From assembly GCA_015478665.1 (NCBI GenBank), contig JADMII010000010.1, positions 1-64,000 of the forward strand: a DNA stretch of 64,000 nt, in the 5' to 3' direction. Shown piece after piece: positions 1 through 64,000 of this stretch. The position numbers and the translations under genes were made by a program. The notes beneath the pieces were generated by a model. The model was not told the origin of the DNA, ran no database searches, and was given only the letters and a program-made list of their open reading frames with translations. The number at the start of each line of letters is the position of its first letter. Within the stretch, counting starts at the first letter, position 1. This DNA comes from Dehalococcoidia bacterium. Lineage in GTDB: Bacteria; Chloroflexota; Dehalococcoidia; DSTF01; JACRBR01.

Positions 1-1
1 C

Positions 2-1870
2 TTCGGCCTCGCGCGCGAGCTCGACTGGCTGAAGAACATGGACGACTGGATGATCTCGAAGAAGCGCTACTACGGCCTGGCGCTGCCGATCTTCGACTGC
101 GCGGCGTGCGGCGCATTCGACGTCATCGGCAGCGAGACGGAGCTGCGCGAGCGGGCGGTCGAGGGCTGGGACGTATTCGAAGGCCACTCGCCGCACAAGC
201 CCTTCATCGACGCCGTGAAGATCCGCTGCCGATCCTGCGGCGCCGTCGTCTCGCGCATCCCGGACGTCGGCAACCCGTGGCTCGACGCCGGCATCGTGCC
301 CTACTCGACCCTGCGCTATCGCGACGACCGCGCCTACTGGGAGGAGTGGTTCCCGGCGCAGTTCATCACCGAAGCCTTCCCCGGGCAGTTCCGCAACTGG
401 TTCTACTCGCTCCTCACGATGTCCACCGCGCTCACCGGCCGGCCGCCGTTCGAGGTCGTGCTCGGCCACGCGATGGTGCGCGACGAGCACGGCGAGGAGA
501 TGCACAAGAGCAAGGGCAACGCCATCTGGTTCGAGGATGCGGCGGAGACGATCGGCGTCGACGTCATGCGCTGGCTCTTCATGCGCAACAACCCGGCGGC
601 GAACGTCAACTTCGGGCCAGCGCCGGCGGACGAGGTGCGCCGCAGTATGTTCCTCACGCTGTGGAACACCTACGCCTTCTTCGTCACCTACGCCACGCTC
701 GACGCGTGGACACCCGGGATGGCGCAGGCGGCGGAACGCCCGCCGATGCCGGACCTCGATCGCTGGGTGCTCTCCGAGCTGCACCAGCTCATCGAGGGCG
801 TCAGCGAGCACCTGCACGACTTCGACGCGTTCGCCGCCACGCGGCTGATCGAGGCATTCGTCGAAGGGCTCTCGAACTGGTACGTGCGGCGCAGCCGGCG
901 CCGCTTCTGGAAGTCAGAGAGCGACGCCGACAAGCAGGCCGCCTACGCGACGCTCTACGCGTGCCTGACGACGCTGGCCCGCCTCATCGCGCCGTTCACG
1001 CCGTTCCTCGCCGAGGATCTGTATCAGAACCTCGTGCGGTCGTTCGACGACAGCGCGCCCGAGAGCGTGCACCTCACCGACTGGCCGCGCGCCGATGCGT
1101 CGAAGATCGACCGCGCGCTCTCCGACGAGACGCAGCTCGTCATGCGGGTGGCATCGCTGGGCCGTGCCGCGCGGGCGAAGGCGCAGCTGAAGGTGCGGCA
1201 GCCCGTCGCCGCGCTCTTCGTGAAGCTGACGGCGGCCGCCGACGAGCAGGCGCTCGAGCGGTTGGCGCCGCAGCTGCTCGACGAGCTCAACGTGAAGGCG
1301 CTGCGCATCGTCCGTGACGAGAGCGACTTCCTGCGCTTCGAGGTGAAGCCCAACCTGAAGCTGCTCGGCCAGAAGTACGGCCGCGCGGTGCCGGAGATCG
1401 CGGCGTCGCTCGCCGCGCTGCCCGAAGCCGCACTGGCGCAGCTCGCGCGGCGCGTCGCGGCAGGCGAGAGCGTCGACGTGACGGGCAGGTCGCTGCTGCC
1501 CGAGGAGTTGCTCGTGAACGGACGCGAGCGCGAAGGCTTCGCCTCGGCCGCGGAGGCCGGCGTCGTCGTCATCGTCTCCGCCGAGCTGACGCCGGAGTTG
1601 TTGCAGGAGGGGCTCGCCCGCGAGCTGGTGCACCGCATCCAGAACCTGCGCCGCGACGCCGGGTTCGAGATCGCCGACCGCATCAAGACCTACTATCGCA
1701 GCGACGATGACGACGGGGAGCTGGACGCCGTGATGCGGCGCTACGGCGACTATATTCGGCAGGAGACGCTGTCGACGGAGCTGTCCGCCGATGCCCCGCC
1801 GCAGGCCTGCCACGCCGAAACGGCGCAAGTCGACGGCCGCGAGATCACCCTCGCCGTCGTGCGGGTGTAG
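2..1870 (+). CDS. ileS: Isoleucyl-tRNA synthetase, C-terminal part (5' end outside the window)
   Basis: This enzyme charges tRNA-Ile with isoleucine in the cytoplasm. The frame is open from base 2, so the first in-frame ATG (38) is internal and the gene is truncated by the window edge; 622 residues are visible. The KMSKS-type signature appears as HKSKGN near fragment residue 168, followed by the WL-rich anticodon-binding region. Two CxxC pairs (Cys33/36 and Cys76/79 of the fragment) could form a zinc knob before the signature. The sequence style (DWMISKKRYYG, long C-terminal domain without a terminal zinc finger) suggests the eukaryote-like, type 2 IleRS. No obvious terminator follows; the next 345 bases are non-coding. 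Confidence 0.93.
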   Translation, partial: FGLARELDWLKNMDDWMISKKRYYGLALPIFDCAACGAFDVIGSETELRERAVEGWDVFEGHSPHKPFIDAVKIRCRSCGAVVSRIPDVGNPWLDAGIVPYSTLRYRDDRAYWEEWFPAQFITEAFPGQFRNWFYSLLTMSTALTGRPPFEVVLGHAMVRDEHGEEMHKSKGNAIWFEDAAETIGVDVMRWLFMRNNPAANVNFGPAPADEVRRSMFLTLWNTYAFFVTYATLDAWTPGMAQAAERPPMPDLDRWVLSELHQLIEGVSEHLHDFDAFAATRLIEAFVEGLSNWYVRRSRRRFWKSESDADKQAAYATLYACLTTLARLIAPFTPFLAEDLYQNLVRSFDDSAPESVHLTDWPRADASKIDRALSDETQLVMRVASLGRAARAKAQLKVRQPVAALFVKLTAAADEQALERLAPQLLDELNVKALRIVRDESDFLRFEVKPNLKLLGQKYGRAVPEIAASLAALPEAALAQLARRVAAGESVDVTGRSLLPEELLVNGREREGFASAAEAGVVVIVSAELTPELLQEGLARELVHRIQNLRRDAGFEIADRIKTYYRSDDDDGELDAVMRRYGDYIRQETLSTELSADAPPQACHAETAQVDGREITLAVVRV

Positions 1871-2215
1871 GCGGCCACGATCTGCAACGGGAACGTAAGG
1901 CGTCCGGCGCCCCTCGCGGCTGCGTCATCGGCTGCCGCATCTGCGCGCATCTGCGTCATCGAAGGTTCGTCTATCCCATGTTCATCCGTGCCCATCTGCG
2001 GGTGTCCCGTCGCGCGCGGCGCCGGCTGCCGGAGAGGTCCTTCGCTTGGCGCAAGATGACGTACGTCCAGATCCCTCATCCGCGTCCATCTGCCTCGGCG
2101 GCGTTCCCGAGCGGCGCGCAGCCTACCACCTCCGACCTCCATCACCGCGCGTCTGCGTCCATCCGCGTCATCCGCGGTTCCGCCACGCATGCATCCGCCG
2201 TACGCTGTCCGGGCG
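1871..2215. repeat. Intergenic stretch with degenerate CATCYGYG-type repeats
   Basis: No credible gene lies here. The stretch holds repeated variants of a short motif of the form CATCTGCG / CATCCGCGTC / CATCCGTGCC (near 1937, 1944, 1983, 1991, 2078, 2088, 2150, 2159). They are spaced irregularly and read in one orientation. Similar CATCYGTG-like intergenic repeats are familiar from other bacterial phyla, but assigning this one to a family is inference. The 3' end holds the likely promoter of the next gene, a TACGCT box at 2201-2206. Confidence 0.45.
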
Positions 2216-3409
2216 ATGGACGGACGTGAGCTGCGCGGCAGGGCTGCCATCAGCGGCCTCGGCATGAGCGAGATGGGGCGGGTGTACACGCGCGACGCCC
2301 GCGACTTCGCGGCCGAGGCGATCCGCCGCGCCGTCGAGGACGCCGGCCTGCGCAAGGAGCAGATCGATGGCCTGCTCGTCAATCCCGGCGTCACGCCGCT
2401 CGGGGCGATGGGCGGCGTCGGCCTGCAGAACGACCTCGGCCTCGCCAACCTGCGCCTGCTGGCGAGCATGAACGTCGGCGGCGCGACCGCGAACGTCATG
2501 GTGCAATACGCCGCGATGTCCGTCATCCACGGCCTCGCCAACCACGTCGTCTGCGTCTTCGCCGACGCGCCGCTGCGCACGAGCGCCGGCGGCGGAGGCG
2601 GCGCCGCGTACGCGGGCATGGGTCGCAGCGTGCGGCCCTCGGGCATGGCCGGGCTCTACACGACGTTCGGCGTGTTCGGCGTCAACGCCCATTATGCGCT
2701 GGCGACGCGCCGCCACATGGCCATGTACGGCACGACGAGCGACCAACTGGGCGTCATCGCCGTCGCCGAGCGGGCCTGGGCGCAGAAGAGCCCGCTCGCC
2801 GAACACCGGGAGGCGATGACGCTCGGTGATTACCGCGCGTCGCGCTGGGTCGTCGAGCCGCTGCACCTGCTCGACTGCTGCCTCGTCTCAAACGGCGGCG
2901 TCGCCGTCGTCGTTTCGCGCGCGGAAGAAGCGGCGGACCTCGCGCAGCCGCCGGCCTACATCCTCGGCATGGGCCAGGGGCACCCCGGCGACTTCCGGCG
3001 CAAGGGCTGGGACGTCGAGACGGAGACCGGCGCGCCGATCGCCCGGGAGCGCGCGTTCTCGATGGCCGGTGCCACGCTCGCCGACATCGACGTGCTGCAG
3101 CTGTACGACTGCTACACGTACACGGTGCTGGTGACGCTCGAGGACTACGGCTTCTGCAAGAAGGGCGAGGGCGGGCCCTTCGTCGCGGACGGCAAGCTCG
3201 GTCCGGGCGGCAGCCTGCCGACGAACACCGGCGGCGGCCAGCTGAGCGGGTACTACATGTGGGGCATGACGCCGCTGTCCGAGGGCGTGATCCAGGTGCG
3301 CGGCCAGGGCGGCGAGCGGCAGGTCGCGAAGCACGACGTCGTGCTCGTCACCGGCAACGGCGGCATCCTCGACCACCATTCGGCGCTGATCCTGGGGCGC
3401 GAGGCGTAG
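2216..3409 (+). CDS. Thiolase-superfamily protein (SCP-x/Ltp-like) lacking the usual nucleophilic Cys
   Basis: A 397-aa thiolase-fold protein of the lipid-transfer/acetyl-CoA acetyltransferase-like group. The N-terminal ELRGRAAISGLG, the ATANVMVQYAAM helix and the C-terminal LYDCYTYTV and LPTNTGGGQLSG blocks are typical. At the position where canonical thiolases carry the acyl-accepting cysteine, this protein reads NVGGAT (Ala90), so classical thiolysis is doubtful. Relatives without that Cys (Ltp2 paired with a DUF35 protein) act as retro-aldolases on steroid acyl-CoA; such a role here is inference. ATG 2216 is chosen over the upstream ATG at 2189 because the family homology begins there and a TACGCT box lies 9 nt upstream. 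A DUF35 partner follows. Confidence 0.85.
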   Translation: MDGRELRGRAAISGLGMSEMGRVYTRDARDFAAEAIRRAVEDAGLRKEQIDGLLVNPGVTPLGAMGGVGLQNDLGLANLRLLASMNVGGATANVMVQYAAMSVIHGLANHVVCVFADAPLRTSAGGGGGAAYAGMGRSVRPSGMAGLYTTFGVFGVNAHYALATRRHMAMYGTTSDQLGVIAVAERAWAQKSPLAEHREAMTLGDYRASRWVVEPLHLLDCCLVSNGGVAVVVSRAEEAADLAQPPAYILGMGQGHPGDFRRKGWDVETETGAPIARERAFSMAGATLADIDVLQLYDCYTYTVLVTLEDYGFCKKGEGGPFVADGKLGPGGSLPTNTGGGQLSGYYMWGMTPLSEGVIQVRGQGGERQVAKHDVVLVTGNGGILDHHSALILGREA

Positions 3410-3457
3410 CGCGTGATGCGCCGATCACCACCGGAGCGCGAAGGGAGGATGGGAACG

Positions 3458-3871
3458 ATGACCACTACGCCCCTGCCGGTCCCGGAGGCCGACGACGAGT
3501 CGCGCGAGTTCTACGACGGCGCGCGGCGTCATCAGCTGATGCTGATGCGCTGCCGATCCTGCGGCGCCTGGCGCCTGCCGTCGCGTCCCCGCTGCCCCGA
3601 CTGCTGGTCGACCGAAACCGAATGGGTGCGCGCCAGCGGCCGCGGCGTCCTGCACAGCTTCGGCATCATGCATCAGAAGCTGCATCCGGCGTTCGCCGAC
3701 CGAACGCCGTACCAGTTCGCCGTCGTCGAGCTCGCGGAGGGCCCGCGCATCGTCTCGCAGGTCGTCGGCGTCGCGGAGGACGAGCTGCGGCTCGAGATGC
3801 CGCTCCAGGCGGTATTCGACGACGTCAGCGACGATGCGACGGTCGTGCGCTTCGGGCCGCGCCGCTCGTGA
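3458..3871 (+). CDS. DUF35 Zn-ribbon/OB-fold protein, partner of the thiolase-like protein
   Basis: 137 residues with a rubredoxin-like zinc ribbon (Cys32, Cys35, Cys46, Cys49) followed by an OB-fold. Family members bind thiolase-like enzymes and acyl-CoA and are usually encoded beside them, as here. ATG 3458 is preferred because AAGGGAGG lies at 3441-3448, nine bases upstream; the ATG at 3449 sits directly on that site. The gene probably shares a transcript with the thiolase 48 bases upstream. Confidence 0.85.
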   Translation: MTTTPLPVPEADDESREFYDGARRHQLMLMRCRSCGAWRLPSRPRCPDCWSTETEWVRASGRGVLHSFGIMHQKLHPAFADRTPYQFAVVELAEGPRIVSQVVGVAEDELRLEMPLQAVFDDVSDDATVVRFGPRRS

Positions 3872-4122
3872 GCGGGAAGTTCGTCCGCGGCGGCCAGCGT
3901 CCGCCGGCGAAGCCTGCCACCGTGCTGCAGGCGCGCGCGTTCGAGCTGCACGGCACCCGCTACTACGCCGTGATCTACCGGCTCGACGCTGAGCCGGGCC
4001 AAGTGCGCGAGGCGCGGCTCTCGTTCGACATGATCTACGACGACCCGCAGCCCGGCGACCGCGTGCTCGTCGAATCGGTCCTCGGCGTCGTCGACCGGAT
4101 GGCGCGGGCAGAAGGGCGCTAA
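3868..4122 (+). CDS. Hypothetical 84-aa protein coupled to the DUF35 gene
   Basis: It starts at GTG 3868, whose last two bases form the TGA stop of the DUF35 gene, the overlap style used throughout this window. The product is small and soluble, with an acidic C-terminal half ending in DRVLVESVLGVVDRMARAEG. No family is recognised. The alternation of hydrophobic residues (RYYAVIYRL, DRVLVESVLG) suggests a small beta-rich fold. Its position as third gene of a thiolase/DUF35 operon points to an accessory role in that acyl-CoA reaction, which is inference. Its codon bias matches the neighbours. Confidence 0.6.
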   Translation: MSGKFVRGGQRPPAKPATVLQARAFELHGTRYYAVIYRLDAEPGQVREARLSFDMIYDDPQPGDRVLVESVLGVVDRMARAEGR

Positions 4123-4207
4123 CCTCGGTCGCCCACTGCGCATGCAGGCTCATCCGCGCGTCAGCGGCGTCTGCCTACGCCGCGAGCGCGCGGCGCGGCA
4201 ACGCGCG

Positions 4208-5245
4208 CTACTGCGCCCGATACGGCTGCGCGCCGGCGAGACGCGCACCATACTGCCGCTCGTAGTATCCGCGAAACGCTCCCGCCCGCACCGTCGGCTC
4301 CCACCAGGCGCGGTTCCCGGCGTACCAGCGTACAGTCGCTTCGATGGCGCGGTCGAAGTCGTACGTCGGCGCCCAGCCGAGCGCGCGCAGCTTCGACCAG
4401 TCCATCCAGTAGCAGCGGTCGTGGCCCTCGCGGTCGTCGACGTACCGGATCAGGTCATGCGGCCGATCGAGCGCGTCGAGGATCGCGCGCGCGACGTCGA
4501 TGTTCGTGTGGTGGTTGTCCGCCTGGATGTTGTACGCCTCGCCGGCCTCGCCGCGTTCCAGCAGCAGCAGCAGCGCCCGCACGTTGTCATCGACGTGCAG
4601 GCGATCGCGCACCTGCAGGCCGTCGCCGTACACCGGCAGCGGCTCGCCTGCGATCGCCCGCGTGATGAAGAGCGGCACGGCCTTCTCCGGGTGCTGATAC
4701 GGGCCGACGTTGTTCGCCGGCCGCGCGACGACCACGCCCATGCCGTGCGTCTCGGCGAAGGCGTGACAGAGCATGTCTCCGGCGGCCTTGCTCGCGGCAT
4801 AGGGGCTGCGCGGACGAAACGCATCGTCCTCGCTCCGGGCGTCGTCGTGCGTGGCGGGGCCGTAGACCTCATCGGTGGAGACGTGCAGCACGCGCGCGAC
4901 GCCGGCCTCGCGCGCGGCGGTGAGCACGCTGTGGACGCCGCGCACGTTCGTGTCGATGAAGTCCGTCGCGTCGTGGATCGAGCGGTCGACGTGCGACTCG
5001 GCGGCGAAGTTGACCACCGCGTCGCAGCCAGCCAGCGCCGCCGCGACCGCCGCCGCGTCGGTGACGCTTCCACGCACGAATCGATACCGCCGGTCCGCAC
5101 TCACATCGGCGAGGTTGGCGAGATTGCCGGCGTACGTCAGCGCGTCGAAGTTCACCACTTCGGCGTCACGACGCTCGCGCAGCACATGGCGGATGAACGC
5201 GCTGCCGATGAAGCCGGCGCCGCCGGCGACGAAGACCCGCCGCAT
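4208..5245 (-). CDS. rfbB: dTDP-glucose 4,6-dehydratase
   Basis: An extended short-chain dehydrogenase (345 aa) that converts dTDP-glucose to dTDP-4-keto-6-deoxyglucose, the second step of the dTDP-rhamnose/deoxysugar pathway. The Rossmann motif GGAGFIG is at residues 8-14, the catalytic TDE triplet at 124-126 and YxxxK at Tyr149/Lys153. ATG 5245 overlaps the stop of the preceding rfbA in a TGATG arrangement; a GTG one codon upstream is the alternative. Neighbouring rfbA supplies its substrate. No rfbC or rfbD is present, so the final sugar cannot be told from this window. Confidence 0.95.
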   Translation of the reverse strand: MRRVFVAGGAGFIGSAFIRHVLRERRDAEVVNFDALTYAGNLANLADVSADRRYRFVRGSVTDAAAVAAALAGCDAVVNFAAESHVDRSIHDATDFIDTNVRGVHSVLTAAREAGVARVLHVSTDEVYGPATHDDARSEDDAFRPRSPYAASKAAGDMLCHAFAETHGMGVVVARPANNVGPYQHPEKAVPLFITRAIAGEPLPVYGDGLQVRDRLHVDDNVRALLLLLERGEAGEAYNIQADNHHTNIDVARAILDALDRPHDLIRYVDDREGHDRCYWMDWSKLRALGWAPTYDFDRAIEATVRWYAGNRAWWEPTVRAGAFRGYYERQYGARLAGAQPYRAQ

Positions 5246-6315
5246 CACGGCAGCCTCGCGCGGCTGTAGTCGCCCAGCACCAGCTCGTAGCCGTGCGGCT
5301 TGCGGCCGTCGCTGCGCAGCTCGACGTTCCGGCCGATCAGGCTGTTCTCGATGCGCGCCGGCAGCTGGGCAATCGTCGTGCCGTCCATCACGACGCTGCC
5401 GGCGATCTCGCTCTCGACGATCGTGCAGGCGGCGCCGATCGATGTGAACGGGCCGATGTAGGCGTCCCGCACCACGGTGCCCTCACCGATGATCGCCGGG
5501 CCGCTGATCACGCTGTTCGTGACCTCGCAGCCCGGCTGCAGCACGACGCGGCCGTGCAGCGTCGAGGCGCCCGATACGACGCCGCCCGAGCGGTCATCGG
5601 CGATCGTCTCGAGGATCGCGCGGTTGGCCGCCAGCAGGTCGTCGTGCTTGCCCGTGTCGATCCACTCACCCTCGACGACCTCGGCGCGCACCTCGCAGCC
5701 GTCGTCGATCAGCCGCTGGATCGTGTCGGTGATCTCGAGCTCGCCTCGCGCGGAGGGCACGAGCCGGTCGATCGCCTCGAAGACGCGCGTCGTGAACAGG
5801 TAGATGCCGATGACCGCGAGGTCGCTCGCCGGATGCTGCGGCTTCTCGACGACGCGCACCAGGCGCTCACCCTCGAACTGCGCGACGCCGAACGCGCGCG
5901 CGTCCGCCACATGTTTCATCAGGATCGCCGCCTGCGCGTCCGAAGCGACGAAGGCCTGCACCTGCGCGACGATCCCCTGCGTGAGGAAGTTGTCGCCGAG
6001 GAAGACGACGAACGGCGCCTCGCCGATCGCGTCGCGCGCGAGGCCGATCGCCTGCGCGATCCCTCCAGGCTGCGGCTGCTCAACGTAGCCGATGCGCGCT
6101 CCCCAGAGCGAGCCGTCGCCAACCGCGGCGCGCACCTGCTCGCCCGTCTCCGGCGACACGACGATCGTGATGTCGTCGATGCCGCACTCGCGCAGGTTGT
6201 CGATGGCGTGGAAGAGGATCGGCCGGTTGGCGATCGGTACGAGCTGCTTCGCGCCGGTGTAGGTGAGCGGCCGCAGGCGGCTGCCCTTGCCGCCGCTGAT
6301 CACGAGCCCCTTCAT
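5245..6315 (-). CDS. rfbA: Glucose-1-phosphate thymidylyltransferase, long form with C-terminal beta-helix
   Basis: This enzyme joins glucose-1-phosphate and dTTP to give dTDP-glucose. The nucleotide-binding signature GGKGSRLRPLT is at residues 8-18, with the sugar-binding LGDNF further on. The 356-aa length and a left-handed beta-helix tail (VISGPAIIGEGTVV, ESEIAGSVVMDGT) mark the long StrD-like form rather than the ~290-aa enterobacterial RmlA. ATG 6315 matches the family start; an in-frame ATG at 6327 would add four residues. No strong ribosome binding site precedes either. It is translationally coupled to rfbB. Confidence 0.93.
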   Translation of the reverse strand: MKGLVISGGKGSRLRPLTYTGAKQLVPIANRPILFHAIDNLRECGIDDITIVVSPETGEQVRAAVGDGSLWGARIGYVEQPQPGGIAQAIGLARDAIGEAPFVVFLGDNFLTQGIVAQVQAFVASDAQAAILMKHVADARAFGVAQFEGERLVRVVEKPQHPASDLAVIGIYLFTTRVFEAIDRLVPSARGELEITDTIQRLIDDGCEVRAEVVEGEWIDTGKHDDLLAANRAILETIADDRSGGVVSGASTLHGRVVLQPGCEVTNSVISGPAIIGEGTVVRDAYIGPFTSIGAACTIVESEIAGSVVMDGTTIAQLPARIENSLIGRNVELRSDGRKPHGYELVLGDYSRARLP

Positions 6316-6580
6316 CGCCGCCTTCATCGCGCCGATTCTAGCATCTGGCGCTGTGGTGGAGTGAAGGGCTCTGGAGCGACGTCTCGGCGGGAGGCGGCAC
6401 GGCTCTCGCGTATCGGCGGGCCGGCGGCAGTCGAACGAGCTCGAACCTCTGGCGGCCGAGGATGGCGCCGACTTGCTCGCACGGACATCGAGTCGCCCGA
6501 CCGCCGGAGATCGCCGAGGGCTGCCCATGCGATGATCCCCCGATCCCCCGCGTCGCCGGGAGGCATTTCGAAGCGCGCGA

Positions 6581-9500
6581 CTAACGAGCCGCCGCCGCCT
6601 GCGCGAGCTGCGCCTGCGGCACGACGTGCCAGATCTGCATCCCCGGGTTCTGGTACGAGAGTTCCAGCGCGCCATCGAGGCCGCTCTGGAACTTTGCCAT
6701 GCCACCGGGATAGTAGTTGCGCTCGACGGCGCCGACGATCACGTACTGCACGTTGTACTCGCGCAGGATCGCCCGCGCCTGGCCGACGTCCGACGTGTTG
6801 TAGAAGGTGTCGACATCCTGCTTGCGCTCGGCGACTCCGGCGGCGAAGCGCTGCCGCTGCTGCGTCTGGTGCCAGTCCCAGCCGAGCACGTCCGGCAGGC
6901 CGGTATAGATCGACACACGGCTCCCGTACCGGTAGATCGGCGTGATGCCCTCGATGATCGTCGGCGTCCCCTTCACCTGCGAGCGCATCCAGTTGATGCC
7001 GTCGCGGTCGTATTTGAGCACGTCTTCGCCGCCGAGGCCCGTACTCGGGTCGGCGTCGCGGTAGATCGTCTGATCCATGTACGCCATGCCGTTGTTGCCC
7101 GTGCCCTGCGCGGGGTTGAAGCGGTCGTGGACGCGCGCGCGGGTACCGAAGTACGGGAAGGCCAAGGCCAGCACCAGCAACCCTGCCGCCGCGGCGCCGA
7201 AGGCGTAGCGCGGCGTCCGCACGAGCCAGCCGTTGAGCTCGCCAGCGCGCCGAAGGAACGCCTCCTGCGGCTGCATGACGCCGACGACGTACCAGAGCGA
7301 GAATGCGCCGACGACGCCCCACAGCAGCCAGACATGCTCGTAAAACTTGAACACGGTGTTCATGCGACCGACGTCGCCGTCGAGGGTCAGCACCTCGACG
7401 CCGCCCGAGAGCCCGAGGCCGAGCGCGACCATGCCGTAGACGTACAGCATCGCCGGCGCCGTCGGCGTCGGGCTGCGCAGCTCGCGCCAGACGCAGAGCA
7501 GCACGGCGACGAGGCCGGCCGCGGCGAGCAGCGTGACGCCCCAGCGCTCGAGCGTCCCCGCCCAGATGATCGCCGCGCCGCCGGCGAGCAGCGCCAGCAT
7601 CACCGGCCGGCTGTCCGCCCTCCTGCGCCCGTGCCCGAAGAAGACGAGCCGGAGGCCGCGGCTGCGCGTGATCGCGCGGTTCAGTTGGAACAGCACGAGT
7701 CCGGCGACGAGGAAGAGCAGGATGCCGAACTGGCTCAGGTAATCGCCGAGCGCCGTCGTCTGGTCAGACTGATGGAAGCCGCTGTAGAACATGTTGTAGT
7801 TCTTGATCAGCGGCGCGAAGAAGACGTACGTCAGCATCGCCATCACCAGCGCCTTGAAGCCGCCGATGACGAGGACGCGCAGGCTCATCCGCCCTTCCTT
7901 CGCCCGCTCGCCGATGACCAGCGCGGCGGCGGCGAGCAGCAGGAACGGCGGGAAGTCCCACGAGTTGATCCAGCGCAGCGCGCCGACGATCAGCGCCAGC
8001 AACAGCACCATCAGCCAGCTCGTGACTTCACGCGCGCGCGGCCCGTCGCGGTTCAGGCGCGAGAAGTTCAGTACGGCGCCCAGCCCGACTGCCGCCGAGG
8101 TCAGCGCGAACGGGATCGCCATCAGGTGCGCGTGCAGGTCGGCGAAGAGGAAGGTCCAGAACGGGAACTCCGTGATCGGCTGCACTTCCTTCGTCGGGTC
8201 GACGACGCCGAGCGCGCGGCTCGGCGCCCACCAGTCGTAGCTGTAGACGAGCTGCCGGAACGAGGCATCGCCGAAGACCAGCGCCTTGAAGCCGCCTACG
8301 AACGCCACGATGCCGCCGAGCAGCGGCACGTTGGCGTGCCAGGGGCTGACGCGCGAGAAGTTCTGCTCGAGGATGCCCACCGCCCTCAGGTTGCCGGCGA
8401 TCAGCACGAGGAACACCGCCAGCACGCCGCACACGAGCGGCCCGCGGATGCTGATCGGCAGGCGCCCCGGCCGCCGACGCAGCAGCCGGCGTGTCGATTC
8501 GGCGAGGTTGTACGCGAGCGAGAACGTCGCCGCGCCGGCCAGCGCGAAGAACATCGGGATGATCAGGTTGTACGCGACTTCCGGCACGATGCCCGTGAGC
8601 TTCGTCACCGTCGCGGCGATGAACTGCCCGAAGTAGTAGTAGTTGAGATAGCCGCCCGCCTGCCACGGGTCGATCGGCCCTTGCGAGAGATCCGTCGTGC
8701 GGATGACGCCGTTCAGGTAGGCGAAGTCCATCGGCTTCTCGCCGCCGCGCGCGGGATGCCAGAGGTCCGGGTTCTGGAGCCGGATCCAGTAGGAGCCGAT
8801 GAAGAGCAGCAGGAAGAGCGCCTCACAGAAGAGCAGGAAACGCCACCGCTCCCGCACGAACGCCACGACCTCGCGCCGCCAGAACCAGCCCGTCGCGATG
8901 CCGACGAGCACCAGGAAGCCCAGCACGCCCGCGATCTCGCCGCGCGTGTAGTCGACGGCGCCGCGGCTCGCCGGCGCGTACGCCAGGTACGCGAGCGCCA
9001 GCACGCCGAGCGGCTTCGTCAGCAGGAAGCCGCGGTCCGGCAGGCCGCGGAAGACGACGATCGTCAGCGGCAGCAGCGAGAACGCCGCGACCTCGATCGC
9101 CAGCAGCCAGAAGATCAACGGGTGGTCGTTGATCACGTTGCCGGGCTGGAAGATCGATGACCAGGTGCCTCCCGCGGCCTGCTTCGCCGCCACCGCCGGC
9201 GTGAACTGCATCGCGTTCTGGCCGAGCTGACCGGGCAGCGCGGTGACGCCCGGCACGAAGGCGTCGGCGCCGAGCACCTGACGCGCCTTCGCTGCCGAGT
9301 AAGCGCTCGTCTTCTTGTAGATGATCACCTTCGGATGGTCGTACACCGTGTACGACTCCTCCGCGCCCGTGTCGTTCAGCTTGATGCCGAAGAGCTCCGG
9401 GTACGAGTTGAACTCGGCGACCTTCCGGAAGCCGAGGGAGCCATCGGCGAGCGCCGCGTAGTAGCGCGAGGTGACGGGCCAGGCCGCCGGCACGCGCGTC

Positions 9501-11311
9501 ACCGTCTCCGACACGCGCCCGCTGGCGAGCGCGATGTAGTCGACCTGGTCGATGTTGCTCAACAGCTGCTGCACGCGCTGCGGCGTGTCCGGGCTGAAGT
9601 TGTCGAAGGTGACGGACCCGTAGTTCCTCGGCGTTGCGCCGCCGACCTCGTACGGGACGACGTCGTCCCACGACTCGTGGCCGATCACGCTGCCTGCGGG
9701 CACGTTCTGGTAGATCCAGCGCGACGCGTCGGCGCGCGTCACCGGCTGGCTGTAGATGTGATAGAAGGCGAGCCCCATGAACAGCGTCATCAGCACGACG
9801 ACGCTGACGCCGGCGCCCACGGCGTACGGCAGAGCCGGCCGGAGCGGCGCCAGCCTCGACCGCAGGCGCCCGATTGCGGCGAACGGCTCCCGGCTGTTCG
9901 ACCACTGCCACGCGCTCCACAGCAGCACGGCGGCGAGCACGGTCAGCGTCGGGTAGAGCGGCAGGAAGTAGCGCATGTAGAGCGAGAACTGCGCCCCCAT
10001 GAAGCCGAAGTACCCCAGCACCCAGGCCAGCGGCACCAGCCAGACGCCCTGCCGCGTGCGGAACGCCAGGGCGATGGCGAACAGCACACCGAGCCACGCC
10101 GTGATGCCCAGCGCCGGCCCCATCCCCCAGCTCACCATCTGCTGCAGCGGCCAGACCCACTTCGAGCGGCCGATCCACTGCACGTCCGGCGGGAAGGCGG
10201 CGTTACCGCTCAGCAGCCGCTGCTGGTCGACCTCGTCCTTCAACCACTGCTGGTTCATGATGTCCGGGTAGGGCACCGGCAGCGGCCCGATGCTCCCCAG
10301 ATGCCAGGCGAACAGCTGGCCGATCGCCGGCGTATTGAAGGCGTACGGCATCGCGATGCGGAAGGCGACGAACGCCGATACGAGCGCGATGAGCGAGCCG
10401 AGCACGAAGGTACCGACCGACGCGTCGAGCCGCCGGCCGTCCTGCTGCCGGGCGTACGCCGACGAGCGGCCGTACCACCACGGCGCGACGTACGGCTTCA
10501 CGCCCGGCCAGGCGTAGACGCCGATCGCCAGCACGATCACCGGCAGCAGCGACACGGCGGTGATCTTGGTCGCCGCCGCCAGACCGGCGCTGACGCCGGC
10601 CAGCGCGAAGTCGCGCTTCCGCCCACGTTTCGCCGATCTGACCGCGAAGAGGATCGCCGCTGTGGCGAAGAACGTCACGTAGGGGTCGACGACGAAGAAG
10701 TGCGCGTTCTGTATGGGAAAGGCGGAGGCGGCGTAGAGGAAGGCGGCGAGGAGGCCGGCGTTCCGGCTCAGCAGCTCGCGGCCGAGAAGGAAGACGAGCA
10801 AGGTCGTCGCCAGGTCGAAGAGGGCCGACAGCGCGCGGCCGCTGAGGTTGTAGCCGTCGTAGTTGTCCTTGTTGTCGACCATGCCGAGCGTCAGCGTCTG
10901 CAGGTGCGACGCGAAGAACTTGTTCATGAACAGCGGCAGCGTGCCGTAGACGAACGTCGGCTGCTTCGAGCCGTCGGCGTTGCGGATGTTGTAGGGGTTC
11001 AGCGCGGACGTCTTCGTATCGAAGTAGTTGGCGACGCTGCTGGGGGCGCGGGTGCTGGCGCTGATCTGCGTCAGGAAGCGCTCGTCCGGATGGAGATGGC
11101 CGCTGACGCCGTTGCCGTTGTTGTCCCAGTTGATGCCGTTCAGCCGCAGGAAGCCGGCGAACACCAGGATGCCCACCAGCGCGGCCAGGGCGAGCCAGCG
11201 CGCCCGGTCGCCGCTCAGCGCGTCGAGCCTGGGCCGGGCGAATGGGCGCCGCGACGCTGCCGCACGGGTCGCGCCGGAAGGATCGTGCAGCGGGGAGGTC
11301 TGTTCACTCAT
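6581..11311 (-). CDS. Giant membrane protein: GT-C glycosyltransferase fused to DUF2298 (Chlor_Arch_YYY) domain
   Basis: 1,576 residues with roughly two dozen predicted membrane segments. The first ~600 residues resemble GT39/ArnT-like lipid-linked sugar transferases, with the acidic catalytic-type motif HPDERFL near residue 74 in the first periplasmic loop. After a soluble region (~residues 600-730) a second membrane half follows with the diagnostic NYYYFG motif near residue 888, the hallmark of the DUF2298 family of Chloroflexota and archaea. The start is ATG 11311; upstream in-frame sequence is low-complexity. Likely role: transfer of sugars from polyprenyl carriers to surface polymers, which fits the dTDP-sugar genes downstream. 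Donor and acceptor are unknown. Confidence 0.85.
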   Translation of the reverse strand: MSEQTSPLHDPSGATRAAASRRPFARPRLDALSGDRARWLALAALVGILVFAGFLRLNGINWDNNGNGVSGHLHPDERFLTQISASTRAPSSVANYFDTKTSALNPYNIRNADGSKQPTFVYGTLPLFMNKFFASHLQTLTLGMVDNKDNYDGYNLSGRALSALFDLATTLLVFLLGRELLSRNAGLLAAFLYAASAFPIQNAHFFVVDPYVTFFATAAILFAVRSAKRGRKRDFALAGVSAGLAAATKITAVSLLPVIVLAIGVYAWPGVKPYVAPWWYGRSSAYARQQDGRRLDASVGTFVLGSLIALVSAFVAFRIAMPYAFNTPAIGQLFAWHLGSIGPLPVPYPDIMNQQWLKDEVDQQRLLSGNAAFPPDVQWIGRSKWVWPLQQMVSWGMGPALGITAWLGVLFAIALAFRTRQGVWLVPLAWVLGYFGFMGAQFSLYMRYFLPLYPTLTVLAAVLLWSAWQWSNSREPFAAIGRLRSRLAPLRPALPYAVGAGVSVVVLMTLFMGLAFYHIYSQPVTRADASRWIYQNVPAGSVIGHESWDDVVPYEVGGATPRNYGSVTFDNFSPDTPQRVQQLLSNIDQVDYIALASGRVSETVTRVPAAWPVTSRYYAALADGSLGFRKVAEFNSYPELFGIKLNDTGAEESYTVYDHPKVIIYKKTSAYSAAKARQVLGADAFVPGVTALPGQLGQNAMQFTPAVAAKQAAGGTWSSIFQPGNVINDHPLIFWLLAIEVAAFSLLPLTIVVFRGLPDRGFLLTKPLGVLALAYLAYAPASRGAVDYTRGEIAGVLGFLVLVGIATGWFWRREVVAFVRERWRFLLFCEALFLLLFIGSYWIRLQNPDLWHPARGGEKPMDFAYLNGVIRTTDLSQGPIDPWQAGGYLNYYYFGQFIAATVTKLTGIVPEVAYNLIIPMFFALAGAATFSLAYNLAESTRRLLRRRPGRLPISIRGPLVCGVLAVFLVLIAGNLRAVGILEQNFSRVSPWHANVPLLGGIVAFVGGFKALVFGDASFRQLVYSYDWWAPSRALGVVDPTKEVQPITEFPFWTFLFADLHAHLMAIPFALTSAAVGLGAVLNFSRLNRDGPRAREVTSWLMVLLLALIVGALRWINSWDFPPFLLLAAAALVIGERAKEGRMSLRVLVIGGFKALVMAMLTYVFFAPLIKNYNMFYSGFHQSDQTTALGDYLSQFGILLFLVAGLVLFQLNRAITRSRGLRLVFFGHGRRRADSRPVMLALLAGGAAIIWAGTLERWGVTLLAAAGLVAVLLCVWRELRSPTPTAPAMLYVYGMVALGLGLSGGVEVLTLDGDVGRMNTVFKFYEHVWLLWGVVGAFSLWYVVGVMQPQEAFLRRAGELNGWLVRTPRYAFGAAAAGLLVLALAFPYFGTRARVHDRFNPAQGTGNNGMAYMDQTIYRDADPSTGLGGEDVLKYDRDGINWMRSQVKGTPTIIEGITPIYRYGSRVSIYTGLPDVLGWDWHQTQQRQRFAAGVAERKQDVDTFYNTSDVGQARAILREYNVQYVIVGAVERNYYPGGMAKFQSGLDGALELSYQNPGMQIWHVVPQAQLAQAAAAR

Positions 11312-11349
11312 ACCGAATGTTCGTCGGGGGAGTGGGCTCTGGATTGGGT

Positions 11350-11365
11350 GCGGGGCATGATAACA
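11350..11365 (-). promoter_or_regulatory. Extended -10 promoter of the GT-C/DUF2298 gene
   Basis: On the minus strand TGTTATCAT lies at 11365-11357: a TG dinucleotide one base before a TATCAT -10 box. Transcription would begin near 11350, about 39 bases before the ATG at 11311. No -35 hexamer is apparent, as expected for extended -10 promoters. Confidence 0.45.
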
Positions 11366-11641
11366 GACCGGGGAAGGGATGATCTTATGCATCCTACCGG
11401 CCTCCCCGCGTCCGCTTGCCTCGGCTGCGGACCGTCGGCCGGCGGACGCTTGTTCCGATGGCGGCTCGCCAGGCACAGGCCGAGCACGCGGGGCGACACG
11501 CCCACGGGGCGGCGGCGCGATCCCCCTTGAAGAAGAGCTCCCCACCCGCCCTCCACCGCAGTGGGAGGGCCGGGGAGGCGTAACCTCAGGCGAAGCTCCG
11601 ACGAGGTGGGGGAGCACCGCGCTGTGCGGCGAATCACCGCC

Positions 11642-11650
11642 TGCTATCAT
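11642..11650 (+). promoter_or_regulatory. Extended -10 promoter of the peptide-binding protein gene
   Basis: TGCTATCAT: a TG dinucleotide at 11642-11643, then TATCAT at 11645-11650. It is nearly identical to the divergent promoter 280 bases away. The start codon lies at 11696, leaving a leader of about 40 bases that carries a GAGGGA ribosome binding site. Confidence 0.45.
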
Positions 11651-11695
11651 CCTGAGTCGTCGTCTGGACGGGCGGGGAGGATTCGAGGGAGACTC

Positions 11696-13348
11696 GTGAG
11701 CAACAAGCTCGTGCTCGCCGCCGGCGCCGTCGCCGCGGCGCTGATCATCGCACTCGCCGTCGTCATCGTGCTCGTCGTCGGCGGCGGCGGCGACAAAAAC
11801 AGCCAGGCGTCGGCGAGCGGCAGCAAGGCGCCGACGGCATCGAGCTCCAGCAAGGCGTCGTCCGGCGGGCTGCGGGTGCGCAGCACCGACCCGCTCGTCC
11901 TCGATCCGGCCATCGCCCAGGATGCCGACTCGGCGCAGTACATCGTCGAGATCTACTCCGGCCTGGTGCGGCTCGGCAGCGACCTGAAGGTGCAGCCGGA
12001 CTTGGCCCAGGGTTGGGACATCAGCGCCGACGGCAAGACGTACACCTTCCGCCTCAATCCCAACGCCGCGTTCCAGGACGGCCGGCCCGTCACCGCCGGC
12101 GACGTCAAGTACTCATGGGAGCGCGCGCTCAACCCCGATACCGGCTCCGTAACCGCCGAGAACTTCCTCGGCGATATCGTCGGCGCGAAGGACGTCTCGC
12201 GCGGCAACGCCAGGACGATCAGCGGCGTCAAGGTGATCGATGACGCGACGCTGCAGGTGACGATCGACGCGCCGAAGTCGTACTTCCTGTACAAGATGAC
12301 CTACCCGAACGCGTTCGTCGTCGACCAGAAGCAGATCACCGCCAATCCGAAGAAGTGGACGCTGAAGCCGAACGGCAGCGGGCCCTACAAGCTCGACTCG
12401 TGGAGGCTGGGCGACCAGTTGACACTCGTCGCCAACGACAACTTCTATCTCGGCGCGCCGAAGCTCAAGACCATCACCTTCCAGCTCTCCGGCGGCTCGT
12501 CGCTCTCGACGTACAAGGACGGCAGCATCGACGTGTCCGGCATCGGCGTCGACGATCTGGCGAGCGTCCAGGACCCGTCGAGCTCCCTGAACAAGGAGTA
12601 CCGCACAGCCAGCAACGCATCCGTCGACTACATCGGCTTCAACACGAACGTGCCCCCGTTCGACGATCCGAAGGTGCGGCAGGCGTTCGCGATGTCCGTC
12701 GACCGCAAGAAGATCGGTTCCGTCGTGCTGAAGGGCGCTGTGCCCGTCGCGACGGGCCTGCTGCCGCCCGGCATCCCCGGTTACACGCCGGACGACAAGA
12801 CGTACGCCTTCGACCCGGCGAGGGCGAAGCAGCTGCTGGGCCAGTCCAGGTACGCCGGCAACATGCCGAAGATCACCCTCGCCGAGACGGGCGCCGGCGG
12901 CACCGTCGGTGACTACACGCAGGCGATCGTGCAGTCATGGAAGGAGAATCTCGGCATCGACGTGCAGGTGCAGCAGGCGGAGTCCGGCACCTTCTTCCAG
13001 GACATCGACCAGGGCCGCTACCAGATGTTCCACCTCGGCTGGATCATGGACTACCCCGACCCCGAGGACATCCTCGACGTGCTCTTCTACAGCAAGAGCA
13101 AGCAGAACAGCACGCAGTACAACAACCCGGCGATCGATGCGCAGCTCGCCGCCGCGCGCGTCGAGCAGGATGCGAACAAGCGCACCCAGGAGTACCAGGC
13201 GATCGAGAAGGCGATCCTCCAGGACGCCCCGTGGATGCCGATGTACTTCTCCACCCAGTACGCGCTCGTGAAGCCGTACGTGCAGGGCTACGAGCTGCCG
13301 CCGATGGTCATCGAGCGCTACCGTAACGTCACGGTGAACCGGCCCTAG
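11696..13348 (+). CDS. Peptide/nickel-type ABC transporter substrate-binding protein (SBP family 5)
   Basis: A 550-aa DppA/OppA-like binding protein that captures oligopeptides or related solutes outside the membrane. GTG 11696 follows GAGGGA by five bases. A hydrophobic segment (residues 6-29) without a lipobox Cys suggests an uncleaved membrane anchor, followed by a Ser/Ala-rich linker. Family 5 blocks are clear: LRVRSTDPLVLDPA, the GDVKYSWERALNP segment, and the C-terminal GWIMDYPDPEDILD. Two permease genes follow immediately; no ATPase gene does. The substrate cannot be read from the sequence. Confidence 0.92.
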   Translation: MSNKLVLAAGAVAAALIIALAVVIVLVVGGGGDKNSQASASGSKAPTASSSSKASSGGLRVRSTDPLVLDPAIAQDADSAQYIVEIYSGLVRLGSDLKVQPDLAQGWDISADGKTYTFRLNPNAAFQDGRPVTAGDVKYSWERALNPDTGSVTAENFLGDIVGAKDVSRGNARTISGVKVIDDATLQVTIDAPKSYFLYKMTYPNAFVVDQKQITANPKKWTLKPNGSGPYKLDSWRLGDQLTLVANDNFYLGAPKLKTITFQLSGGSSLSTYKDGSIDVSGIGVDDLASVQDPSSSLNKEYRTASNASVDYIGFNTNVPPFDDPKVRQAFAMSVDRKKIGSVVLKGAVPVATGLLPPGIPGYTPDDKTYAFDPARAKQLLGQSRYAGNMPKITLAETGAGGTVGDYTQAIVQSWKENLGIDVQVQQAESGTFFQDIDQGRYQMFHLGWIMDYPDPEDILDVLFYSKSKQNSTQYNNPAIDAQLAAARVEQDANKRTQEYQAIEKAILQDAPWMPMYFSTQYALVKPYVQGYELPPMVIERYRNVTVNRP

Positions 13349-13369
13349 CGACGAGAGCAGGCGCGCGTT

Positions 13370-14335
13370 ATGCAGGGACTCGCCGGCTACGTCGTCCGCA
13401 GGCTGCTGTTCCTGCCCTTGGTGCTGCTCGTCGTCTCGTTCGCAGCGTTTTACATCACCCGTTGGGGCCCGGGCGACCCGATCAGCGTCTACTCCGGCCA
13501 GTACCGCGACCCGGAGGCGTTCGCCCGCGTCCGACACCGCTACGGCCTCGACCAGCCGATCATCGAGCAGTACGGCATCTGGCTGAAGAACATCACCCTG
13601 CACGGTGACTTCGGCGTCAGCTTCCAGTACCGCGACCGCACGATCCCGGAGATCATCGGCCCGAAGATCTGGGTCTCGGCGCGGCTTGGCGTGTACGCCT
13701 TCATCCTGACATTCCTGATCGGCATCCCCGTTGGCATCTTCGCCGCGGTCAAGCAGGGGACGTGGCTCGACCCGTTCCTGATCAGCGTCTTCCTCTTCTT
13801 CCAGTCGATCCCCGTGCTGGTCTCCGTGCCCGTGCTGGTCCTGCTCCTGACGGTGAAGCTCCAACTGCTGCCGCCCGGCGGCTTCGACGGCCTCTTCTCG
13901 CTCTCGATGGTCATTCCCACGCTGGCGCTCGGCCTGCCCGGGATCGCCGGCGTCGCACGCCTGGCGCGCGCGATGACGCTCGGCGCGCTGCACGAGGACT
14001 TCGTGCGGACGGCGCGTGCCAAGGGCCTCGACGAGTACACCGTGATCACGCGCCACGTCGCGCGCAACGCCGTCGCGCCGGTGATGACGACGGTCATCGG
14101 GCTCTCGCTCGTCGGGCTCATTGAAGGCGCGCTGATCACCGAGACCCTGCTCGGCATCCCGGGCATCGGCGCCTTCATCTACCAGTCCGTGACCGCGCGC
14201 GACTACAACGTGATCCTGACGGTCGTCCTGCTGCTCGCCTTCGCCTTCGTGCTCGCGAACCTCGCCGTCGACCTCGTGCTCGTCGCCATCGACCCGCGCG
14301 TGCGCCTCGTCGACGACGGCCGGGGTGGTCGATGA
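13370..14335 (+). CDS. ABC transporter permease, DppB type
   Basis: 321 residues with six predicted membrane helices. It forms one half of the transmembrane channel of a peptide-type importer. The N-terminal YVVRRLLFLPLVLLVVSFAAF and the EAA loop (RLARAMTLGALHEDFVRTARAKG) that docks with the ATPase are typical. It starts 21 bases after the binding-protein gene, and its stop overlaps the start of the next permease by four bases (ATGA), so the two subunits are translated together. Confidence 0.92.
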   Translation: MQGLAGYVVRRLLFLPLVLLVVSFAAFYITRWGPGDPISVYSGQYRDPEAFARVRHRYGLDQPIIEQYGIWLKNITLHGDFGVSFQYRDRTIPEIIGPKIWVSARLGVYAFILTFLIGIPVGIFAAVKQGTWLDPFLISVFLFFQSIPVLVSVPVLVLLLTVKLQLLPPGGFDGLFSLSMVIPTLALGLPGIAGVARLARAMTLGALHEDFVRTARAKGLDEYTVITRHVARNAVAPVMTTVIGLSLVGLIEGALITETLLGIPGIGAFIYQSVTARDYNVILTVVLLLAFAFVLANLAVDLVLVAIDPRVRLVDDGRGGR

Positions 14336-15312
14336 CCCTCGAGGCCACGTACGCGGGCAAAACCGTGCTGCCGCCGGAGACGAGAACGGGGGGCGAGAGC
14401 CCGACGCGCCGGGCGCTGCGCCGGCTGCTGCGCAAGAAGCTCGCCGTCATCTGCCTCGTCGTCATCGCGATCTTCTATGCAGCCGGCATCCTGGCGCCGC
14501 TCATCGCGCCGTACGGCTATAACGACCAGAACCTCGACCTGTCGTTCCAGGGCCCGTCGCGGCAGCACGTCTTCGGCACCGACCGGCTCGGGCGGGACAC
14601 CCTGAGCCGCAACATCTTCGCCGCCCGCACGACCGTCATCGTCACGCTGGCGACGCTGGCGACGGGGTTCATCGCGCTGCCGGTGCTGCTCGGCCTCGTC
14701 GCCGGCTACCGGCGCGGCTTCGTCGACGCCGCCATCAACCGCAGCGGCGAGATCCTGGCGTCGCTCCCCGGCCTGCCGATGCTGCTGCTGATCAGCGCGA
14801 CGATGCGCCCGCGCTTCAACGGCTGGCTGCAGGACATCGGAGGCTGGCTGCACTGGCAGGGCCTGACGACGTCCGGATTCTCCGACTACTTCCTGGTCTT
14901 CGGTGTGCTGTCGCTGTTCGGCTGGGTCGGCGGCATGCGCCTGATCCGCGCCCAGGTGCTGACGCTGCGCCGCTCCGAATACGTGCTCGCGGCCGAGGCC
15001 AGCGGCGCCTCGACGTGGCGCGTGCTGCGCCGCCATCTGCTGCCGAACCTGATGCCGCTGATCATCGTCAGCGCGTCGTCGTCGCTGGGCGCCATCGCCG
15101 GATCGGAGATCGCACTCACGTTCCTCGGTGTCGGCGTGCAGCCGCCGCACGCCAGCTTCGGCGTGCTGATCACCGATGGCGCCAGCCGCATCGCGCTCGA
15201 GCGTCACCCGGAACTGCTGCTCGTGCCGGGGGCGATCATCGCGGCGCTGATCTTCGCGTTCAACCTCCTCGGCGATGCCCTCAACGACGTCTTCACCCCC
15301 GGCGCCGTGTGA
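14332..15312 (+). CDS. ABC transporter permease, DppC type
   Basis: 326 residues forming the second channel subunit. The cytoplasmic N-terminus carries the RRLLRKKLAVI segment typical of DppC/OppC, followed by the GTDRLGRD signature and an EAA loop (VLAAEASGASTWRVLRRHLLPN). It overlaps the DppB-like gene by four bases. The usual DppD/DppF ATPase genes do not follow; the next gene is tig behind its own promoter. The transporter must therefore borrow an ATPase encoded elsewhere. Confidence 0.92.
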   Translation: MTLEATYAGKTVLPPETRTGGESPTRRALRRLLRKKLAVICLVVIAIFYAAGILAPLIAPYGYNDQNLDLSFQGPSRQHVFGTDRLGRDTLSRNIFAARTTVIVTLATLATGFIALPVLLGLVAGYRRGFVDAAINRSGEILASLPGLPMLLLISATMRPRFNGWLQDIGGWLHWQGLTTSGFSDYFLVFGVLSLFGWVGGMRLIRAQVLTLRRSEYVLAAEASGASTWRVLRRHLLPNLMPLIIVSASSSLGAIAGSEIALTFLGVGVQPPHASFGVLITDGASRIALERHPELLLVPGAIIAALIFAFNLLGDALNDVFTPGAV

Positions 15313-15355
15313 GGGCGGGCCGGTCGCCAGTCCCCAGTCCCCGCGGTCACCCAAC

Positions 15356-15364
15356 TGCTATACT
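15356..15364 (+). promoter_or_regulatory. Extended -10 promoter of tig
   Basis: TG at 15356-15357, one base, then TATACT at 15359-15364: a strong extended -10 element without a -35 box at the right distance. The predicted transcript starts near 15371, giving a leader of about 95 bases before the TTG start of tig. Confidence 0.5.
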
Positions 15365-15466
15365 TTCGATACGACGATCCCCACGCGCACGCTCGTTTTC
15401 GCGGTCGCTCAGCGGCCGCCCCTGTTGTCCGGGCATGCACGAATCGGCGTCGGAAGGTGACGGCGC

Positions 15467-16903
15467 TTGAAGGTTTCGACAGAGAAGATCCCCGAGTCGC
15501 AGGTGTTGATGACCATCGAGGTCGAGCCGGAACGCCTCGAGGACGCGCGCGGCAAGGCGCTCCGCAAGCTGGCGCCCCGCGCGAAGGTGCCCGGTTTCCG
15601 CCCCGGCAAGGCGCCGCCGGCGATGCTCCGCCGCTACCTCGGCGAAGACCGCATCCTCGACGAGGCGCTCGATACGCTCGTGCCCGTCGTCTACCGCGAG
15701 GCCGTCGAAGCCGACGAGAGCATCGACCCCATCGCCCGGCCGCGGCTCGTCATCGAGACGACGGAGCCGCTCGTCGTCAAGGCGACGATCCCCGTGCGGC
15801 CGAGCATCGAGCTCGGCGAGTACCAGGCCGTGCGCATCGCCACGCAGCCCGTGACCGTCGACGAGGAGCGGGTCGAGGAGGCGCTGAAGACGCTGCGGCA
15901 TCGCGCTTCGACGCTCGAGCCCAGCGACCACGAGCTGCGCTGGCAGGACGTCGTCACCATCGATCTCAAGGGCACCGTCGATGACGACGTGATCGTCGAC
16001 CAGCAGGACGCGCAGGTGCAGTTGATCGAAGAGCGCGACATCCTCTTCCCCGGCTTCGAGGAGGCGATGCTCGGCCATCGGAAGGCTGACATCGTCGAGT
16101 TCGACCTGCAGATCCCGGAGGACGCGACGAGCGAGAAGTTCAGGGGCAAGCAGGCGCACTTCACCGTCAGCGTGAAGGAGACGAAGGTAGAGGTGCTGCC
16201 CGAGCTCGACGACGCGTTCGCCCAGCAGGTCGGCGAGGGCTTCGACACGCTCGACGCGCTCCGCACGCGCATCCGCGACGACATCCGGAAGGCGGAGGAA
16301 GAGCAGCGAGACAACCGCTACCACGACGAGATCATGAGCGAGCTCGTCGACCGGGCGAGAGTCGAGTATCCGCCCGTGATGCTCGAGGCAGAGGTCGACC
16401 GCATGGTCCACGAGCAGGCGGAGCACATCGAGGAGGGGCGCGCGACCGAGCAGTACCTCGCCGCGCTCGGCAAGACCGAGGACGAGGTGCGCGCCGAGTT
16501 CCGGCCGATCGCCGACACCCGCCTCCGCCGCTCCCTGATACTGACCGAGGTCGCGGATGCCGAAAAGATCGAGGTGGGCGACAAGGACGTCGAGGCCGAG
16601 ATCGACCGGCTGGCGCAGGCGGCCGGCGCGCAGGCGCCGCGCTTCCGCGAACTGTTCGCCGCCGAAGCGGGGAAGGACACGATCCGGCGCAACCTGCTCA
16701 CCCGCAAGACGCTCGCCCGCCTCGTAGAGATCGCGACGCAGGGCGGCGGCGAGCCGACGGCCGAGCAGGAGCAGCCGGCTGCGAAGAAGCCGCGGGCGAA
16801 GCGCGCGAAGGCCGGCGCCGGGACGGCCGTTGAGTCGGCGCACGAAGCACCGGCGTCGGAACCGGCCGTAACGGCGGAGGCGCCAGCGGAAGCAGAGAGC
16901 TAA
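15467..16903 (+). CDS. tig: Trigger factor, ribosome-associated chaperone
   Basis: This chaperone binds nascent chains at the ribosome exit tunnel. The 478-aa protein has the ribosome-binding signature FRPGKAPPAML near residues 44-54, a central FKBP-like domain and the helical C-terminal arms (EVDRMVHEQAEHIEEG). The start is TTG 15467, since homology begins exactly there and GGAAGGTGA lies at 15452-15460. An Ala/Pro/Glu/Lys-rich low-complexity tail of about 45 residues extends past the family's usual end. clpP and clpX follow, the common tig-clpP-clpX order. Confidence 0.96.
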   Translation: MKVSTEKIPESQVLMTIEVEPERLEDARGKALRKLAPRAKVPGFRPGKAPPAMLRRYLGEDRILDEALDTLVPVVYREAVEADESIDPIARPRLVIETTEPLVVKATIPVRPSIELGEYQAVRIATQPVTVDEERVEEALKTLRHRASTLEPSDHELRWQDVVTIDLKGTVDDDVIVDQQDAQVQLIEERDILFPGFEEAMLGHRKADIVEFDLQIPEDATSEKFRGKQAHFTVSVKETKVEVLPELDDAFAQQVGEGFDTLDALRTRIRDDIRKAEEEQRDNRYHDEIMSELVDRARVEYPPVMLEAEVDRMVHEQAEHIEEGRATEQYLAALGKTEDEVRAEFRPIADTRLRRSLILTEVADAEKIEVGDKDVEAEIDRLAQAAGAQAPRFRELFAAEAGKDTIRRNLLTRKTLARLVEIATQGGGEPTAEQEQPAAKKPRAKRAKAGAGTAVESAHEAPASEPAVTAEAPAEAES

Positions 16904-16954
16904 CCAGCGAAGGCCACGAGCGACGGGCTCACAGCGAGACGAAAGGCAACAATC

Positions 16955-17539
16955 GTGATCATCCCCTCCGTGATCGAGACGAGCGCCCGCGGCGAGCGGG
17001 CCTTCGACATCTACTCACTGCTCCTCAGGGAGCGCATCGTCTTCCTCGGCACGCCGATCGACGACCAGATCGCGAACCTGATCATCGCCCAGCTCCTCTA
17101 CCTCGACCGGGAGGATCCGGAGAAAGACATCAACCTCTACATCCACTCCCCCGGAGGCCAGATCACGGCCGGCCTGGCGATCTACGACACGATGCAGCTC
17201 GCCCACGCCGACGTCGCCACCTACGCCGTCGGCATGACGGCGAGCATGGGGACCGTGCTGCTCTGCTCCGGCGCGCCCGGCAAGCGCTACTGCATGCCCA
17301 ACTCGACGATCCACATGCACCAGGCACTGGGCGGCGCCCGCGGCCAGGCGGCGGACATCGAGATCCAGGCGCGCGAGATCCTGCGCGAGAACGACATCAT
17401 CCGCGGCATCCTGGTGAAGCACACGGGCCAGACGGACGAGCGCATCCGCAAGGACTTCGACCGCGACTTCTACCTGAACCCTGAGCAAGCCAAAGGCTAC
17501 GGGATGATCGATGAGATCCTCGGCAACAAAGCGCCCTGA
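16955..17539 (+). CDS. clpP: ATP-dependent Clp protease proteolytic subunit
   Basis: 194-aa serine peptidase that forms the degradation chamber used by ClpX. The catalytic triad is visible as Ser97 (TASMG), His122 (HMHQ) and probably Asp171 (RDFYL). GTG 16955 follows GAAAGG (16941-16946). It lies between tig and clpX. A second clpP with very similar sequence begins at 63461. Confidence 0.96.
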
Positions 17540-17655
17540 AGGCGGCGAGACGGTTACATCGCGCCGGGGAGAGCGTTTAGGGCTTCAGAAGCTGCCGCAG
17601 ATTCCCGAAAACCCTGTACGGGGGCGGCAATTCCGTTGATGCGCCGTGCGTCAAG

Positions 17656-17685
17656 CTGACAAACGCGCGGCGCGTGGCGTACAAT
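17656..17685 (+). promoter_or_regulatory. Sigma-70-type promoter of clpX
   Basis: CTGACA at 17656-17661 and TACAAT at 17680-17685, separated by 18 bases: near-consensus -35 and -10 hexamers. Transcription would begin about 17692, 54 bases before the clpX ATG. clpX can therefore be expressed apart from tig-clpP. Confidence 0.6.
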
Positions 17686-17745
17686 CGGCACACTGGGTAG
17701 CGAAGGGGCCGGCCGCAGCCGCCCGCATGGGGAAACACGAAACGC

Positions 17746-19062
<1,317 letters not shown>

Positions 19063-19098
19063 GCGGCGCAGCTCTCGTACCCTCGAACCAACGAAGGT

Positions 19099-19124
19099 GA
19101 GCCCGCCGATGCGGGCTCTTCGCT
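19099..19124 (+). terminator. Rho-independent-type terminator after clpX
   Basis: GAGCCCGC-CGAT-GCGGGCTC forms a perfect 8-bp stem with a 4-base loop (19099-19118), followed by TTCGCTTCTC. The T-tract is weak, but the position just after clpX and before a convergent gene fits termination. Confidence 0.6.
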
Positions 19125-19174
19125 TCTCGCTGCCGGAAACCGCCCGCCGGCTCGCCGCGGCGTACCGCCTCGCC

Positions 19175-19810
19175 CTACGGCCGACGCCGCATGCGCGTGA
19201 GGGCGATCAGCCCGATGCCCGCGGCCATCGCCGTGACGACGACGGCGCGGCGCTTGCCGCCCCGTCCCTTCCGGTCGGGCGGCGCCTCCTGCGGCGTGTA
19301 GTAGAGATCGCCGGTGGTCTCCTTCGGCATCGCCGTGCCGCCGCGCCACTCGAACGTGCGGTCCGCGCTCGGGAACTCCGCCTGGCTGTCCGCGATGAGC
19401 TGCTTCTCGTCGCGGATCGCCGTGTCCTCGCCCGGTTGGGCGCCCTCGATGCCGCCGGCGTCGTTCGACGCCTGACCGTGCTGCGGCTGCGGCCCTTCGC
19501 CCGTTGTCATGCGCTCCTCCTCCGCCTCGCCCGACGCAGGCGCCGCGGGCTCGTGCCCCGCGTGCGGCGCCTCGACCGTCGGCTCGCGGCTGGCCGTCGG
19601 GTCGACGTCGCGCCCGCCCGTGCGGTGCGCCATGTCGGGCCGGTCCTCCGGCCGGTGCTGCAGGTTGAAGGCGCCGGTCTCCGCCGTCTCCGGCGTGTTC
19701 GCCCGCTTGGCCGCCGGGTCCTCGGTCGCCGGCGCCGACGGATGCCGCCGCCCGCTCTCCGTCGGATACGTCTGGTCGGCGCGTTCGCGCCCGGATGTTC
19801 GTCCGTTCAT
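19175..19810 (-). CDS. Hypothetical disordered protein with a C-terminal membrane anchor
   Basis: 211 residues of unknown family. The first ~170 residues are hydrophilic and probably disordered, rich in Glu, Pro, Thr, Arg and Gly. A single hydrophobic helix (about residues 187-205) is flanked by KGRGGKRR and RMRRRP, so the bulk should lie on one side of the membrane with a basic tail. An AGAGAGGCTGAG ribosome binding region precedes ATG 19810. It is convergent with clpX and divergent from glpK. No function is assigned. Confidence 0.6.
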   Translation of the reverse strand: MNGRTSGRERADQTYPTESGRRHPSAPATEDPAAKRANTPETAETGAFNLQHRPEDRPDMAHRTGGRDVDPTASREPTVEAPHAGHEPAAPASGEAEEERMTTGEGPQPQHGQASNDAGGIEGAQPGEDTAIRDEKQLIADSQAEFPSADRTFEWRGGTAMPKETTGDLYYTPQEAPPDRKGRGGKRRAVVVTAMAAGIGLIALTRMRRRP

Positions 19811-20129
19811 CGCTCAGCCTCTCTGTCCCACATGGCTACAGTCGTGCCGTCGTTCGACTGCGTGCCCGAGTCTAGGCCGAGCGGCGTGACAGCAGCGTAA
19901 CAGCCGGCAGGCGCGCGTTGCGTCAGGTCGGCAAGCAGGGCGCCGCATGCTGCTTCATCCTGACCCGGCGACGCGCGGAAGAACCGTGGCGACGGCGATG
20001 GAGAGAGATGATCATCGTCGCTACGGGGCGGCAACAGCCGCCGTTCGGAGCGGCCTGGCGTCGAACCCCCGGCCGTCGCGCCGGTAGCCGACAGACCAGC
20101 GCCAGCTACTTCCCCCAAACCTCGCCCGA
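19811..20129. other. Divergent intergenic region, no gene seen
   Basis: Between the disordered-protein gene and glpK. It carries the ribosome binding site of the minus-strand gene at its left edge and the glpK -10 box just beyond its right edge. A reverse-strand reading frame that ends at 19807 uses codons rare in this window (CTA, GTA, AGA) and has no recognisable homology. Nothing else is evident. Confidence 0.4.
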
Positions 20130-20141
20130 TACACTCCCCCC
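20130..20141 (+). promoter_or_regulatory. -10 box placing the glpK start at +1 (leaderless)
   Basis: TACACT at 20130-20135 lies six bases before the glpK ATG. Transcription would then start at or within a base of the start codon, and no Shine-Dalgarno sequence is present (the six bases are all C). The -35 region is unremarkable. Confidence 0.5.
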
Positions 20142-21644
20142 ATGCCCGAGTACATCCTGGCGCTCGACCAGGGCACGTCGTCGTCGCGCGCGGTCCTCTT
20201 CGGCCACGACGGCCGGCCGGCCGGCATGGCGGCACACGGCTTCCCGCAGATCTACCCGCAGCCCGGATGGGTCTCGCACGACCCGGAGGCGATCTGGTCC
20301 TCGCAGCTCGCCGCCGCCCACGACGTGATCGCCGAAGGCGGCGCCTCCGTCGATGACATCGCCGCCATCGGCATCACGAACCAGCGCGAAACGACGGTCG
20401 TCTGGGACCGGTCAACCGGTCGCGCGATCAACGACGCCGTCGTCTGGCAGTGCCGCCGCACGGCCGGGATCTGCGACGACCTGAAGGCGCGCGGCCTCGA
20501 GCCCGAGGTGCGCGCGCGCACCGGCCTCGTCATCGACGCCTACTTCTCCGCCACGAAGGTGCGCTGGCTGCTCGACAACTCCGGCGACGCTTCGGAGCTG
20601 CAGACGCGCGCCGAGGCCGGCGAGCTCGCCTTCGGCACGGTCGATTCGTGGCTGATCCACAAACTCAGCGCCAGCCGCGAGCACGTGACCGATGCGACGA
20701 ACGCATCACGCACGATGCTCTACAACATCAGCGAGGGGCGCTGGGACGAGTGCCTGCTGCGCGAGCTGCGCCTGCCGCAGGCGCTGCTGCCGCGCGTCGT
20801 CGACAGCAGCGGCGTCGTCGCCGAGACCGACCCGGCGATCTTCGGCCGGCCGATCGCGATCGCCGGTATCGCGGGCGACCAGCAGGCGGCGCTCTTCGGG
20901 CAGGCGTGCTTCCAGGCCGGAGCGGCGAAGAACACCTATGGCACGGGCTGCTTCCTGCTCCAGCATACCGGCGCAACGCCGATGCCCTCGCCCGGCGGCC
21001 TGCTCAGCACCGTCGCCGCGCGCATCGCTGGCCGCCAGACGTTCGCGCTCGAAGGCAGCGTCTTCATCGCCGGCGCGGCGGTGCAGTGGCTGCGCGACGG
21101 GCTCGGCGTGATCAAGACGGCGGCCGAGAGCGAAGCGCTCGCGGCATCGGCGCCATCGAGCGACGGAGTCTACGTCGTGCCCGCGTTCGGCGGCCTCGGC
21201 GCGCCCCACTGGGACATGTACGCGCGCGGTACGATCGTCGGCATCACGCGCGGCACGAGCGCGGCACACATCACGCGCGCGACGCTCGAGTCGATCGCGC
21301 TGCAGACACTCGACGTCGTCGACCTGATGGAGCGCGAAAGCGGCAGGCCGATCGCGGAGCTGCGCGTCGACGGTGGCGCCGCCACGAACGACCTGCTGAT
21401 GCAGATGCAGGCCGATGTGCTCCAGCGCCCGGTCGTCCGCGCCGCGGTGAGCGAGACGACCGCGCTGGGCGCCGCGTACCTCGCCGGGCTCGCCACCGGG
21501 TTCTGGAGCGACGAGCGCGAGCTGGCGCAGCTGAGCGCGGCGGGCAGCCGCTTCGAGCCGCGCATGCGCGCGTCTGAACGCGAGGCCCTGGTCGCCGGCT
21601 GGCGCCGCGCCGTCGACCGCGCGAAGGGCTGGGCGCGCACGTGA
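20142..21644 (+). CDS. glpK: Glycerol kinase
   Basis: 500-aa FGGY-family kinase that phosphorylates glycerol to sn-glycerol-3-phosphate in the cytoplasm. The ATP/glycerol motifs are clear: [14 protein letters not shown] at 5-18, the [11 protein letters not shown] block, and the C-terminal [17 protein letters not shown]. It probably has a leaderless start. The next gene, glpD, oxidises its product and overlaps the stop by four bases (GTGA). No glycerol facilitator gene is nearby. Confidence 0.97.
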
Positions 21645-23230
21645 GCTCGACGATCGGCGATGTCGCCGGGCAGACGTTCGATGTCATCGTGATCGGCGGC
21701 GGCATCAACGGGGCAGGCATCGCCCGCGAGGCGCAGCGCGCCGGCTATCGCACGCTGCTCGTCGAGCGCCTGGACTTCGGCGCCGGCACGACGTCGCGCG
21801 CCACCCGCCTGATCCACGGCGGCCTGCGCTACCTGGAGCATCGCGAGTTGGGGCTGGTGTACGAGTCGCTGGCCGAGCGCGAGGCGCTGGTGCGCGACGT
21901 GCCGTACCTGGTGCGGCCGCTCTCGCTGCTGCTGCCCGTCTACGCCGGCGACCGGCGTCCGGCGTGGCAGGTGCGCGCCGGCCTCGCGCTGTACGATCTG
22001 CTCTCGTTTCGCACGTCGCTGCCGCGCCATCACGCGCTGGGGCGGCGCGCCCTCGACGCCTCTGAACCCGGCCTCCGCCGCGACGGCCTGCGGGCCGCCT
22101 TCACCTTCTCCGACGCGCAGGTCGAGTTCCCCGAGCGCCTCGTCATCGAGTCCGTGCGCGACCTCATCGAGGCAGGCGGCGTGGCGCTGAATCATGTGGC
22201 GGCCGAAACGCTCCTCGCGCCGGGCGGCGTGCTGCGCGGCCTGCGCCTGCGCGAGGCCTGCAGCGGGCGGACGGCGGAGGTGCGCGCGCCTGTCGTCGTG
22301 AACGCGGCGGGACCATGGGTGGACCAGGTGCTCGCGGACAGCGACGCCGAGCGCCACGACCGGCTGATCGGCGGCACGAAGGGCAGTCATCTCGTCGTGG
22401 ACTGGCGCGGCGGCCCGCGCCATGCGATCTTCGCCACGGCGAAGGCCGATGGCCGTCCGTTCTTCATCCTGCCGTGGTACCGCTACACGCTGGTCGGCAC
22501 GACGGACCTGCGATATGACGGCGACCCGTCGGCCTGCCGCGCCACGACGTCCGAGGTGCGGTACCTGCTCGACGAAGCGTCACGGCTCTTCCCCGCGACG
22601 CCGCTGCGCGGCGACGACGTGCTGTACACCTACTCCGGCGTGCGGCCGCTGCCCGCGGACAAGCACGGCGTCGAAGCGGCGATCACCCGCCGGCACATCG
22701 TCATCGACCACGCCAAGCGCGGCGGGCCGGACGGACTGCTGAGCGTCATCGGCGGCAAGCTGACGACGTATCGCAGCCTCGCGCGCATCGCCCTCAAGTC
22801 GATCGCCCGCCACGGGCGGCCGTCCGCCGCACCGGCGCCGCAGCCTCGCGTCGCGGCCGCCGCGCCGGAGCACACCTACGTGCCGCTCGAGGAGGACCCG
22901 CTCGTCATCTACGGCAGGCGCGCTGGCGACGTGCGCGCGCTCGCGGCGGCCGACGCCTCGCTCGCGGCGCCGGTCTGCGCGCACAACCCGGAAACGCTCG
23001 CGCAGGTCGCCTACGCCGTCGACCGCGAGGAGGCGGCCACGCTCGCCGACGTGCTGCTGCGCCGCCTGCCCGCCGGCTGGAGCGCCTGCCATGCGCTCGA
23101 CGGCGCCGCGCGCTGTGCGGACGTGATGGCGGCGCGCTTCGGCTGGGACGACGCCCGCGCGGCCGCGGAGGTCGCGTCATATCGGCGCGAGCTCGACGAC
23201 ACGCTCGTCCCACTCGACCTCGTGCGGTAG
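21641..23230 (+). CDS. glpD: Glycerol-3-phosphate dehydrogenase, FAD-dependent
   Basis: 529 residues. It oxidises glycerol-3-phosphate to dihydroxyacetone phosphate at the membrane, passing electrons to quinone. The FAD-binding [13 protein letters not shown] is near residues 16-28, the family motif [16 protein letters not shown] near 49-64, and the C-terminal DAO_C helical domain ends the protein. GTG 21641 overlaps the glpK stop, so the two pathway enzymes are translationally coupled. Confidence 0.96.
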
Positions 23231-23347
23231 GGTGCCGTCGGCGCCGGCACGCTCGCACGCGCTGCTGTGGCGCTCCAGCGCAATGCCGCACGCCGGGCGT
23301 CGCCCGCACCTCACGAGACGACGCGCCCGCCGCGAAAGGGACGCCCG

Positions 23348-24136
23348 ATGACGAACACCTACTGGGACGCCGAGACCTACGACCGCATCGGCACGCCGAT
23401 GCGCGGCTGGGCGCAGCAGGTGATCGACGACCTCGCGCTCGACGGCCACGAGACCGTGCTCGACGCCGGCTGCGGCTCCGGCTCGGTGACGCTCGACCTG
23501 CTGGCGAAGCTGCAGCGCGGCCGCATCTACGCCGTCGACGCCTCGGCCGAGATGATCGCGTCGCTCACCCGCACGCTCGACGAGCGCGGGATCACGAGCG
23601 TGACGCCACTGCAGGCGAGCCTCACCGACTTCACGCTGCCGGAGCCAGTCGATGCCGTCTTCTCGAACGCCGTCTTCCACTGGATCCCCGACGACGACGC
23701 TCTCTTCGGCGCGCTCTTTCGCGCCGCCAGACCCGGCGCCCGCATGCGCGCGCAGTGCGGCGGCGCCGGCAACAACGCCCACGTGCTCGAAGCCGTCGCC
23801 GCCGTCCGGCAGCGCGCGCCGTTCGCCGAACATCTCATCGACTTCAGCGACTCGAAGACGTACCGCACGCCGGAGCGCGCGCAGGCGTCACTCGAGCGCG
23901 CCGGCTGGCGCGAGGTGCGGGCGTCGCTCTTCACCGCGCCGATCCCGTTCGAGCGCGAGGACGATGCCACGCTCTACATCCGCACCATCCTGCTGCGCGA
24001 CCACATCGCCCGCCTGCCGGAGGACCAGCGCGACGCGTACGCGCGCGCCGTCGTGCAGGAGACGATCGCCCGCCACGGTGCGCCGTACGTCGCCGACTAC
24101 GTGCGCCTCAACATCTGGGCCCGCCGGCCGGCGTAG
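23348..24136 (+). CDS. SAM-dependent class I methyltransferase (trans-aconitate methyltransferase-like)
   Basis: 262 residues with a Rossmann-type methyltransferase fold. Motif I VLDAGCGSGSVT lies near residues 39-50, motif II RIYAVDAS follows, and the post-I FSNAVFHWIPDD pattern resembles Tam-like enzymes. ATG 23348 follows AAAGGG by seven bases. It may be read through from glpKD, 117 bases upstream, but no functional link is obvious. The substrate is unknown. Confidence 0.85.
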   Translation: MTNTYWDAETYDRIGTPMRGWAQQVIDDLALDGHETVLDAGCGSGSVTLDLLAKLQRGRIYAVDASAEMIASLTRTLDERGITSVTPLQASLTDFTLPEPVDAVFSNAVFHWIPDDDALFGALFRAARPGARMRAQCGGAGNNAHVLEAVAAVRQRAPFAEHLIDFSDSKTYRTPERAQASLERAGWREVRASLFTAPIPFEREDDATLYIRTILLRDHIARLPEDQRDAYARAVVQETIARHGAPYVADYVRLNIWARRPA

Positions 24137-24139
24137 CGC

Positions 24140-24463
24140 TCACTCCTCCCGGACGTCGCGCGTCGCGCGGGCGATCTGCGCCCGAATCCGCGCCGTGCGC
24201 TCGGCCTCGATGCCCGCGGCGATCGCCGCGCCGGTCGCCGTGTCATGCGGCTCGTAGGTGAACGGGTCCGAAGCACGCTTCACGAGCTGCGCCGACACCG
24301 CCTCTTCGAGCACCTCCGTCATCGTCTCTTCGCTCACCCGCAGCAGGTGGCGCAGCGCCTCGTAGCGCACCGGCGCCTCCGCGACGGCGACGATCTCGCC
24401 GATGCGGCGCGCGGCGCTCGAGAGCGTCAGCAACTGTTCGGCGCGCAGGCGGTGCGGGTCCAC
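24140..24463 (-). CDS. Hypothetical 107-aa protein with winged-helix-like features
   Basis: A small charged protein. Residues ~1-60 contain a helix-rich stretch (RRIGEIVAVAEAPVRYEALRH, then EETMTEVLEEAVSAQLV) that resembles a winged-helix/MarR-like DNA-binding unit, although no family is recognised. GTG 24463 is chosen because a TACACT box lies exactly six bases upstream on the minus strand, matching the glpK arrangement; an upstream ATG at 24490 would overlap the divergent promoter. Convergent with the methyltransferase gene (3-base gap), divergent from ispD. Confidence 0.55.
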   Translation of the reverse strand: MDPHRLRAEQLLTLSSAARRIGEIVAVAEAPVRYEALRHLLRVSEETMTEVLEEAVSAQLVKRASDPFTYEPHDTATGAAIAAGIEAERTARIRAQIARATRDVREE

Positions 24464-24502
24464 GACGTGAGTGTACACGTCGCATCGCATACCATGCGCG
24501 CC
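24464..24502. promoter_or_regulatory. Overlapping divergent leaderless promoters (hypothetical gene / ispD)
   Basis: Only 39 bases separate the two start codons. The minus-strand -10 TACACT is at 24475-24470 (six bases to GTG) and the plus-strand -10 TACCAT at 24490-24495 (seven bases to ATG 24503). A plus-strand -35 would fall on the minus-strand -10, so the promoters should exclude each other. GTGTACAC (24471-24478) is a perfect 8-bp palindrome between them. Confidence 0.45.
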
Positions 24503-25207
24503 ATGAGCGAGCCGGTCGAAGGCCGCGTCTGCGGCGTCATCCTCGCGGCGGGCAAGAGCGAGCGCATGCGCGGCATCGACAAGATGTTCGCGCCGCTGCT
24601 CGGGCGCCCGCTCGTCGTCTGGACGCTCGCCGCGTTCCAGCAGTGCGACGCCGTCGATGAAGTCGTCATCGTCGCGCCGTCGCGCTCACGGGCGCGGCTC
24701 GAGGCACTGGCGCGCGAGTGGCGCGCGTCGAAGGTGCGGGACGTCGTCGCCGGCGGCGCGCGGCGCCAGGACTCCGTGCGCGCCGGCATCGCTGCGGCGC
24801 CGGATGCGGCGCTCGTCGCCGTCCACGACGGCGCCCGGATGATGGTGACGCCGGAGCTGATCGGTCGCGGCGTGGATCTGGCACGGCGGAGGCGCGCCGC
24901 CGTCTGCGCCATCCCGGCGCGCGACACGCTCAAGCACGTCGAAGGCGAACCGCCCGTCGTGCGCGCCACGCTCGACCGCACGCAGACGTGGCTCGCGCAG
25001 ACGCCGCAGGTCTTCGAGCGGGCGTTGCTGCTCGAGGCCCACGAGCGCGCCGGGGCCGCGGCCACCGACGACGCCGCGCTCGTCGAAGCGCTCGGCGAGC
25101 CGGTATACCTCTACGAGGGCGCGGCGTGGAACCTCAAGGTGACGACGCCCGACGACCTGATCATCGCCGAGGCGCTGCTGCGCGCCCGCCTCGACGCGGC
25201 CCTCTAG
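24503..25207 (+). CDS. ispD: 2-C-methyl-D-erythritol 4-phosphate cytidylyltransferase
   Basis: 234 residues. It transfers CMP to MEP in the non-mevalonate isoprenoid pathway. The CTP-binding signature VILAAGKSERMRG is at residues 11-23; the GGARRQDSVRAGI and VHDGAR motifs and the C-terminal KVTTPDDL signature are all present. ATG 24503 matches the -10 spacing; an in-frame ATG at 24494 would add three residues. ispF is not adjacent, and no fusion is present. Confidence 0.95.
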   Translation: MSEPVEGRVCGVILAAGKSERMRGIDKMFAPLLGRPLVVWTLAAFQQCDAVDEVVIVAPSRSRARLEALAREWRASKVRDVVAGGARRQDSVRAGIAAAPDAALVAVHDGARMMVTPELIGRGVDLARRRRAAVCAIPARDTLKHVEGEPPVVRATLDRTQTWLAQTPQVFERALLLEAHERAGAAATDDAALVEALGEPVYLYEGAAWNLKVTTPDDLIIAEALLRARLDAAL

Positions 25208-25305
25208 TCGCCGCTGCGGCCCGCAGGCAGGGCCGTGGCACGGCGACGCGCAGGCCGGAAGCGCCGTGGCGGCGCGTTCGTCGGCCGCGCTGCACGGCCC
25301 GCGCA

Positions 25306-25923
25306 TCAGCCGCCGGCGGCGGGGATGTTGATCACGTCGCCCACTTGCATGTTGCGCGGATTGAGGCCCGGGTTCGCCGCGAGCAGCGCCGCCACCGTGA
25401 CGCCGAACTTCTGGGCGATGGTCTCCGGGATGTCGCCCGCCTGCACCGTGTACGTGCGCCCGGTCGCGGGAGCGGACGTGCTCGTCGGCGGCGGAGGCTG
25501 TGGCGTGGGCGTATCGGCGGCCGCGACGGGCACCGGCGTATAGGTGGCAGGCGGCGGCGGAGGCGGCGTGCCGGTTGCCACCGGCGTCTGCGGCGTGCCG
25601 CCGGGCAGCTTGACCGTCGCGCCGACTGTGAGCGCGCCCGGGTTGATGCCGGGGTTCGCCGCCCGCAGGTCGGTGAGGCTGACGCCGAAACGCGTGGCGA
25701 TCGCCGCCAGCGTATCGCCGGACTTGATGATGTACGTCGCCGCGCCCGACGACTGCGCGACGCCGTTGCCGAGCAGGAGCGGCGCCGGCAGCGTCGCCGG
25801 CAGCGTCGCCGTCGGCACGCTGGCGTCCTGCGCCTTGTTCGGCGAGCCGCCGCCGCACGCCGCCAGCAGCAGCGGCGCGGCGAGGCACGCCACGAGCACG
25901 CAGACGTGTCTGCGAATCCTCAC
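25306..25923 (-). CDS. Lipoprotein with two LysM domains
   Basis: 205 residues. The N-terminus is a lipoprotein signal peptide ending in LLLAAC (Cys near residue 23). After a Ala/Thr-rich linker come two LysM repeats (about 70-113 and 158-201), each with the YxxxxGDTxxxIAxxFGV...NPGxNPxxxxVGxxxxIP pattern, separated by a Pro/Thr-rich spacer. LysM domains bind peptidoglycan or related glycans, so this protein should tether the membrane to a wall polymer. GTG 25923 follows GGAGGA closely. No catalytic domain is attached. Confidence 0.88.
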   Translation of the reverse strand: MRIRRHVCVLVACLAAPLLLAACGGGSPNKAQDASVPTATLPATLPAPLLLGNGVAQSSGAATYIIKSGDTLAAIATRFGVSLTDLRAANPGINPGALTVGATVKLPGGTPQTPVATGTPPPPPPATYTPVPVAAADTPTPQPPPPTSTSAPATGRTYTVQAGDIPETIAQKFGVTVAALLAANPGLNPRNMQVGDVINIPAAGG

Positions 25924-26056
25924 GCGTCCTCCGCTGCGGGTGTGAAGCCCGGAGGATCGTACAGCAGCCGTCGCGGCGACGCTAGCCGCTCCCTGCCCCG
26001 TGAAGGAGACGGGCTGGCGTGCCGGACACGCCTGCCGGACGCGGGCGGCGGACCCG

Positions 26057-27325
26057 TCACGGAGCATTCAGCGCGGCCAGGGTGGCGTAGGCGGCGGTCG
26101 CCACATCGCTGAGGGACGATAACTGGATCCGGTCCATCGCGTCTTGCGGCGTGTGGATCAGGCCGTCCTCGCGCGTGAACATCACGACCGGCACGCCGGC
26201 GTCCGCGAAGCTCACGTGGTCGCTGGCTGCGCCCGGCGGCAGCGTCGCCACGTCCACCTGCACACCGGCACGCTGCGCCTGCACGCGCGCCTGCGCGACG
26301 AGCCGACTATCGCCGAGGACCCCCAACGGCGTGCTGACGCCCACCACATCCAGGTTCAGCATCGCCTTCAGGCCGGCGCGTGCTTCCGGCGTCAGCGCCC
26401 GCACGAACTGCTTGCTGCCGAAGAGGCCGAACTCCTCGGCGCCGAACAGCACGAAGCAGTTGGCGCGGAGGAGCCTGCGCGCCGCCGCCAGCCGCGCCAC
26501 CTCGATCACGGCGGCCGTCCCCGCCGCGTTGTCGTCCGCCCCGCCTGTGACCGGGACGCTGTCGTAGTGCCCGCCGGTGACCGTCGCGCACGTCGTCGTG
26601 CCGTTGGGCTTCGCGAGGACGTTGTACGCCGTGCCCCGCGGCATACTGACAACCACTGTCGCCTGCACCGGCCCGGCGGACGCCTTCGCGACGAGCGCCT
26701 GGCCGTCCCGCTGCGTCAGCGTCACCGCCGGAATGGCCACCGCGCCAACTTCCGCGCTCAGCCGCCCGGGGACGTTGTTGTAGACGATCGCCGCCGTCGC
26801 CCCCGCCGCGGCCGCGTTCCCCACCATGTCGTTGAACGGCACGCCGCCGCGCCGCATCAGCGCGATCTTCCCGCGCAGGTCCGCGGGCATGTCGGCCGCC
26901 CTGCCGATGCCGGCCGGCGCCAGCGTCCCGCTGACGGCGGCCGGCGGCGAGCCGGTGAAGGCGAGCGCCGGCAGCGCTTCGGCGCCGACGTTCACGCGCG
27001 CTGGCAGAAAGGCGCTCGCGTCGAATCCGAAGCTCTGCTCCGTAACGGTGTAGCCGTACGACCGGAGCAACGTTTCGATGTAGTCCCGCGCCGCCGCCTC
27101 CGCCGGCGTGCCGGCGACGCGCGGACCGATGTCCACGGCGAGGCGCCGCGTTACGGCGAACATCGCGGCGCCGTCCGCGGCGGGGTTCCGCAGCGGATCC
27201 GCCGTCGGTGTGGCCGCCGGCGTCGCCGATACCGCCGGGCTGGCGGAGGCGACCGGCGAAGCCGCGCTCCGCGTCGATGCCGGGCTCGCCGCGGAACTGC
27301 AGGCGGCGGCCACTGCGCCGAGCAT
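26057..27325 (-). CDS. M28-family zinc aminopeptidase, lipoprotein (true start probably CTG 27403)
   Basis: A secreted two-zinc aminopeptidase with a PA-type insert (about residues 130-215) followed by the peptidase core. Zinc ligands are recognisable in GGHYDS, GADDNAAG, FGAEEFG, NLDVVG and the late IHTPQD histidine. The first ATG (27325) gives an unusually short signal (MLGAVAAAC). The 26 codons upstream are open and encode a basic n-region plus LVAGLL, completing a standard lipoprotein signal. A CTG at 27403 overlaps the stop of the preceding gene in the same 4-base pattern seen elsewhere. Extracellular peptide scavenging is likely. Confidence 0.87.
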   Translation of the reverse strand: MLGAVAAACSSAASPASTRSAASPVASASPAVSATPAATPTADPLRNPAADGAAMFAVTRRLAVDIGPRVAGTPAEAAARDYIETLLRSYGYTVTEQSFGFDASAFLPARVNVGAEALPALAFTGSPPAAVSGTLAPAGIGRAADMPADLRGKIALMRRGGVPFNDMVGNAAAAGATAAIVYNNVPGRLSAEVGAVAIPAVTLTQRDGQALVAKASAGPVQATVVVSMPRGTAYNVLAKPNGTTTCATVTGGHYDSVPVTGGADDNAAGTAAVIEVARLAAARRLLRANCFVLFGAEEFGLFGSKQFVRALTPEARAGLKAMLNLDVVGVSTPLGVLGDSRLVAQARVQAQRAGVQVDVATLPPGAASDHVSFADAGVPVVMFTREDGLIHTPQDAMDRIQLSSLSDVATAAYATLAALNAP

Positions 27326-27399
27326 CAGCAGCCCGGCGACGAGGCACGGCCGCCGGAGACGGATCGCCGTTCGCTGCCGGGTGTGTCGTCGATGCGCGA

Positions 27400-27855
27400 T
27401 CAGCCGCGCCGCCTGTTACGGAACCAGTTGCGCACACGGTCGGCCGCAGAGGGGCCGGTCGAGTAGCGGATCACCTGGCCGCGCCAGCGCTTCTCGACGC
27501 TGCCGCCGCCGATCGTGCCGCCGCGGCCGCCGCGTACCAGCGCCAGCACAAAGCCGACGCCGGCGGCGATCAGGCCGCCGATGATCAGCCATCCCGACGC
27601 TGGCCCGAGCGGCGCGCGGAAGAAGTACGCGAAGAGGATCAGCCCGAGGCCGCCGAGCATCAGCTGGCCCGTCGATACCCGGCGCAGGCGCACCGTCGCA
27701 CGCTCGAGCGCGCCCGGCTGATCGGAGCGCCGCCGGCGGCCGCGGTTGCGAAGCTTCTCGGTGAAGCGCTCCTCAGGCACGAAGGCATCCAGCTTGTCGA
27801 GGACTTCCTCGATCTCGCGCTGGATGCGATCCTGGCCGTTCTCTTGCTTGCTCAT
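27400..27855 (-). CDS. Hypothetical two-helix membrane protein
   Basis: 151 residues of unknown family. A charged N-terminal region with a coiled-coil flavour (EIEEVLDKLDAFV) is followed by two hydrophobic helices (about 63-80 and 86-105) and a basic C-terminus (RNWFRNRRRG). CGGAG precedes ATG 27855, and a TACAAT -10 box lies at 27882-27877 on the minus strand. Its stop overlaps the proposed CTG start of the M28 peptidase, so the two may be co-translated. Confidence 0.65.
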   Translation of the reverse strand: MSKQENGQDRIQREIEEVLDKLDAFVPEERFTEKLRNRGRRRRSDQPGALERATVRLRRVSTGQLMLGGLGLILFAYFFRAPLGPASGWLIIGGLIAAGVGFVLALVRGGRGGTIGGGSVEKRWRGQVIRYSTGPSAADRVRNWFRNRRRG

Positions 27856-28084
27856 AGGGACTCCGGGCGATGCCCCATTGTATCGACGCCTTCGCCCGCC
27901 CGTCCAGAATCGTACAGGTGGCGAGCTCTGGCCGTGGCACAGGACGGCCGCCCTGCGTGAGGCGGCGCCGGTTCTTTTTCCCGAGCGTTTACGCAGGCTT
28001 GCACGAAAGATGCGGCGAGCGGCGCCAGGCTGTCGTTATCTGATAGGGGGAGAACGGGCGACACTGAGACGAAGGAGAGAAGTC

Positions 28085-28786
28085 ATGAACATCCCAGCAA
28101 AAGCACTCGCGATCGGCGCCGCCGTGATCGTCGTCGCGGGCGCCACGTTCGGCGCATTCCGCTACGCCTCAGCGCAGGAGGGCTCGCCGACGCCATCGAC
28201 CACAGCGACGGCGAACGCGACGCCGGGAGCGAACGCCGGCAAGCGCCAGCAGGCGGTCGACGCGTTCCTCGCCAAGGTGGCCGCGAACCTCAACATCTCG
28301 CCGGACACGCTCAAGGCGGCGATGAAGAACGCCGGCCTGCAGACGGTCGATGATCTGGTCGGGAGCGGAAAGCTGACGCCGGACCAGGCCACAAAGCTCA
28401 AGGCCGCCATCAACAGCGGCAAGTACCCCGAGCTGTCGCGGCTGTTCAAGCGCCGTGCGGCCGGCTGGCTGGGCGTCGAGAAGGGGATCATCGCCTCCTC
28501 GGCGAAGGCGATGAACATTGCGCCGAAGGACCTCGTCGCCGAGCTGAAGGCCGGCAAGTCGGTCGCCCAGGTCGCCGCCGAGCGTAACGCGTCGCTCGAC
28601 ACGGTGAAGTCCCAGATCACAACCGACGCACAGGCGAAGCTGAACACGGCCGTGCAGGACAAGCGGATCAGCCAGGCCCAGGCCGACGCGGCGATGCAGA
28701 AGCTGACCGCGAACCTCGATACGATCCTCAACCGCCAGAAGGGCGACAAGCAGGCGCCGGTCGCCTCGGCGACGCCGGGCGCGTAA
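28085..28786 (+). CDS. Secreted helical protein of unknown function
   Basis: 233 residues. A signal peptide (residues 1-28, ending ASAQ) precedes a Ser/Thr/Ala linker. Two related helical blocks follow: NLNISPDTLKAAMKNAG...GKLTPDQATKLKAAI and MNIAPKDLVAELKAGKSVAQVA...RISQAQADAAMQKL. The SxAQVAAERNAS pattern is common in exported proteins of unknown function from high-GC Gram-positives and Chloroflexota. GAAGGAGA at 28071-28078 gives a strong ribosome binding site, and a strong terminator follows, suggesting a highly expressed single gene. Confidence 0.75.
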   Translation: MNIPAKALAIGAAVIVVAGATFGAFRYASAQEGSPTPSTTATANATPGANAGKRQQAVDAFLAKVAANLNISPDTLKAAMKNAGLQTVDDLVGSGKLTPDQATKLKAAINSGKYPELSRLFKRRAAGWLGVEKGIIASSAKAMNIAPKDLVAELKAGKSVAQVAAERNASLDTVKSQITTDAQAKLNTAVQDKRISQAQADAAMQKLTANLDTILNRQKGDKQAPVASATPGA

Positions 28787-28809
28787 CTCCGCCGTCCACC
28801 GCAGCGAGC

Positions 28810-28850
28810 GACGGGCGGCACATCATGTGCCGCCCGTCTTCATTTCTCCG
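28810..28850 (+). terminator. Strong hairpin terminator
   Basis: GACGGGCGGCAC at 28810-28821 pairs perfectly with GTGCCGCCCGTC at 28827-28838 around a 5-base loop, followed by TTCATTTCTCC. It ends the transcript of the secreted helical protein gene 24 bases after its stop codon. Confidence 0.75.
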
Positions 28851-28911
28851 GCGGTTCCCTGATCCCGCGTCACCGCCGTCGCTGCTACGCTGCCCGGCGA
28901 GGAGGCCCGCC

Positions 28912-29286
28912 GTGACCGCACCAGCGATGCGTCAGTTCTCCGTCCGCAACGCCGACCGCGACGCTGTGCTCGCCCCGCGGGCGCGCCTCGCGTCGTCGTA
29001 CATCGACCGCTTCCTGGGGCTCATGGGGCGCAAGGGCATCGAGCACGGCGGCGGCCTGCTGCTGACACGGAGCGCCTCGATCCATTCGTTCTTCATGCGA
29101 TTCCGCTTCGATGCCGTGTTCGTCGACCGCGAGAACCGCGTCACGAAGACGGTCTCGGCGATGCGTCCGTGGTGGGTCGCGTTCGGCGGACGCGGCGCCA
29201 GGGACACAATCGAACTTCCCGCCGGCACCGTCGCCGCGACGGGCACGCAGCCGGGCGACCGCATCGAATACGGCGACCCGGCCTGA
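28912..29286 (+). CDS. DUF192 family protein
   Basis: 124 residues of the DUF192 fold, a small beta-barrel-like domain of unknown biochemical role found in bacteria and archaea. Characteristic blocks are SSYIDRFLGLMGR, SIHSFFMRFRFDAVFVD, and AGTVAATGTQPGD near the end. This copy has no signal peptide. GTG 28912 is favoured because GAGGAGG lies at 28899-28905, six bases upstream; a TACGCT -10 candidate at 28886-28891 implies a very short leader. Confidence 0.8.
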   Translation: MTAPAMRQFSVRNADRDAVLAPRARLASSYIDRFLGLMGRKGIEHGGGLLLTRSASIHSFFMRFRFDAVFVDRENRVTKTVSAMRPWWVAFGGRGARDTIELPAGTVAATGTQPGDRIEYGDPA

Positions 29287-29495
29287 GACTGGCGCGCGCG
29301 CGAGGCGTCCGGCGTCGGCGCGGGACGATGGTTATAGCCGATGCGTATAGGAGGTGACCGTTGGCATCGATCAGCGACTGATTCTTGACAGACAGCAACT
29401 ATTCTTCGACCGCTGAACCGCTACGCTCACCACAACGCGACACCGGGCGGGATGGATCGCTGTCGCGACCCCGGCCGTGTGAAGGGAGAAGTACC
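29287..29495. other. Intergenic region with an orphan Shine-Dalgarno sequence
   Basis: AGGAGGTGA at about 29350-29358 is an almost perfect anti-16S complement. Downstream at proper spacing is only a TTG opening a six-codon frame (TTG 29361, stop 29379). TTGACA occurs at 29385-29390 but no -10 box lies 16-18 bases after it. No other gene is visible. Confidence 0.35.
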
Positions 29496-29642
29496 ATGGC
29501 TCTGCTGCTGATCGTGCTGGCGCTGCTGATCGTGCTGTTCATCGGCCTCGCGGCCTTCGTCGCGAAGCTGTTCTTCATCGGCTTCATCCTCGTCATCGCG
29601 CTCGCCATCTACGGCGCCTTCACGCTGGTCCGGCGCGCCTGA
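29496..29642 (+). CDS. Small hydrophobic membrane protein (48 aa)
   Basis: The product is almost entirely hydrophobic: two membrane-spanning segments rich in Leu, Ile, Val and Ala with one Lys between them, ending in VRRA. It resembles the ~50-aa 'hydrophobic proteins' annotated in many actinobacteria and Chloroflexota, whose role is unknown. The start ATG 29496 is supported by AAGGGAGAA a few bases upstream. It is monocistronic as far as can be seen. Confidence 0.55.
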   Translation: MALLLIVLALLIVLFIGLAAFVAKLFFIGFILVIALAIYGAFTLVRRA

Positions 29643-29899
29643 TCGTCGATACCGTGACGCGGTGCCTGGAGTCGACAGGCGCCGCATACGAAGCTCTCCG
29701 ATGCCGGGCGCTCAGCGCTTCGTCTCGTCGCCCATTGCGCTCCCAAACGAGGATACGCGGCGCTACATCGCAAGATGGTTGCAGGCGGCCGCTCTACGTC
29801 AGCGTGATCAGTCGCCGTGCCCGAACAATGCACAGCCGGCCGGGACCGCGAGCCGCCGCGACCGATGCTGCTCCACCGGCCAGGCGCGGCAGCGAACGA

Positions 29900-31048
29900 C
29901 TACGCCCGCTCGTCGTTTGTGAGGATCAGCGTGCCGGCGGCGTGGAACATGCCACCGACGCCGTGCGCGATGCTCGTCCGCACGCCGGGCAGCTGGTTCG
30001 CCGCTTCGCCGCGCAGCTGCCGCACGGACTCCTGAATGGCAAACATCCCGTACATGCCCGTGTGCGTGTAGCTGAGGCCGCCGCCGTTCGTGTTCAGCGG
30101 GAAGTCGCCGCCCGGCGCCGTCCGCATCTCCTCGAAGAACGGACCGCTCTCACCCTTGCCGACGAAGCCGAGCGCCTCGAGCGCGAACATCGGCGTGTGG
30201 GCGAAGGCGTCATAGAACATCGCGTGGTCGATGTCGCTGCGCTCGATGCCGGCTTCAGCGAAGGCGGAAGCGCCGGAGACCTTGAAGGCGCGCGACTCCG
30301 TGAAGTCGTGCATCTGGCTGATCATCGAGTGCTCCGACGACTCTCCCGTCCCGAGCACGTACACGGGCTTCTTCGGGAAGTCCTTGGCCCGCTCCGCCGA
30401 GACCACCACGAGGGCGCCGCCGCCGTCGGTGACGAGGCAGCATTCCAGCAGATGGAACGGGTAGGCGATGATCCGCGAGTTCAGCACGTCGTCGACCGTG
30501 ATCGGCTCGCGCATCATCGCCCGCGGGTTGGTCTCCGCCCAGCGTCGCGTCGCGACGGCGACGGACGCCAGCTGTTCGTGCGTCGTGCCGTACTCGTGCA
30601 TGTGCCGCAGGAAGGGGAGCGTGAAGCGCGTCGGCGGCCCGGCGACGCCGTACGGCGACTCGAACTGCGAGCCCAGCATCTGCGGCGACTGCCCGAAGCC
30701 GCCCATGCCGACGCGCGAGCGGCCGCTCTCGCCGTGCGTCACCAGCGCGGTCGTGCAGAGCCCGGCGGCGATGGCCGCGGCGGCGTGCCGCACGTGGATC
30801 ATGAATGAGCAGCCGCCCACCGACGTGCCGTCGATGTAGGTCGGGGTGATGCCGAGGTACTCGGCCACCGCCACCGGCGACTGGCCGGCGCAGAGGACGC
30901 CGTCGATGTCGTCCTTCGTCAGGCCGGCATCCGCGAGCGCCGCCCGCGCCGCCTCCGCGTGCAACTCGATCGCCGACTTGTCCGGGATGACCCCGACCAT
31001 CTCCGTCTCGCGCGCGCCGACGATCGCGGCGCTCATGCGCAGGCTCAC
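29900..31048 (-). CDS. Thiolase-family protein (SCP-x/acetyl-CoA acetyltransferase-like) with active-site Cys
   Basis: 382 residues of the lipid-transfer/thiolase group. Unlike the gene at 2216, a cysteine is present in the expected place (GTSVGGCSF, Cys80). The later YDAFAHTPMF and the LNTNGGGLSYTHTG block correspond to the C-terminal catalytic loops. Its start overlaps the stop of the DUF35 gene by four bases, so the order here is DUF35 then thiolase, the reverse of the first pair. Fatty-acid or steroid-type acyl-CoA degradation is likely; the substrate is unknown. Confidence 0.85.
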   Translation of the reverse strand: MSLRMSAAIVGARETEMVGVIPDKSAIELHAEAARAALADAGLTKDDIDGVLCAGQSPVAVAEYLGITPTYIDGTSVGGCSFMIHVRHAAAAIAAGLCTTALVTHGESGRSRVGMGGFGQSPQMLGSQFESPYGVAGPPTRFTLPFLRHMHEYGTTHEQLASVAVATRRWAETNPRAMMREPITVDDVLNSRIIAYPFHLLECCLVTDGGGALVVVSAERAKDFPKKPVYVLGTGESSEHSMISQMHDFTESRAFKVSGASAFAEAGIERSDIDHAMFYDAFAHTPMFALEALGFVGKGESGPFFEEMRTAPGGDFPLNTNGGGLSYTHTGMYGMFAIQESVRQLRGEAANQLPGVRTSIAHGVGGMFHAAGTLILTNDERA

Positions 31049-31461
31049 GGCGCACCCCCGCTCGGCTCGAAGAGCGGCAGCGTGATCTCGTCGCTCTGCC
31101 GCTCCCAGGTCACCTGCAGCGGCAAGTCGATCGGCAGGTTCTCGGGCTTCGGCTCGACGCCGACGATGTTCGTCATCATCCGCGGTCCCTCTTCCAGCTC
31201 GACGACGGCGATGACGTAGGGCACGTCGTCCTTGAAGCCGGGCGCCGGACGGTGGCTGATCACGTACGAGTAGAGGCGCGCCTTGCCGCTCGCCGTGAAC
31301 CAGCCGACGTCGTCGCTGGCGCAGCGGGGGCAGAAGGGGCGGGGGAAGAAGTACGCGCGGCCGCAGGCGTTGCAGCGCTGGAGGCGCAGCTCGTGGCGCC
31401 GGGCGCCGTCCCAGAACTCCTGCGTCTCAGGCGTCGGCTGCGGCAACGGTCGCTTGGGCAT
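31045..31461 (-). CDS. DUF35 Zn-ribbon/OB-fold protein, partner of the second thiolase
   Basis: 138 residues with zinc ribbon Cys30, Cys33, Cys44, Cys47 followed by an OB-fold. It is paralogous to the protein at 3458 (shared EFWDGARRHEL N-terminus) and expected to bind the thiolase encoded next. ATG 31461 lies seven bases after a GATACT -10-like box, so the mRNA may be leaderless. A 9-bp inverted repeat brackets that box and touches the start codon. Confidence 0.85.
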   Translation of the reverse strand: MPKRPLPQPTPETQEFWDGARRHELRLQRCNACGRAYFFPRPFCPRCASDDVGWFTASGKARLYSYVISHRPAPGFKDDVPYVIAVVELEEGPRMMTNIVGVEPKPENLPIDLPLQVTWERQSDEITLPLFEPSGGAP

Positions 31462-31484
31462 CGCCTTGAGTATCGCAAGGCGAT
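31460..31484. promoter_or_regulatory. Operator-like inverted repeat over the DUF35/thiolase promoter
   Basis: ATCGCCTTG (31460-31468) and CAAGGCGAT (31476-31484) are perfect 9-bp complements with a 7-base spacer that contains most of the GATACT -10 box. A dimeric repressor bound here would block both polymerase and the start codon. Confidence 0.55.
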
Positions 31485-31499
31485 CTCGTTAGGGGAAGG

Positions 31500-32052
31500 C
31501 TGCGCGACGTCAGCGCAACCAGGCGGATCCGCACGGTCTCGACATAGTCCCAGCCTTGCAGTGATGTACTCCCGGAAGGTCGTCGTATTCCACCAGAGGT
31601 AGTACCCGCCGCCTAACCCAACGAAAGAATCGGTGTCATACGGAAACGACAGTCGCGACCAAATCTCCGTGACCGTAATCCACGTCTTCCCACCATACGT
31701 CGTACACGTCGTACCGCCCGCTCGTCGTGACGTTCACGGCAGCGCTCACGCGCCCGGCTGCAGCCGCTGCGGCCGATCAAGGGGACGAAGGCGCGACGCG
31801 AGATGCGCCTTCGAGGAATGCGCCACCCGGCGGCGCTTGGCTGACGACCGTTACCGGCTCGCCGATCTGCAACGTACGCGTGCACGTCTGCCGGTCGGCT
31901 GCCAGCTCTCGGACGGCCTTCGCGCGTGCTCGCGGCAGCGTCACCGCAGAATCGGCGACTGAGCAGCCGCCGGACGCCAGACGCGTCCCCTGTTGCTGGA
32001 CGATCGCCATGTCAAGAGTCCAGGTGGCTCCAGCGCCCCGCTGCGATGACAT
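31500..32052 (-). pseudogene. Probable decayed gene of unknown function
   Basis: A minus-strand reading path runs from ATG 32052 through GEPVTVVSQAPPGGAF. It meets an in-frame TGA at 31779-31777 and continues in the same frame as VSAAVNVTTSGRYDVYDVWWEDVDY. It then needs frame changes near 31643 (to YDTDSFVGLGGGYYLWWN) and near 31575 (to GWDYVETVRIRLVALT). Each piece looks protein-like, but no family is recognised. Codon use is less GC-biased than in the neighbours. It is either a true pseudogene or a locus with sequencing errors. Confidence 0.35.
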
Positions 32053-32084
32053 GTATCTTCGCAGAGAGTAAGGTCAGGCGGCTC

Positions 32085-32170
32085 ACCGGTGGCGTCACCG
32101 GTCGGCAATCGCTCGCAGGAGGATCGTCGCGCCGGACTGCACCCGTCCGCGCTCAGCCGGTGGCGTCACC
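32085..32170. promoter_or_regulatory. Two related palindromic sites upstream of the AOR gene
   Basis: ACCGGTG-GCGT-CACCGGT (32085-32102) is a perfect 7-4-7 palindrome. A second copy of its 14-base core, CCGGTGGCGTCACC, recurs at 32157-32170, 71 bases further on. Both lie upstream of the TACACT -10 candidate at 32256-32261, suggesting binding sites for one dimeric regulator. Confidence 0.45.
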
Positions 32171-32255
32171 CGCTCGACCCGTCGCTCGCCTCAGTCCTGC
32201 CTACGGACCTTCCCCTTCACCTTCTACTCCCCGCCGCCTTGGCTCATACTCTTGA

Positions 32256-32261
32256 TACACT
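32256..32261 (+). promoter_or_regulatory. Candidate -10 box of the AOR gene
   Basis: TACACT, the same hexamer used at glpK and other starts in this window. Transcription from about 32268 would give a leader of about 127 bases to the ATG at 32395. No good -35 box is present, which would suit an activator-dependent promoter. Confidence 0.35.
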
Positions 32262-32394
32262 GTCTCCGCGCATCGACGTCGGTACGCCGCCCCCTATCCA
32301 CACACCTGCAGGCGCGCTACGGTTACAGCGTGCCTCCGCGTCCTCTCGCGCAGGCGCGCTCGACTCCGCAGACATTCGCCGAAGGAGCTGGCTC

Positions 32395-34416
32395 ATGCTG
32401 AATGGCGCGATCAACGGCAAGATGCTCAACGTCCGGCTCAACGCCGGCACCATCGAGCCGGAGCAGATCCCCGAAGACCTCTACCGCACCTACCTCGGCG
32501 GCTACGGCATCGGCTCGCGGCTGATGTTCGACCGCATCCCGGCGGGCGCCGACCCGCTCGGCCCGGAGAACGTCCTCGGCCTCTTCCCCGGCCTGCTCAC
32601 CGGCACGCCCTTCTTCGGCATCCGCTACCAGGCCGTCTCGAAGTCGCCGAAGACCGGCGGCTGGGGCGATGCCAACTGCGGCGGCGACTTCGGGCCGTTC
32701 CTGAAGAACGCCGGCTGGGACGGCGTCATGCTCTATGAGAAGGCGCCGAAGCCCGTCTACATCCACATCGACGACGAGAAGGTCGAGATCAACGACGCCT
32801 CCGACCTCTGGGGCATGCAGGCCATCGATGTGGAGATGGCGCTGAAGGACCGGCACGGCAAGAAGGCCAGCGTCGCCTGCATCGGCCCCGCCGGTGAGAA
32901 GCTGTCGCTGATGGCGGGCATCTGCAACGAGCGCGGCCGGCTCGCCGCGCGCAGCGGCCTCGGCGCCGTCATGGGCTCGAAGAACGTCAAGGCGATCGTC
33001 GTCAACGCGTCGAAGAACATCATCGGCTCCAGCCCCGACGTGATGAAGCACGTCCGCACCTCGCTCGATGAGTTCTCGAAGCCGCTCGCCAACTTCTTCC
33101 GCACGTACGGGACGACCGGCATCACCAACGCCTCCGCGATGTCCGGCGACGCGCCGGTGAAGAACTGGGGCGGCGTCGGCATGGTCGACTTCCAGGCCGG
33201 CATGGTGCTCAGCGGCGACAACTTCAACCGCAAGATGGACAAGAAGTACGCCTGCTGGCACTGCCCCGTCGCCTGCGGCGGCGAGTCCTACGCCTGGGAC
33301 GAGATGGAGAACGAGGCACAGAAGCGCATCGCGAGGCGCAACGAAGAGGCGGCGCAGCTCACGGCCCAGCTCGCCTCCACGGCGGAAGACCAGCGCCAGC
33401 CGATCGAGGCGAAGCTGAAGAAGATCGAAAACGACAATGCCGCCGACGCCCAGGTGAAGAACGACCCCCGCTTCCCCTACCCGCATCACACGCACCGCGC
33501 GGAGTACGAGACGGCGACCGCCTTCGGGACGATGATGCTCAACGACGACATCAACTCCCTGCAGTACGCCAACCACCTCTGCAACCAGTACGGCCTCGAC
33601 ACCATCGCCGCCGGCTCGACGCTCGCCTTCGCGATGGAGTGCTTCGAGAACGGCCTGATCACCAAGGAAGACACGGACGGCATCGAGCTCCGCTGGGGCA
33701 ACACCGACGCCATCATCGATGCTCTGCACAAGATCGGCACCAAGGACGGCGCCTTCGGCGAGCTCTTCGGCGATGGCGTGCGAGCGGCGTCGAAGAAGAT
33801 CGGGCCGAAGTCGGTCGAGTTCGCGATGGAGGTCGGCGGTGAGGAGCTGCCGATGCACGACGCGAAGCTGCAGCCGGAGTACTACACGACGTACAAGCTC
33901 GACGCCACGCCGGCGCGCCACACCCAGTACGAGGGAGCCGGGCGCCCGGGCTGGGGCCTGCTCAAGGCGCCACAAGATCGCACGCAGGCGACCGACCGCG
34001 GCGCCGCCCACAAGGACGCGTCCGAGTACATGCACATCGTCAACGCCGCCGGCATGTGCCAGTTCATCATGATGGCCGCCCCGAACGACCGCATCCCGGA
34101 GTGGATCAACATGGAGACCGGCTGGGACATGTCGATCGACGAGACACGCGAGGTCGGCGAGCGTATCGCCAACATGCGCATGGCATTCAACGTGCGCGAG
34201 GGCGACATCGTCACGAAGCGGCGCATCCCGCAGCGCCTCTCCGGCGTCGAGACGAAAGAGGCGGGCCCGCACAAGGACATCTCGCTCGACACGCACACGC
34301 TCGAGCAGGACTTCCTCGCGGCCTGCGACTGGGACGCCGAAACGGCGACCCCCAGCAAGCGCAAGCTCGACGCACTGGGCCTCGCTGACGTCGCGGAGAC
34401 GATCCAGGCGCGTTAG
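32395..34416 (+). CDS. aor: Tungsten-containing aldehyde:ferredoxin oxidoreductase with a coiled-coil insertion
   Basis: 673 residues. AOR-family enzymes oxidise aldehydes to carboxylates using a tungstopterin and one 4Fe-4S cluster. The N-terminal pterin-binding domain shows GGYGIGSRL and the long TGTPFFGIRY...TGGWGDANCGGDFGP block. Cluster cysteines are Cys287, Cys290 and Cys294 (CxxCxxxC) and a late Cys555 (AAGMCQF). Between CPVAC and the conserved EYETATAFG (Glu370) lies an extra ~65-residue, charged, Gln/Glu/Lys/Arg-rich coiled coil that ordinary AORs lack. ATG 32395 follows GAAGGAG by seven bases. The tungstate transporter genes lie 21 kb away; substrate and ferredoxin partner are unknown. 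Confidence 0.92.
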   Translation: MLNGAINGKMLNVRLNAGTIEPEQIPEDLYRTYLGGYGIGSRLMFDRIPAGADPLGPENVLGLFPGLLTGTPFFGIRYQAVSKSPKTGGWGDANCGGDFGPFLKNAGWDGVMLYEKAPKPVYIHIDDEKVEINDASDLWGMQAIDVEMALKDRHGKKASVACIGPAGEKLSLMAGICNERGRLAARSGLGAVMGSKNVKAIVVNASKNIIGSSPDVMKHVRTSLDEFSKPLANFFRTYGTTGITNASAMSGDAPVKNWGGVGMVDFQAGMVLSGDNFNRKMDKKYACWHCPVACGGESYAWDEMENEAQKRIARRNEEAAQLTAQLASTAEDQRQPIEAKLKKIENDNAADAQVKNDPRFPYPHHTHRAEYETATAFGTMMLNDDINSLQYANHLCNQYGLDTIAAGSTLAFAMECFENGLITKEDTDGIELRWGNTDAIIDALHKIGTKDGAFGELFGDGVRAASKKIGPKSVEFAMEVGGEELPMHDAKLQPEYYTTYKLDATPARHTQYEGAGRPGWGLLKAPQDRTQATDRGAAHKDASEYMHIVNAAGMCQFIMMAAPNDRIPEWINMETGWDMSIDETREVGERIANMRMAFNVREGDIVTKRRIPQRLSGVETKEAGPHKDISLDTHTLEQDFLAACDWDAETATPSKRKLDALGLADVAETIQAR

Positions 34417-34475
34417 CGTACGCGCGGCCGGCTGCTGCTGGACGAGCCGCGGAGGCCAAAGCAGAACATCGGCAC

Positions 34476-34545
34476 GGGCGGGCCTCTGTGCCCGCCCCTC
34501 ACTACCGGATGGCAGGGGCGGGCCTCACGCGGGCCCGCCCCTTTC
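34476..34545 (+). terminator. Twin GC-rich hairpins after the AOR gene
   Basis: GGGCGGGC...GCCCGCCC (34476-34497, 6-base loop) is followed by a perfect 10-bp stem GGGGCGGGCC...GGCCCGCCCC (34515-34541) and TTTCCTTCG. The second is a credible intrinsic terminator; it also faces the convergent thpR gene. The two hairpins share the GGGCGGGCCTC core and look like a duplicated element. Confidence 0.6.
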
Positions 34546-34569
34546 CTTCGCCCGGCCCGCATCATGCGG

Positions 34570-35166
34570 CTACTGGAGCGCGAAGACCGCACGCGCGCGG
34601 TAGCTCGCGCCGCCACGGCCGGGCGTCGACTGCATCAGGCTCACGGCGTCCGCGCGGAACGGTGGCAGCGGCGACGGCGTGAAGCGCTCGACGATCGCGG
34701 CCAGCCGCTCGCGCTCCGACGCCGGCGTACCGTCGCGCACGCGGCCGAGCGTCAGGTGGGCGTCGAACGGTCGCTGCTCGCTCGCGAATCCCAGCGGCGA
34801 CAGCCCCGCTTCAACGCGCGCGGCGAGCGCGGACAGCGCGGGCGTGTCGCCACGAACGCCGACCCAGATCACGCGCAGACTGCGGCGGCCGCCGAACGAA
34901 CCGACGCCCTCCGGCCGCAGCCCGAGCGCCCGAACGCCGGCGAGCGCTCCCGCGAGCGCCGAGCGGAGCGCCGGCACGCGCGCTTCGTCGGTGGCGCCGA
35001 GGAACTTCAGCGTGATGTGGACGCCCTCCGGCCGCACCCAGCGCACCGCCTCGCCGGCGCCCGCGCGTCGCAGTGCCGCGGCCGTATCGACGAGCGCCGC
35101 CCGCACGGCCTCGGGCAGCTCGATGGCGACGAACAGGCGGAGGGCCGGCGATGCTCCAGCTTTCAG
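34570..35166 (-). CDS. thpR: RNA 2',3'-cyclic phosphodiesterase (ThpR/LigT), probable CTG start
   Basis: A 2H-phosphoesterase that opens 2',3'-cyclic phosphates on RNA. The two signature HxT motifs are HITLKF and HLTLGR. The first usual start codon is GTG 35106, but that would remove the family's conserved N-terminal strand LRLFVAIELPEAVR, which is encoded upstream in the same frame. The only plausible start there is CTG 35166, placed seven bases after GGAGG (35178-35174). This gives a 198-aa protein, close to the family's usual size. It follows the amidohydrolase gene by 22 bases. Confidence 0.82.
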   Translation of the reverse strand: MKAGASPALRLFVAIELPEAVRAALVDTAAALRRAGAGEAVRWVRPEGVHITLKFLGATDEARVPALRSALAGALAGVRALGLRPEGVGSFGGRRSLRVIWVGVRGDTPALSALAARVEAGLSPLGFASEQRPFDAHLTLGRVRDGTPASERERLAAIVERFTPSPLPPFRADAVSLMQSTPGRGGASYRARAVFALQ

Positions 35167-35188
35167 CGTCCCGCCTCCGCTTCCGCCG

Positions 35189-36067
35189 TCAGAGCCCCAG
35201 CAACTCGACGGCGTTACCGCCCAGCACCGCCGTCAGCTCGTCCTCCCGCAGGCCGGCGTCACGCGTGCGCGCGAGCGCCTTCGCCTGCGTCACGAGCGGG
35301 AAGTCGCTGCCCCAGAGGATGCGTTGGACGCCGACGAGGTCGATCGCCCGCCGGTAGATCGTAGGGTCGTACAGCAGGTGCTCTGCCGACGTGTCGAAGT
35401 ACGTCGTTTCGAGCGCGGCGCGGACTTCGGGCATCAGGGTGTAAAACGGCAGGCCGCCGCCCAAGTGGGCGGCGATGATCGTGACGCCGGACGCCGCCCC
35501 GGCGAAGGCCGCCAGCGCCTCGATGCGCAGTCCGCGCTTGCCGCCGTACGGGTGGCCGACGGGCTCACTGGCATGAAAGAGCAGCGGCAGGTCGTATGCC
35601 GCGGCCGCCCACGCCAGCACGTCCGCCTCGTCGCTGTCCGCCAGGTCGTAGCCCAGGTCGTCCGGCCGCAGCTCGCCGATCCCCCGCGCGCCCTGTGCCG
35701 CCAGCGCGCGGATCTTCGCGCGCGGGTCGCCGGGTCGCACCGTCGGCGCCTCATCGCCGGCGGTATGACCGACGCCCGTCAGCGACACCGAGACGAAGGG
35801 GATCAGCCGGCCGCCGGAGCGTGACGCCGCGTCGAGGATGTAGGCGTTCGTCTCGTCGATCAGCGCTTCGTCGCGCCAGGCGAAGTTGGCGATGACGGCG
35901 TGGCCGACGCCGGCATCGTCCATCGACGCCAGCAGCTCGTCGGCGGTTGCCATCACCGCGCGCGGCTCGGCGTAGATCGCCGAGAATGCCGGCTCCGTCG
36001 CGAGGATGGCCGCGCGCCGCTCGCGGACGGATGGTGGGAAGACGTGCGTGTGCGCGTCGACGATCAC
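35189..36067 (-). CDS. Amidohydrolase-family TIM-barrel hydrolase
   Basis: 292 residues of the amidohydrolase_2/ACMSD-like group. Metal ligands are visible as DAHTH (His6, His8), a central His in LLFHASEPVGH, IIAAHLGG and the late WGSDFP aspartate. Such enzymes hydrolyse or decarboxylate small cyclic substrates; the exact reaction is not readable. ATG 36067 overlaps the stop of the lipoprotein gene by four bases. It belongs to an aminotransferase-lipoprotein-amidohydrolase-thpR operon. Confidence 0.82.
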   Translation of the reverse strand: MIVDAHTHVFPPSVRERRAAILATEPAFSAIYAEPRAVMATADELLASMDDAGVGHAVIANFAWRDEALIDETNAYILDAASRSGGRLIPFVSVSLTGVGHTAGDEAPTVRPGDPRAKIRALAAQGARGIGELRPDDLGYDLADSDEADVLAWAAAAYDLPLLFHASEPVGHPYGGKRGLRIEALAAFAGAASGVTIIAAHLGGGLPFYTLMPEVRAALETTYFDTSAEHLLYDPTIYRRAIDLVGVQRILWGSDFPLVTQAKALARTRDAGLREDELTAVLGGNAVELLGL

Positions 36068-36846
36068 TGCTGTGCCCGCGCCCGGCGCACGAAGCTGCCG
36101 ACGAACGATTCGAGCTGGTCGCGCTGCGGCGCCGCACCGAAGGCCGTCGCCAGCACACTGCCATCAATGCGGCCGACGCGCACGAAGACGGCATCGGCGA
36201 CGAAGTTCGCGCTGAAGCCGTTCGTGAAGGTGGCCCTGCCGCTGATCCGCCAGGCGAACGACTCGTCGCCCACGGCCGGGAAGTCCAGCTGCTTGACGAC
36301 CTGTGTGTCGCTGATCTTCGCGCCCGCAGCGTCGTTCATCAGGAAGCCGGCGACCGACGCCGACGGCAGGTCACGGATGTACGCCAACGCGCTCGTCGCC
36401 CCGGAGGCGGCGCTGAAGAGCGTGGCGCTGTTCGTGACGCGCGCCGTCGTCGCGTTGAAGACGAGCCCCGGCGCCGGCGCGGCGGAGTACGCGACGTTGT
36501 AGGTGAGCAGCTGCCCCCACTCGCGGTACTGTCGCAGCGCCTGCGCCGCATCGGGCCGCGCCTGCGCCGCCTCGGCGTCCGTGATCGCGCGCGAGGCATC
36601 CTGACGGAATGCGCTCGGGAGGTCGGACGGCTGCAGCACCACCTGCGCGAGGCGCTGCTGCGCCTGCGCGGCGGTCATCGTCGGCGTGGCGGTCGGTGTC
36701 TTCGGCGCGCCGCCGCCACAGGCGCTGGCCGCGAGCAGGAGCAGCGCGAACCCGATGGCCAGCGCCGCGAGCCGCGCGTCGGTTGGCGCGAACGGACGCG
36801 CGCGGCGCCCGCCCGCGCCCTGCCTGCCGAGTCCCGCTCCCCGCAT
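36064..36846 (-). CDS. Hypothetical lipoprotein
   Basis: 260 residues. A basic n-region (about 1-25) and a hydrophobic segment lead to the lipobox LLLAASAC, followed by a short Pro/Thr linker. The mature part is a soluble alpha/beta domain with no recognised family. Its LQPSDLPSAFR and GDESFAWRIS segments resemble predicted exported proteins of Chloroflexota. ATG 36846 follows GAGGCGGC. It sits 10 bases after the aminotransferase gene and overlaps the amidohydrolase gene. Confidence 0.7.
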   Translation of the reverse strand: MRGAGLGRQGAGGRRARPFAPTDARLAALAIGFALLLLAASACGGGAPKTPTATPTMTAAQAQQRLAQVVLQPSDLPSAFRQDASRAITDAEAAQARPDAAQALRQYREWGQLLTYNVAYSAAPAPGLVFNATTARVTNSATLFSAASGATSALAYIRDLPSASVAGFLMNDAAGAKISDTQVVKQLDFPAVGDESFAWRISGRATFTNGFSANFVADAVFVRVGRIDGSVLATAFGAAPQRDQLESFVGSFVRRARAQQ

Positions 36847-36856
36847 GCCGCCTCGC

Positions 36857-38068
36857 CTACGCCACGGCCCGCTCGAGTGCGCGGCCGAAGCGCATGACCG
36901 CCTCCGGGATATCGGCCTCCGCAACATTGCTGTAGCACAGCCGGGCGAAGTGGCCGCCGCTGCCGTCGTCGAAGAACGGCTTGCCGCCGACGAACTGCAC
37001 CGCCTCTTCGTTCGCGGTCTCGGCGAGCCGCTGCGGGTCGATGCCCTCCGACAGCTCCAGCCAGAGGAAGAAGCCGCCCTTCGGCACGCTCCAGCGCACG
37101 AACTTCGGGCAGCGCTCGTCCAGCGCCGCCAGCATCGCGTCGCGCTTCCGGCGGTAGATCTCGATGACGCGCTCGACGTGCGCGTCGAAGCCGCCGCTCT
37201 CGCAGAACTCGGCGATGACGCGGGAGGTCCACGGCGAGACCCCCATGTCGAAGCGCATCCGCGTGATCGCGCTCACGACAGGCTCCTCGCCCATCACCCA
37301 GCCGATGCGCAGCCCTGTCGCCAGGGTCTTGCTGAACGTCCCCAGCAGCAGCGCGCCGCTGCCGCCGGCCAGCGCATAGAGCGACGGCGGCGCCGTCTCG
37401 TCGAAGCCGATGCGGCCGTAGGCATCGTCCTGGATGATCAGGATGTCGTGAGCGCGGCACACCTCGACGATCCGCTTCCGGCGTTCGAGCGACAGCGTGG
37501 CGGCCGCCGGATTGTGGAAGTTCGAGATCGTGTACAGCAGCTTCGCGCGCTTGCCCTCGGCGCGCACGCGCTCAATAGCCCGCTCGAGCGCGTCGACGTC
37601 GATGCCGTCATCATCGACCGGCACGCCGACGAGCTCCGGCAGGCAGGACATGATCGTCCGCACGCTGCCCGGGAAGCTTGGCCGCTCGATCAGCGCGACG
37701 TCGCCGGGGTCGAGGAAGGCCTCGCAGATGTTCTCCAGGCCGCCGGCGGAGCCGCAGGTCAGGACGAAGTTCTTCGGCCCGGTGTCCAGCGCCTCGCGGC
37801 GGTTGATGTCCTTCGCCAGCCATTCCCGCAGTCCGGAGTAGCCCTGCGGGCCGCCGTACATCAGCGCGAAGGTGCCCTCGCGGCGCAGCACGCGCTCGTT
37901 GCAGGCGATCAGCTCATCGGTTGGCAGCGAGCCTGGGTCGGGGATGCCGCCCGTCAACTGGATCGGCGGCACCGGCGGCGGCGGCAGGTCGCGCCCGGCC
38001 CACGGGCTCCACGCCATCGCGGCGCCGCGGGTCGAGATGGCGGCTTCCCAGTCGTACTTCTGCGTCAT
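36857..38068 (-). CDS. PLP-dependent aminotransferase, class I/II (2-aminoadipate/GntR-MocR C-terminal type)
   Basis: 403 residues of fold-type I. The PLP lysine lies in GTFSKTLATGLRIGW, preceded by the aspartate of IIQDDAYGRIGF and the asparagine of SNFHNPAAATL. The YGGPQGYSGLREWLA segment is typical of LysN/2-aminoadipate transaminases and the aminotransferase half of MocR regulators; there is no GntR DNA-binding domain. A TACAAT -10 candidate is at 38142-38137. The start is ATG 38068; the upstream in-frame extension is low-complexity. Substrate inferred only broadly (aromatic or aminoadipate). Confidence 0.87.
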   Translation of the reverse strand: MTQKYDWEAAISTRGAAMAWSPWAGRDLPPPPVPPIQLTGGIPDPGSLPTDELIACNERVLRREGTFALMYGGPQGYSGLREWLAKDINRREALDTGPKNFVLTCGSAGGLENICEAFLDPGDVALIERPSFPGSVRTIMSCLPELVGVPVDDDGIDVDALERAIERVRAEGKRAKLLYTISNFHNPAAATLSLERRKRIVEVCRAHDILIIQDDAYGRIGFDETAPPSLYALAGGSGALLLGTFSKTLATGLRIGWVMGEEPVVSAITRMRFDMGVSPWTSRVIAEFCESGGFDAHVERVIEIYRRKRDAMLAALDERCPKFVRWSVPKGGFFLWLELSEGIDPQRLAETANEEAVQFVGGKPFFDDGSGGHFARLCYSNVAEADIPEAVMRFGRALERAVA

Positions 38069-38200
38069 CAGTCGCGCGTTCCCAACTCTCTCCTGACGCC
38101 GAGTCGCGGCGCCGCCACCAGCTCGTCCGTCGCGTGATTGTAGCGAACGGCCGAGGCGGTCGTCGCCGCACTCACGCGCCATCCGGTGAACGAGCCGGTG

Positions 38201-38956
38201 TTACTCCGCCCCTCGTCCGCGCTCGGCGACGCGCGCCGCCGCCGCCCGGAAGCGTTCGTGGTGCTCCGGCGAGCCGCGCAGGTTGCGGTTCCACTCGCCC
38301 TCGGCCTTCAGCCCTGCGTCGATCTCCGTCGCGCGCTCGACAACCTCCTTCGTCGCCATCAGCGCGAGCGGCGAGTTCCGCGCGATCTCGTGCGCCATCG
38401 CGAGCGCCGCGGACTCGACCTCCGCGCGCGGCACCACGTGGTTCACCAGACCGATGCGCAGCGCCTCTTCGGCGCGCACGACGCGGCCGGTGAACAGCAG
38501 CTCCTTCGCATACGCCGGCCCGATGATCCGCGGCAGCTGCGAGCCGCCGACGACGAGGCCGTACACCGCGCCGGGAAAGCGGAAGGCGCAGTCGTCCGAG
38601 GCGATGCGGATATCGCACGTCGCCGCCAGCAGCGCACCGCCGCCGTAGGCGATGCCGTTGATGCAGCCGATGAGCGGCTTCGGGAAGCGTGCGAGGTGGC
38701 CGATCGCGCGCGCCATGCCATCGTTGCGCCCGTTCTCGTCGATCGCCGCGACGGCTTCGTTCATGTCCGCGCCAGCGCAGAACGCAGCGCCGCTGCCGAC
38801 GAGCACGGCGCAGATGACCTCCTCGTCGGCCTCGAGCGCCTCGAACGCCGTCACCACCCGCGTCGACAGCTCGCGGTTGAAGGCGTTGTGCTTCTCCGGC
38901 CGCTGCATCCGCACGATGCCGACGCCCGCGTCGCGGCCGATCTCGATGAGCTCCAT
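38201..38956 (-). CDS. Enoyl-CoA hydratase/isomerase family protein
   Basis: 251-aa crotonase-fold protein. The oxyanion-hole segments are NAFNRELS...GSGAAFCAGADMN and INGIAYGGGALLAATCDIRIA. In the usual catalytic positions the second block reads FPGAVYGLVVGGSQ, without a clear glutamate pair, so the exact reaction is uncertain. ATG 38956 lies seven bases after TACACT (38969-38964) with a TTCCCA -35-like hexamer at 17 bases, pointing to a leaderless mRNA. Fatty-acid or related acyl-CoA metabolism, in line with the two thiolase loci. Confidence 0.85.
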   Translation of the reverse strand: MELIEIGRDAGVGIVRMQRPEKHNAFNRELSTRVVTAFEALEADEEVICAVLVGSGAAFCAGADMNEAVAAIDENGRNDGMARAIGHLARFPKPLIGCINGIAYGGGALLAATCDIRIASDDCAFRFPGAVYGLVVGGSQLPRIIGPAYAKELLFTGRVVRAEEALRIGLVNHVVPRAEVESAALAMAHEIARNSPLALMATKEVVERATEIDAGLKAEGEWNRNLRGSPEHHERFRAAAARVAERGRGAE

Positions 38957-38992
38957 GGGGGGAAGTGTACGTTGGGCGCCGGGAAGTGGGAA
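38954..38992 (-). promoter_or_regulatory. Leaderless promoter of the enoyl-CoA hydratase gene
   Basis: Minus strand: TTCCCA (38992-38987), 17 bases, TACACT (38969-38964), seven bases, then ATG (38956-38954). The bases before the ATG are T followed by six C, so there is no Shine-Dalgarno sequence. Confidence 0.5.
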
Positions 38993-39072
38993 GTGAGAGG
39001 CGCTGGTCGCACCCCGCACGTCTCACTCCCCACAGCCATCTGCCAGCTTCGGTAGCCCCTCACTACCGGGTA

Positions 39073-39107
39073 TCGACGCACCGCGCTGCCCACCGTACCC
39101 TGACGAT
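39073..39107 (+). promoter_or_regulatory. Leaderless promoter of the ppa operon
   Basis: TCGACG (39073-39078), 17 bases, TACCCT (39096-39101), six bases, then ATG 39108. No ribosome binding site is present. It drives ppa-rdgB-moaA-moaC. Confidence 0.5.
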
Positions 39108-39614
39108 ATGCGCACTCCCCCGACGCCCGAGGGCACGGTCGACGTGCTCGTCGAGATCCCGCGCGGCAGCCGCAACAAGTACGAGTACGACTCCGGTCGC
39201 GGCATCCTGCGGCTCGACCGCACGCTCTACTCGTCGGTGCACTATCCGACGGACTATGGCTTCATCCCGGAGACGCTCGCCGACGACGGCGACGAGCTCG
39301 ATGCGATGGTGATCATCGAAGAACCGACGCTCCCCGGTTGCCATCTGCTCGCGCGGCCGATCGGCGTCCTGCGCATGGAGGACGACAAGGGCGTCGACGA
39401 CAAGATCATCTGCGTGCCGCTCGCCGACCCGCGGTTGGCGGAGGTCCATGAGTTCTCCGACATCGCCCGTCACTGGCAGCGCGAGATCGAGCACTTCTTC
39501 CGCGTGTACAAGGAGCTGCAGGAGCTGCGCGTCGAGATCCGGGGCTGGGGCGACAGCCGCCTCGCCTGGCAGATCATCGATGCGGCGCGCGCCGCGCACG
39601 GTGGCCGCGCGTGA
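39108..39614 (+). CDS. ppa: Inorganic pyrophosphatase
   Basis: 168-aa family I soluble pyrophosphatase that hydrolyses PPi to phosphate. The metal-binding signature is clear as DDGDELDAMV, and the YEYDSGRGILRLDR and HYPTDYGFIPETL blocks match the family. It is first in a four-gene coupled set with rdgB, moaA and moaC. RdgB releases PPi, and so does the MoaA/MoaC step, so co-expression with a pyrophosphatase is sensible (inference). Probably leaderless. Confidence 0.96.
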   Translation: MRTPPTPEGTVDVLVEIPRGSRNKYEYDSGRGILRLDRTLYSSVHYPTDYGFIPETLADDGDELDAMVIIEEPTLPGCHLLARPIGVLRMEDDKGVDDKIICVPLADPRLAEVHEFSDIARHWQREIEHFFRVYKELQELRVEIRGWGDSRLAWQIIDAARAAHGGRA

Positions 39615-40246
39615 GCCGGCGCCTGGTCATCGGCACGAACAATCCGGGCAAGCTGCGCGAGTTCCGCGAGTTGCTCGCCGGCTGCGGCCTGGGCTTCGAG
39701 CTGGTGACGCCGGCGGAGCTCGGCGTCGCCTTCGCGCCGGACGAAACGGGCACGACCTTCGCCGAGAATGCTACAATCAAGGCAGTCGCCGCATCGCGGG
39801 CGACCGGCCTGCCCGCGCTGGCCGATGACTCGGGGCTGGAGATCGATCACCTGGGCGGACGCCCAGGAATTTTTTCCGCGCGTTATGCTGGAGGGAACCG
39901 GACGGATCCGGCGCTCAGCGACGAGGAACGTGTGCAGATGGTGCTCGATGAGATGCGTGGGGTGCCGGAGGAACGGCGGGCGGCGCGCTTTCGCTGCGTC
40001 ATCGCCATCGCGACGCCGGACGGCGGCGTGCAGACGATGGACGGCGTCTTCGAGGGGCGCATCGGCGATGCGCCGCGCGGCGAGAACGGCTTCGGCTACG
40101 ACCCGATCTTCGTCGTGCCGGAGCGGCGGATGACGAGCGCCGAGCTGGCGCCGGCCGAGAAGAACGCGATCAGCCATCGCGGGCAGGCAGCGCTCAAGGC
40201 GTGCGAGATCTTGCGAGGGATGGCGAATGGCAGTCCTACGTCCTGA
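39611..40246 (+). CDS. rdgB: XTP/dITP pyrophosphatase (house-cleaning)
   Basis: 211-aa Ham1 family enzyme that removes non-canonical purine nucleotides. Signature blocks: IGTNNPGKLREFREL at the N-terminus, TFAENATIKA, LADDSGLEID, and the SHRGQAALKA C-terminus. GTG 39611 overlaps the ppa stop by four bases, and its 3' end overlaps moaA by 20 bases. Confidence 0.95.
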   Translation: MSRRLVIGTNNPGKLREFRELLAGCGLGFELVTPAELGVAFAPDETGTTFAENATIKAVAASRATGLPALADDSGLEIDHLGGRPGIFSARYAGGNRTDPALSDEERVQMVLDEMRGVPEERRAARFRCVIAIATPDGGVQTMDGVFEGRIGDAPRGENGFGYDPIFVVPERRMTSAELAPAEKNAISHRGQAALKACEILRGMANGSPTS

Positions 40247-41300
40247 CGCCGTCCGCCGCGTCGACGACCCGCTCGCGTCGTCGCACCGGGGCGTCGTCGA
40301 CCGGCGCGGCCGGCCGGTGCGCGACCTGCGCATCAGCGTCACGGATCGCTGCAACTTCCGCTGCCGCTACTGCATGCCGCGCGAGGTCTTCGGGCCGGAC
40401 TTCGCCTTCCTCCCCCGCGCGGAGATCCTCACGTTCGAGGAGATCAGCCGCGTCGCCCGCGCCTTCGTCGCCCACGGCGTGCGCAAGCTGCGCCTGACCG
40501 GCGGCGAACCGACGCTGCGCGCCGGCCTGCCCGATCTCGTCCGCATGCTCGCCGCGATCCCGGAGGTGGAGATCGCCCTGACGACGAACGGCTCGCTGCT
40601 CGCCCGGCAGGCGGCGCCGCTCGCCGAAGCCGGGCTCTCGCGCCTCACCGTCAGCCTCGACTCGCTCGACGACGCGGTCTTCCGTCGCATGAACGACGCC
40701 GACTTCGCCGTCGCCGATGTCCTGGCAGGCATCGACGCGGCGGCCGCCGCCGGCCTGCCGGTCAAGGTGAACGCCGTCGTCCGCCGCGGCGTCAACGACC
40801 AGAGCGTCATCGACCTCGCGCAGCACTTCCGTCGCAGCGGGCATGTCGTGCGCTTCATCGAGTACATGGACGTCGGCACGAGCAACGGCTGGCGTCTCGA
40901 CGACGTCGTACCGGGAGCGGAGATCATCGCCCGGATCAACGCCGAGATGCCGCTCGAGCCCGTCGAGGCGCGCTACTCCGGCGAGGTCGCGCGGCGTTGG
41001 CGCTACGCCGACGGCGGCGGCGAGGTCGGCGTCATCACCTCCGTCTCGCAGCCGTTTTGCGCTGCCTGTACGCGCGCCCGCATCGGCGCCGACGGCATGC
41101 TGTACACGTGCCTCTTCTCGACGACCGGCACGGATCTGCGGGCCGTCCTCCGCGCCGATGACGGCGACGCGCGGCTGCGTGAGGTCATCGCCGGCGTCTG
41201 GGCGGGCCGCGACGACCGCTACTCGGAGCTGCGCGCGCGGGCGACGGACGGTCTGGCGTCCGGCGAGCGCCGCGTCGAAATGTCGTACATCGGTGGCTGA
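40227..41300 (+). CDS. moaA: GTP 3',8-cyclase (molybdenum cofactor synthesis)
   Basis: 357-aa radical SAM enzyme that performs the first step of molybdopterin synthesis. The N-terminal cluster CxxxCxxC is in [12 protein letters not shown]; the C-terminal cluster is in [20 protein letters not shown]. The protein ends in IGG, the conserved MoaA tail required for activity. It overlaps rdgB by 20 bases and moaC by eight. The same pterin would serve the tungsten AOR encoded 6 kb upstream. Confidence 0.97.
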
Positions 41301-41802
41301 CGCGCAGGGCGAAGACCGCTCGCCGGCCGGCGGCCTGAGCCACATCGACGCCGCCGGTCGCGCGCGCATGGTCGACGTCTCTGCGAAGGCGGACACGAGG
41401 CGCGAGGCGACGGCGCGGGGGCGCATCGACATGGGGACGGAGACGCTGGCGCTGATCGCGACCGGCGGCATGCCGAAGGGCGATGTGCTCGCCGTCGCGC
41501 AGATCGCCGGCATCATGGCGGCGAAGCGCACGCACGAGCTGATCCCGATGTGTCATCCCCTCGCGCTCACCGGCATCGACGTCGCGCTGCGGCCCGATGC
41601 CGGCGCGTCCTGCGTCGAGATCGAGGCGACGGTGCGCACGGCTGGCAAGACGGGCGTCGAGATGGAAGCCCTGACCGCCGTCAGCGTCGCCGCGCTCACC
41701 GTCTATGACATGTGCAAGGCCGTCGACCGCGGAATGCGGATCGATGCCGTGCGCCTGGTGCGCAAGAGCGGCGGGAAGTCAGGGGAGTTCGTGCGGGAGT
41801 AG
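41293..41802 (+). CDS. moaC: Cyclic pyranopterin monophosphate synthase
   Basis: 169-aa enzyme that converts the MoaA product to cPMP. Signatures: [29 protein letters not shown], and the catalytic [28 protein letters not shown] 41293 lies inside the last codons of moaA, so the two are tightly coupled. No moaE, moaB or moeA follows in this window; the convergent esterase gene begins nine bases later. Confidence 0.97.
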
Positions 41803-41810
41803 GGCGCCGG

Positions 41811-43070
41811 TCAGCCGCCTCCATACAACCACATCAGCCCGTCCGCGACGGTGCCCCGCCAGCAGGCGTAGTCGTGGCCGCCGGCGAACTCCTGGTACCG
41901 CACGTCGTAGCCCTTCACCGCGAGGACGTCACGCAGCCGGCGATTCGCTGCCAGCATGTCCGGGTGCTCCGACCGATCCGGCACTTCGAGCGCGCCGACG
42001 TCCGCATACACCCGGAGCGGCAGGCGCTCGGACGCATCGAGCTGATGCGTCAGCCACTGCCACTCGACCTGCTGCGCGCGGACATCGACCGGCAGCTGCG
42101 CCCTTGGCCCCCACCAGTAGGAGCCGGACTGCGACAGCACGTTGCCGAAGACATCGGGATGACGAAACCCGGCGAACATTGCGCCGAGGCCGCCGGCGCT
42201 GACACCGCCGATGCCCGTTTGCGACCGGTCGCCGGTGATGTGGTAGCGCGCGGAAAGCCATTCGTGCACGAGCTCGTGCGCGACGCACGCGGCGAAGCGC
42301 TCATCGCCGAGCAGCTCGGCGATGCGGTCGAGCTGGTGCACCATCGCGACGACGAGCGGGCGGATGCGCCCGGCGGCGATGAGATTGTCGAGCGTCGTGG
42401 GCAGCTGCGTCTTCAGGTAGGCGAAGCCGTCGTACAGGACGAGCAGCGGGTAGGCTGCGCCGCCCCTGTCGTAGCCGGGCGGCAGGTAAGTCCAGATCAG
42501 ACGCTCGTTCCCGAGCGCCCGGCTCTCGAACGTCTCGCGCTCGATGCGCCCCGCCGGCACGTCCGGGTCGCACGCGATCCACGGCTGCGGCGGCGCCTGC
42601 GGCAGTTCGAGCGTCGAGATCGCCGGGAGCTGCGGCCGGTTGAAGTCGATGCGCCGTGGATTGAGCGGGTCGGGCAGCAGCCCACCGCTCATCGCGAGCC
42701 GGTCGAGCGCGGCGTAACGCGCCTGGCCTTCTTCCGGCAGCCCGGCGTCGACAGCGAACTGGTAGCCTGAGCGGATGTCGTTGGCGACGCGGAACGAGGC
42801 GTGCCAGACCGCGGTGCCGGGGAGCGTCGCGAGCGCCGCGAGCGGCACGCCGGTGACCGCGCCGAACAGCAGCACCTCGCGCGTCTGCTCGTCGCCACGC
42901 CAGACGAACGTCACGAGCGAGTGTCCGGCGTCACCGGCGATCGGCTCGAGCAGCGGCGCGCCGCTTGTTGCGACGCCGGCCCAGAACGCCGCTTCCGCAT
43001 CGCCTTCGCCGGCAAGGACGCGGGCGGACAACGCCTCGATGGTCGGGCTCGTCGCGCTTGCGGCTGTCAT
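41811..43070 (-). CDS. Enterochelin esterase-like alpha/beta hydrolase
   Basis: 419 residues with an N-terminal beta-sandwich-like domain (about 1-150) and a C-terminal alpha/beta hydrolase of the Fes/IroE group. The nucleophile elbow is GGVSAGG, a catalytic His is likely in GGHDYACWRG, and the LPPGYDRGGAAYPLLVLYDG block is typical. There is no signal peptide, so it would act in the cytoplasm. Fes-like enzymes cleave siderophore or other esters; no siderophore genes are nearby, so the substrate is open. Confidence 0.8.
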   Translation of the reverse strand: MTAASATSPTIEALSARVLAGEGDAEAAFWAGVATSGAPLLEPIAGDAGHSLVTFVWRGDEQTREVLLFGAVTGVPLAALATLPGTAVWHASFRVANDIRSGYQFAVDAGLPEEGQARYAALDRLAMSGGLLPDPLNPRRIDFNRPQLPAISTLELPQAPPQPWIACDPDVPAGRIERETFESRALGNERLIWTYLPPGYDRGGAAYPLLVLYDGFAYLKTQLPTTLDNLIAAGRIRPLVVAMVHQLDRIAELLGDERFAACVAHELVHEWLSARYHITGDRSQTGIGGVSAGGLGAMFAGFRHPDVFGNVLSQSGSYWWGPRAQLPVDVRAQQVEWQWLTHQLDASERLPLRVYADVGALEVPDRSEHPDMLAANRRLRDVLAVKGYDVRYQEFAGGHDYACWRGTVADGLMWLYGGG

Positions 43071-43152
43071 CGGACGGTCTCCTTCCCGGGACAGCGGCTG
43101 CGCCCGCTCGATCGCGCACCACTGTCGCCGCGGCCACGCCCGTCGCTGCAGG

Positions 43153-44088
43153 CTACCACCAGATCTTGTCTTCGATGTCCTGCGGCAGGTCGGCGTACTC
43201 CGTCGTCCAGAGCTGCGTGCTCAGGTACTTCCAGCCGCCGTCGGCGAAGAGGCAGACGATGTTCCCCGCGTCGAGCCGCTCGGCGACCCGCTGCGCCGTC
43301 TTCAGCACGGCGCCGGCCGAGATGCCCGCGAAGATGCCTTCCCGCTGCGTCAGCTCCTTCGACGCCGCAAAGGAGGTGCGTGAGTCGACGACGATCTTGC
43401 CGTCGAGCACCGACTCATCCAGCACCGGCGGGATAAAGCCTTCCTCCAGGCTGCGCAGCCCCTGCACGAGGTCGCCCGGATGCGGCACCGCTGCCACCAC
43501 CTTTACCGATGGCTTCATCTCCTTCAGGAAGCGGCCGGTGCCGGTGAGCGAGCCACCGGTCCCCATGCCGGCGACGAAGACATCGACCTCCGGCAGATCG
43601 CGCAGGATCTCCGGTCCGGTCGTCTCGTAGTGAGCGCGCGGGTTCATCTCGTTGCCGTACTGGTACGGCATGAAGTACGCCGGGTCTTCGGCAGCGATCT
43701 GCTTCGCCACTTCGATCGACCCGTTCGTGCCGCGCGCGCCGTCGGAGTAGACGATCTCGGCACCGAACGCCGTCAGCAGCTCCGTCCGCTCGGCGCTGAC
43801 GCTCTCCGGTATCACGACCTTGAGGCGGTAGCCCTTGATGCGACAGATCATCGCCAACGAGATACCCGTATTGCCCGACGTCGGCTCGAGCACGACGCGG
43901 TCCTTCGTCAGGACGCCCGTGCGCTCCGCCTCGTCGATCATGTACCGGGCGATGCGGTCCTTGACGCTGCCGCTCGGGTTCTGCCCCTCGAGCTTCGCGT
44001 AGAGCTTCACCGACGGCTTCGGCGACATACGCGGCATCTCGACGAGCGGCGTGTTGCCGATGGCGTCGATGAGGTTGGAATAGATCAT
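43153..44088 (-). CDS. cysM: CysM-type cysteine synthase (CysO-dependent group)
   Basis: 311-aa PLP enzyme of fold type II. The PLP lysine is in SGSVKDRIA and the SGNTG motif follows. Several blocks match mycobacterial CysM rather than CysK: YQYGNEMNPRAHYETTGPE, EGIFAGISAGAVL, GWKYLST, and a C-terminus ending in Trp-Trp. CysM of that group uses O-phosphoserine and a protein thiocarboxylate (CysO-COSH) as sulfur donor. A CysO-like gene and a CysO::E1 fusion lie just upstream in the same orientation. Confidence 0.88.
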   Translation of the reverse strand: MIYSNLIDAIGNTPLVEMPRMSPKPSVKLYAKLEGQNPSGSVKDRIARYMIDEAERTGVLTKDRVVLEPTSGNTGISLAMICRIKGYRLKVVIPESVSAERTELLTAFGAEIVYSDGARGTNGSIEVAKQIAAEDPAYFMPYQYGNEMNPRAHYETTGPEILRDLPEVDVFVAGMGTGGSLTGTGRFLKEMKPSVKVVAAVPHPGDLVQGLRSLEEGFIPPVLDESVLDGKIVVDSRTSFAASKELTQREGIFAGISAGAVLKTAQRVAERLDAGNIVCLFADGGWKYLSTQLWTTEYADLPQDIEDKIWW

Positions 44089-44147
44089 CGTTTCAATTCA
44101 GTTGCCATATGCGCGTACGGAACCGCCGTGCCTCCTCCGGATCCCTG

Positions 44148-44576
44148 TCATCGGAACTGCCAGATGCCCAGCATGTTTCCGGCCGGATCGCGGAATTCGG
44201 TCACCCAGAGATCGCCCTGCTCGTACACCGGCCGCGCCAGCACGCCACCATGCCGGCCGATCGCGTCGGCGACGCCGTGAATGGCGGCGACGTAGACGTA
44301 CGGCAAGATGCCCGGCGTCGATGAGATAGCGCGCCCGGTGACCCATGCTCCGATGATCTGCCCGCTCGCATCTTCGAAGCTCCGCCGCTGCTCGTCGGCG
44401 TGCCCACCGGTCGTCGTCCAGCCGAAGACATCAGCGTAAAACGCCGCCGAGCGGTCCACGTCAAGCGCCGGGATCTCCATGTACGAGACCTTCCCGTGTA
44501 CCGCGAGCGGGTTCGCGGACGCGCTCCTTGCCGCTGGCGAATCGTCGCCCGTGGTCATCGTCGCCGCTGCTCCCAC
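44148..44576 (-). CDS. VOC/glyoxalase-like protein
   Basis: 142 residues of the vicinal-oxygen-chelate superfamily, with the start of the domain at KVSYMEIPALDVDRSAAFY and the FRDPAGNMLGIW ending. Such proteins bind divalent metals for isomerase, dioxygenase or resistance roles; the specific role is unknown. It overlaps the end of the CysO gene by 22 bases and lies 60 bases before cysM, so it belongs to the same operon. Confidence 0.8.
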   Translation of the reverse strand: MGAAATMTTGDDSPAARSASANPLAVHGKVSYMEIPALDVDRSAAFYADVFGWTTTGGHADEQRRSFEDASGQIIGAWVTGRAISSTPGILPYVYVAAIHGVADAIGRHGGVLARPVYEQGDLWVTEFRDPAGNMLGIWQFR

Positions 44577-44854
44577 GCGATGCCCGAGCCGCCGGCGAGG
44601 GCGGGGAGGATCGAGACCGTGTCGCCGTCCTTGAGGCGCGTGTTGAGCTGCTCGAGGTACCGGATGTCTTCGTCATTCAGATAGATGTTGACGAAGCGAT
44701 GCAGGCTTCCGTCCTGCATGATCTGCTGCTTGAAGCCCGGGTAGCGACCGTCGAGGTCGCTCAGCAGCTCGCCGACCGTGCCTCCCCGGCCCTCGACGAC
44801 CTTCGCGCCCGTCACCTTCTGCAGCACGGAAGTCACTTTTACTTCTACTGCCAT
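44555..44854 (-). CDS. CysO/MoaD-type ubiquitin-like sulfur carrier with a tail after the diglycine
   Basis: 99-aa beta-grasp protein. The family ends in a diglycine whose C-terminal glycine becomes a thiocarboxylate. Here ILPALAGG (Gly88-Gly89 by count) is followed by eleven-plus further residues (SGIAWEQRRR), so the carrier would have to be trimmed before activation. In actinobacteria a JAMM peptidase (Mec) handles CysO, but none is in this window. ATG 44854. It is likely the sulfur donor for the neighbouring CysM, though MoaD function for the pterin pathway cannot be excluded. Confidence 0.85.
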   Translation of the reverse strand: MAVEVKVTSVLQKVTGAKVVEGRGGTVGELLSDLDGRYPGFKQQIMQDGSLHRFVNIYLNDEDIRYLEQLNTRLKDGDTVSILPALAGGSGIAWEQRRR

Positions 44855-45056
44855 GGTTTCTCGTCGTCCTTTCGAATCGCGGCCTGCCGGTCCGCGTTCG
44901 GGTATCTCTCTGCGCCGTGCCGGCTCTCCCGACCCCTCTCCGCGGCGGTGAAGAGGGCGCCCGTTGCCTCTCCGTCAACCGGAAACGCCGGTTCTCTCGC
45001 CCGACTGACCCACCCGCTCCGCTCGCCACCGCAGCGCGTGAGTCCGGCGGCGGCCA
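44855..45056. other. Intergenic spacer inside the sulfur operon
   Basis: About 200 bases without coding potential. It contains small inverted repeats (AACCGG-AAACG-CCGGTT near 44987) and a CCCTCTCC...GAGAGGG-like pattern that loosely resembles sequence at 58265-58310. No promoter is evident. Confidence 0.3.
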
Positions 45057-46238
45057 TCACACCTTCGACTGCTCCCGGAGCGCCGAGGTGGCGTCCGCGG
45101 CCTTCTGCTCCTCCTCGTTCGTGTGGCCGAAGGCGCCACCGCAGAAGGCGTCGTAGTCGATCAGCTCCGTCACCTTCGCCGACGGATCGTCGGGCTCGCC
45201 GCAGAGCACGCACTTCGGGTCCTTGCGGATGCGCACCTGGCGGAACTCCATCGCCAGCGCGTCATAAAGCAGCAGCCGCCCGTGCAGCGTCTCGCCGACG
45301 CCAAGGATCAGCTTCAGCGCCTCCGTCGCCTGGATCGTGCCGACGGTGCCGCAGAGCGCGCCGAGCACGCCGGCCTCGGCGCAGCTCGGCACCATGCCTG
45401 GGGGCGGCGGCGACGGGTAGAGACAGCGGTAGCAGCCCTTGTCCGGCAGGTACACCGTCACCTGACCATCGAACAGCAGGATCGAGCCGTCGATGAGCGG
45501 CTTCTTCAGGAAGTAGCAGGCGTCGTTCACCAGGTACCGGGCCGCGAAGTTGTCCGCGCCGTTAATCACGTAGTCGTAGCCGCCGATGATCGCGAGCGCG
45601 TTCTCCGACGTGATCGGCACCTGGTGCGTCGTGACCTCGACGTCCGGGTTGTAGGCGTTGATTGTCTCCTTCGCCGAAAGCGCCTTCGGCTTGCCGATGT
45701 CGTCGTTCTGGTGCAGGATCTGCCGCTGCAGGTTCGAGATGTCGACCGTGTCGAAGTCGACGATGCCGATCCTGCCGATGCCGGCGAGCGCCAGGTACAC
45801 GGCGATCGGCGAGCCGAGGCCGCCGGCGCCGATGATCAGCACGCTCGATTCCATGATCTTGCGCTGCCCGCTCGGCCCCACCTGCGGCATGATGATGTGG
45901 CGCGAGTAGCGGTCGACCTGCTCCGGCGTCAGCGCGCCGATGCGTCGCCGCGGCTGATCGCCGGCGCCGCCCGCCATCGCCGGGATCACCGCCACCTCGT
46001 CGCCGTCCCGCACTTTCGTCGCGATGCCGTCGAGCGAGGTGATCTCCTGCTTGTTGACGTAGATGTTGATGTGCGCCGGGACGGCGTCGCCGGTGCCGAA
46101 GACCAGGCTGTGGAAGCCGGGGAACTGCTTGTCGACGTCCGCCAGCACCTCACGCACGTCGGCGCCCTCCGCCTCGACGTGCTGGCGGTTGCCGGTCATC
46201 TTGCGGAACGGCGTCGGGATGTAGACGGAGACGGGCAT
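45057..46238 (-). CDS. Fusion of a CysO-like sulfur carrier to a MoeB/MoeZ-type E1 adenylyltransferase
   Basis: 393 residues. Residues 1-91 form a ubiquitin-like carrier ending in PAMAGG; residues ~100-390 are an E1-type adenylyltransferase. The latter has the ATP-binding GAGGLGSP, SNLQRQILH, zinc-binding CxxC pairs (CYRC and CVLC) and the active-site cysteine in PSCAEAGVLG. There is no rhodanese domain as in MoeZ. The E1 would adenylate carrier C-termini; the fused carrier's GG is internal, so it may need cleavage or act in cis. ATG 46238 follows AAGGGAGG; an in-frame ATG at 46352 would add 38 low-complexity residues. Confidence 0.88.
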   Translation of the reverse strand: MPVSVYIPTPFRKMTGNRQHVEAEGADVREVLADVDKQFPGFHSLVFGTGDAVPAHINIYVNKQEITSLDGIATKVRDGDEVAVIPAMAGGAGDQPRRRIGALTPEQVDRYSRHIIMPQVGPSGQRKIMESSVLIIGAGGLGSPIAVYLALAGIGRIGIVDFDTVDISNLQRQILHQNDDIGKPKALSAKETINAYNPDVEVTTHQVPITSENALAIIGGYDYVINGADNFAARYLVNDACYFLKKPLIDGSILLFDGQVTVYLPDKGCYRCLYPSPPPPGMVPSCAEAGVLGALCGTVGTIQATEALKLILGVGETLHGRLLLYDALAMEFRQVRIRKDPKCVLCGEPDDPSAKVTELIDYDAFCGGAFGHTNEEEQKAADATSALREQSKV

Positions 46239-46469
46239 GCGTCCTCCCTTCGACGGGCGGCGCTCGCCCTGCCTCGCGGCACGCAAGGCGGCGCGCGACG
46301 CCGGGTCGATGTCTCCCGTGCTGCGGTCGATGTGCAGGTGTCCGTGGTCCATGCTCGTGCTCCAGCTTCCTTCTTCGTTCTTCGTTGTCCGTCTCGTCGT
46401 TCTGTCAGCGCCAGGTCGGACAGGCGCCGCCCGATGCACCTCTCCGCCATCGCATCGTCCCGCTTCCCG

Positions 46470-47417
46470 CTAAAGGCTAACACTCAGGTACCGCTCGCCG
46501 GTATCGGCGAGCACGGTCACCACGCGCTTGCCGCCCCCGAGCTGCGTCGCCACCTGCAGCGCCGCCCAGACGTTCGCACCCGACGAGATGCCGACGAGCA
46601 GGCCCTCCTCCCGCGTCAGCCGCCCGGTCATCGCCGTCGCGTCCTCGTCCTTCACGGCGATGACGTCGTCGTAGGCGTCGCGATTCAACACCCCCGGCAC
46701 GAAGCTTGCGCCGATGCCCTGGATCGCGTGCACGCCCGCCTTGCCGCCGGCGAGCACAGGCGAGCGCGCGGGCTCGACGGCGACCACCTGCACATCCGGG
46801 CACTCGGCCTTCAGCACCTCGCCGACGCCCGTGATCGTGCCGCCCGTGCCGACCCCGGCGACGAAGGCATCGATGCGGCCGGCCGTCGCGCGCAGGATCT
46901 CGCGCGCCGTCGTGCGGCGGTGGATCTCCGGGTTGGCGGCGTTGTTGAACTGCTGCGGCATGAAGAAGGCGCCCTTCTTCTCGCTCATCTCCTGCGCGGC
47001 GAAGACGGCGCCGCTCATCCCCTCGATCGCCGGCGTCAGGATCAGCTGGGCGCCGAAGCGCGTCAGCAGCCGCCGGCGCTCGACGCTCATATCCTCCGGC
47101 ATCGTCAGCACGAGCTTGTAGCCCTTCACCGCCGCCACCATCGCCAGCCCGATGCCCGTGTTGCCGGACGTCGGCTCGACGATCGTGTCGCCCGGCTTCA
47201 GTTGGCCTGCCTGCTCGGCAGCCTCGATCATCGACAGGGCGATCCGGTCCTTCACGCTGCCGCCCGGGTTCAGCGACTCCATCTTCCCCAGCACCTCGGC
47301 CGCGCCCGGCGGCACGACGCGGTTCAGCCGCACGAGCGGCGTCTGCCCGATCAGGTCGAGCACGCTGTCGGCGATGCCGGCCTCGCGCACCGGCGCGCTC
47401 TTCGCTTCAGATGACAT
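46470..47417 (-). CDS. cysK: Cysteine synthase A (O-acetylserine sulfhydrylase)
   Basis: 315-aa PLP enzyme that makes cysteine from O-acetylserine and sulfide. The PLP lysine is in GGSVKDRIA, with the SGNTG loop and GTGGTITG following. It overlaps the Rrf2 regulator gene by 11 bases, so the two are translated together. Its presence beside cysM gives the organism two routes to cysteine: free sulfide and carrier-bound sulfur. Confidence 0.94.
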   Translation of the reverse strand: MSSEAKSAPVREAGIADSVLDLIGQTPLVRLNRVVPPGAAEVLGKMESLNPGGSVKDRIALSMIEAAEQAGQLKPGDTIVEPTSGNTGIGLAMVAAVKGYKLVLTMPEDMSVERRRLLTRFGAQLILTPAIEGMSGAVFAAQEMSEKKGAFFMPQQFNNAANPEIHRRTTAREILRATAGRIDAFVAGVGTGGTITGVGEVLKAECPDVQVVAVEPARSPVLAGGKAGVHAIQGIGASFVPGVLNRDAYDDVIAVKDEDATAMTGRLTREEGLLVGISSGANVWAALQVATQLGGGKRVVTVLADTGERYLSVSL

Positions 47418-47835
47418 AGCGGCCTCCCGCCCGGTCGTACTCCATCTCGCGCTGCGCGAGGTCGGCGATCGTCACGCCGTCGAGGATGTGCTGCGTCGCT
47501 GTCTCGACCTGGTGCCACACCTCGTGCGCAGCCCGGCACTGGTACCCCTCGTCGTGCAGGTGCGAGACCGGCGAGAGCGAGCCCTCCAGGGCGCGGATGA
47601 CATCGCTCAGGCGGACCTCCTCGGGCGGCAGGACGAGTGCATGGCCGCCCTGCGGGCCGCGGACGCTGCGGATGAAGCCGGCCTTGCGCAGCGTCGTCAG
47701 CAGCTGGTCCAGGTACGGCTCCGGGACGCGCTGACGGGCCGCGATCTCGGCGCTCTGCAGCGGCCCCTCGCCGTAGTGGTGCGAGAGCTCGATGAGCGCG
47801 CGGACGCCGTAATCGCCCTTCGTCGAGATGCGCAT
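47407..47835 (-). CDS. Rrf2-family transcriptional regulator (CymR-like)
   Basis: 142 residues with the N-terminal winged helix MRISTKGDYGVRALIEL and the QSAEIAARQRVPEPYLDQLL recognition region. It has only one cysteine (EGYQCRA), not the three that hold the 2Fe-2S cluster in IscR, so it resembles CymR, the cysteine-synthesis repressor that acts together with CysK in Firmicutes. The overlap with cysK supports that role (inference). ATG 47835 matches the family start; an ATG two codons upstream is possible. Confidence 0.88.
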   Translation of the reverse strand: MRISTKGDYGVRALIELSHHYGEGPLQSAEIAARQRVPEPYLDQLLTTLRKAGFIRSVRGPQGGHALVLPPEEVRLSDVIRALEGSLSPVSHLHDEGYQCRAAHEVWHQVETATQHILDGVTIADLAQREMEYDRAGGRYVI

Positions 47836-48045
47836 GGTCAACCTGCGGAGATGGTTCCGGCTAAAGTCTACCGATTACATCAACAATATAGATCAGCGGT
47901 GCCGGCGGGTGCAACGGGAACCTGCAGCCCGGCTTCTCGCGCCACCGTCCCCGACCGCCGATCCGTGGTCGGCGCGCACCCGGCGTATCGGCGGACGTCG
48001 CGACAGGAGGCGGACATCGCGCGGACCGCGGCGGCGGGGCGCACG
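47836..48045. other. Leader and promoter region of the cysteine operon
   Basis: The stretch 47850-47895 is AT-rich for this genome. A TATATT -10 candidate lies at 47890-47885 (minus strand) with a weak TGCACC at 17 bases, giving a transcript start near 47878. TAGACT occurs at 47870-47865. No riboswitch or convincing palindrome was recognised. Confidence 0.35.
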
Positions 48046-49137
48046 CTACGCCCAGCCCATCTCCCGCTCGATCGCCTCGAACTCCGCCGGCACGCGATGG
48101 ATCGCCGGCTCCGCACGCAGCGCCGTCTCCGGGTCTTTCAGGCCGCTGCCCGTGATGACGCAGACGACGACCTGGCCGGCGAAGGACTCGCCCGCCGCCG
48201 CGCGCTTGAGCATCCCCGCCACACAGGCCGCGGACGCCGGCTCGCAGAAGATGCCCTCTTCGCGCGCCAGCCTGTCGTACGCCGACAGGATCTCGTCGTC
48301 CGTGACGGCGCCGATGCCGCCGCCGGACGCGTCGCGCGCTTCGACGGCGCTGGTCCACGACGCGGGGTTGCCGATGCGGATCGCCGACGCGACGGTCTGC
48401 GGGTCGGCGACCGGCTCGCCGGAGACGAGCGGCGCCGCACCCGCCGCCTGGAACCCGAGCATCCGCGGCCGCCGTGTCGTACGCTCCAGTCGCTGGTACT
48501 CGATAAAGCCGCGCCAGTAGGCCGTGATGTTGCCGGCGTTGCCGACGGGGATCGCCAGCACATCCGGCGCCTCACCGAGCGCGTCGGCGATCTCGAACGC
48601 CGCCGTCTTCTGTCCTTCGATGCGGAACGGGTTCACCGAGTTGACGAGGGCGATCGGATGCCGCGACGTGATCGCGCGCGCCATGCCGAGCGCCACATCG
48701 AAGTTCCCGTCGACGGCGATGATCTCGGCGCCGTGCACGCTCCCCTGCGCCAGCTTCCCGCGCGCGATCTTGCCGTCGGGGACGATCACGTACACGCCGA
48801 GCCCGTAGCGCGCGCCGTACGCGGCGGCCGATGCGCTCGTGTTCCCGGTCGATGCGCACATCAGCGCCGTGGCGCCGTCTCCGATCGCCTTCGCGACGGC
48901 CACCACCATGCCGCGGTCCTTGAACGAGCCCGTCGGGTTGCAGCTCTCGAGCTTGAAGTAGAGCTCGGCGCAGCCGACGTCGCGCTCGATCGAGGTCGAC
49001 CGGACGAGCGGCGTGTCGCCCTCGCCGAGCGAGATCAGCGGCATGTCCGGCGTCAGCGGCAGATGCTCGCCGTAGCGGCGCAGCACGCCGCGCGCCAGCG
49101 CGTCGCCGTGCACCCGGGCGGCGATGTCGACGTTCAT
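48046..49137 (-). CDS. thrC: Threonine synthase
   Basis: 363-aa PLP enzyme converting O-phosphohomoserine to threonine. The PLP lysine is in NPTGSFKDRG, with STGNTSASAAAYGARYG and the PVGNAGNITAYWRGF block typical of the shorter bacterial form. ATG 49137 overlaps the stop of the coiled-coil gene (ATGA). Homoserine dehydrogenase is two genes upstream in the same chain; homoserine kinase (thrB) is not present. Confidence 0.95.
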   Translation of the reverse strand: MNVDIAARVHGDALARGVLRRYGEHLPLTPDMPLISLGEGDTPLVRSTSIERDVGCAELYFKLESCNPTGSFKDRGMVVAVAKAIGDGATALMCASTGNTSASAAAYGARYGLGVYVIVPDGKIARGKLAQGSVHGAEIIAVDGNFDVALGMARAITSRHPIALVNSVNPFRIEGQKTAAFEIADALGEAPDVLAIPVGNAGNITAYWRGFIEYQRLERTTRRPRMLGFQAAGAAPLVSGEPVADPQTVASAIRIGNPASWTSAVEARDASGGGIGAVTDDEILSAYDRLAREEGIFCEPASAACVAGMLKRAAAGESFAGQVVVCVITGSGLKDPETALRAEPAIHRVPAEFEAIEREMGWA

Positions 49138-50159
49138 TCTTCGCTGTTCTTCAGGAAGTTCGACTGCGTCCGCAGCTCTTTCACGTCGCGGTCCAACTCT
49201 TCGATGCGCCGCCGCTTCATCCGCTCCAGCATGACGTTGAGCTTCAGCACCTGCTCCGTCAGTGTCCGCCGATAGTCGAGCGTCGTGGCGTGGACGTGGT
49301 CCAGGCGCGCCTCCATCGCCTTCAGCCGGGCATCGATGTGCTGCGTGCTCTCCTCCTGCCGCTCGAGGCGTGTCCGCGTGTCCTGCAGCGACTCCTCGGC
49401 GTGCGACGTGCGGTCTTCGAGCCGCTGCCGTTCCGCCCGCAGTAACTCCACGCGCTCGGAGAGCAGCGGCAGCGCGCGATACTCCTCCTGCTGGGCGTGA
49501 ACCTCGGTCTCCAGCCGCGCGGCCACGTCCTGGGCCAGGCGCACGCGCTCGGCGAGCACGTCGTCCTCGCGGCGCAAGCCGCGGATCGCCGCCTCCAGCT
49601 CGCTGTGCACTTGATCCAGCCGCACCATCGCCTCGAGGCTGCGCGCCGCCTTGCTCTCCGCGCCCTCGAGGCGCTGGTTCAGCGACTGGTACTGCACGTG
49701 CGTCCGCGAGATGTCCTCGTGCGTGCGGCGGCTCGCCTCGTCGACGCCCACCTGCCGTTCGAGCATCCCCTCCGCGCGCCGTTCGAGATCCTGCACGCGC
49801 TTGAACAGGTCGTTCTTCTCGCTCTGGTCGCGGCCACGCTCCTCGCCGCCCTGCCGCTCGAGCATCTCGAACTTCGTGTCGATCAGCACCTCGGCGTCCT
49901 GGATGCGGTCGAGCAGCCCGGAGACCTGACGCAGCTGGTCCTGCATCGTCGGCAGCGACAGCGTCTTCGACGCCATCTCGCGCAGCTTGTTCTCCGCCAC
50001 GCGCACCGTCTCGTTGACGTCGCCGACCGCCGCCTGGAGCTGGTCGTTCTGCTGCTGCAGGCGGCTCAGTTGCGTCTTCAGCTGCACCACCTGGTCGTGC
50101 AGCCAGCTCATCGCATCGACGCCCGCCCGCGGCTCCGCCGGCTGCTCCTGCATCGTCAT
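49134..50159 (-). CDS. Coiled-coil protein of unknown function
   Basis: 341 residues, nearly all predicted coiled coil from about residue 12 to the end (heptads rich in Leu, Gln, Glu, Arg; VVQLKTQLSRLQQQNDQLQA near the start). There is no signal peptide or membrane segment and no recognised family. It is wedged between hom and thrC with 4-base overlaps on both sides, so its production is tied to the threonine pathway enzymes. A scaffolding or structural role is conceivable but unsupported. Confidence 0.75.
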   Translation of the reverse strand: MTMQEQPAEPRAGVDAMSWLHDQVVQLKTQLSRLQQQNDQLQAAVGDVNETVRVAENKLREMASKTLSLPTMQDQLRQVSGLLDRIQDAEVLIDTKFEMLERQGGEERGRDQSEKNDLFKRVQDLERRAEGMLERQVGVDEASRRTHEDISRTHVQYQSLNQRLEGAESKAARSLEAMVRLDQVHSELEAAIRGLRREDDVLAERVRLAQDVAARLETEVHAQQEEYRALPLLSERVELLRAERQRLEDRTSHAEESLQDTRTRLERQEESTQHIDARLKAMEARLDHVHATTLDYRRTLTEQVLKLNVMLERMKRRRIEELDRDVKELRTQSNFLKNSEE

Positions 50160-51463
50160 CCGTGCACCCTCACGATCTGCGCAACTCCGCCGACGCCGGG
50201 GAGCGCCGCGATCGCATCGAGCGCCATCCGCATCGATGACTCGCGCGCCTCGTGCGTCATGATCACGATCTCGGCGCCGCCGTCCTCGCCCGCTTCCTTC
50301 TGGATCAGCGAAGCGATGCTGATCCCGGCCTCCGCCAGCGCGCCGGCGATCGTCGCCAGCACGCCCGGCCGGTCGGCGACGCCGATGCGCAGGTAGTAGC
50401 GTGAGGTGATCTCGCCGGCCGGCATCAGGGCGACGCCGGCTTCACGCCGGAAGGAGTGCGGCCAGTACACCTGGTTGCTGATGCTCACCGCCGCGTCGAG
50501 CGCGTCGGCGACGACGGCGGACGTCGTCGGCAGCGAGCCGGCGCCCGGGCCCTGGAAGAGCACACGACTCATCAGGTCGCCCTCGATCTGCACGGCGTTC
50601 AGCACGCCGTCGACGTTCGCCAGCAGCTCGCCTTCGGCGACGAACGCCGGGTGCACCCGCAGCTGCACGCAGCCGTCCTGCTTCCGGGAGATCGCCAGCA
50701 GCTTGATCGCGTACCCCAGCTCGCGCGCGTACGCGAAGTCGCGCGGATCCAGCCGCGTGATCCCCTCGCGATACACGTCCTCCGGGCGCGCGTCGATGTG
50801 AAACGCGAGCGCCGCCAGGATCGCCAGCTTGTACGCCGCGTCGATGCCCTCGACGTCGTTCGTCGGGTCCGGCTCGGCGTACCCGAGCCGCTGGGCTTCG
50901 GCGAGCGCGTCAGCGAAGGCAACCGTGCCATCGCGCATCGCCGTCAGGATGTAGTTCGTCGTACCGTTGATGATCGCCGTCACCGAGACGATGTCGTTCG
51001 CCAGCAGGTCGCGCTTGAGTGGCGCGATGATCGGGATGCCACCGCCGACGCTCGCCTCGTAGAGCAGGTCGACGTCGTGCTCGCGGGCCAGCGCCAGCAG
51101 CTCACCGCCGTGCTTCGCCATCACTTCCTTGTTGCCGGTAACGACGAACTTCCCCGCCCGCAGCGCCTCGCGCAGATAGCCGTACGCCGGCTGCTCGCCG
51201 CCGATGACTTCAATCACGAGCTCGATCTCCGGGTCCGCAAGCAGCGCCGAAGCGTCCGTCGTGAGCAGCGATGGGTCGATCTCGCACGCGCGCGGTTTGG
51301 CGACGTCGCGAACCAGCACGCGCCGCAGTTCCAGTGGGTAGCCGATCTGGCGCGCGTAGACGTCGGCCTTCTCCTGGAGGATGCGGGCGACGCCGCTGCC
51401 GACGACGCCGAGGCCCATCAGGCCGATGCCGATCGCCCGCCGGTCACGGCGCATTGCCGCCAC
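50156..51463 (-). CDS. hom: Homoserine dehydrogenase with ACT domain
   Basis: 435 residues. It reduces aspartate semialdehyde to homoserine. The NAD(P)-binding GLMGLGVVGSGVA is near residues 14-26, the catalytic core shows GNKEVMAKHGGELLALA and NGTTNYIL, and a C-terminal ACT domain (about 355-432) suggests feedback control by threonine. Its 5' end overlaps the upstream peptidylprolyl isomerase gene by 20 bases; an in-frame ATG three codons in (MRRDRR) is an alternative start. Confidence 0.95.
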   Translation of the reverse strand: MAAMRRDRRAIGIGLMGLGVVGSGVARILQEKADVYARQIGYPLELRRVLVRDVAKPRACEIDPSLLTTDASALLADPEIELVIEVIGGEQPAYGYLREALRAGKFVVTGNKEVMAKHGGELLALAREHDVDLLYEASVGGGIPIIAPLKRDLLANDIVSVTAIINGTTNYILTAMRDGTVAFADALAEAQRLGYAEPDPTNDVEGIDAAYKLAILAALAFHIDARPEDVYREGITRLDPRDFAYARELGYAIKLLAISRKQDGCVQLRVHPAFVAEGELLANVDGVLNAVQIEGDLMSRVLFQGPGAGSLPTTSAVVADALDAAVSISNQVYWPHSFRREAGVALMPAGEITSRYYLRIGVADRPGVLATIAGALAEAGISIASLIQKEAGEDGGAEIVIMTHEARESSMRMALDAIAALPGVGGVAQIVRVHG

Positions 51464-52706
51464 CCGGCGCCACCGGCGCGCTGGGCGCGACCGGGCTCGT
51501 GACGCCCGCGGTCGGCTGACCGTTTGGCGTCGGCTGCCCCGCCGCTGCCGGCGTACCCGCCGCCGGCGTGCCCGAAGCGCCCGGTGTCGTCGCCGGCGCC
51601 ACGGGCGCCACCACGGTCGGCACGGCCGTCGGCGGTGGCAGCGAGTTGAGTACGGAGATGATCGCCTTGGTCTGCGACGTCTGGTCGTTCGTCCAGCGGT
51701 CGGTGATCGTCATCTTCGCGCGCATGTCATCGAGCCACTGGTTGTAGCGGCGCTGCGCAGCGGCCGGCTTCTGCTGGGCCGTGAACGGCTTGTCCGCGCG
51801 GTCAGCGACGCGCACGACGTAGTACGTCTCACTGCCGCTTGGTCCGGATGTGATGACGTCGCTCGTCTGACCGACGGGCGCCGAGAACGCGAAGCCGCTG
51901 TAGGCCGTGCTCACGTCGCCCTCGGGCGCGTAGTCGTGGGTGCCGCCGTCCGTGGCCTTGTCTGGATCCGTCGAGAGGTCCTTCGCGACCGTCGCCCAGG
52001 CCTCGCCGCCCTTTACCCGCGCCAGCGCCTTGTCGGCGGCGTCCTTCGTGTTCAGTTGGATCACGTCGAGCTTCGCCTGTGGCACCGTCGCCGGCAACTC
52101 GTTCTGGAACTTCGCCTGCAGCTTCGTCTTGATCACGTCGGCCAGCACGATGCGGCGGTATGCCGACTCGCTCAGCCCGGACCTCTGCAGGGCGCCGCGG
52201 AACGCCGCGGCGAAGGCCTCCTTGCCGGCGTTCGTCGCGACGCCGATCTTGGCATCGAGCGCCGTATTCAGCTCCTGGTCGCTGACCTTGATCCCCTGGT
52301 CGCTCGGCCCGCGCGAGACGAGCGTGATCTCCGTCAGCAGTTCTTCGTACGCCGTCAACGGCACCGTCTGCACCGCGGACGAAGACTGGATCACGGTCGG
52401 GTTCTGCTGGATGTCGTACGCCATGCGCTGCTTCATCGCCGTGTAGCTGACGGTGATGCCGTCGGCGCCGAGCACCGTGCGATACCGAGGCTTGATGACG
52501 GTGTCGTAGTAGCCGAAGGCAATGAAGCCAAGCGCGACCAGCAGCACCAGGACGGCGGCGCCGACGAGCAGCAGCCGCGACGAGCGCTCGCCGTCCATGG
52601 CGAGCAGGTCGTTCAGCCCCGGCCGCCTGTGAGCTGCCGGCGCCCGGTGCGACCCGGCCCGCGGCTTGGCATCGCCAGAGCGGCCGCGCTTACTTTCGCC
52701 GGTCAT
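51444..52706 (-). CDS. SurA/PrsA-like peptidylprolyl isomerase, membrane-anchored
   Basis: 420 residues. A ~45-residue basic cytoplasmic stretch precedes one membrane helix (about 46-68), so the rest faces outside. A SurA-N-like helical region is followed by a parvulin domain (about 225-325; KGGEAWATVAKDLSTDP, YYVVRVADR) and a ~70-residue Pro/Ala/Thr-rich tail. It should assist folding of exported proteins. It lies 62 bases after rpsR and overlaps hom. Confidence 0.85.
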   Translation of the reverse strand: MTGESKRGRSGDAKPRAGSHRAPAAHRRPGLNDLLAMDGERSSRLLLVGAAVLVLLVALGFIAFGYYDTVIKPRYRTVLGADGITVSYTAMKQRMAYDIQQNPTVIQSSSAVQTVPLTAYEELLTEITLVSRGPSDQGIKVSDQELNTALDAKIGVATNAGKEAFAAAFRGALQRSGLSESAYRRIVLADVIKTKLQAKFQNELPATVPQAKLDVIQLNTKDAADKALARVKGGEAWATVAKDLSTDPDKATDGGTHDYAPEGDVSTAYSGFAFSAPVGQTSDVITSGPSGSETYYVVRVADRADKPFTAQQKPAAAQRRYNQWLDDMRAKMTITDRWTNDQTSQTKAIISVLNSLPPPTAVPTVVAPVAPATTPGASGTPAAGTPAAAGQPTPNGQPTAGVTSPVAPSAPVAPGGGNAP

Positions 52707-52768
52707 CGTTCACCACCCCGCCAAGGCCCGGCCGGCCGTGGCCACCCTCGTCCAGCCCGTTGCACCCG

Positions 52769-53164
52769 CTAGCCGCGCGCCGGGAAGACGCTGCTGACGC
52801 GAATGTGATCCGCCGTGTACGGCAGCAGCGCGAGGTGGCGCGCCCGCTTGATGGCGATCGTCAGGCGCCGCTGATGCCGTGCGCACGTACCGGTCTTGCG
52901 CCGCGGCTCGATCTTGCCGCGATCCGAGATGAAGCGTCGCAGCTTCATCGGCTCCTTGTAGTCGATGTGCTCGATCTTGTCGACGCAGAAGGCGCAGACC
53001 TTCTTGCGTGAGCCGAAGCGGCCACGGCCGCCGCCGCCCGGCCGACGCCCCGGTCCGCCCGCGGGTCGCTCCTCGGTCCGGCCTTCGGGCCGGGACGGCG
53101 CACCCCCGCTCGTGGGCGCCGCCGGAGCAGCTGAGTCGCCGCTCTCGCTCGTGTCAGTCGTCAA
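52769..53164 (-). CDS. rpsR: 30S ribosomal protein S18
   Basis: 131 residues. The C-terminal ~75 residues are classical S18 ([20 protein letters not shown]...HLALLPYT), with zinc-ligand cysteines in CAFC and TCARH (the C+ type). An N-terminal ~48-residue extension rich in Gly, Pro, Arg and Ser is added and likely disordered. Third gene of rpsF-ssb-rpsR; rplI is not in this cluster. Confidence 0.95.
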
Positions 53165-53223
53165 CGTCGCGTGCTCCTTCTGTCATGCCGGCTTCGTCGG
53201 GCGCCGGCAACTCTCTTCACCTC

Positions 53224-53664
53224 TTACTCGAACGGCAGATCGTCGGGGTCGACGTGGCTCGCCGGCCCGCTCGCCGCCGGCGCCGCATCCTCGTAGGCCT
53301 CCATGCGCGCGGCACCGCCGCCGCGGCCGCCCGGCCCGCTGCCGAGGAAGAGCACGGTCTGCGCCACGACCTCGGTCTTGTAGTGCTTCTGGCCGTCCTG
53401 GCCCTCCCACGAGCGCGTCTGCAACCGCCCCTCGACGTAGGCCTGGCGGCCCTTCTGCAGAAACTGGCTGCAGAGCTCCGCGAGCTTCGTCCACGTGACG
53501 ACATCGAACCAGTCCGTCTCCTCGCGCCGCTCGCCGTCGGCGCCGGTGAAGTTCCGGTTCACGGCGAGCGAGAACGTCGTCACCGCACTCCCGTTCGCGG
53601 TGTATCGCATCTCCGGATCCTTCCCCACGTTGCCGATGAGCATGACCTTGTTCAACCCCGCCAT
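53224..53664 (-). CDS. ssb: Single-stranded DNA-binding protein
   Basis: 146-aa OB-fold protein. N-terminal MAGLNKVMLIGNVGKDPEMR and the WFDVVTWTKLAELCSQFLQKG block are typical. A Gly-rich linker leads to the acidic tip DDLPFE, the interaction site for replication and repair partners. ATG 53664 follows GAGGGAG. It sits between rpsF and rpsR, the usual bacterial order. Confidence 0.95.
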   Translation of the reverse strand: MAGLNKVMLIGNVGKDPEMRYTANGSAVTTFSLAVNRNFTGADGERREETDWFDVVTWTKLAELCSQFLQKGRQAYVEGRLQTRSWEGQDGQKHYKTEVVAQTVLFLGSGPGGRGGGAARMEAYEDAAPAASGPASHVDPDDLPFE

Positions 53665-53705
53665 CTGAACTCCCTCTCGTTGATCTGCGGGTGCCCTGGT
53701 CTCGC

Positions 53706-53996
53706 CTACGCCTCGTCGGTGCGGATCAGCAGGTGTCGCACGATGTCGTCCGAAATCGCGAAGCCGCTCTCGAGCTCGTGCGCGCGCAGCGGGTCGAGGC
53801 GGATCTGCGTCAGCACGTAGTTGCCCTCGCTGTGCCGGCTGATCGGGTACGCGAGCTTGCGGCGGCCCCATGGCGTCACCTCGACGACCTCGCCGCCGCG
53901 CCCCGTCACCGCCGCCGTCACCCGTTCGATCGCCGCCGGCACGTCCTCCTCGGCGATGTCCGCGTTCATGACGACGACAAGTTCGTACTCGTGCAA
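53706..53996 (-). CDS. rpsF: 30S ribosomal protein S6 (TTG start)
   Basis: 96 residues. The start is TTG 53996 (HEYELVVVMN), because GGGAGGT lies just upstream (54007-54001) and the S6 fold begins exactly there. Blocks TPWGRRKLAYPISRHSEGNYVL and RHLLIRTDEA are typical. A strong promoter and a leader hairpin precede it. Confidence 0.93.
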   Translation of the reverse strand: MHEYELVVVMNADIAEEDVPAAIERVTAAVTGRGGEVVEVTPWGRRKLAYPISRHSEGNYVLTQIRLDPLRAHELESGFAISDDIVRHLLIRTDEA

Positions 53997-54019
53997 TCTC
54001 ACCTCCCGGCGCTGCATCC

Positions 54020-54064
54020 AAAAGAAACGGCCCGCGCTCTCCGCATGTCGAGCGGAGGCCGGGC
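54020..54064 (-). promoter_or_regulatory. Hairpin with U-tract in the rpsF leader (attenuator-like)
   Basis: Minus strand: GCCCG (54064-54060) pairs with CGGGC (54034-54030), and CTCCGC (57-52) with GCGGAG (44-39), around a 7-base loop. TTTCTTTT follows at 54027-54020, just before the rpsF ribosome binding site. It lies inside the transcript, between promoter and start codon, so it could attenuate transcription or serve as an S6:S18 feedback site. Confidence 0.5.
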
Positions 54065-54107
54065 TCTCGATCTCGATTGGGGCCATCGAACATTCGACAG
54101 CGGAACA

Positions 54108-54136
54108 AGTATAGGAACCGCCACCGGCGAAGTCAA
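54108..54136 (-). promoter_or_regulatory. Strong sigma-70 promoter of the rpsF operon
   Basis: Minus strand: TTGACT (54136-54131), a 17-base spacer, TATACT (54113-54108). Both hexamers are one base off consensus at ideal spacing, the best promoter in the window. The predicted start is near 54101, about 105 bases before rpsF. Confidence 0.75.
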
Positions 54137-54657
54137 CGCGGGCGGGGGATAGGAGACAGACTCTCCACAATGTCCGCTACCGGGGCCGTGCAGCGCACGC
54201 GAGCTATCAACTGGGTCAATACCGCGCCCGCGAGCTCTTGGGTGCGGCGGCGAATGTCCGCTCTCCGGGCGCGTCTTGGTTCGAACGTCGATACAGAGCC
54301 GCCCATACCCTTGCGCTTCTTCGCCTTCGACTCGCATCGCTCCGAACAGTGGCGAGCGCGAACGCTGCGACCGCGGATGACATCGCGGCATCCGGCACAG
54401 CGGCGATCCGCTCGCGATACGCAGGCTTCGAGGTATGCCGCGAGGATGGCGCTGTGATCGCGCGGATCGGCGACGTTCCACACAGCGAGCTGTCCGCGCG
54501 CGTAGCTCACCGCAAAAGCGGTCAGCATCGCGCGCCGCGGTGCACGCGGCCGCACGCGCTGATTGAGCACGCGCCGAATCTCGCTTTCGCTCAGGCCCGA
54601 ACCGGAAGCAAGCGCCTTGCACGACATGTCGCGCACGCGCCGACTCGTCGAAGGCAA
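54133..54657 (-). CDS. Hypothetical zinc-knuckle protein
   Basis: Up to 174 residues. The notable element is a treble-clef-like CxxC...CxxxC cluster (RRCAGCRDVIRG...RHCSERCESKAKKRK), common in small mobile-element and plasmid proteins. A helix-rich region (GLSESEIRRVLNQ) precedes it. The N-terminal ~35 residues overlap the IS630 scar on the other strand, so the true start may be further in (for example near 54560). Its 3' end reaches the rpsF -35 box. Function unknown. Confidence 0.4.
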   Translation of the reverse strand: MPSTSRRVRDMSCKALASGSGLSESEIRRVLNQRVRPRAPRRAMLTAFAVSYARGQLAVWNVADPRDHSAILAAYLEACVSRADRRCAGCRDVIRGRSVRARHCSERCESKAKKRKGMGGSVSTFEPRRARRADIRRRTQELAGAVLTQLIARVRCTAPVADIVESLSPIPRPR

Positions 54658-54895
54658 CCTCGAGCATGCGCTCGCGAAGGCGGCGCGGCCTCGCGCGGCG
54701 CAAGCTCTCTGGCCGGGAGGAGGCGTTGCTCATCGCGACCCTGCTCGGCGCCGCCGACCGGCCGCGCGCCTTGGACGCTCGAGCTCTTGGTGGGCGCGCT
54801 CGTCGAGCTCACAGAGCACAGCTCGCTGTCGCGGGAGACCGTACGACGACGGCTCGACCAGAACGAACTGAAGCCGTGGCGCAAGGACCAGCGCG
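54555..54895 (+). pseudogene. IS630-family transposase remnant (frameshifted)
   Basis: Plus-strand fragments in three frames join into an IS630 transposase N-terminal half. SRTRRLVEGNLEHALAKA (about 54627-54680) runs into RRKLSGREEALLIATLLGAA (about 54700-54760), then WTLELLVGALVELTEHSSL and SRETVRRRLDQNELKPWRKDQ (about 54770-54892). Two frameshifts are needed, and the DDE catalytic half is missing. No terminal inverted repeats or target duplication were identified. Confidence 0.65.
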
Positions 54896-55252
54896 CTCGA
54901 CTTCGGCTGCGGCGCGACGCATCGCGCCCGGCCGAGCGCGCCGACGATGTGAGATGTGTTGCGACGCGCGAACTCCGCCGCGGTGTCGAGTCAGCGCTAC
55001 TCACGGACAGCGGCGCCTCGACAAACGTCTGAGCGACCGAATCTACGTCGGGCATCGTCCGGTCCGGTGCGGTTCAACGTGATTCCATCCTTCATCGGCT
55101 GACAGAAACGCTGCCCACCTGGCGACTGACAACATCACTGCCCATCTCCACCCGCACGACGTGCCCTCGACCCTCGCACGCGCGTACGTTATGCTCGGCG
55201 GAGCATATCGGCCTGCGATGCCGCAGATGACGATGCGCGCCAGAGGTGAACG
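54896..55252. other. Decayed spacer and tupA control region
   Basis: From the transposase scar to tupA there is no credible gene. The right part holds a palindrome and promoter candidate (55185-55207) and the AGAGGTGAACG ribosome binding site of tupA. Confidence 0.4.
55185..55207 (+). promoter_or_regulatory. Operator-like palindrome over the tupA promoter
   Basis: TATGCTC-GGCG-GAGCATA (55190-55207) is a perfect 7-4-7 inverted repeat. Its left arm contains a TATGCT -10 candidate (55190-55195; TACGTT at 55185-55190 is an alternative). A dimeric regulator bound here would occlude the promoter, so tungstate-dependent control is a natural hypothesis. Confidence 0.5.
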
Positions 55253-56260
55253 ATGCAACCCTGCTTCCGGGTCAGCCTGGCCCTCGCCGCCGTGGCCGCC
55301 GCGCTGCTGTTGGCCGCCTGTAGCGGCGGCTCCGGCGGCGCAGCGACGCACGCCTCCGGCGCCGCCGCGCGTTCCCCGGCGCCGGTCGCCACGCCGACGC
55401 GGGCGAGCGGCAACCTCATCCTCGCCACGACGACGAGCACGCAGGATACGGGCGTGCTCGACGTCCTCGTGCCGGCGTTCGAGAAGGAGAGCGGCTACAC
55501 CGTCAAGACCGTCGCCGTCGGCTCCGGGCAGGCGATCGCCATGGGCACGAGCGGCAACGCCGACGTCCTGCTCGTCCATTCGCCGGACGCCGAAAAGAAG
55601 ATGGTCGACGCCGGCGAGGGCGTCGAGCGCGCATTGGTCATGCATAATGACTTCGTCATCGTCGGCCCCGCTTCCGACGCGGCGGGCGTGAAGTCGGCGA
55701 AGACGACCGCTGCGGCGATGACGGCGATCGCGGACAAGCGGGCGACGTTCATCAGCCGCGGGGATGACTCGGGGACGAACGCGCTGGAGCTCAAGCTCTG
55801 GAAGTCGCTGAACATCGACCCCTCAAACCAGTCGTGGTACCAGAAGACGGGCCAGGGCATGGGTGCGACCTTGCAGGTGACGGATCAGAAAAATGCGTAC
55901 ACCATCTCCGATCGCGGCACGTACTTGTCGCAGAAGAAGAACCTCGGCCTCCAGATCCTGTTCCAGGGCGATCCGGCGCTCCTCAACGTCTACCATGTCA
56001 TCGTCGTCAATCCGGCGAAGCACGCGAACCTGAACGCCGTCGGGGCCCGCGCCTTCGCGGCGTTCATCGTACGCCCAGACATCCAGGCGCTGATCGCGAA
56101 GTTCGGCGTCGACAGGTTCGGCCAACCGCTCTTCTTCGCCGACGCCGGCAAGCCCGACCCGACGGGCCCCAGCGCCGCGACCGCAGGCACGACTACGCAG
56201 CCGGCGACGGCACGCGCGCTGACGCCGGCTGCGCCGCCGACCGCCGCTGCCGCCCGCTGA
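55253..56260 (+). CDS. tupA: Tungstate ABC transporter, substrate-binding lipoprotein
   Basis: 335 residues. A lipoprotein signal ends at LLLAAC (Cys23), followed by an Ala/Ser/Thr linker. The TupA signature is clear: LATTTSTQDTGVLDVLVPAFE (TTTS oxyanion-binding motif) near residues 57-77, then GQAIAMGTSGNADVLLVHSP and SRGDDSGTN. These residues bind tungstate tightly and select it over molybdate in characterised TupA proteins. A C-terminal Thr/Ala/Pro-rich tail is unusual. Permease and ATPase genes follow. Confidence 0.93.
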   Translation: MQPCFRVSLALAAVAAALLLAACSGGSGGAATHASGAAARSPAPVATPTRASGNLILATTTSTQDTGVLDVLVPAFEKESGYTVKTVAVGSGQAIAMGTSGNADVLLVHSPDAEKKMVDAGEGVERALVMHNDFVIVGPASDAAGVKSAKTTAAAMTAIADKRATFISRGDDSGTNALELKLWKSLNIDPSNQSWYQKTGQGMGATLQVTDQKNAYTISDRGTYLSQKKNLGLQILFQGDPALLNVYHVIVVNPAKHANLNAVGARAFAAFIVRPDIQALIAKFGVDRFGQPLFFADAGKPDPTGPSAATAGTTTQPATARALTPAAPPTAAAAR

Positions 56261-56306
56261 AACGCGGCCGTCGCGTTCGGACGCACCACCGGGATCGAGG
56301 CACGCG

Positions 56307-57080
56307 ATGGACTTACTCTGGGACGGCCTGAAGAGCGCCATCCACCTGCTCGCGCACAACGACGGCGCGGTCTACTCGATCGCCCTGCGTTCCGTATACG
56401 TCTCCGGCGTCGCGACGCTGATCAGCCTCGTCGTCGGCGTCGGCATCGGCTCGGTGCTCGCGTTCCGCCGCTTCCCGGGCCGGCTGCTGGCGCTGACGCT
56501 CGTCAACACCGGCATGGGATTCCCACCCGTCGTCATCGGCCTCTTCGTGGCGATCCTCCTCTGGCGCAGCGGGCCGCTCGGTGAACTCGGCTGGATCTAC
56601 ACGACGAAGGCGATGGTCATCGCGCAGGTGATCATCGCCGCGCCCGTGATCACCGGCTTCACCGCCGCCTCGCTGGCCGCGCTCGACCCGCGGCTGCGGC
56701 TGCAGGTGTACGCGCTCGGCGCCTCGCGGCTGCAGATGCTGTGGATACTCCTGCGCGAAGTACGCCTGCCGCTGCTCGCCGCCGTGATGGCCGGCTTCGG
56801 CGCGGCGATCTCCGAAGTCGGCGCATCGGTGATGACCGGCGGCAACATCGCCGGCCAGACGCGTGTGCTGACGGGCGCGATCCTGCTCGAGCAGAGCCGC
56901 GGCGAGTTCGGCGCCGCCATCGCGCTCGGCATCATCCTGCTGGGGATGATGATCGCCGTGAACCTTCTCTTCACCTGGGTGCAACTGGGCATCCGGCGTG
57001 AGCGCCGGTCTGCGGCACCGGCTGCCGACCCGGAGCCGGCGATGCCCGCCACCGCGACTGTGTCGTGGAGACGCGACTGA
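56307..57080 (+). CDS. tupB: Tungstate ABC transporter permease
   Basis: 257 residues with five to six membrane helices. The EAA-type loop is ALGASRLQMLWILLREVRLP, and GGNIAGQTRVLTGAILLEQSRGEF is typical of TupB. It lies 46 bases after tupA and overlaps the ATPase gene by 16 bases. The last ~25 residues are a polar Ala/Pro-rich tail. Confidence 0.92.
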   Translation: MDLLWDGLKSAIHLLAHNDGAVYSIALRSVYVSGVATLISLVVGVGIGSVLAFRRFPGRLLALTLVNTGMGFPPVVIGLFVAILLWRSGPLGELGWIYTTKAMVIAQVIIAAPVITGFTAASLAALDPRLRLQVYALGASRLQMLWILLREVRLPLLAAVMAGFGAAISEVGASVMTGGNIAGQTRVLTGAILLEQSRGEFGAAIALGIILLGMMIAVNLLFTWVQLGIRRERRSAAPAADPEPAMPATATVSWRRD

Positions 57081-58159
57081 CGTCCGCGCCCAAGCTCAGC
57101 CTGCGCGGCGTCATCGTGCGGCGTGCCGGCCACGTCGTGCTCGACGTCCCGGCGCTCGACGTCGCGGCTGGCGAGGCGCTGGCGATCATCGGCCCCAACG
57201 GCGCCGGCAAGACGACGCTCCTGCTCCAGCTCGCGCTGCTCGAGCGAGCGGCGGCCGGGCAGGTGCTGTTCGAAGGCGGACCGGCCCACGGCCGCGAGCT
57301 GTCGCTGCGCCGGCGCATGGCCGTCGTCTTCCAGCAGCCGCTGCTGCTCGACCGCAGCGTCCGCTCGAACGTCGAGGCGGGCTTGCGGCTGCGCGGCGTG
57401 CGCAAGGGCGAGCGGCGTGCGCGCGCACGGCACTGGCTCGCCCGGTTCGGTGTCGAGCCTCTGGCCGACCGCGACGCGCACGCGCTCTCCGGCGGCGAGG
57501 CGCAGCGCGTCAGCCTCGCCCGCGCCTTCGCGCTCGATCCCGAGGTGCTGCTGCTCGACGAGCCCTTTAGCGCGCTCGACCAGCCGACGCGCGCAGCGCT
57601 GACCGAAGACCTGGCGGCCGTGCTCGCCGACACGCCGCTGACGTCCGTGCTGGTGACCCACGACCACGACGAGGCGGCGCGCCTCGGCGACCGCGTCGCC
57701 GTGCTCATCGGCGGCCGCATCCGCCAGGCCGGCACGCCCGCCGAGGTCTTCGGCGCACCGGCCGACGCGGCGGTCGCGGCATTCGTCGGCGTCCAGACGA
57801 TGTTCGATGCCACCGTTGCCTCGCGCGCCGGCGGCATCGTCGTCCTCCAAGCCGGTCCGCATCGCATCGACGCGGTCGACGATGGCGGCGCCTTCGCGCG
57901 CGCGCTCGTCTGCCTGCGCCCGGAGGACGTGGGCGTCACACGCGTCGACGTGAGTGCCAGCAGCATGCGCAACCGCATTCCGGCGCGCGTGCGCCAGATC
58001 ACGACGACGGGCGCGGCCGCGCGGGTCGAGCTGGACTGCGGATTCCCGCTCGTCGCGCAGATCACGCGTCGCTCGCTCGATGACCTCGGACTGGACGCCG
58101 GCATGGAGGTCGTGGCGTCGTTCAAGGCGACGGCGGTGCACCTGATCGCGAAGGCGTGA
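57065..58159 (+). CDS. tupC: Tungstate ABC transporter ATPase with C-terminal TOBE domain
   Basis: 364 residues. Walker A is GPNGAGKT, the signature is LSGGEAQRVSLARAFALDP, Walker B LLLDEPFSALD and the H-loop VLVTHDHDEA. The final ~100 residues look like a TOBE domain, which in relatives such as ModC and CysA can bind the oxyanion and gate transport. GTG 57065 overlaps tupB. The transporter set is complete in one operon. Confidence 0.92.
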   Translation: METRLTSAPKLSLRGVIVRRAGHVVLDVPALDVAAGEALAIIGPNGAGKTTLLLQLALLERAAAGQVLFEGGPAHGRELSLRRRMAVVFQQPLLLDRSVRSNVEAGLRLRGVRKGERRARARHWLARFGVEPLADRDAHALSGGEAQRVSLARAFALDPEVLLLDEPFSALDQPTRAALTEDLAAVLADTPLTSVLVTHDHDEAARLGDRVAVLIGGRIRQAGTPAEVFGAPADAAVAAFVGVQTMFDATVASRAGGIVVLQAGPHRIDAVDDGGAFARALVCLRPEDVGVTRVDVSASSMRNRIPARVRQITTTGAAARVELDCGFPLVAQITRRSLDDLGLDAGMEVVASFKATAVHLIAKA

Positions 58160-58325
58160 CTTCGGCTGCCGAGACGCCGTTCGCGGAGCGACCAGCTTCG
58201 CCACCTCCGCGGGCGACGGCGTCACCCGGGCAGCGTTGCCGCGTCTGCGTCGATGGACGCCGCACCATGCGGGGATACTCCCCCGACACGCAGTGGAGAG
58301 GGCAACGGCGAGGCTACCGGGCGCG

Positions 58326-59027
58326 CTACGGCTCGCCGGCGACCGCCCGCGCCACCTTCAGCACGTCGAGATTGTCGGCGATGACGCCGTCGACGCCCCA
58401 GCCGATCAGCTCCTGCGCGCGGTGCGGGTTGTTCACCGTCCATGCATACACCTCGAGCCCGGCGTCGTGCAGCTCATCGACGACCGCCGCCGAGAGCAGC
58501 GTATGGCGGATCGACGTGCCGGCCGGCGGATACGCCTCGTGGACGCGGCGGCGGAGCGCGTCGAGCCCGGCGCGGTTCTTCACCGAGTAGAACATGCGCA
58601 TGCTCGTGCTGGCCCGGCCGAGGCGGTCGAGCAGCGCCCACTCGTGCGACGACACGCTCGTCTCGGGCATCATCGACGCGTTCTCGCGATAGAGATCGAG
58701 CACGGCATCGGCGGCTCGCGGCGTGCGTGACTTGATGTCCAGGAAGAGGCGCGTCCGGCCGTCAATCGCGCGCAGCAACTCGCGCAGGCCGAGCACGCCC
58801 CACGACCAGCGGATGTACCAGCGGTCGTACAGGATCGGCAGCGCGGGCAGCTTGCGCTCGTGCCGCAGGGACAGCTTCCCGTGATAGTGCCAGAGGTCGC
58901 ACTCAATGGCATCGGCGCCGATGGCGAGCGCGCCTTCGAGCGCGTGCAGGTTATTGCCCGCGCGGTGCGCGATGCTACACGGGCGTTGCTGCGTGGCGGG
59001 GCGAAACGCGGATTCCGGGACGGGCAC
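58326..59027 (-). CDS. Glycerophosphodiester phosphodiesterase family protein
   Basis: 233-aa TIM-barrel protein without signal peptide, so cytoplasmic. Catalytic residues are visible: AHRAG, ECDLW (Glu and Asp) and LSLRHE, and later the FLDIKSRT strand. GDPDs cleave glycerophosphodiesters to glycerol-3-phosphate, which would feed GlpD. GTG 59027 has no strong ribosome binding site; the gene follows yjbQ by ten bases. Confidence 0.88.
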   Translation of the reverse strand: MPVPESAFRPATQQRPCSIAHRAGNNLHALEGALAIGADAIECDLWHYHGKLSLRHERKLPALPILYDRWYIRWSWGVLGLRELLRAIDGRTRLFLDIKSRTPRAADAVLDLYRENASMMPETSVSSHEWALLDRLGRASTSMRMFYSVKNRAGLDALRRRVHEAYPPAGTSIRHTLLSAAVVDELHDAGLEVYAWTVNNPHRAQELIGWGVDGVIADNLDVLKVARAVAGEP

Positions 59028-59037
59028 GGGTGCGCCG

Positions 59038-59541
59038 TTACGCCATCCCCACGACGTTGATCAGCAGGCGTCGCGGCCGAGGGTGGTCGAGCTCGATCAA
59101 GAAGACGCGCTGCCAGCGGCCGAGCGAGATGCGCCCATCGACGATCGGGATCGTCTCGCTCGTTCCGAGGAAGAGGTGCTGGCAGTGGGAGTGGCCGTTC
59201 GCACACTCGTCCTCGTTCATGTTCACCGTACGGCGCGTGAAGTCGTTGTGCTCATAGTACGAGCCGGGCGGCGCGAACTGGCGCAGCAGGCGGCCGAGGT
59301 CACGCAGGAGCAGGGGCTCGTTCTCGTTGATCTTGATCGCGGCGGTCGTGTGCTGCGAGAAGACCGTCACCTGCCCGAACTGCACACCGGACTGGTCGAC
59401 GACCCGCACCACGTCGTCGGTGACGTCGATGAACTCGGGCGCCGTCGTCGTCTCGAATTCGACCGACTCGCAGAGGACGCGCGCTGCCGGGGCGTCCGCC
59501 CGCGCGATCGTCTCACGGCGCGCTTCCAGAGTCCGTTCCAT
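59038..59541 (-). CDS. YjbQ family (UPF0047) protein
   Basis: 167 residues. Family motifs are QVTVFSQHTTAAIKINENEP, NDFTRRTVNMNEDECANGHSH and LGRWQRVFLIELD. The two His clusters form a metal site. Some members show weak thiamine-phosphate synthase activity, so 'secondary thiamine-phosphate synthase' is a common label, but the physiological role is unclear. A ~35-residue N-terminal lead-in is longer than usual; an internal start is possible. Confidence 0.88.
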   Translation of the reverse strand: MERTLEARRETIARADAPAARVLCESVEFETTTAPEFIDVTDDVVRVVDQSGVQFGQVTVFSQHTTAAIKINENEPLLLRDLGRLLRQFAPPGSYYEHNDFTRRTVNMNEDECANGHSHCQHLFLGTSETIPIVDGRISLGRWQRVFLIELDHPRPRRLLINVVGMA

Positions 59542-59760
59542 TTCACCGCCTTCATCGTCCGGATGGCCGCTCCCGTCATTCTCACGGACGGCCCAGCCGA
59601 GCGCAATTCGGGCCGCGCATAAGGAGTACGGGACGGCGGAGCCCGGGGATCAGGAGGCGGCCGGCATCGCTCCGACGCCGACGCGGACGACGTGCCGGCG
59701 CCGCGCAGCATCGATCGGCGCGCGAAGGACAGGCGCGCTACGTGGCCCGCGCCCGTCCGT

Positions 59761-60261
59761 TCAGCTGACGGTGATGGTGCCCTTCATCTGCCCCGGGTGG
59801 ACGTCACACTCATAGAAGTACGTGCCCGGCATCAGCACCGCCTTCAGTTCCTGCGTCCCGGGGCCGATCGCGACGTCCGTCATGCCCAGCGATGCGCCGC
59901 TGGCATCGCTGCCCCTGTAGAGGTGGATGTTGTGCGCGACGCCGGTGTCCTGGTTGTTCAGCGCGATCGTCACCGCGCCGGCCGGCGCCGTGAGCGACGT
60001 CTTGTCGAAGCTGATGTTCTCCGCCCGCAGGGCGAGCAGCGTCGATCCATTGGCGCCAGCGCCCGTCGAGGCTGCGGTCGCGCCAGCCGAGGGAGAGGCG
60101 CCCGCCATCGCCGACGGGGCGGCGGCCGCGGCTTCGGTCGGCGCCGGCTGCGTCGACGTCGCGCCCGAGTAGCCGCCGCTGCCACAGGAGCTCAGCGCGA
60201 GCGCCATCACGACCGTGGCTGCGATCACGACACCGACGCCCGCGCGTCTTCGGTTCAGCAT
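59761..60261 (-). CDS. Cupredoxin-domain lipoprotein (blue copper)
   Basis: 166 residues. The signal ends in ALSSC, followed by a ~50-residue Ala/Pro/Ser linker and a plastocyanin-like domain (about 75-166). Type 1 copper ligands are recognisable: His in VAHNIHLY, Cys in YFYECDVHPGQMKG, with the following His and Met. It should carry electrons or hold copper at the outer membrane face. GGAGG precedes ATG 60261. There are no copper-pump or oxidase genes next to it. Confidence 0.85.
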   Translation of the reverse strand: MLNRRRAGVGVVIAATVVMALALSSCGSGGYSGATSTQPAPTEAAAAAPSAMAGASPSAGATAASTGAGANGSTLLALRAENISFDKTSLTAPAGAVTIALNNQDTGVAHNIHLYRGSDASGASLGMTDVAIGPGTQELKAVLMPGTYFYECDVHPGQMKGTITVS

Positions 60262-60405
60262 GCATCCTCCTCGGCGCTCCAACAATCCCCGGTATGCATA
60301 CGGCGAGCGAAGGCGCACGGATCTCTCGCCAGCGAGCCAAACCGGCCGTCTGCAGCGCCCTGGCTCCGGCGAGCGATCGTGCCCTGTTATGTCGATGGAA
60401 TGACG

Positions 60406-60792
60406 CTACAGCGGCTGCCGGCCGCCGAACCCGGCGTCGATCTCGTGCCACCACTCGATGCGCTCTTCACCGAGCCGCCAGCACAGGTAGACGACGCGCC
60501 CATCACGCTCCGCGGGGAAATCGACCAAGCCCTCGTCGAGCCCCTTGAGCTCGACGCCCCAATCGTTGATCCGCGCCAGGCGCTCGTTCAGCTGGCGGAC
60601 CAGCTCCTCGGCGCGGCGGCGCTGGCGTTCGAGCTCGTCCTCGCTGCGCACGTGTCCGTTGCCTGTCGCCTTCTCGACGATCCGCGCGAGTCCGATGCGC
60701 AGGTCATCGATCGCGCGCTTCAAGCCCTGCATCGCCATGAGCTCGTCGCGCACCTTCGGGACCATCGCCTGCGCCTGTTCGAGCGTGAACAT
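60406..60792 (-). CDS. DUF2203 family protein
   Basis: 128 residues. The N-terminal half is helical ([20 protein letters not shown]), the C-terminal half carries the diagnostic [21 protein letters not shown] and [19 protein letters not shown]. Function is unknown across the family. It follows pmbA by 32 bases and is probably co-transcribed. Confidence 0.85.
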
Positions 60793-60824
60793 TCAGCTGT
60801 GCGCCGGGAGCCGCATCGGCGCGC

Positions 60825-62174
60825 TCACATCTCGCTGATGCCGGTGAAGTTCCACTCCCCCAGCTTGAGCGCCGGCATGCGGCGCACGCCGCCGCCGAGG
60901 TCGCCGAGCAGCAGCATCGCCTCGCGGCCGATGGCGTCAACGTGGTTGAGCGCCTCCAGGTAGCCCTGCGTGAAGCGCATGTTGCGCACCGGGCCGACGA
61001 TCCTGCCGTCCTCGACGAGGAAGGTGCCATCGCGGGTCATGCCCGTGACGACGACGTTCAGCGGGTGCACGGTGCGCGTATACCAGAAGCGGGTGACGAT
61101 GAGGCCGCGCCTGATATCGCGCACCATCTCCTCCGTCGTCGCGTCGCCCGTCGCCATGAACATGTTCATCGGGATCGGCCCGAACGTGACGCCTGCGGGG
61201 AGCGCGTGGCCCGTCGAGCGGGTGTCGCCGCCCTGCTTGCCGGCGAGGTAGCTGTCCCAGACGACGCCCTTCGCCACGCCGCGGTCGATGAGGTCGACGT
61301 GCTGTTTCGGGACGCCCTCGTAGTCGAACGGCTCGGCGATGCCGTCCGGCGACAGGCCGTCGTCCCAGATGCTCACGCTCTCTGCCATCACGCGCTCGCC
61401 GATGCGGCCGGAGAGGAAGCTCCGCTTCTCGATGAACGGCAGCGCGCTGAAGGAGAGGTACGAGAAGAAGTCCAGCAGGTCGACCGCCGCGTACGGCGTC
61501 AGCAGCACCTCGTACACGCCCGGCTCGACCGTGCGCGGGTTGACGCCTCGCAGCGTCACATCGACGGCCTCTTGCGCGATCGCCTCGCCGTCGATGTCGC
61601 CGGCGTCCTTGCTGGCGCGCGCGGCGTACCCGCTCGACGTCTCCGACATGATGACGGTGTTGATGTCGGCCTGCGTCTGCCGGTGGTAACCCCAGACGCC
61701 CAGCGAGTTGGCGACGGCGAACTCCTGCAGGCTCGTATGGTAGGCGCCCGCCGCCGTCAGCGCCGCGCGCAGGGAGGCATCGCAGATCTGCTGGACGACG
61801 CCCGCGCGCTCCTCCGGGCCGCAGCGGGCCGTCCGCTCGACGAACGCGTCCGCGGGCGCGATCGGCTGCGGCCGCGGCAGCGTGCGGAAGTCTTCGTTCT
61901 CCCGCTGGTGCTGCGCCAGATCGAGCGCGCGGGCGGCGACGCGGGCGAGCGCTTCAGCAGACAGTTCGTTTGTCGACGCCACGCCGATCTTCCGGCCGAT
62001 GACGGCGCGCACCCGAACGTCGACGTCGCTCTGCTCGACGTTCTGATGAATGTAGTTGTTGGCGAAGCGCGTCAGGGCAGAGTCGTTCGCGAAGACTTCG
62101 ACTTCCGTCTGGTCCGCGCGGCTCGCGCCCAGGACCGCCTCGGCGATGCGCTTGAGTTCGCCTTCACCGAGCAT
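60825..62174 (-). CDS. pmbA: TldD/PmbA (TldE) family protein
   Basis: 449 residues of the metalloprotease-related family. It lacks the HExxxH motif of TldD and matches the PmbA/TldE type: VEVFANDSALTRFANNYIHQ near the start, FSALPFIEKRSFLSGRIGERV, and GVVWDSYLAGKQGGDTRSTGHA. TldD/TldE heterodimers cleave unfolded or modified peptides; the TldD partner is not seen in this window. It follows comF by about 93 bases and precedes the DUF2203 gene. Confidence 0.9.
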   Translation of the reverse strand: MLGEGELKRIAEAVLGASRADQTEVEVFANDSALTRFANNYIHQNVEQSDVDVRVRAVIGRKIGVASTNELSAEALARVAARALDLAQHQRENEDFRTLPRPQPIAPADAFVERTARCGPEERAGVVQQICDASLRAALTAAGAYHTSLQEFAVANSLGVWGYHRQTQADINTVIMSETSSGYAARASKDAGDIDGEAIAQEAVDVTLRGVNPRTVEPGVYEVLLTPYAAVDLLDFFSYLSFSALPFIEKRSFLSGRIGERVMAESVSIWDDGLSPDGIAEPFDYEGVPKQHVDLIDRGVAKGVVWDSYLAGKQGGDTRSTGHALPAGVTFGPIPMNMFMATGDATTEEMVRDIRRGLIVTRFWYTRTVHPLNVVVTGMTRDGTFLVEDGRIVGPVRNMRFTQGYLEALNHVDAIGREAMLLLGDLGGGVRRMPALKLGEWNFTGISEM

Positions 62175-62267
62175 CGGCCCCGCGCTTCCGTACGCTGCCC
62201 CGCGGTGCGTCCGCGCCGCGCGGTCGTATGACTATCGCCCATTCCTTGCGGGTCATCAACCCCGACG

Positions 62268-62963
62268 TCAGTCGGCGCGCGCCCAGACGAGGCAGCGGAC
62301 CGCAGCGACGCCGCAAGCACGGAGCGCTTCCGCGCAGGCATCGAGCGTGGCGCCGGTGGTGGCGACGTCGTCGACCAGCAGCAGCCGCCGTCCGTCGACG
62401 CGCTCGAGGTCCGCGGCGAAGGCGCCGCGCATGATCGCCAGACGCTCGTCGCGGTGCATCGTCGTCACCAGCGGCGCCGTGTTCCGGACACGACGTAGCG
62501 CCCGTCGGTCGAGGGGCAGCCCGGAGCGGCGCGCGAGCCAGCCGGCGAGCATCGCCGCCTGGTTGTAGCCGCGCGAGCGCTCGCGGCTGTGATGCAGCGG
62601 CACCGGCACGATGAGATCGGCATCGTCGTCCGCCGCATGGGCGGCCATCAACCGCGCCATCGGCTCGGCGAGCGCGGTCATGCCCTCGTACTTCAGTTCG
62701 TGCACGAGCCGGCGCGCCCCCGCCTCCATCACGTACGCCGCACGCAGCCCGTCGAACGCCGGCGGCGATGCGCGGCAGTGTCGGCAGGGCCGGCTGCGCG
62801 GCGATGCCATCCAGCAGCGCGGGCAGCGGCCGCCATCGGCGGCCGGCAAGGCACCGGCGCAGGCGTCGCAGAGCAACGTGCCGCCGCGCTGGCAGAGCGC
62901 GCACTGCGGCGGGAAGACGAGGTCGATCGCCCCGCGGGACAGGCGGCCGAGAAGCTGCATCAT
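62268..62963 (-). CDS. comF: ComF family phosphoribosyltransferase-like protein
   Basis: 231 residues. An N-terminal zinc ribbon (CALC, CDAC, CPRC and CRHC cysteine pairs, about residues 21-62) is followed by a PRTase fold with the PRPP-binding LLVDDVATTGATLDAC. ComF proteins are needed for DNA uptake in competent bacteria; the molecular role is not settled. A TATACT -10 lies 11 bases before the ATG, leaving a 4-5 base leader. Confidence 0.9.
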   Translation of the reverse strand: MMQLLGRLSRGAIDLVFPPQCALCQRGGTLLCDACAGALPAADGGRCPRCWMASPRSRPCRHCRASPPAFDGLRAAYVMEAGARRLVHELKYEGMTALAEPMARLMAAHAADDDADLIVPVPLHHSRERSRGYNQAAMLAGWLARRSGLPLDRRALRRVRNTAPLVTTMHRDERLAIMRGAFAADLERVDGRRLLLVDDVATTGATLDACAEALRACGVAAVRCLVWARAD

Positions 62964-63080
62964 CGCTGCCGGCGAGTATACGGAGCGGTGACGGCCGACG
63001 CGAAGACCACCGTGCAGCGCCGGCGCTCCGGGAACGGGTGGGTAGTGTAATTCGGCGCTTCGGTGCGTAGACTGTCAGGG
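62964..63080. promoter_or_regulatory. Divergent promoters of comF and the HTH-clpP pair
   Basis: Minus strand: TATACT at 62980-62975 for comF. Plus strand: TAGACT at 63068-63073, seven bases before ATG 63081, leaving no room for a leader or ribosome binding site. No convincing -35 boxes. Confidence 0.4.
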
Positions 63081-63464
63081 ATGAGACGTGGCAGGCCGCC
63101 GCACCCCGATGTCCTGACTCCACGCCAGTGGGAAGTGCTCGAGCTCGTGCGCGAGGGGCGCTCGAACGGCGAGATCGGCCGCGCCCTCGGCATCAGCCGC
63201 GACGGCGCGAAGTTCCACGTATCGGAAATCCTCACGAAGCTCGGCGTGACCAGCCGCGACGAGGCGGCGGAGTGGCGGGGCGAGCCAGCTCCCGCGCGTA
63301 CCGCCGGCTCGCTTCAGGCCCAGGCGCCGGTGTTGGCGACGTTCGCCGGCCGCGACCCAGGCGCTCGCCGCGCCACGACGCCGGCGCGCCGCTACGCACG
63401 CATCGCCCGAACGGCGCCGCGCGCGGTCGCCGGCACGCCGGACTGGAGGCAACGAGCCGCATGA
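63081..63464 (+). CDS. LuxR/NarL-type HTH protein coupled to the second clpP
   Basis: 127 residues. Residues ~10-60 form a GerE-type helix-turn-helix ([20 protein letters not shown]...[10 protein letters not shown]). There is no receiver or ligand domain; the remaining half is Ala/Arg/Pro-rich and probably disordered. ATG 63081 lies seven bases after a TAGACT box (leaderless). Its TGA stop overlaps the ATG of clpP2 in ATGA, so the regulator and the protease are made from one message. Confidence 0.78.
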
Positions 63465-64000
63465 TCATCCCATCCGTCATCGAGACGAGCCCGCGCGGCG
63501 AGCGGGCGTTCGACATCTACTCGCTGCTGCTCCGGGAGCGCATCGTCTTCCTCGGCAGCGCCATCGACGACCAGATCGCCAACCTGATCATCGCCGAGAT
63601 CCTCTATCTGGACCGCGAGGATCCGGAGAAGGACATCAACCTGTACATCCATTCGCCGGGCGGCAGCATCGAAGCCGGCCTCGCCATCTACGACACGATG
63701 GAGCTTGCGCACGCCGACGTGGCGACGTTCGCCGTCGGCGTCACGGCGAGCATGGGCAGCGTGCTGCTCTCGTCGGGTGCGAAGGGCAAGCGCTATGCGA
63801 TGCCGCACGCGACGGTGCACATGCACCAGGCGCTGATCGCCGGTGGCGGCATCCAGGGACAGTCGTCGGATATCGAGATCCAGGCGCGCGAGATCCTGCG
63901 CCTGAACAGTCTGATCTGGGACATCGTCTCGAAGAATACGGGCCAGCCGGACGAGCGCATCCGCAAGGACTTCGACCGCGACTTCTTCATGACGCCGGAG
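63461..64000 (+). CDS. ATP-dependent Clp protease proteolytic subunit, second copy (3' end outside the window)
   Basis: 180 residues are visible before the window ends. It is closely similar to ClpP at 16955, starting with the same [10 protein letters not shown] and keeping the Ser of TASMG and the His of HMHQ. It differs by an insertion in the handle loop ([12 protein letters not shown] against GGARGQAAD) and by substitutions in the C-terminal third. GGAGG is at 63445-63449. Paralogous ClpP subunits can form mixed tetradecamers or serve distinct unfoldases. Confidence 0.95.

Follow-up and report, generated by a model that had tools for sequence, protein, structure and literature searches.

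The described systems closest to the locus analyzed here are two aldolases that combine a thiolase fold with a DUF35 protein: TcLtp2-ChsH2, a steroid C17 side-chain aldolase (PDB 6OK1), and CtSal-CtShy, the bile-acid side-chain aldolase of Comamonas testosteroni (PDB 9MYR). The DUF35 domain of ChsH2 is fused to a hydratase domain. A thiolase and a DUF35 protein also make up BbsAB, the benzoylsuccinyl-CoA thiolase, whose operon includes the BbsEF CoA-transferases. According to PMC12329534, the catalytic residues are Tyr302 and Cys304 of a YDCY motif in CtSal and Tyr294 and Tyr344 in TcLtp2, with Gln352 of CtSal in the place of Tyr344; different general acids are proposed for Sal and Ltp2, which carry out the same kind of reaction, and DUF35 proteins are found with several chemistries. 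A literature search returned no paper on a Chloroflexota member of the clade described below or on the family of the 84-aa protein encoded beside it.

The pair formed by the thiolase-like protein P0001 and the DUF35 protein P0002 is interpreted here as a clade of acyl-CoA retro-aldolases that is new and, judging from aligned residues, appears to have a hybrid Sal/Ltp2 active site.

Organization of the locus

The window, a 64,000-nucleotide stretch of DNA from a Dehalococcoidia bacterium, lies on one contig (C30) of a 2.67-Mb genome that is 98.9% complete. It contains the following features:

2216..3409, plus strand: thiolase-like protein P0001, 397 aa, from its open reading frame (ORF) and a Thiolase_C_1 match; the proposed catalytic subunit
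3443..3448, plus strand: GGGAGG, probable ribosome-binding site of the DUF35 gene, from direct reading of the sequence
3458..3871, plus strand: standalone DUF35 partner P0002 (C4 zinc ribbon and OB fold), with OB_ChsH2_C and zf-ChsH2 matches
3868..3871, plus strand: GTGA, the 4-bp overlap of the DUF35 stop and the start of the 84-aa gene
3868..4122, plus strand: P0003, 84 aa, GTG start, predicted OB-like barrel with an N-terminal tail
29921..31042, minus strand: paralogous thiolase-like protein (GGCSF, YDAF), given for comparison and outside the finding
31045..31461, minus strand: DUF35 partner of the GGCSF paralogue, upstream of that paralogue

The three ORFs occur in the order given by the original prediction, and the GTG of the 84-aa gene overlaps the DUF35 TGA by 4 bp as described there. 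An alternative start of P0001 is possible at 2189, and P0002 may start at the ATG at 3449 or the one at 3458, of which the latter is better placed after GGAGG. Homologues of P0001, P0002 and P0003 are each found in other genomes, and this conservation identifies all three as real genes. The gene upstream of P0001 is presumably isoleucyl-tRNA-synthetase-like, and the next gene after P0003, on the minus strand, is taken to be sugar-nucleotide dehydratase-like; the neighbors of the three genes in the window point to no pathway. There are four thiolase-DUF35 pairs in the genome, and in the pair of the GGCSF paralogue the order of the DUF35 and thiolase genes is the opposite of that in P0001-P0002.

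Active site of P0001

P0001 matches the Pfam family Thiolase_C_1 (1.1e-45), and the nearest NCBIfam models of its family carry the names acetyltransferase, thiolase or lipid-transfer protein. A search of the PDB gives 4u4e (1.6e-63), 6ok1, which is TcLtp2 (3.3e-60), and 9myr, which is CtSal (1.3e-48, with indels), as the best solved relatives, and identity to the characterized aldolases is low. The top-scoring entry, 4u4e, is labeled 'Thiolase', presumably derives from Sphaerobacter thermophilus and scores slightly above both aldolases, but its nucleophile loop reads GGSSF and its counterpart of the P0001 segment YDCYTYTV is YDSFTYTV.

The nucleophile loop of P0001 reads NVGGAT (residues 86-91) and contains no cysteine. 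Alanine at the position where the catalytic cysteine is expected, as originally proposed, is thus borne out, and none of the 41 aligned orthologues has a cysteine at positions 88-91 (two of the 41 have one at position 87). In the C27 paralogue of the same genome the cysteine of NACATG aligns to column 88 and not to column 90, which makes it uncertain, to within one or two residues, where the nucleophile sits; P0001 has no cysteine at any candidate nucleophile position. The second thiolase in the window does keep GGCSF, as had been noted, while lacking the other active-site cysteine (YDAF, not YDCY).

The remaining catalytic residues can be assigned by comparison with the two aldolases. In the PDB-match alignments, Y297-D-C299-Y of P0001 lines up with Tyr302/Cys304 of CtSal, and in the alignment with TcLtp2, whose catalytic region is ungapped, Y297 is matched to Tyr294 and Y347 to Tyr344. 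By alignment count, Q342 of P0001 occupies the position of Gln347 of CtSal, and the GGQ motif is also shared. Immediately ahead of the Y347 region the CtSal alignment contains a gap of three residues, and the equivalence of Gln352 (CtSal) and Tyr344 (TcLtp2) across that gap is taken from PMC12329534. Because Y297, C299 and Y347 are all present, P0001 combines the Sal dyad with the Ltp2 acid. It resembles CtSal in having YDCY, with its tyrosine and cysteine, and in missing the nucleophilic cysteine, but has Tyr347 (41/41 rows) where CtSal has Gln352. It resembles TcLtp2 in having equivalents of both Tyr294 and Tyr344, but has Cys299 (41/41 rows) where the YDHF motif of TcLtp2 has His296. On these residues P0001 belongs to neither the Sal nor the Ltp2 type, because one defining residue of each is missing.

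The description of the protein as 'Cys-less' therefore holds for the nucleophile loop and fails for the active site as a whole: the counterpart of C299 in the CtSal alignment is the catalytic Cys304, and an active site entirely free of cysteine is rejected. The original prediction had named a cysteine elsewhere in the active site as evidence against it. C299 is such a cysteine, yet the same aldol chemistry is indicated.

Matches to P0001 occur in 84 of the 393 genomes of the class at E<=1e-120. After 13 same-gene duplicates were dropped, P0001 was aligned with 40 orthologues, giving 41 rows from 41 of these 84 genomes; the other 40 rows are 55-84% identical to P0001. Residues Y297, D298, C299, Y347, G89 and H388 are invariant in all 41 rows and the NTGGG loop is strictly kept, while position 342 is Q in 22 rows, E in 17 and M in 2. 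Among the paralogues in the window's genome, C10 has GGSSF and YDSF, and C27, like a true thiolase, has NACATG, HDCF and a GHP motif. The columns of the HDCF and GHP histidines hold His in C27 and Tyr in P0001. P0001 differs from SCP2-type and biosynthetic thiolases in the same way, lacking the nucleophilic cysteine of the N-terminal half and having tyrosine for both histidines. A tree built with a quick method places the 41 orthologues in one group (support 100) apart from the paralogues. At the level of the phylum there are 11 matches at E<=1e-100, six of them outside the class and from one genus.

The DUF35 partner and related loci

P0002 matches the Pfam families OB_ChsH2_C (4.8e-20) and zf-ChsH2 (2.2e-11), and its best solved relatives in the PDB are 9myr_B (1.3e-21) and 6ok1_B (1.4e-21). 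The comparison with Ltp2-DUF35 aldolases drawn in the original prediction is supported, since 6ok1 and 9myr rank near the top of the PDB matches for P0001 and P0002 alike. The zinc ribbon of P0002 is of the C4 type (C-x2-C-x10-C-x2-C), as in the DUF35 of ChsH2. CtShy, by contrast, has a C3H1 zinc finger and a DUF35 fused to MaoC; a MaoC match was sought in the 140-aa P0002 and none was found, so P0002 is a separate protein with no hydratase fused to its DUF35.

Thiolase and DUF35 are conserved as a pair. In 26 of the 29 thiolase loci outside the window, the fetched stretch contains a DUF35 match. In one of the three exceptions (L070) the DUF35 gene is further off, within the wider stretch L107; in another (L058) the contig ends 928 bases past the thiolase; and in the third (L060, genome G070) the DUF35 gene sits on another contig than the thiolase.

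Genes in related loci were called with a home-made GC-based ORF picker, and some of the ORFs that it lists are in the wrong frame. The picker overlooked an amidase-like gene in L214, seen on direct translation, and most genes of L119; in L114 it took a wrong-strand ORF over the thiolase, which tblastn finds there. In five loci, L114, L115, L116, L122 and L124, which represent three families other than that of the window, the pair has two type III CoA-transferase genes next to it on the same strand; in L115 a small ORF intervenes. Six of these transferase proteins, from three loci, were scanned, and all match CoA-transferase models at scores below the curated cut-offs. Candidate ORFs of the same transferase cluster occur, mostly further off, in six more loci, for a total of 11 loci; some of the ORFs in these six may be in the wrong frame. 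In L123 the gene immediately after DUF35 is enoyl-CoA-hydratase-like, and nearby genes are taken to be acyl-CoA-dehydrogenase-like.

The window's genome has 13 CoA_transf_3 matches. When all 13 are compared, the copies closest to the two L116 transferases are 57% and 46% identical to them, and the next best 38% and 37%. These L116-like transferases cluster on contig C26, separate from P0001, together with a FabK-like gene that is 53% identical to an L116 neighbor and, amid the cluster, what is presumably an amidase-like gene. The CoA-transferase neighbors in related genomes suggest that the substrate is an acid activated by CoA transfer; this context as a whole suggests, short of proof, that the pair acts on CoA-activated acids. 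This arrangement recalls BbsAB, in that two CoA-transferase genes adjoin a thiolase-DUF35 pair in related loci. BbsAB differs in its much lower scores (7pxp, 6e-23 for the thiolase and 4.1e-8 for DUF35), in the lack of a nucleophilic cysteine in P0001 and in the position of the transferases, which lie outside the operon in the window. A KshA_C match elsewhere in the window's genome, the sole steroid marker tested, is circumstantial.

The 84-aa protein P0003

P0003 belongs to a family of proteins of about 70 aa with the core YELHGTRYY...ARLSHDM.Y.DPQPGD.V. Homologues are present in 49 of the 393 class genomes (E<=0.01), and the notion of a chance ORF is accordingly rejected. Of 301 genomes from the phylum, 32 match the family profile, and 30 of these 32 belong to other classes; the records for the family (24 loci) are titled Chloroflexi, Chloroflexota or Dehalococcoidia, two of them naming cultured species. 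P0003 itself has no Pfam or NCBIfam match and no significant PDB sequence match; the only PDB match of its profile, TrwF at E 2.7, is taken as chance.

The structural model of P0003, based on 23 sequences, has five strands and a mean pLDDT of 88.6, with low confidence in the first ten residues (block mean 50). Foldseek returns no match to this model at E<=0.001, the best being DUF2500 3q6c at 0.046. VIA-align gives Z 8.6 for 3rd4, 8.0 for 3q6c and 6.5-7.8 for the rest of the chains listed, with PriB, SSB and cold-shock OB folds near 7 and the Ltp2-associated DUF35 6ok1_D at 6.5 (rank 50); since Z values under 8 may reflect a common arrangement only, 'OB-like' is a reading of the model and not proof. 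The Pfam S1-like family, found weakly in 3 of 41 family members (best E 0.036), points in the same direction, and the fold is predicted to be OB-like. Comparison of the P0003 profile with the DUF35 family by hhalign gives probabilities of 0.12% and 0.05%, by which a duplicated DUF35 OB domain is rejected.

The original prediction held that the 84-aa protein may be a new subunit of such pairs. Across the class this is mostly unsupported: P0003 is found no more than 2 kb from the thiolase in six of the 84 thiolase-bearing genomes (G000, G137, G231, G016, G169 and G031), and in a further genome (G070) it follows DUF35 while the thiolase is on another contig. No P0003 homologue is detected in 64 of the 84 at E<=0.01. 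The 20 class genomes that hold both P0001 and P0003 correspond to an odds ratio of 3.0 (p 0.001), or 2.1 (p 0.04) with the window's family left out, both uncorrected for relatedness. P0001 and P0003 are on different contigs in 13 of these 20, although the genomes are mostly draft and genes on different contigs could still be close near contig ends. Seen from P0003, DUF35 is adjacent in 7 of 49 class genomes, some of the stretches ending at contig edges; in one genome (G234) the contig ends at the P0003 match, which hides the upstream region, and tblastn did not recover the match. In other Chloroflexota classes, relatives of the thiolase or DUF35 are near P0003 in 0 of 18 stretches. One DUF35 match near a P0003 copy (L099; E 0.007 over 81 bases, at a distance of about 2.1 kb) is weak and taken as chance.

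Within the window's family (f1) the coupling is tight. Six of its eight genomes have the P0003 gene, the two without it being 72% and 84% complete, and in all six, which span four genera, it adjoins DUF35. An N-terminal tail, K[FW]VRGGxRP, is found in 6/6 f1 members and in 0/43 other class homologues, as delimited here. An overlap of 4 or 1 bp with the DUF35 stop occurs in five of the seven linked loci, the other two having gaps of about 120 and 29 bp. The second linked case, in family f34, has no tail; a test of f34 and f1 as one clade gives p-AU 0.37 with a long branch, and the f34 linkage is perhaps independent. Linkage of P0003 to the pair is rare, and P0003 has no sequence relation to DUF35 by profile.

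Given the tight coupling to DUF35 in the window's family, a lineage-specific role is possible. P0003 would be a free-standing small barrel protein that was added to the operon in a small number of lineages and is missing from most relatives of the pair, and that in the window's family may act as a local DUF35 accessory or be a co-expressed passenger. There is about an even chance that it is nothing more than a passenger, a separate small protein expressed by way of the overlap. Solo copies with varied neighbors that share no common function, in the class as in the phylum, are consistent with this explanation, as is the f1 member with about 120 bp between the two genes, whereas retention beside DUF35 across four f1 genera and the family-specific tail argue against it. 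It is rather doubtful that P0003, in the lineages with linkage, instead serves as a genuine third subunit or an assembly factor whose barrel and tail bind DUF35 or the CoA portion of the substrate. Its adjacency to DUF35 in every f1 carrier of the gene, even in G070, the frequent overlap, the tail restricted to f1 and the tail-less second case in f34 speak for a subunit. Against it stand the 64 thiolase genomes without P0003, the 13 co-holders with the genes on different contigs, the occurrence of P0003 without the pair across the phylum and the single ancestry of the six f1 members, f34 being only perhaps an independent case. The balance leans towards a co-expressed passenger over a subunit. 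An obligate partner is rejected, since most relatives of the pair are without P0003 and copies in the phylum occur without the pair.

Proposed function of the pair

P0001-P0002 is probably an acyl-CoA aldol complex that cleaves or forms a C-C bond and does not carry out thiolysis, with P0003 recruited in a few lineages. The data show the homology, order and conservation of the genes, the absence of the nucleophilic cysteine and the invariance of Tyr297, Cys299 and Tyr347; complex formation, chemistry and direction are inferred. P0001 and P0002 would assemble into a complex of thiolase fold and DUF35, arranged by analogy as an alpha-beta-beta-alpha heterotetramer. Tyr297 would take the proton of the beta-hydroxyl group, the C-C bond of the acyl-CoA would then break (or possibly form, in the reverse direction), and Cys299, Tyr347 or both would protonate the resulting acyl-CoA enolate. 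Several observations count against this reading: the low identity to the characterized aldolases, the slightly higher score of 4u4e, the gap in the CtSal alignment, the variability of position 342, the absence of a fused MaoC hydratase, the uninformative neighbors in the window and the location of the genome's CoA-transferases away from the pair. A more far-reaching version, in which the pair represents a third kind of thiolase-fold aldolase throughout the Chloroflexota, with the Sal dyad, the Ltp2 acid and CoA-transferase-activated substrates, and in which P0003 of family f1 docks on DUF35 via its K[FW]VRGGxRP tail to give a three-component enzyme, is considered unlikely.

Another chemistry would follow if C299, retained from the HDCF motif of SCP2-type thiolases, took part in acyl transfer or decarboxylative condensation, which would make the pair a Claisen-type or acyl-transfer enzyme comparable to DUF35-associated acylases such as PhlABC. 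C299 is indeed invariant (41/41) and aligns with the HDCF cysteine of the true thiolase paralogue C27. PhlC and BbsB are distant relatives of P0001, and several chemistries are on record for DUF35 in PMC12329534. PhlC and BbsB score far below Ltp2 and Sal, however, the nucleophilic cysteine is missing, and both histidines (HDCF and GHP) are replaced by tyrosines (Y297 and Y347), residues on which the two proven aldolases rely, which makes acyl transfer distinctly improbable. A non-catalytic complex that binds or carries CoA esters, in keeping with the loss of the thiolase nucleophile and the lipid-transfer names of several related NCBIfam models, is very unlikely, since strict conservation of Y297, D298, C299, Y347, NTGGG and H388 over 41 rows would be unusual for a mere binder and the TcLtp2 entry bears a lipid-transfer name yet is an aldolase.

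For the marine SAR202 Chloroflexi, PMC5395668 proposes degradation of recalcitrant carbon via CoA-linked pathways and describes many CoA-transferases. The reading of P0001-P0002 as an acyl-CoA aldol pair suggests a function for a family present in 84 of the 393 genomes of the class. As this family appears to keep both general acids, single mutations could test how one active site became the other.

Gene neighbourhoods of the 84-aa homologues

Solo homologues of the 84-aa protein, which lack the thiolase-DUF35 pair beside them, adjoin or lie near an upstream gene of opposite orientation at 8 loci of family f5 (L044, L045, L048, L051, L086, L090, L094 and L101). We take this neighbour, whose cluster comprises the 8 loci, to resemble truncated haemoglobin, and a gene downstream of the homologue is presumably PurU-like at 6 of the 8 loci with the haemoglobin-like neighbour.

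Variation around the thiolase-DUF35 pair

In the relative G169 (L062), a small gene lies between the thiolase and DUF35 genes, and a similar small gene (L104:6002-6391) stands 3' of the thiolase gene in G070, where the thiolase gene is separated from DUF35. Both small genes presumably encode proteins resembling MmcQ/YjbR. In family f23, most or all of the zinc-ribbon cysteines have disappeared from the DUF35 proteins, which are still paired with the thiolase; FPSADH... occupies the place where the first CxxC would stand.

DUF35 genes of family f23 with zinc-ribbon cysteine loss
L122:7476-7889
L124:6502-6903

Imperfect repeats of the type 'catctgcgtcatccgcggttc' occur in the stretch preceding the thiolase gene (window 1915-2190). 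Allowing at most 2 mismatches, the pattern CGTCATCYGCGGTT has 7 copies in the window versus 1.6 expected, a count reached in 0 of 100 shuffles; the only exact copy is at 2166, and the others are mismatched.

Genes elsewhere in the genome

Contig C26 of the window's genome (G000) carries a match to KshA_C, the 3-ketosteroid 9-alpha-hydroxylase type, and a CoA-transferase cluster that is the nearest counterpart within this genome to the L116 operon carrying a thiolase-DUF35 pair.

Features on contig C26
L203 (G000:C26:6520-7101), KshA_C match, 138 bits
L214 (G000:C26:70000-84000), 5332-11090, FabK/nitronate-monooxygenase-like gene, two CoA-transferase genes and amidase-like gene
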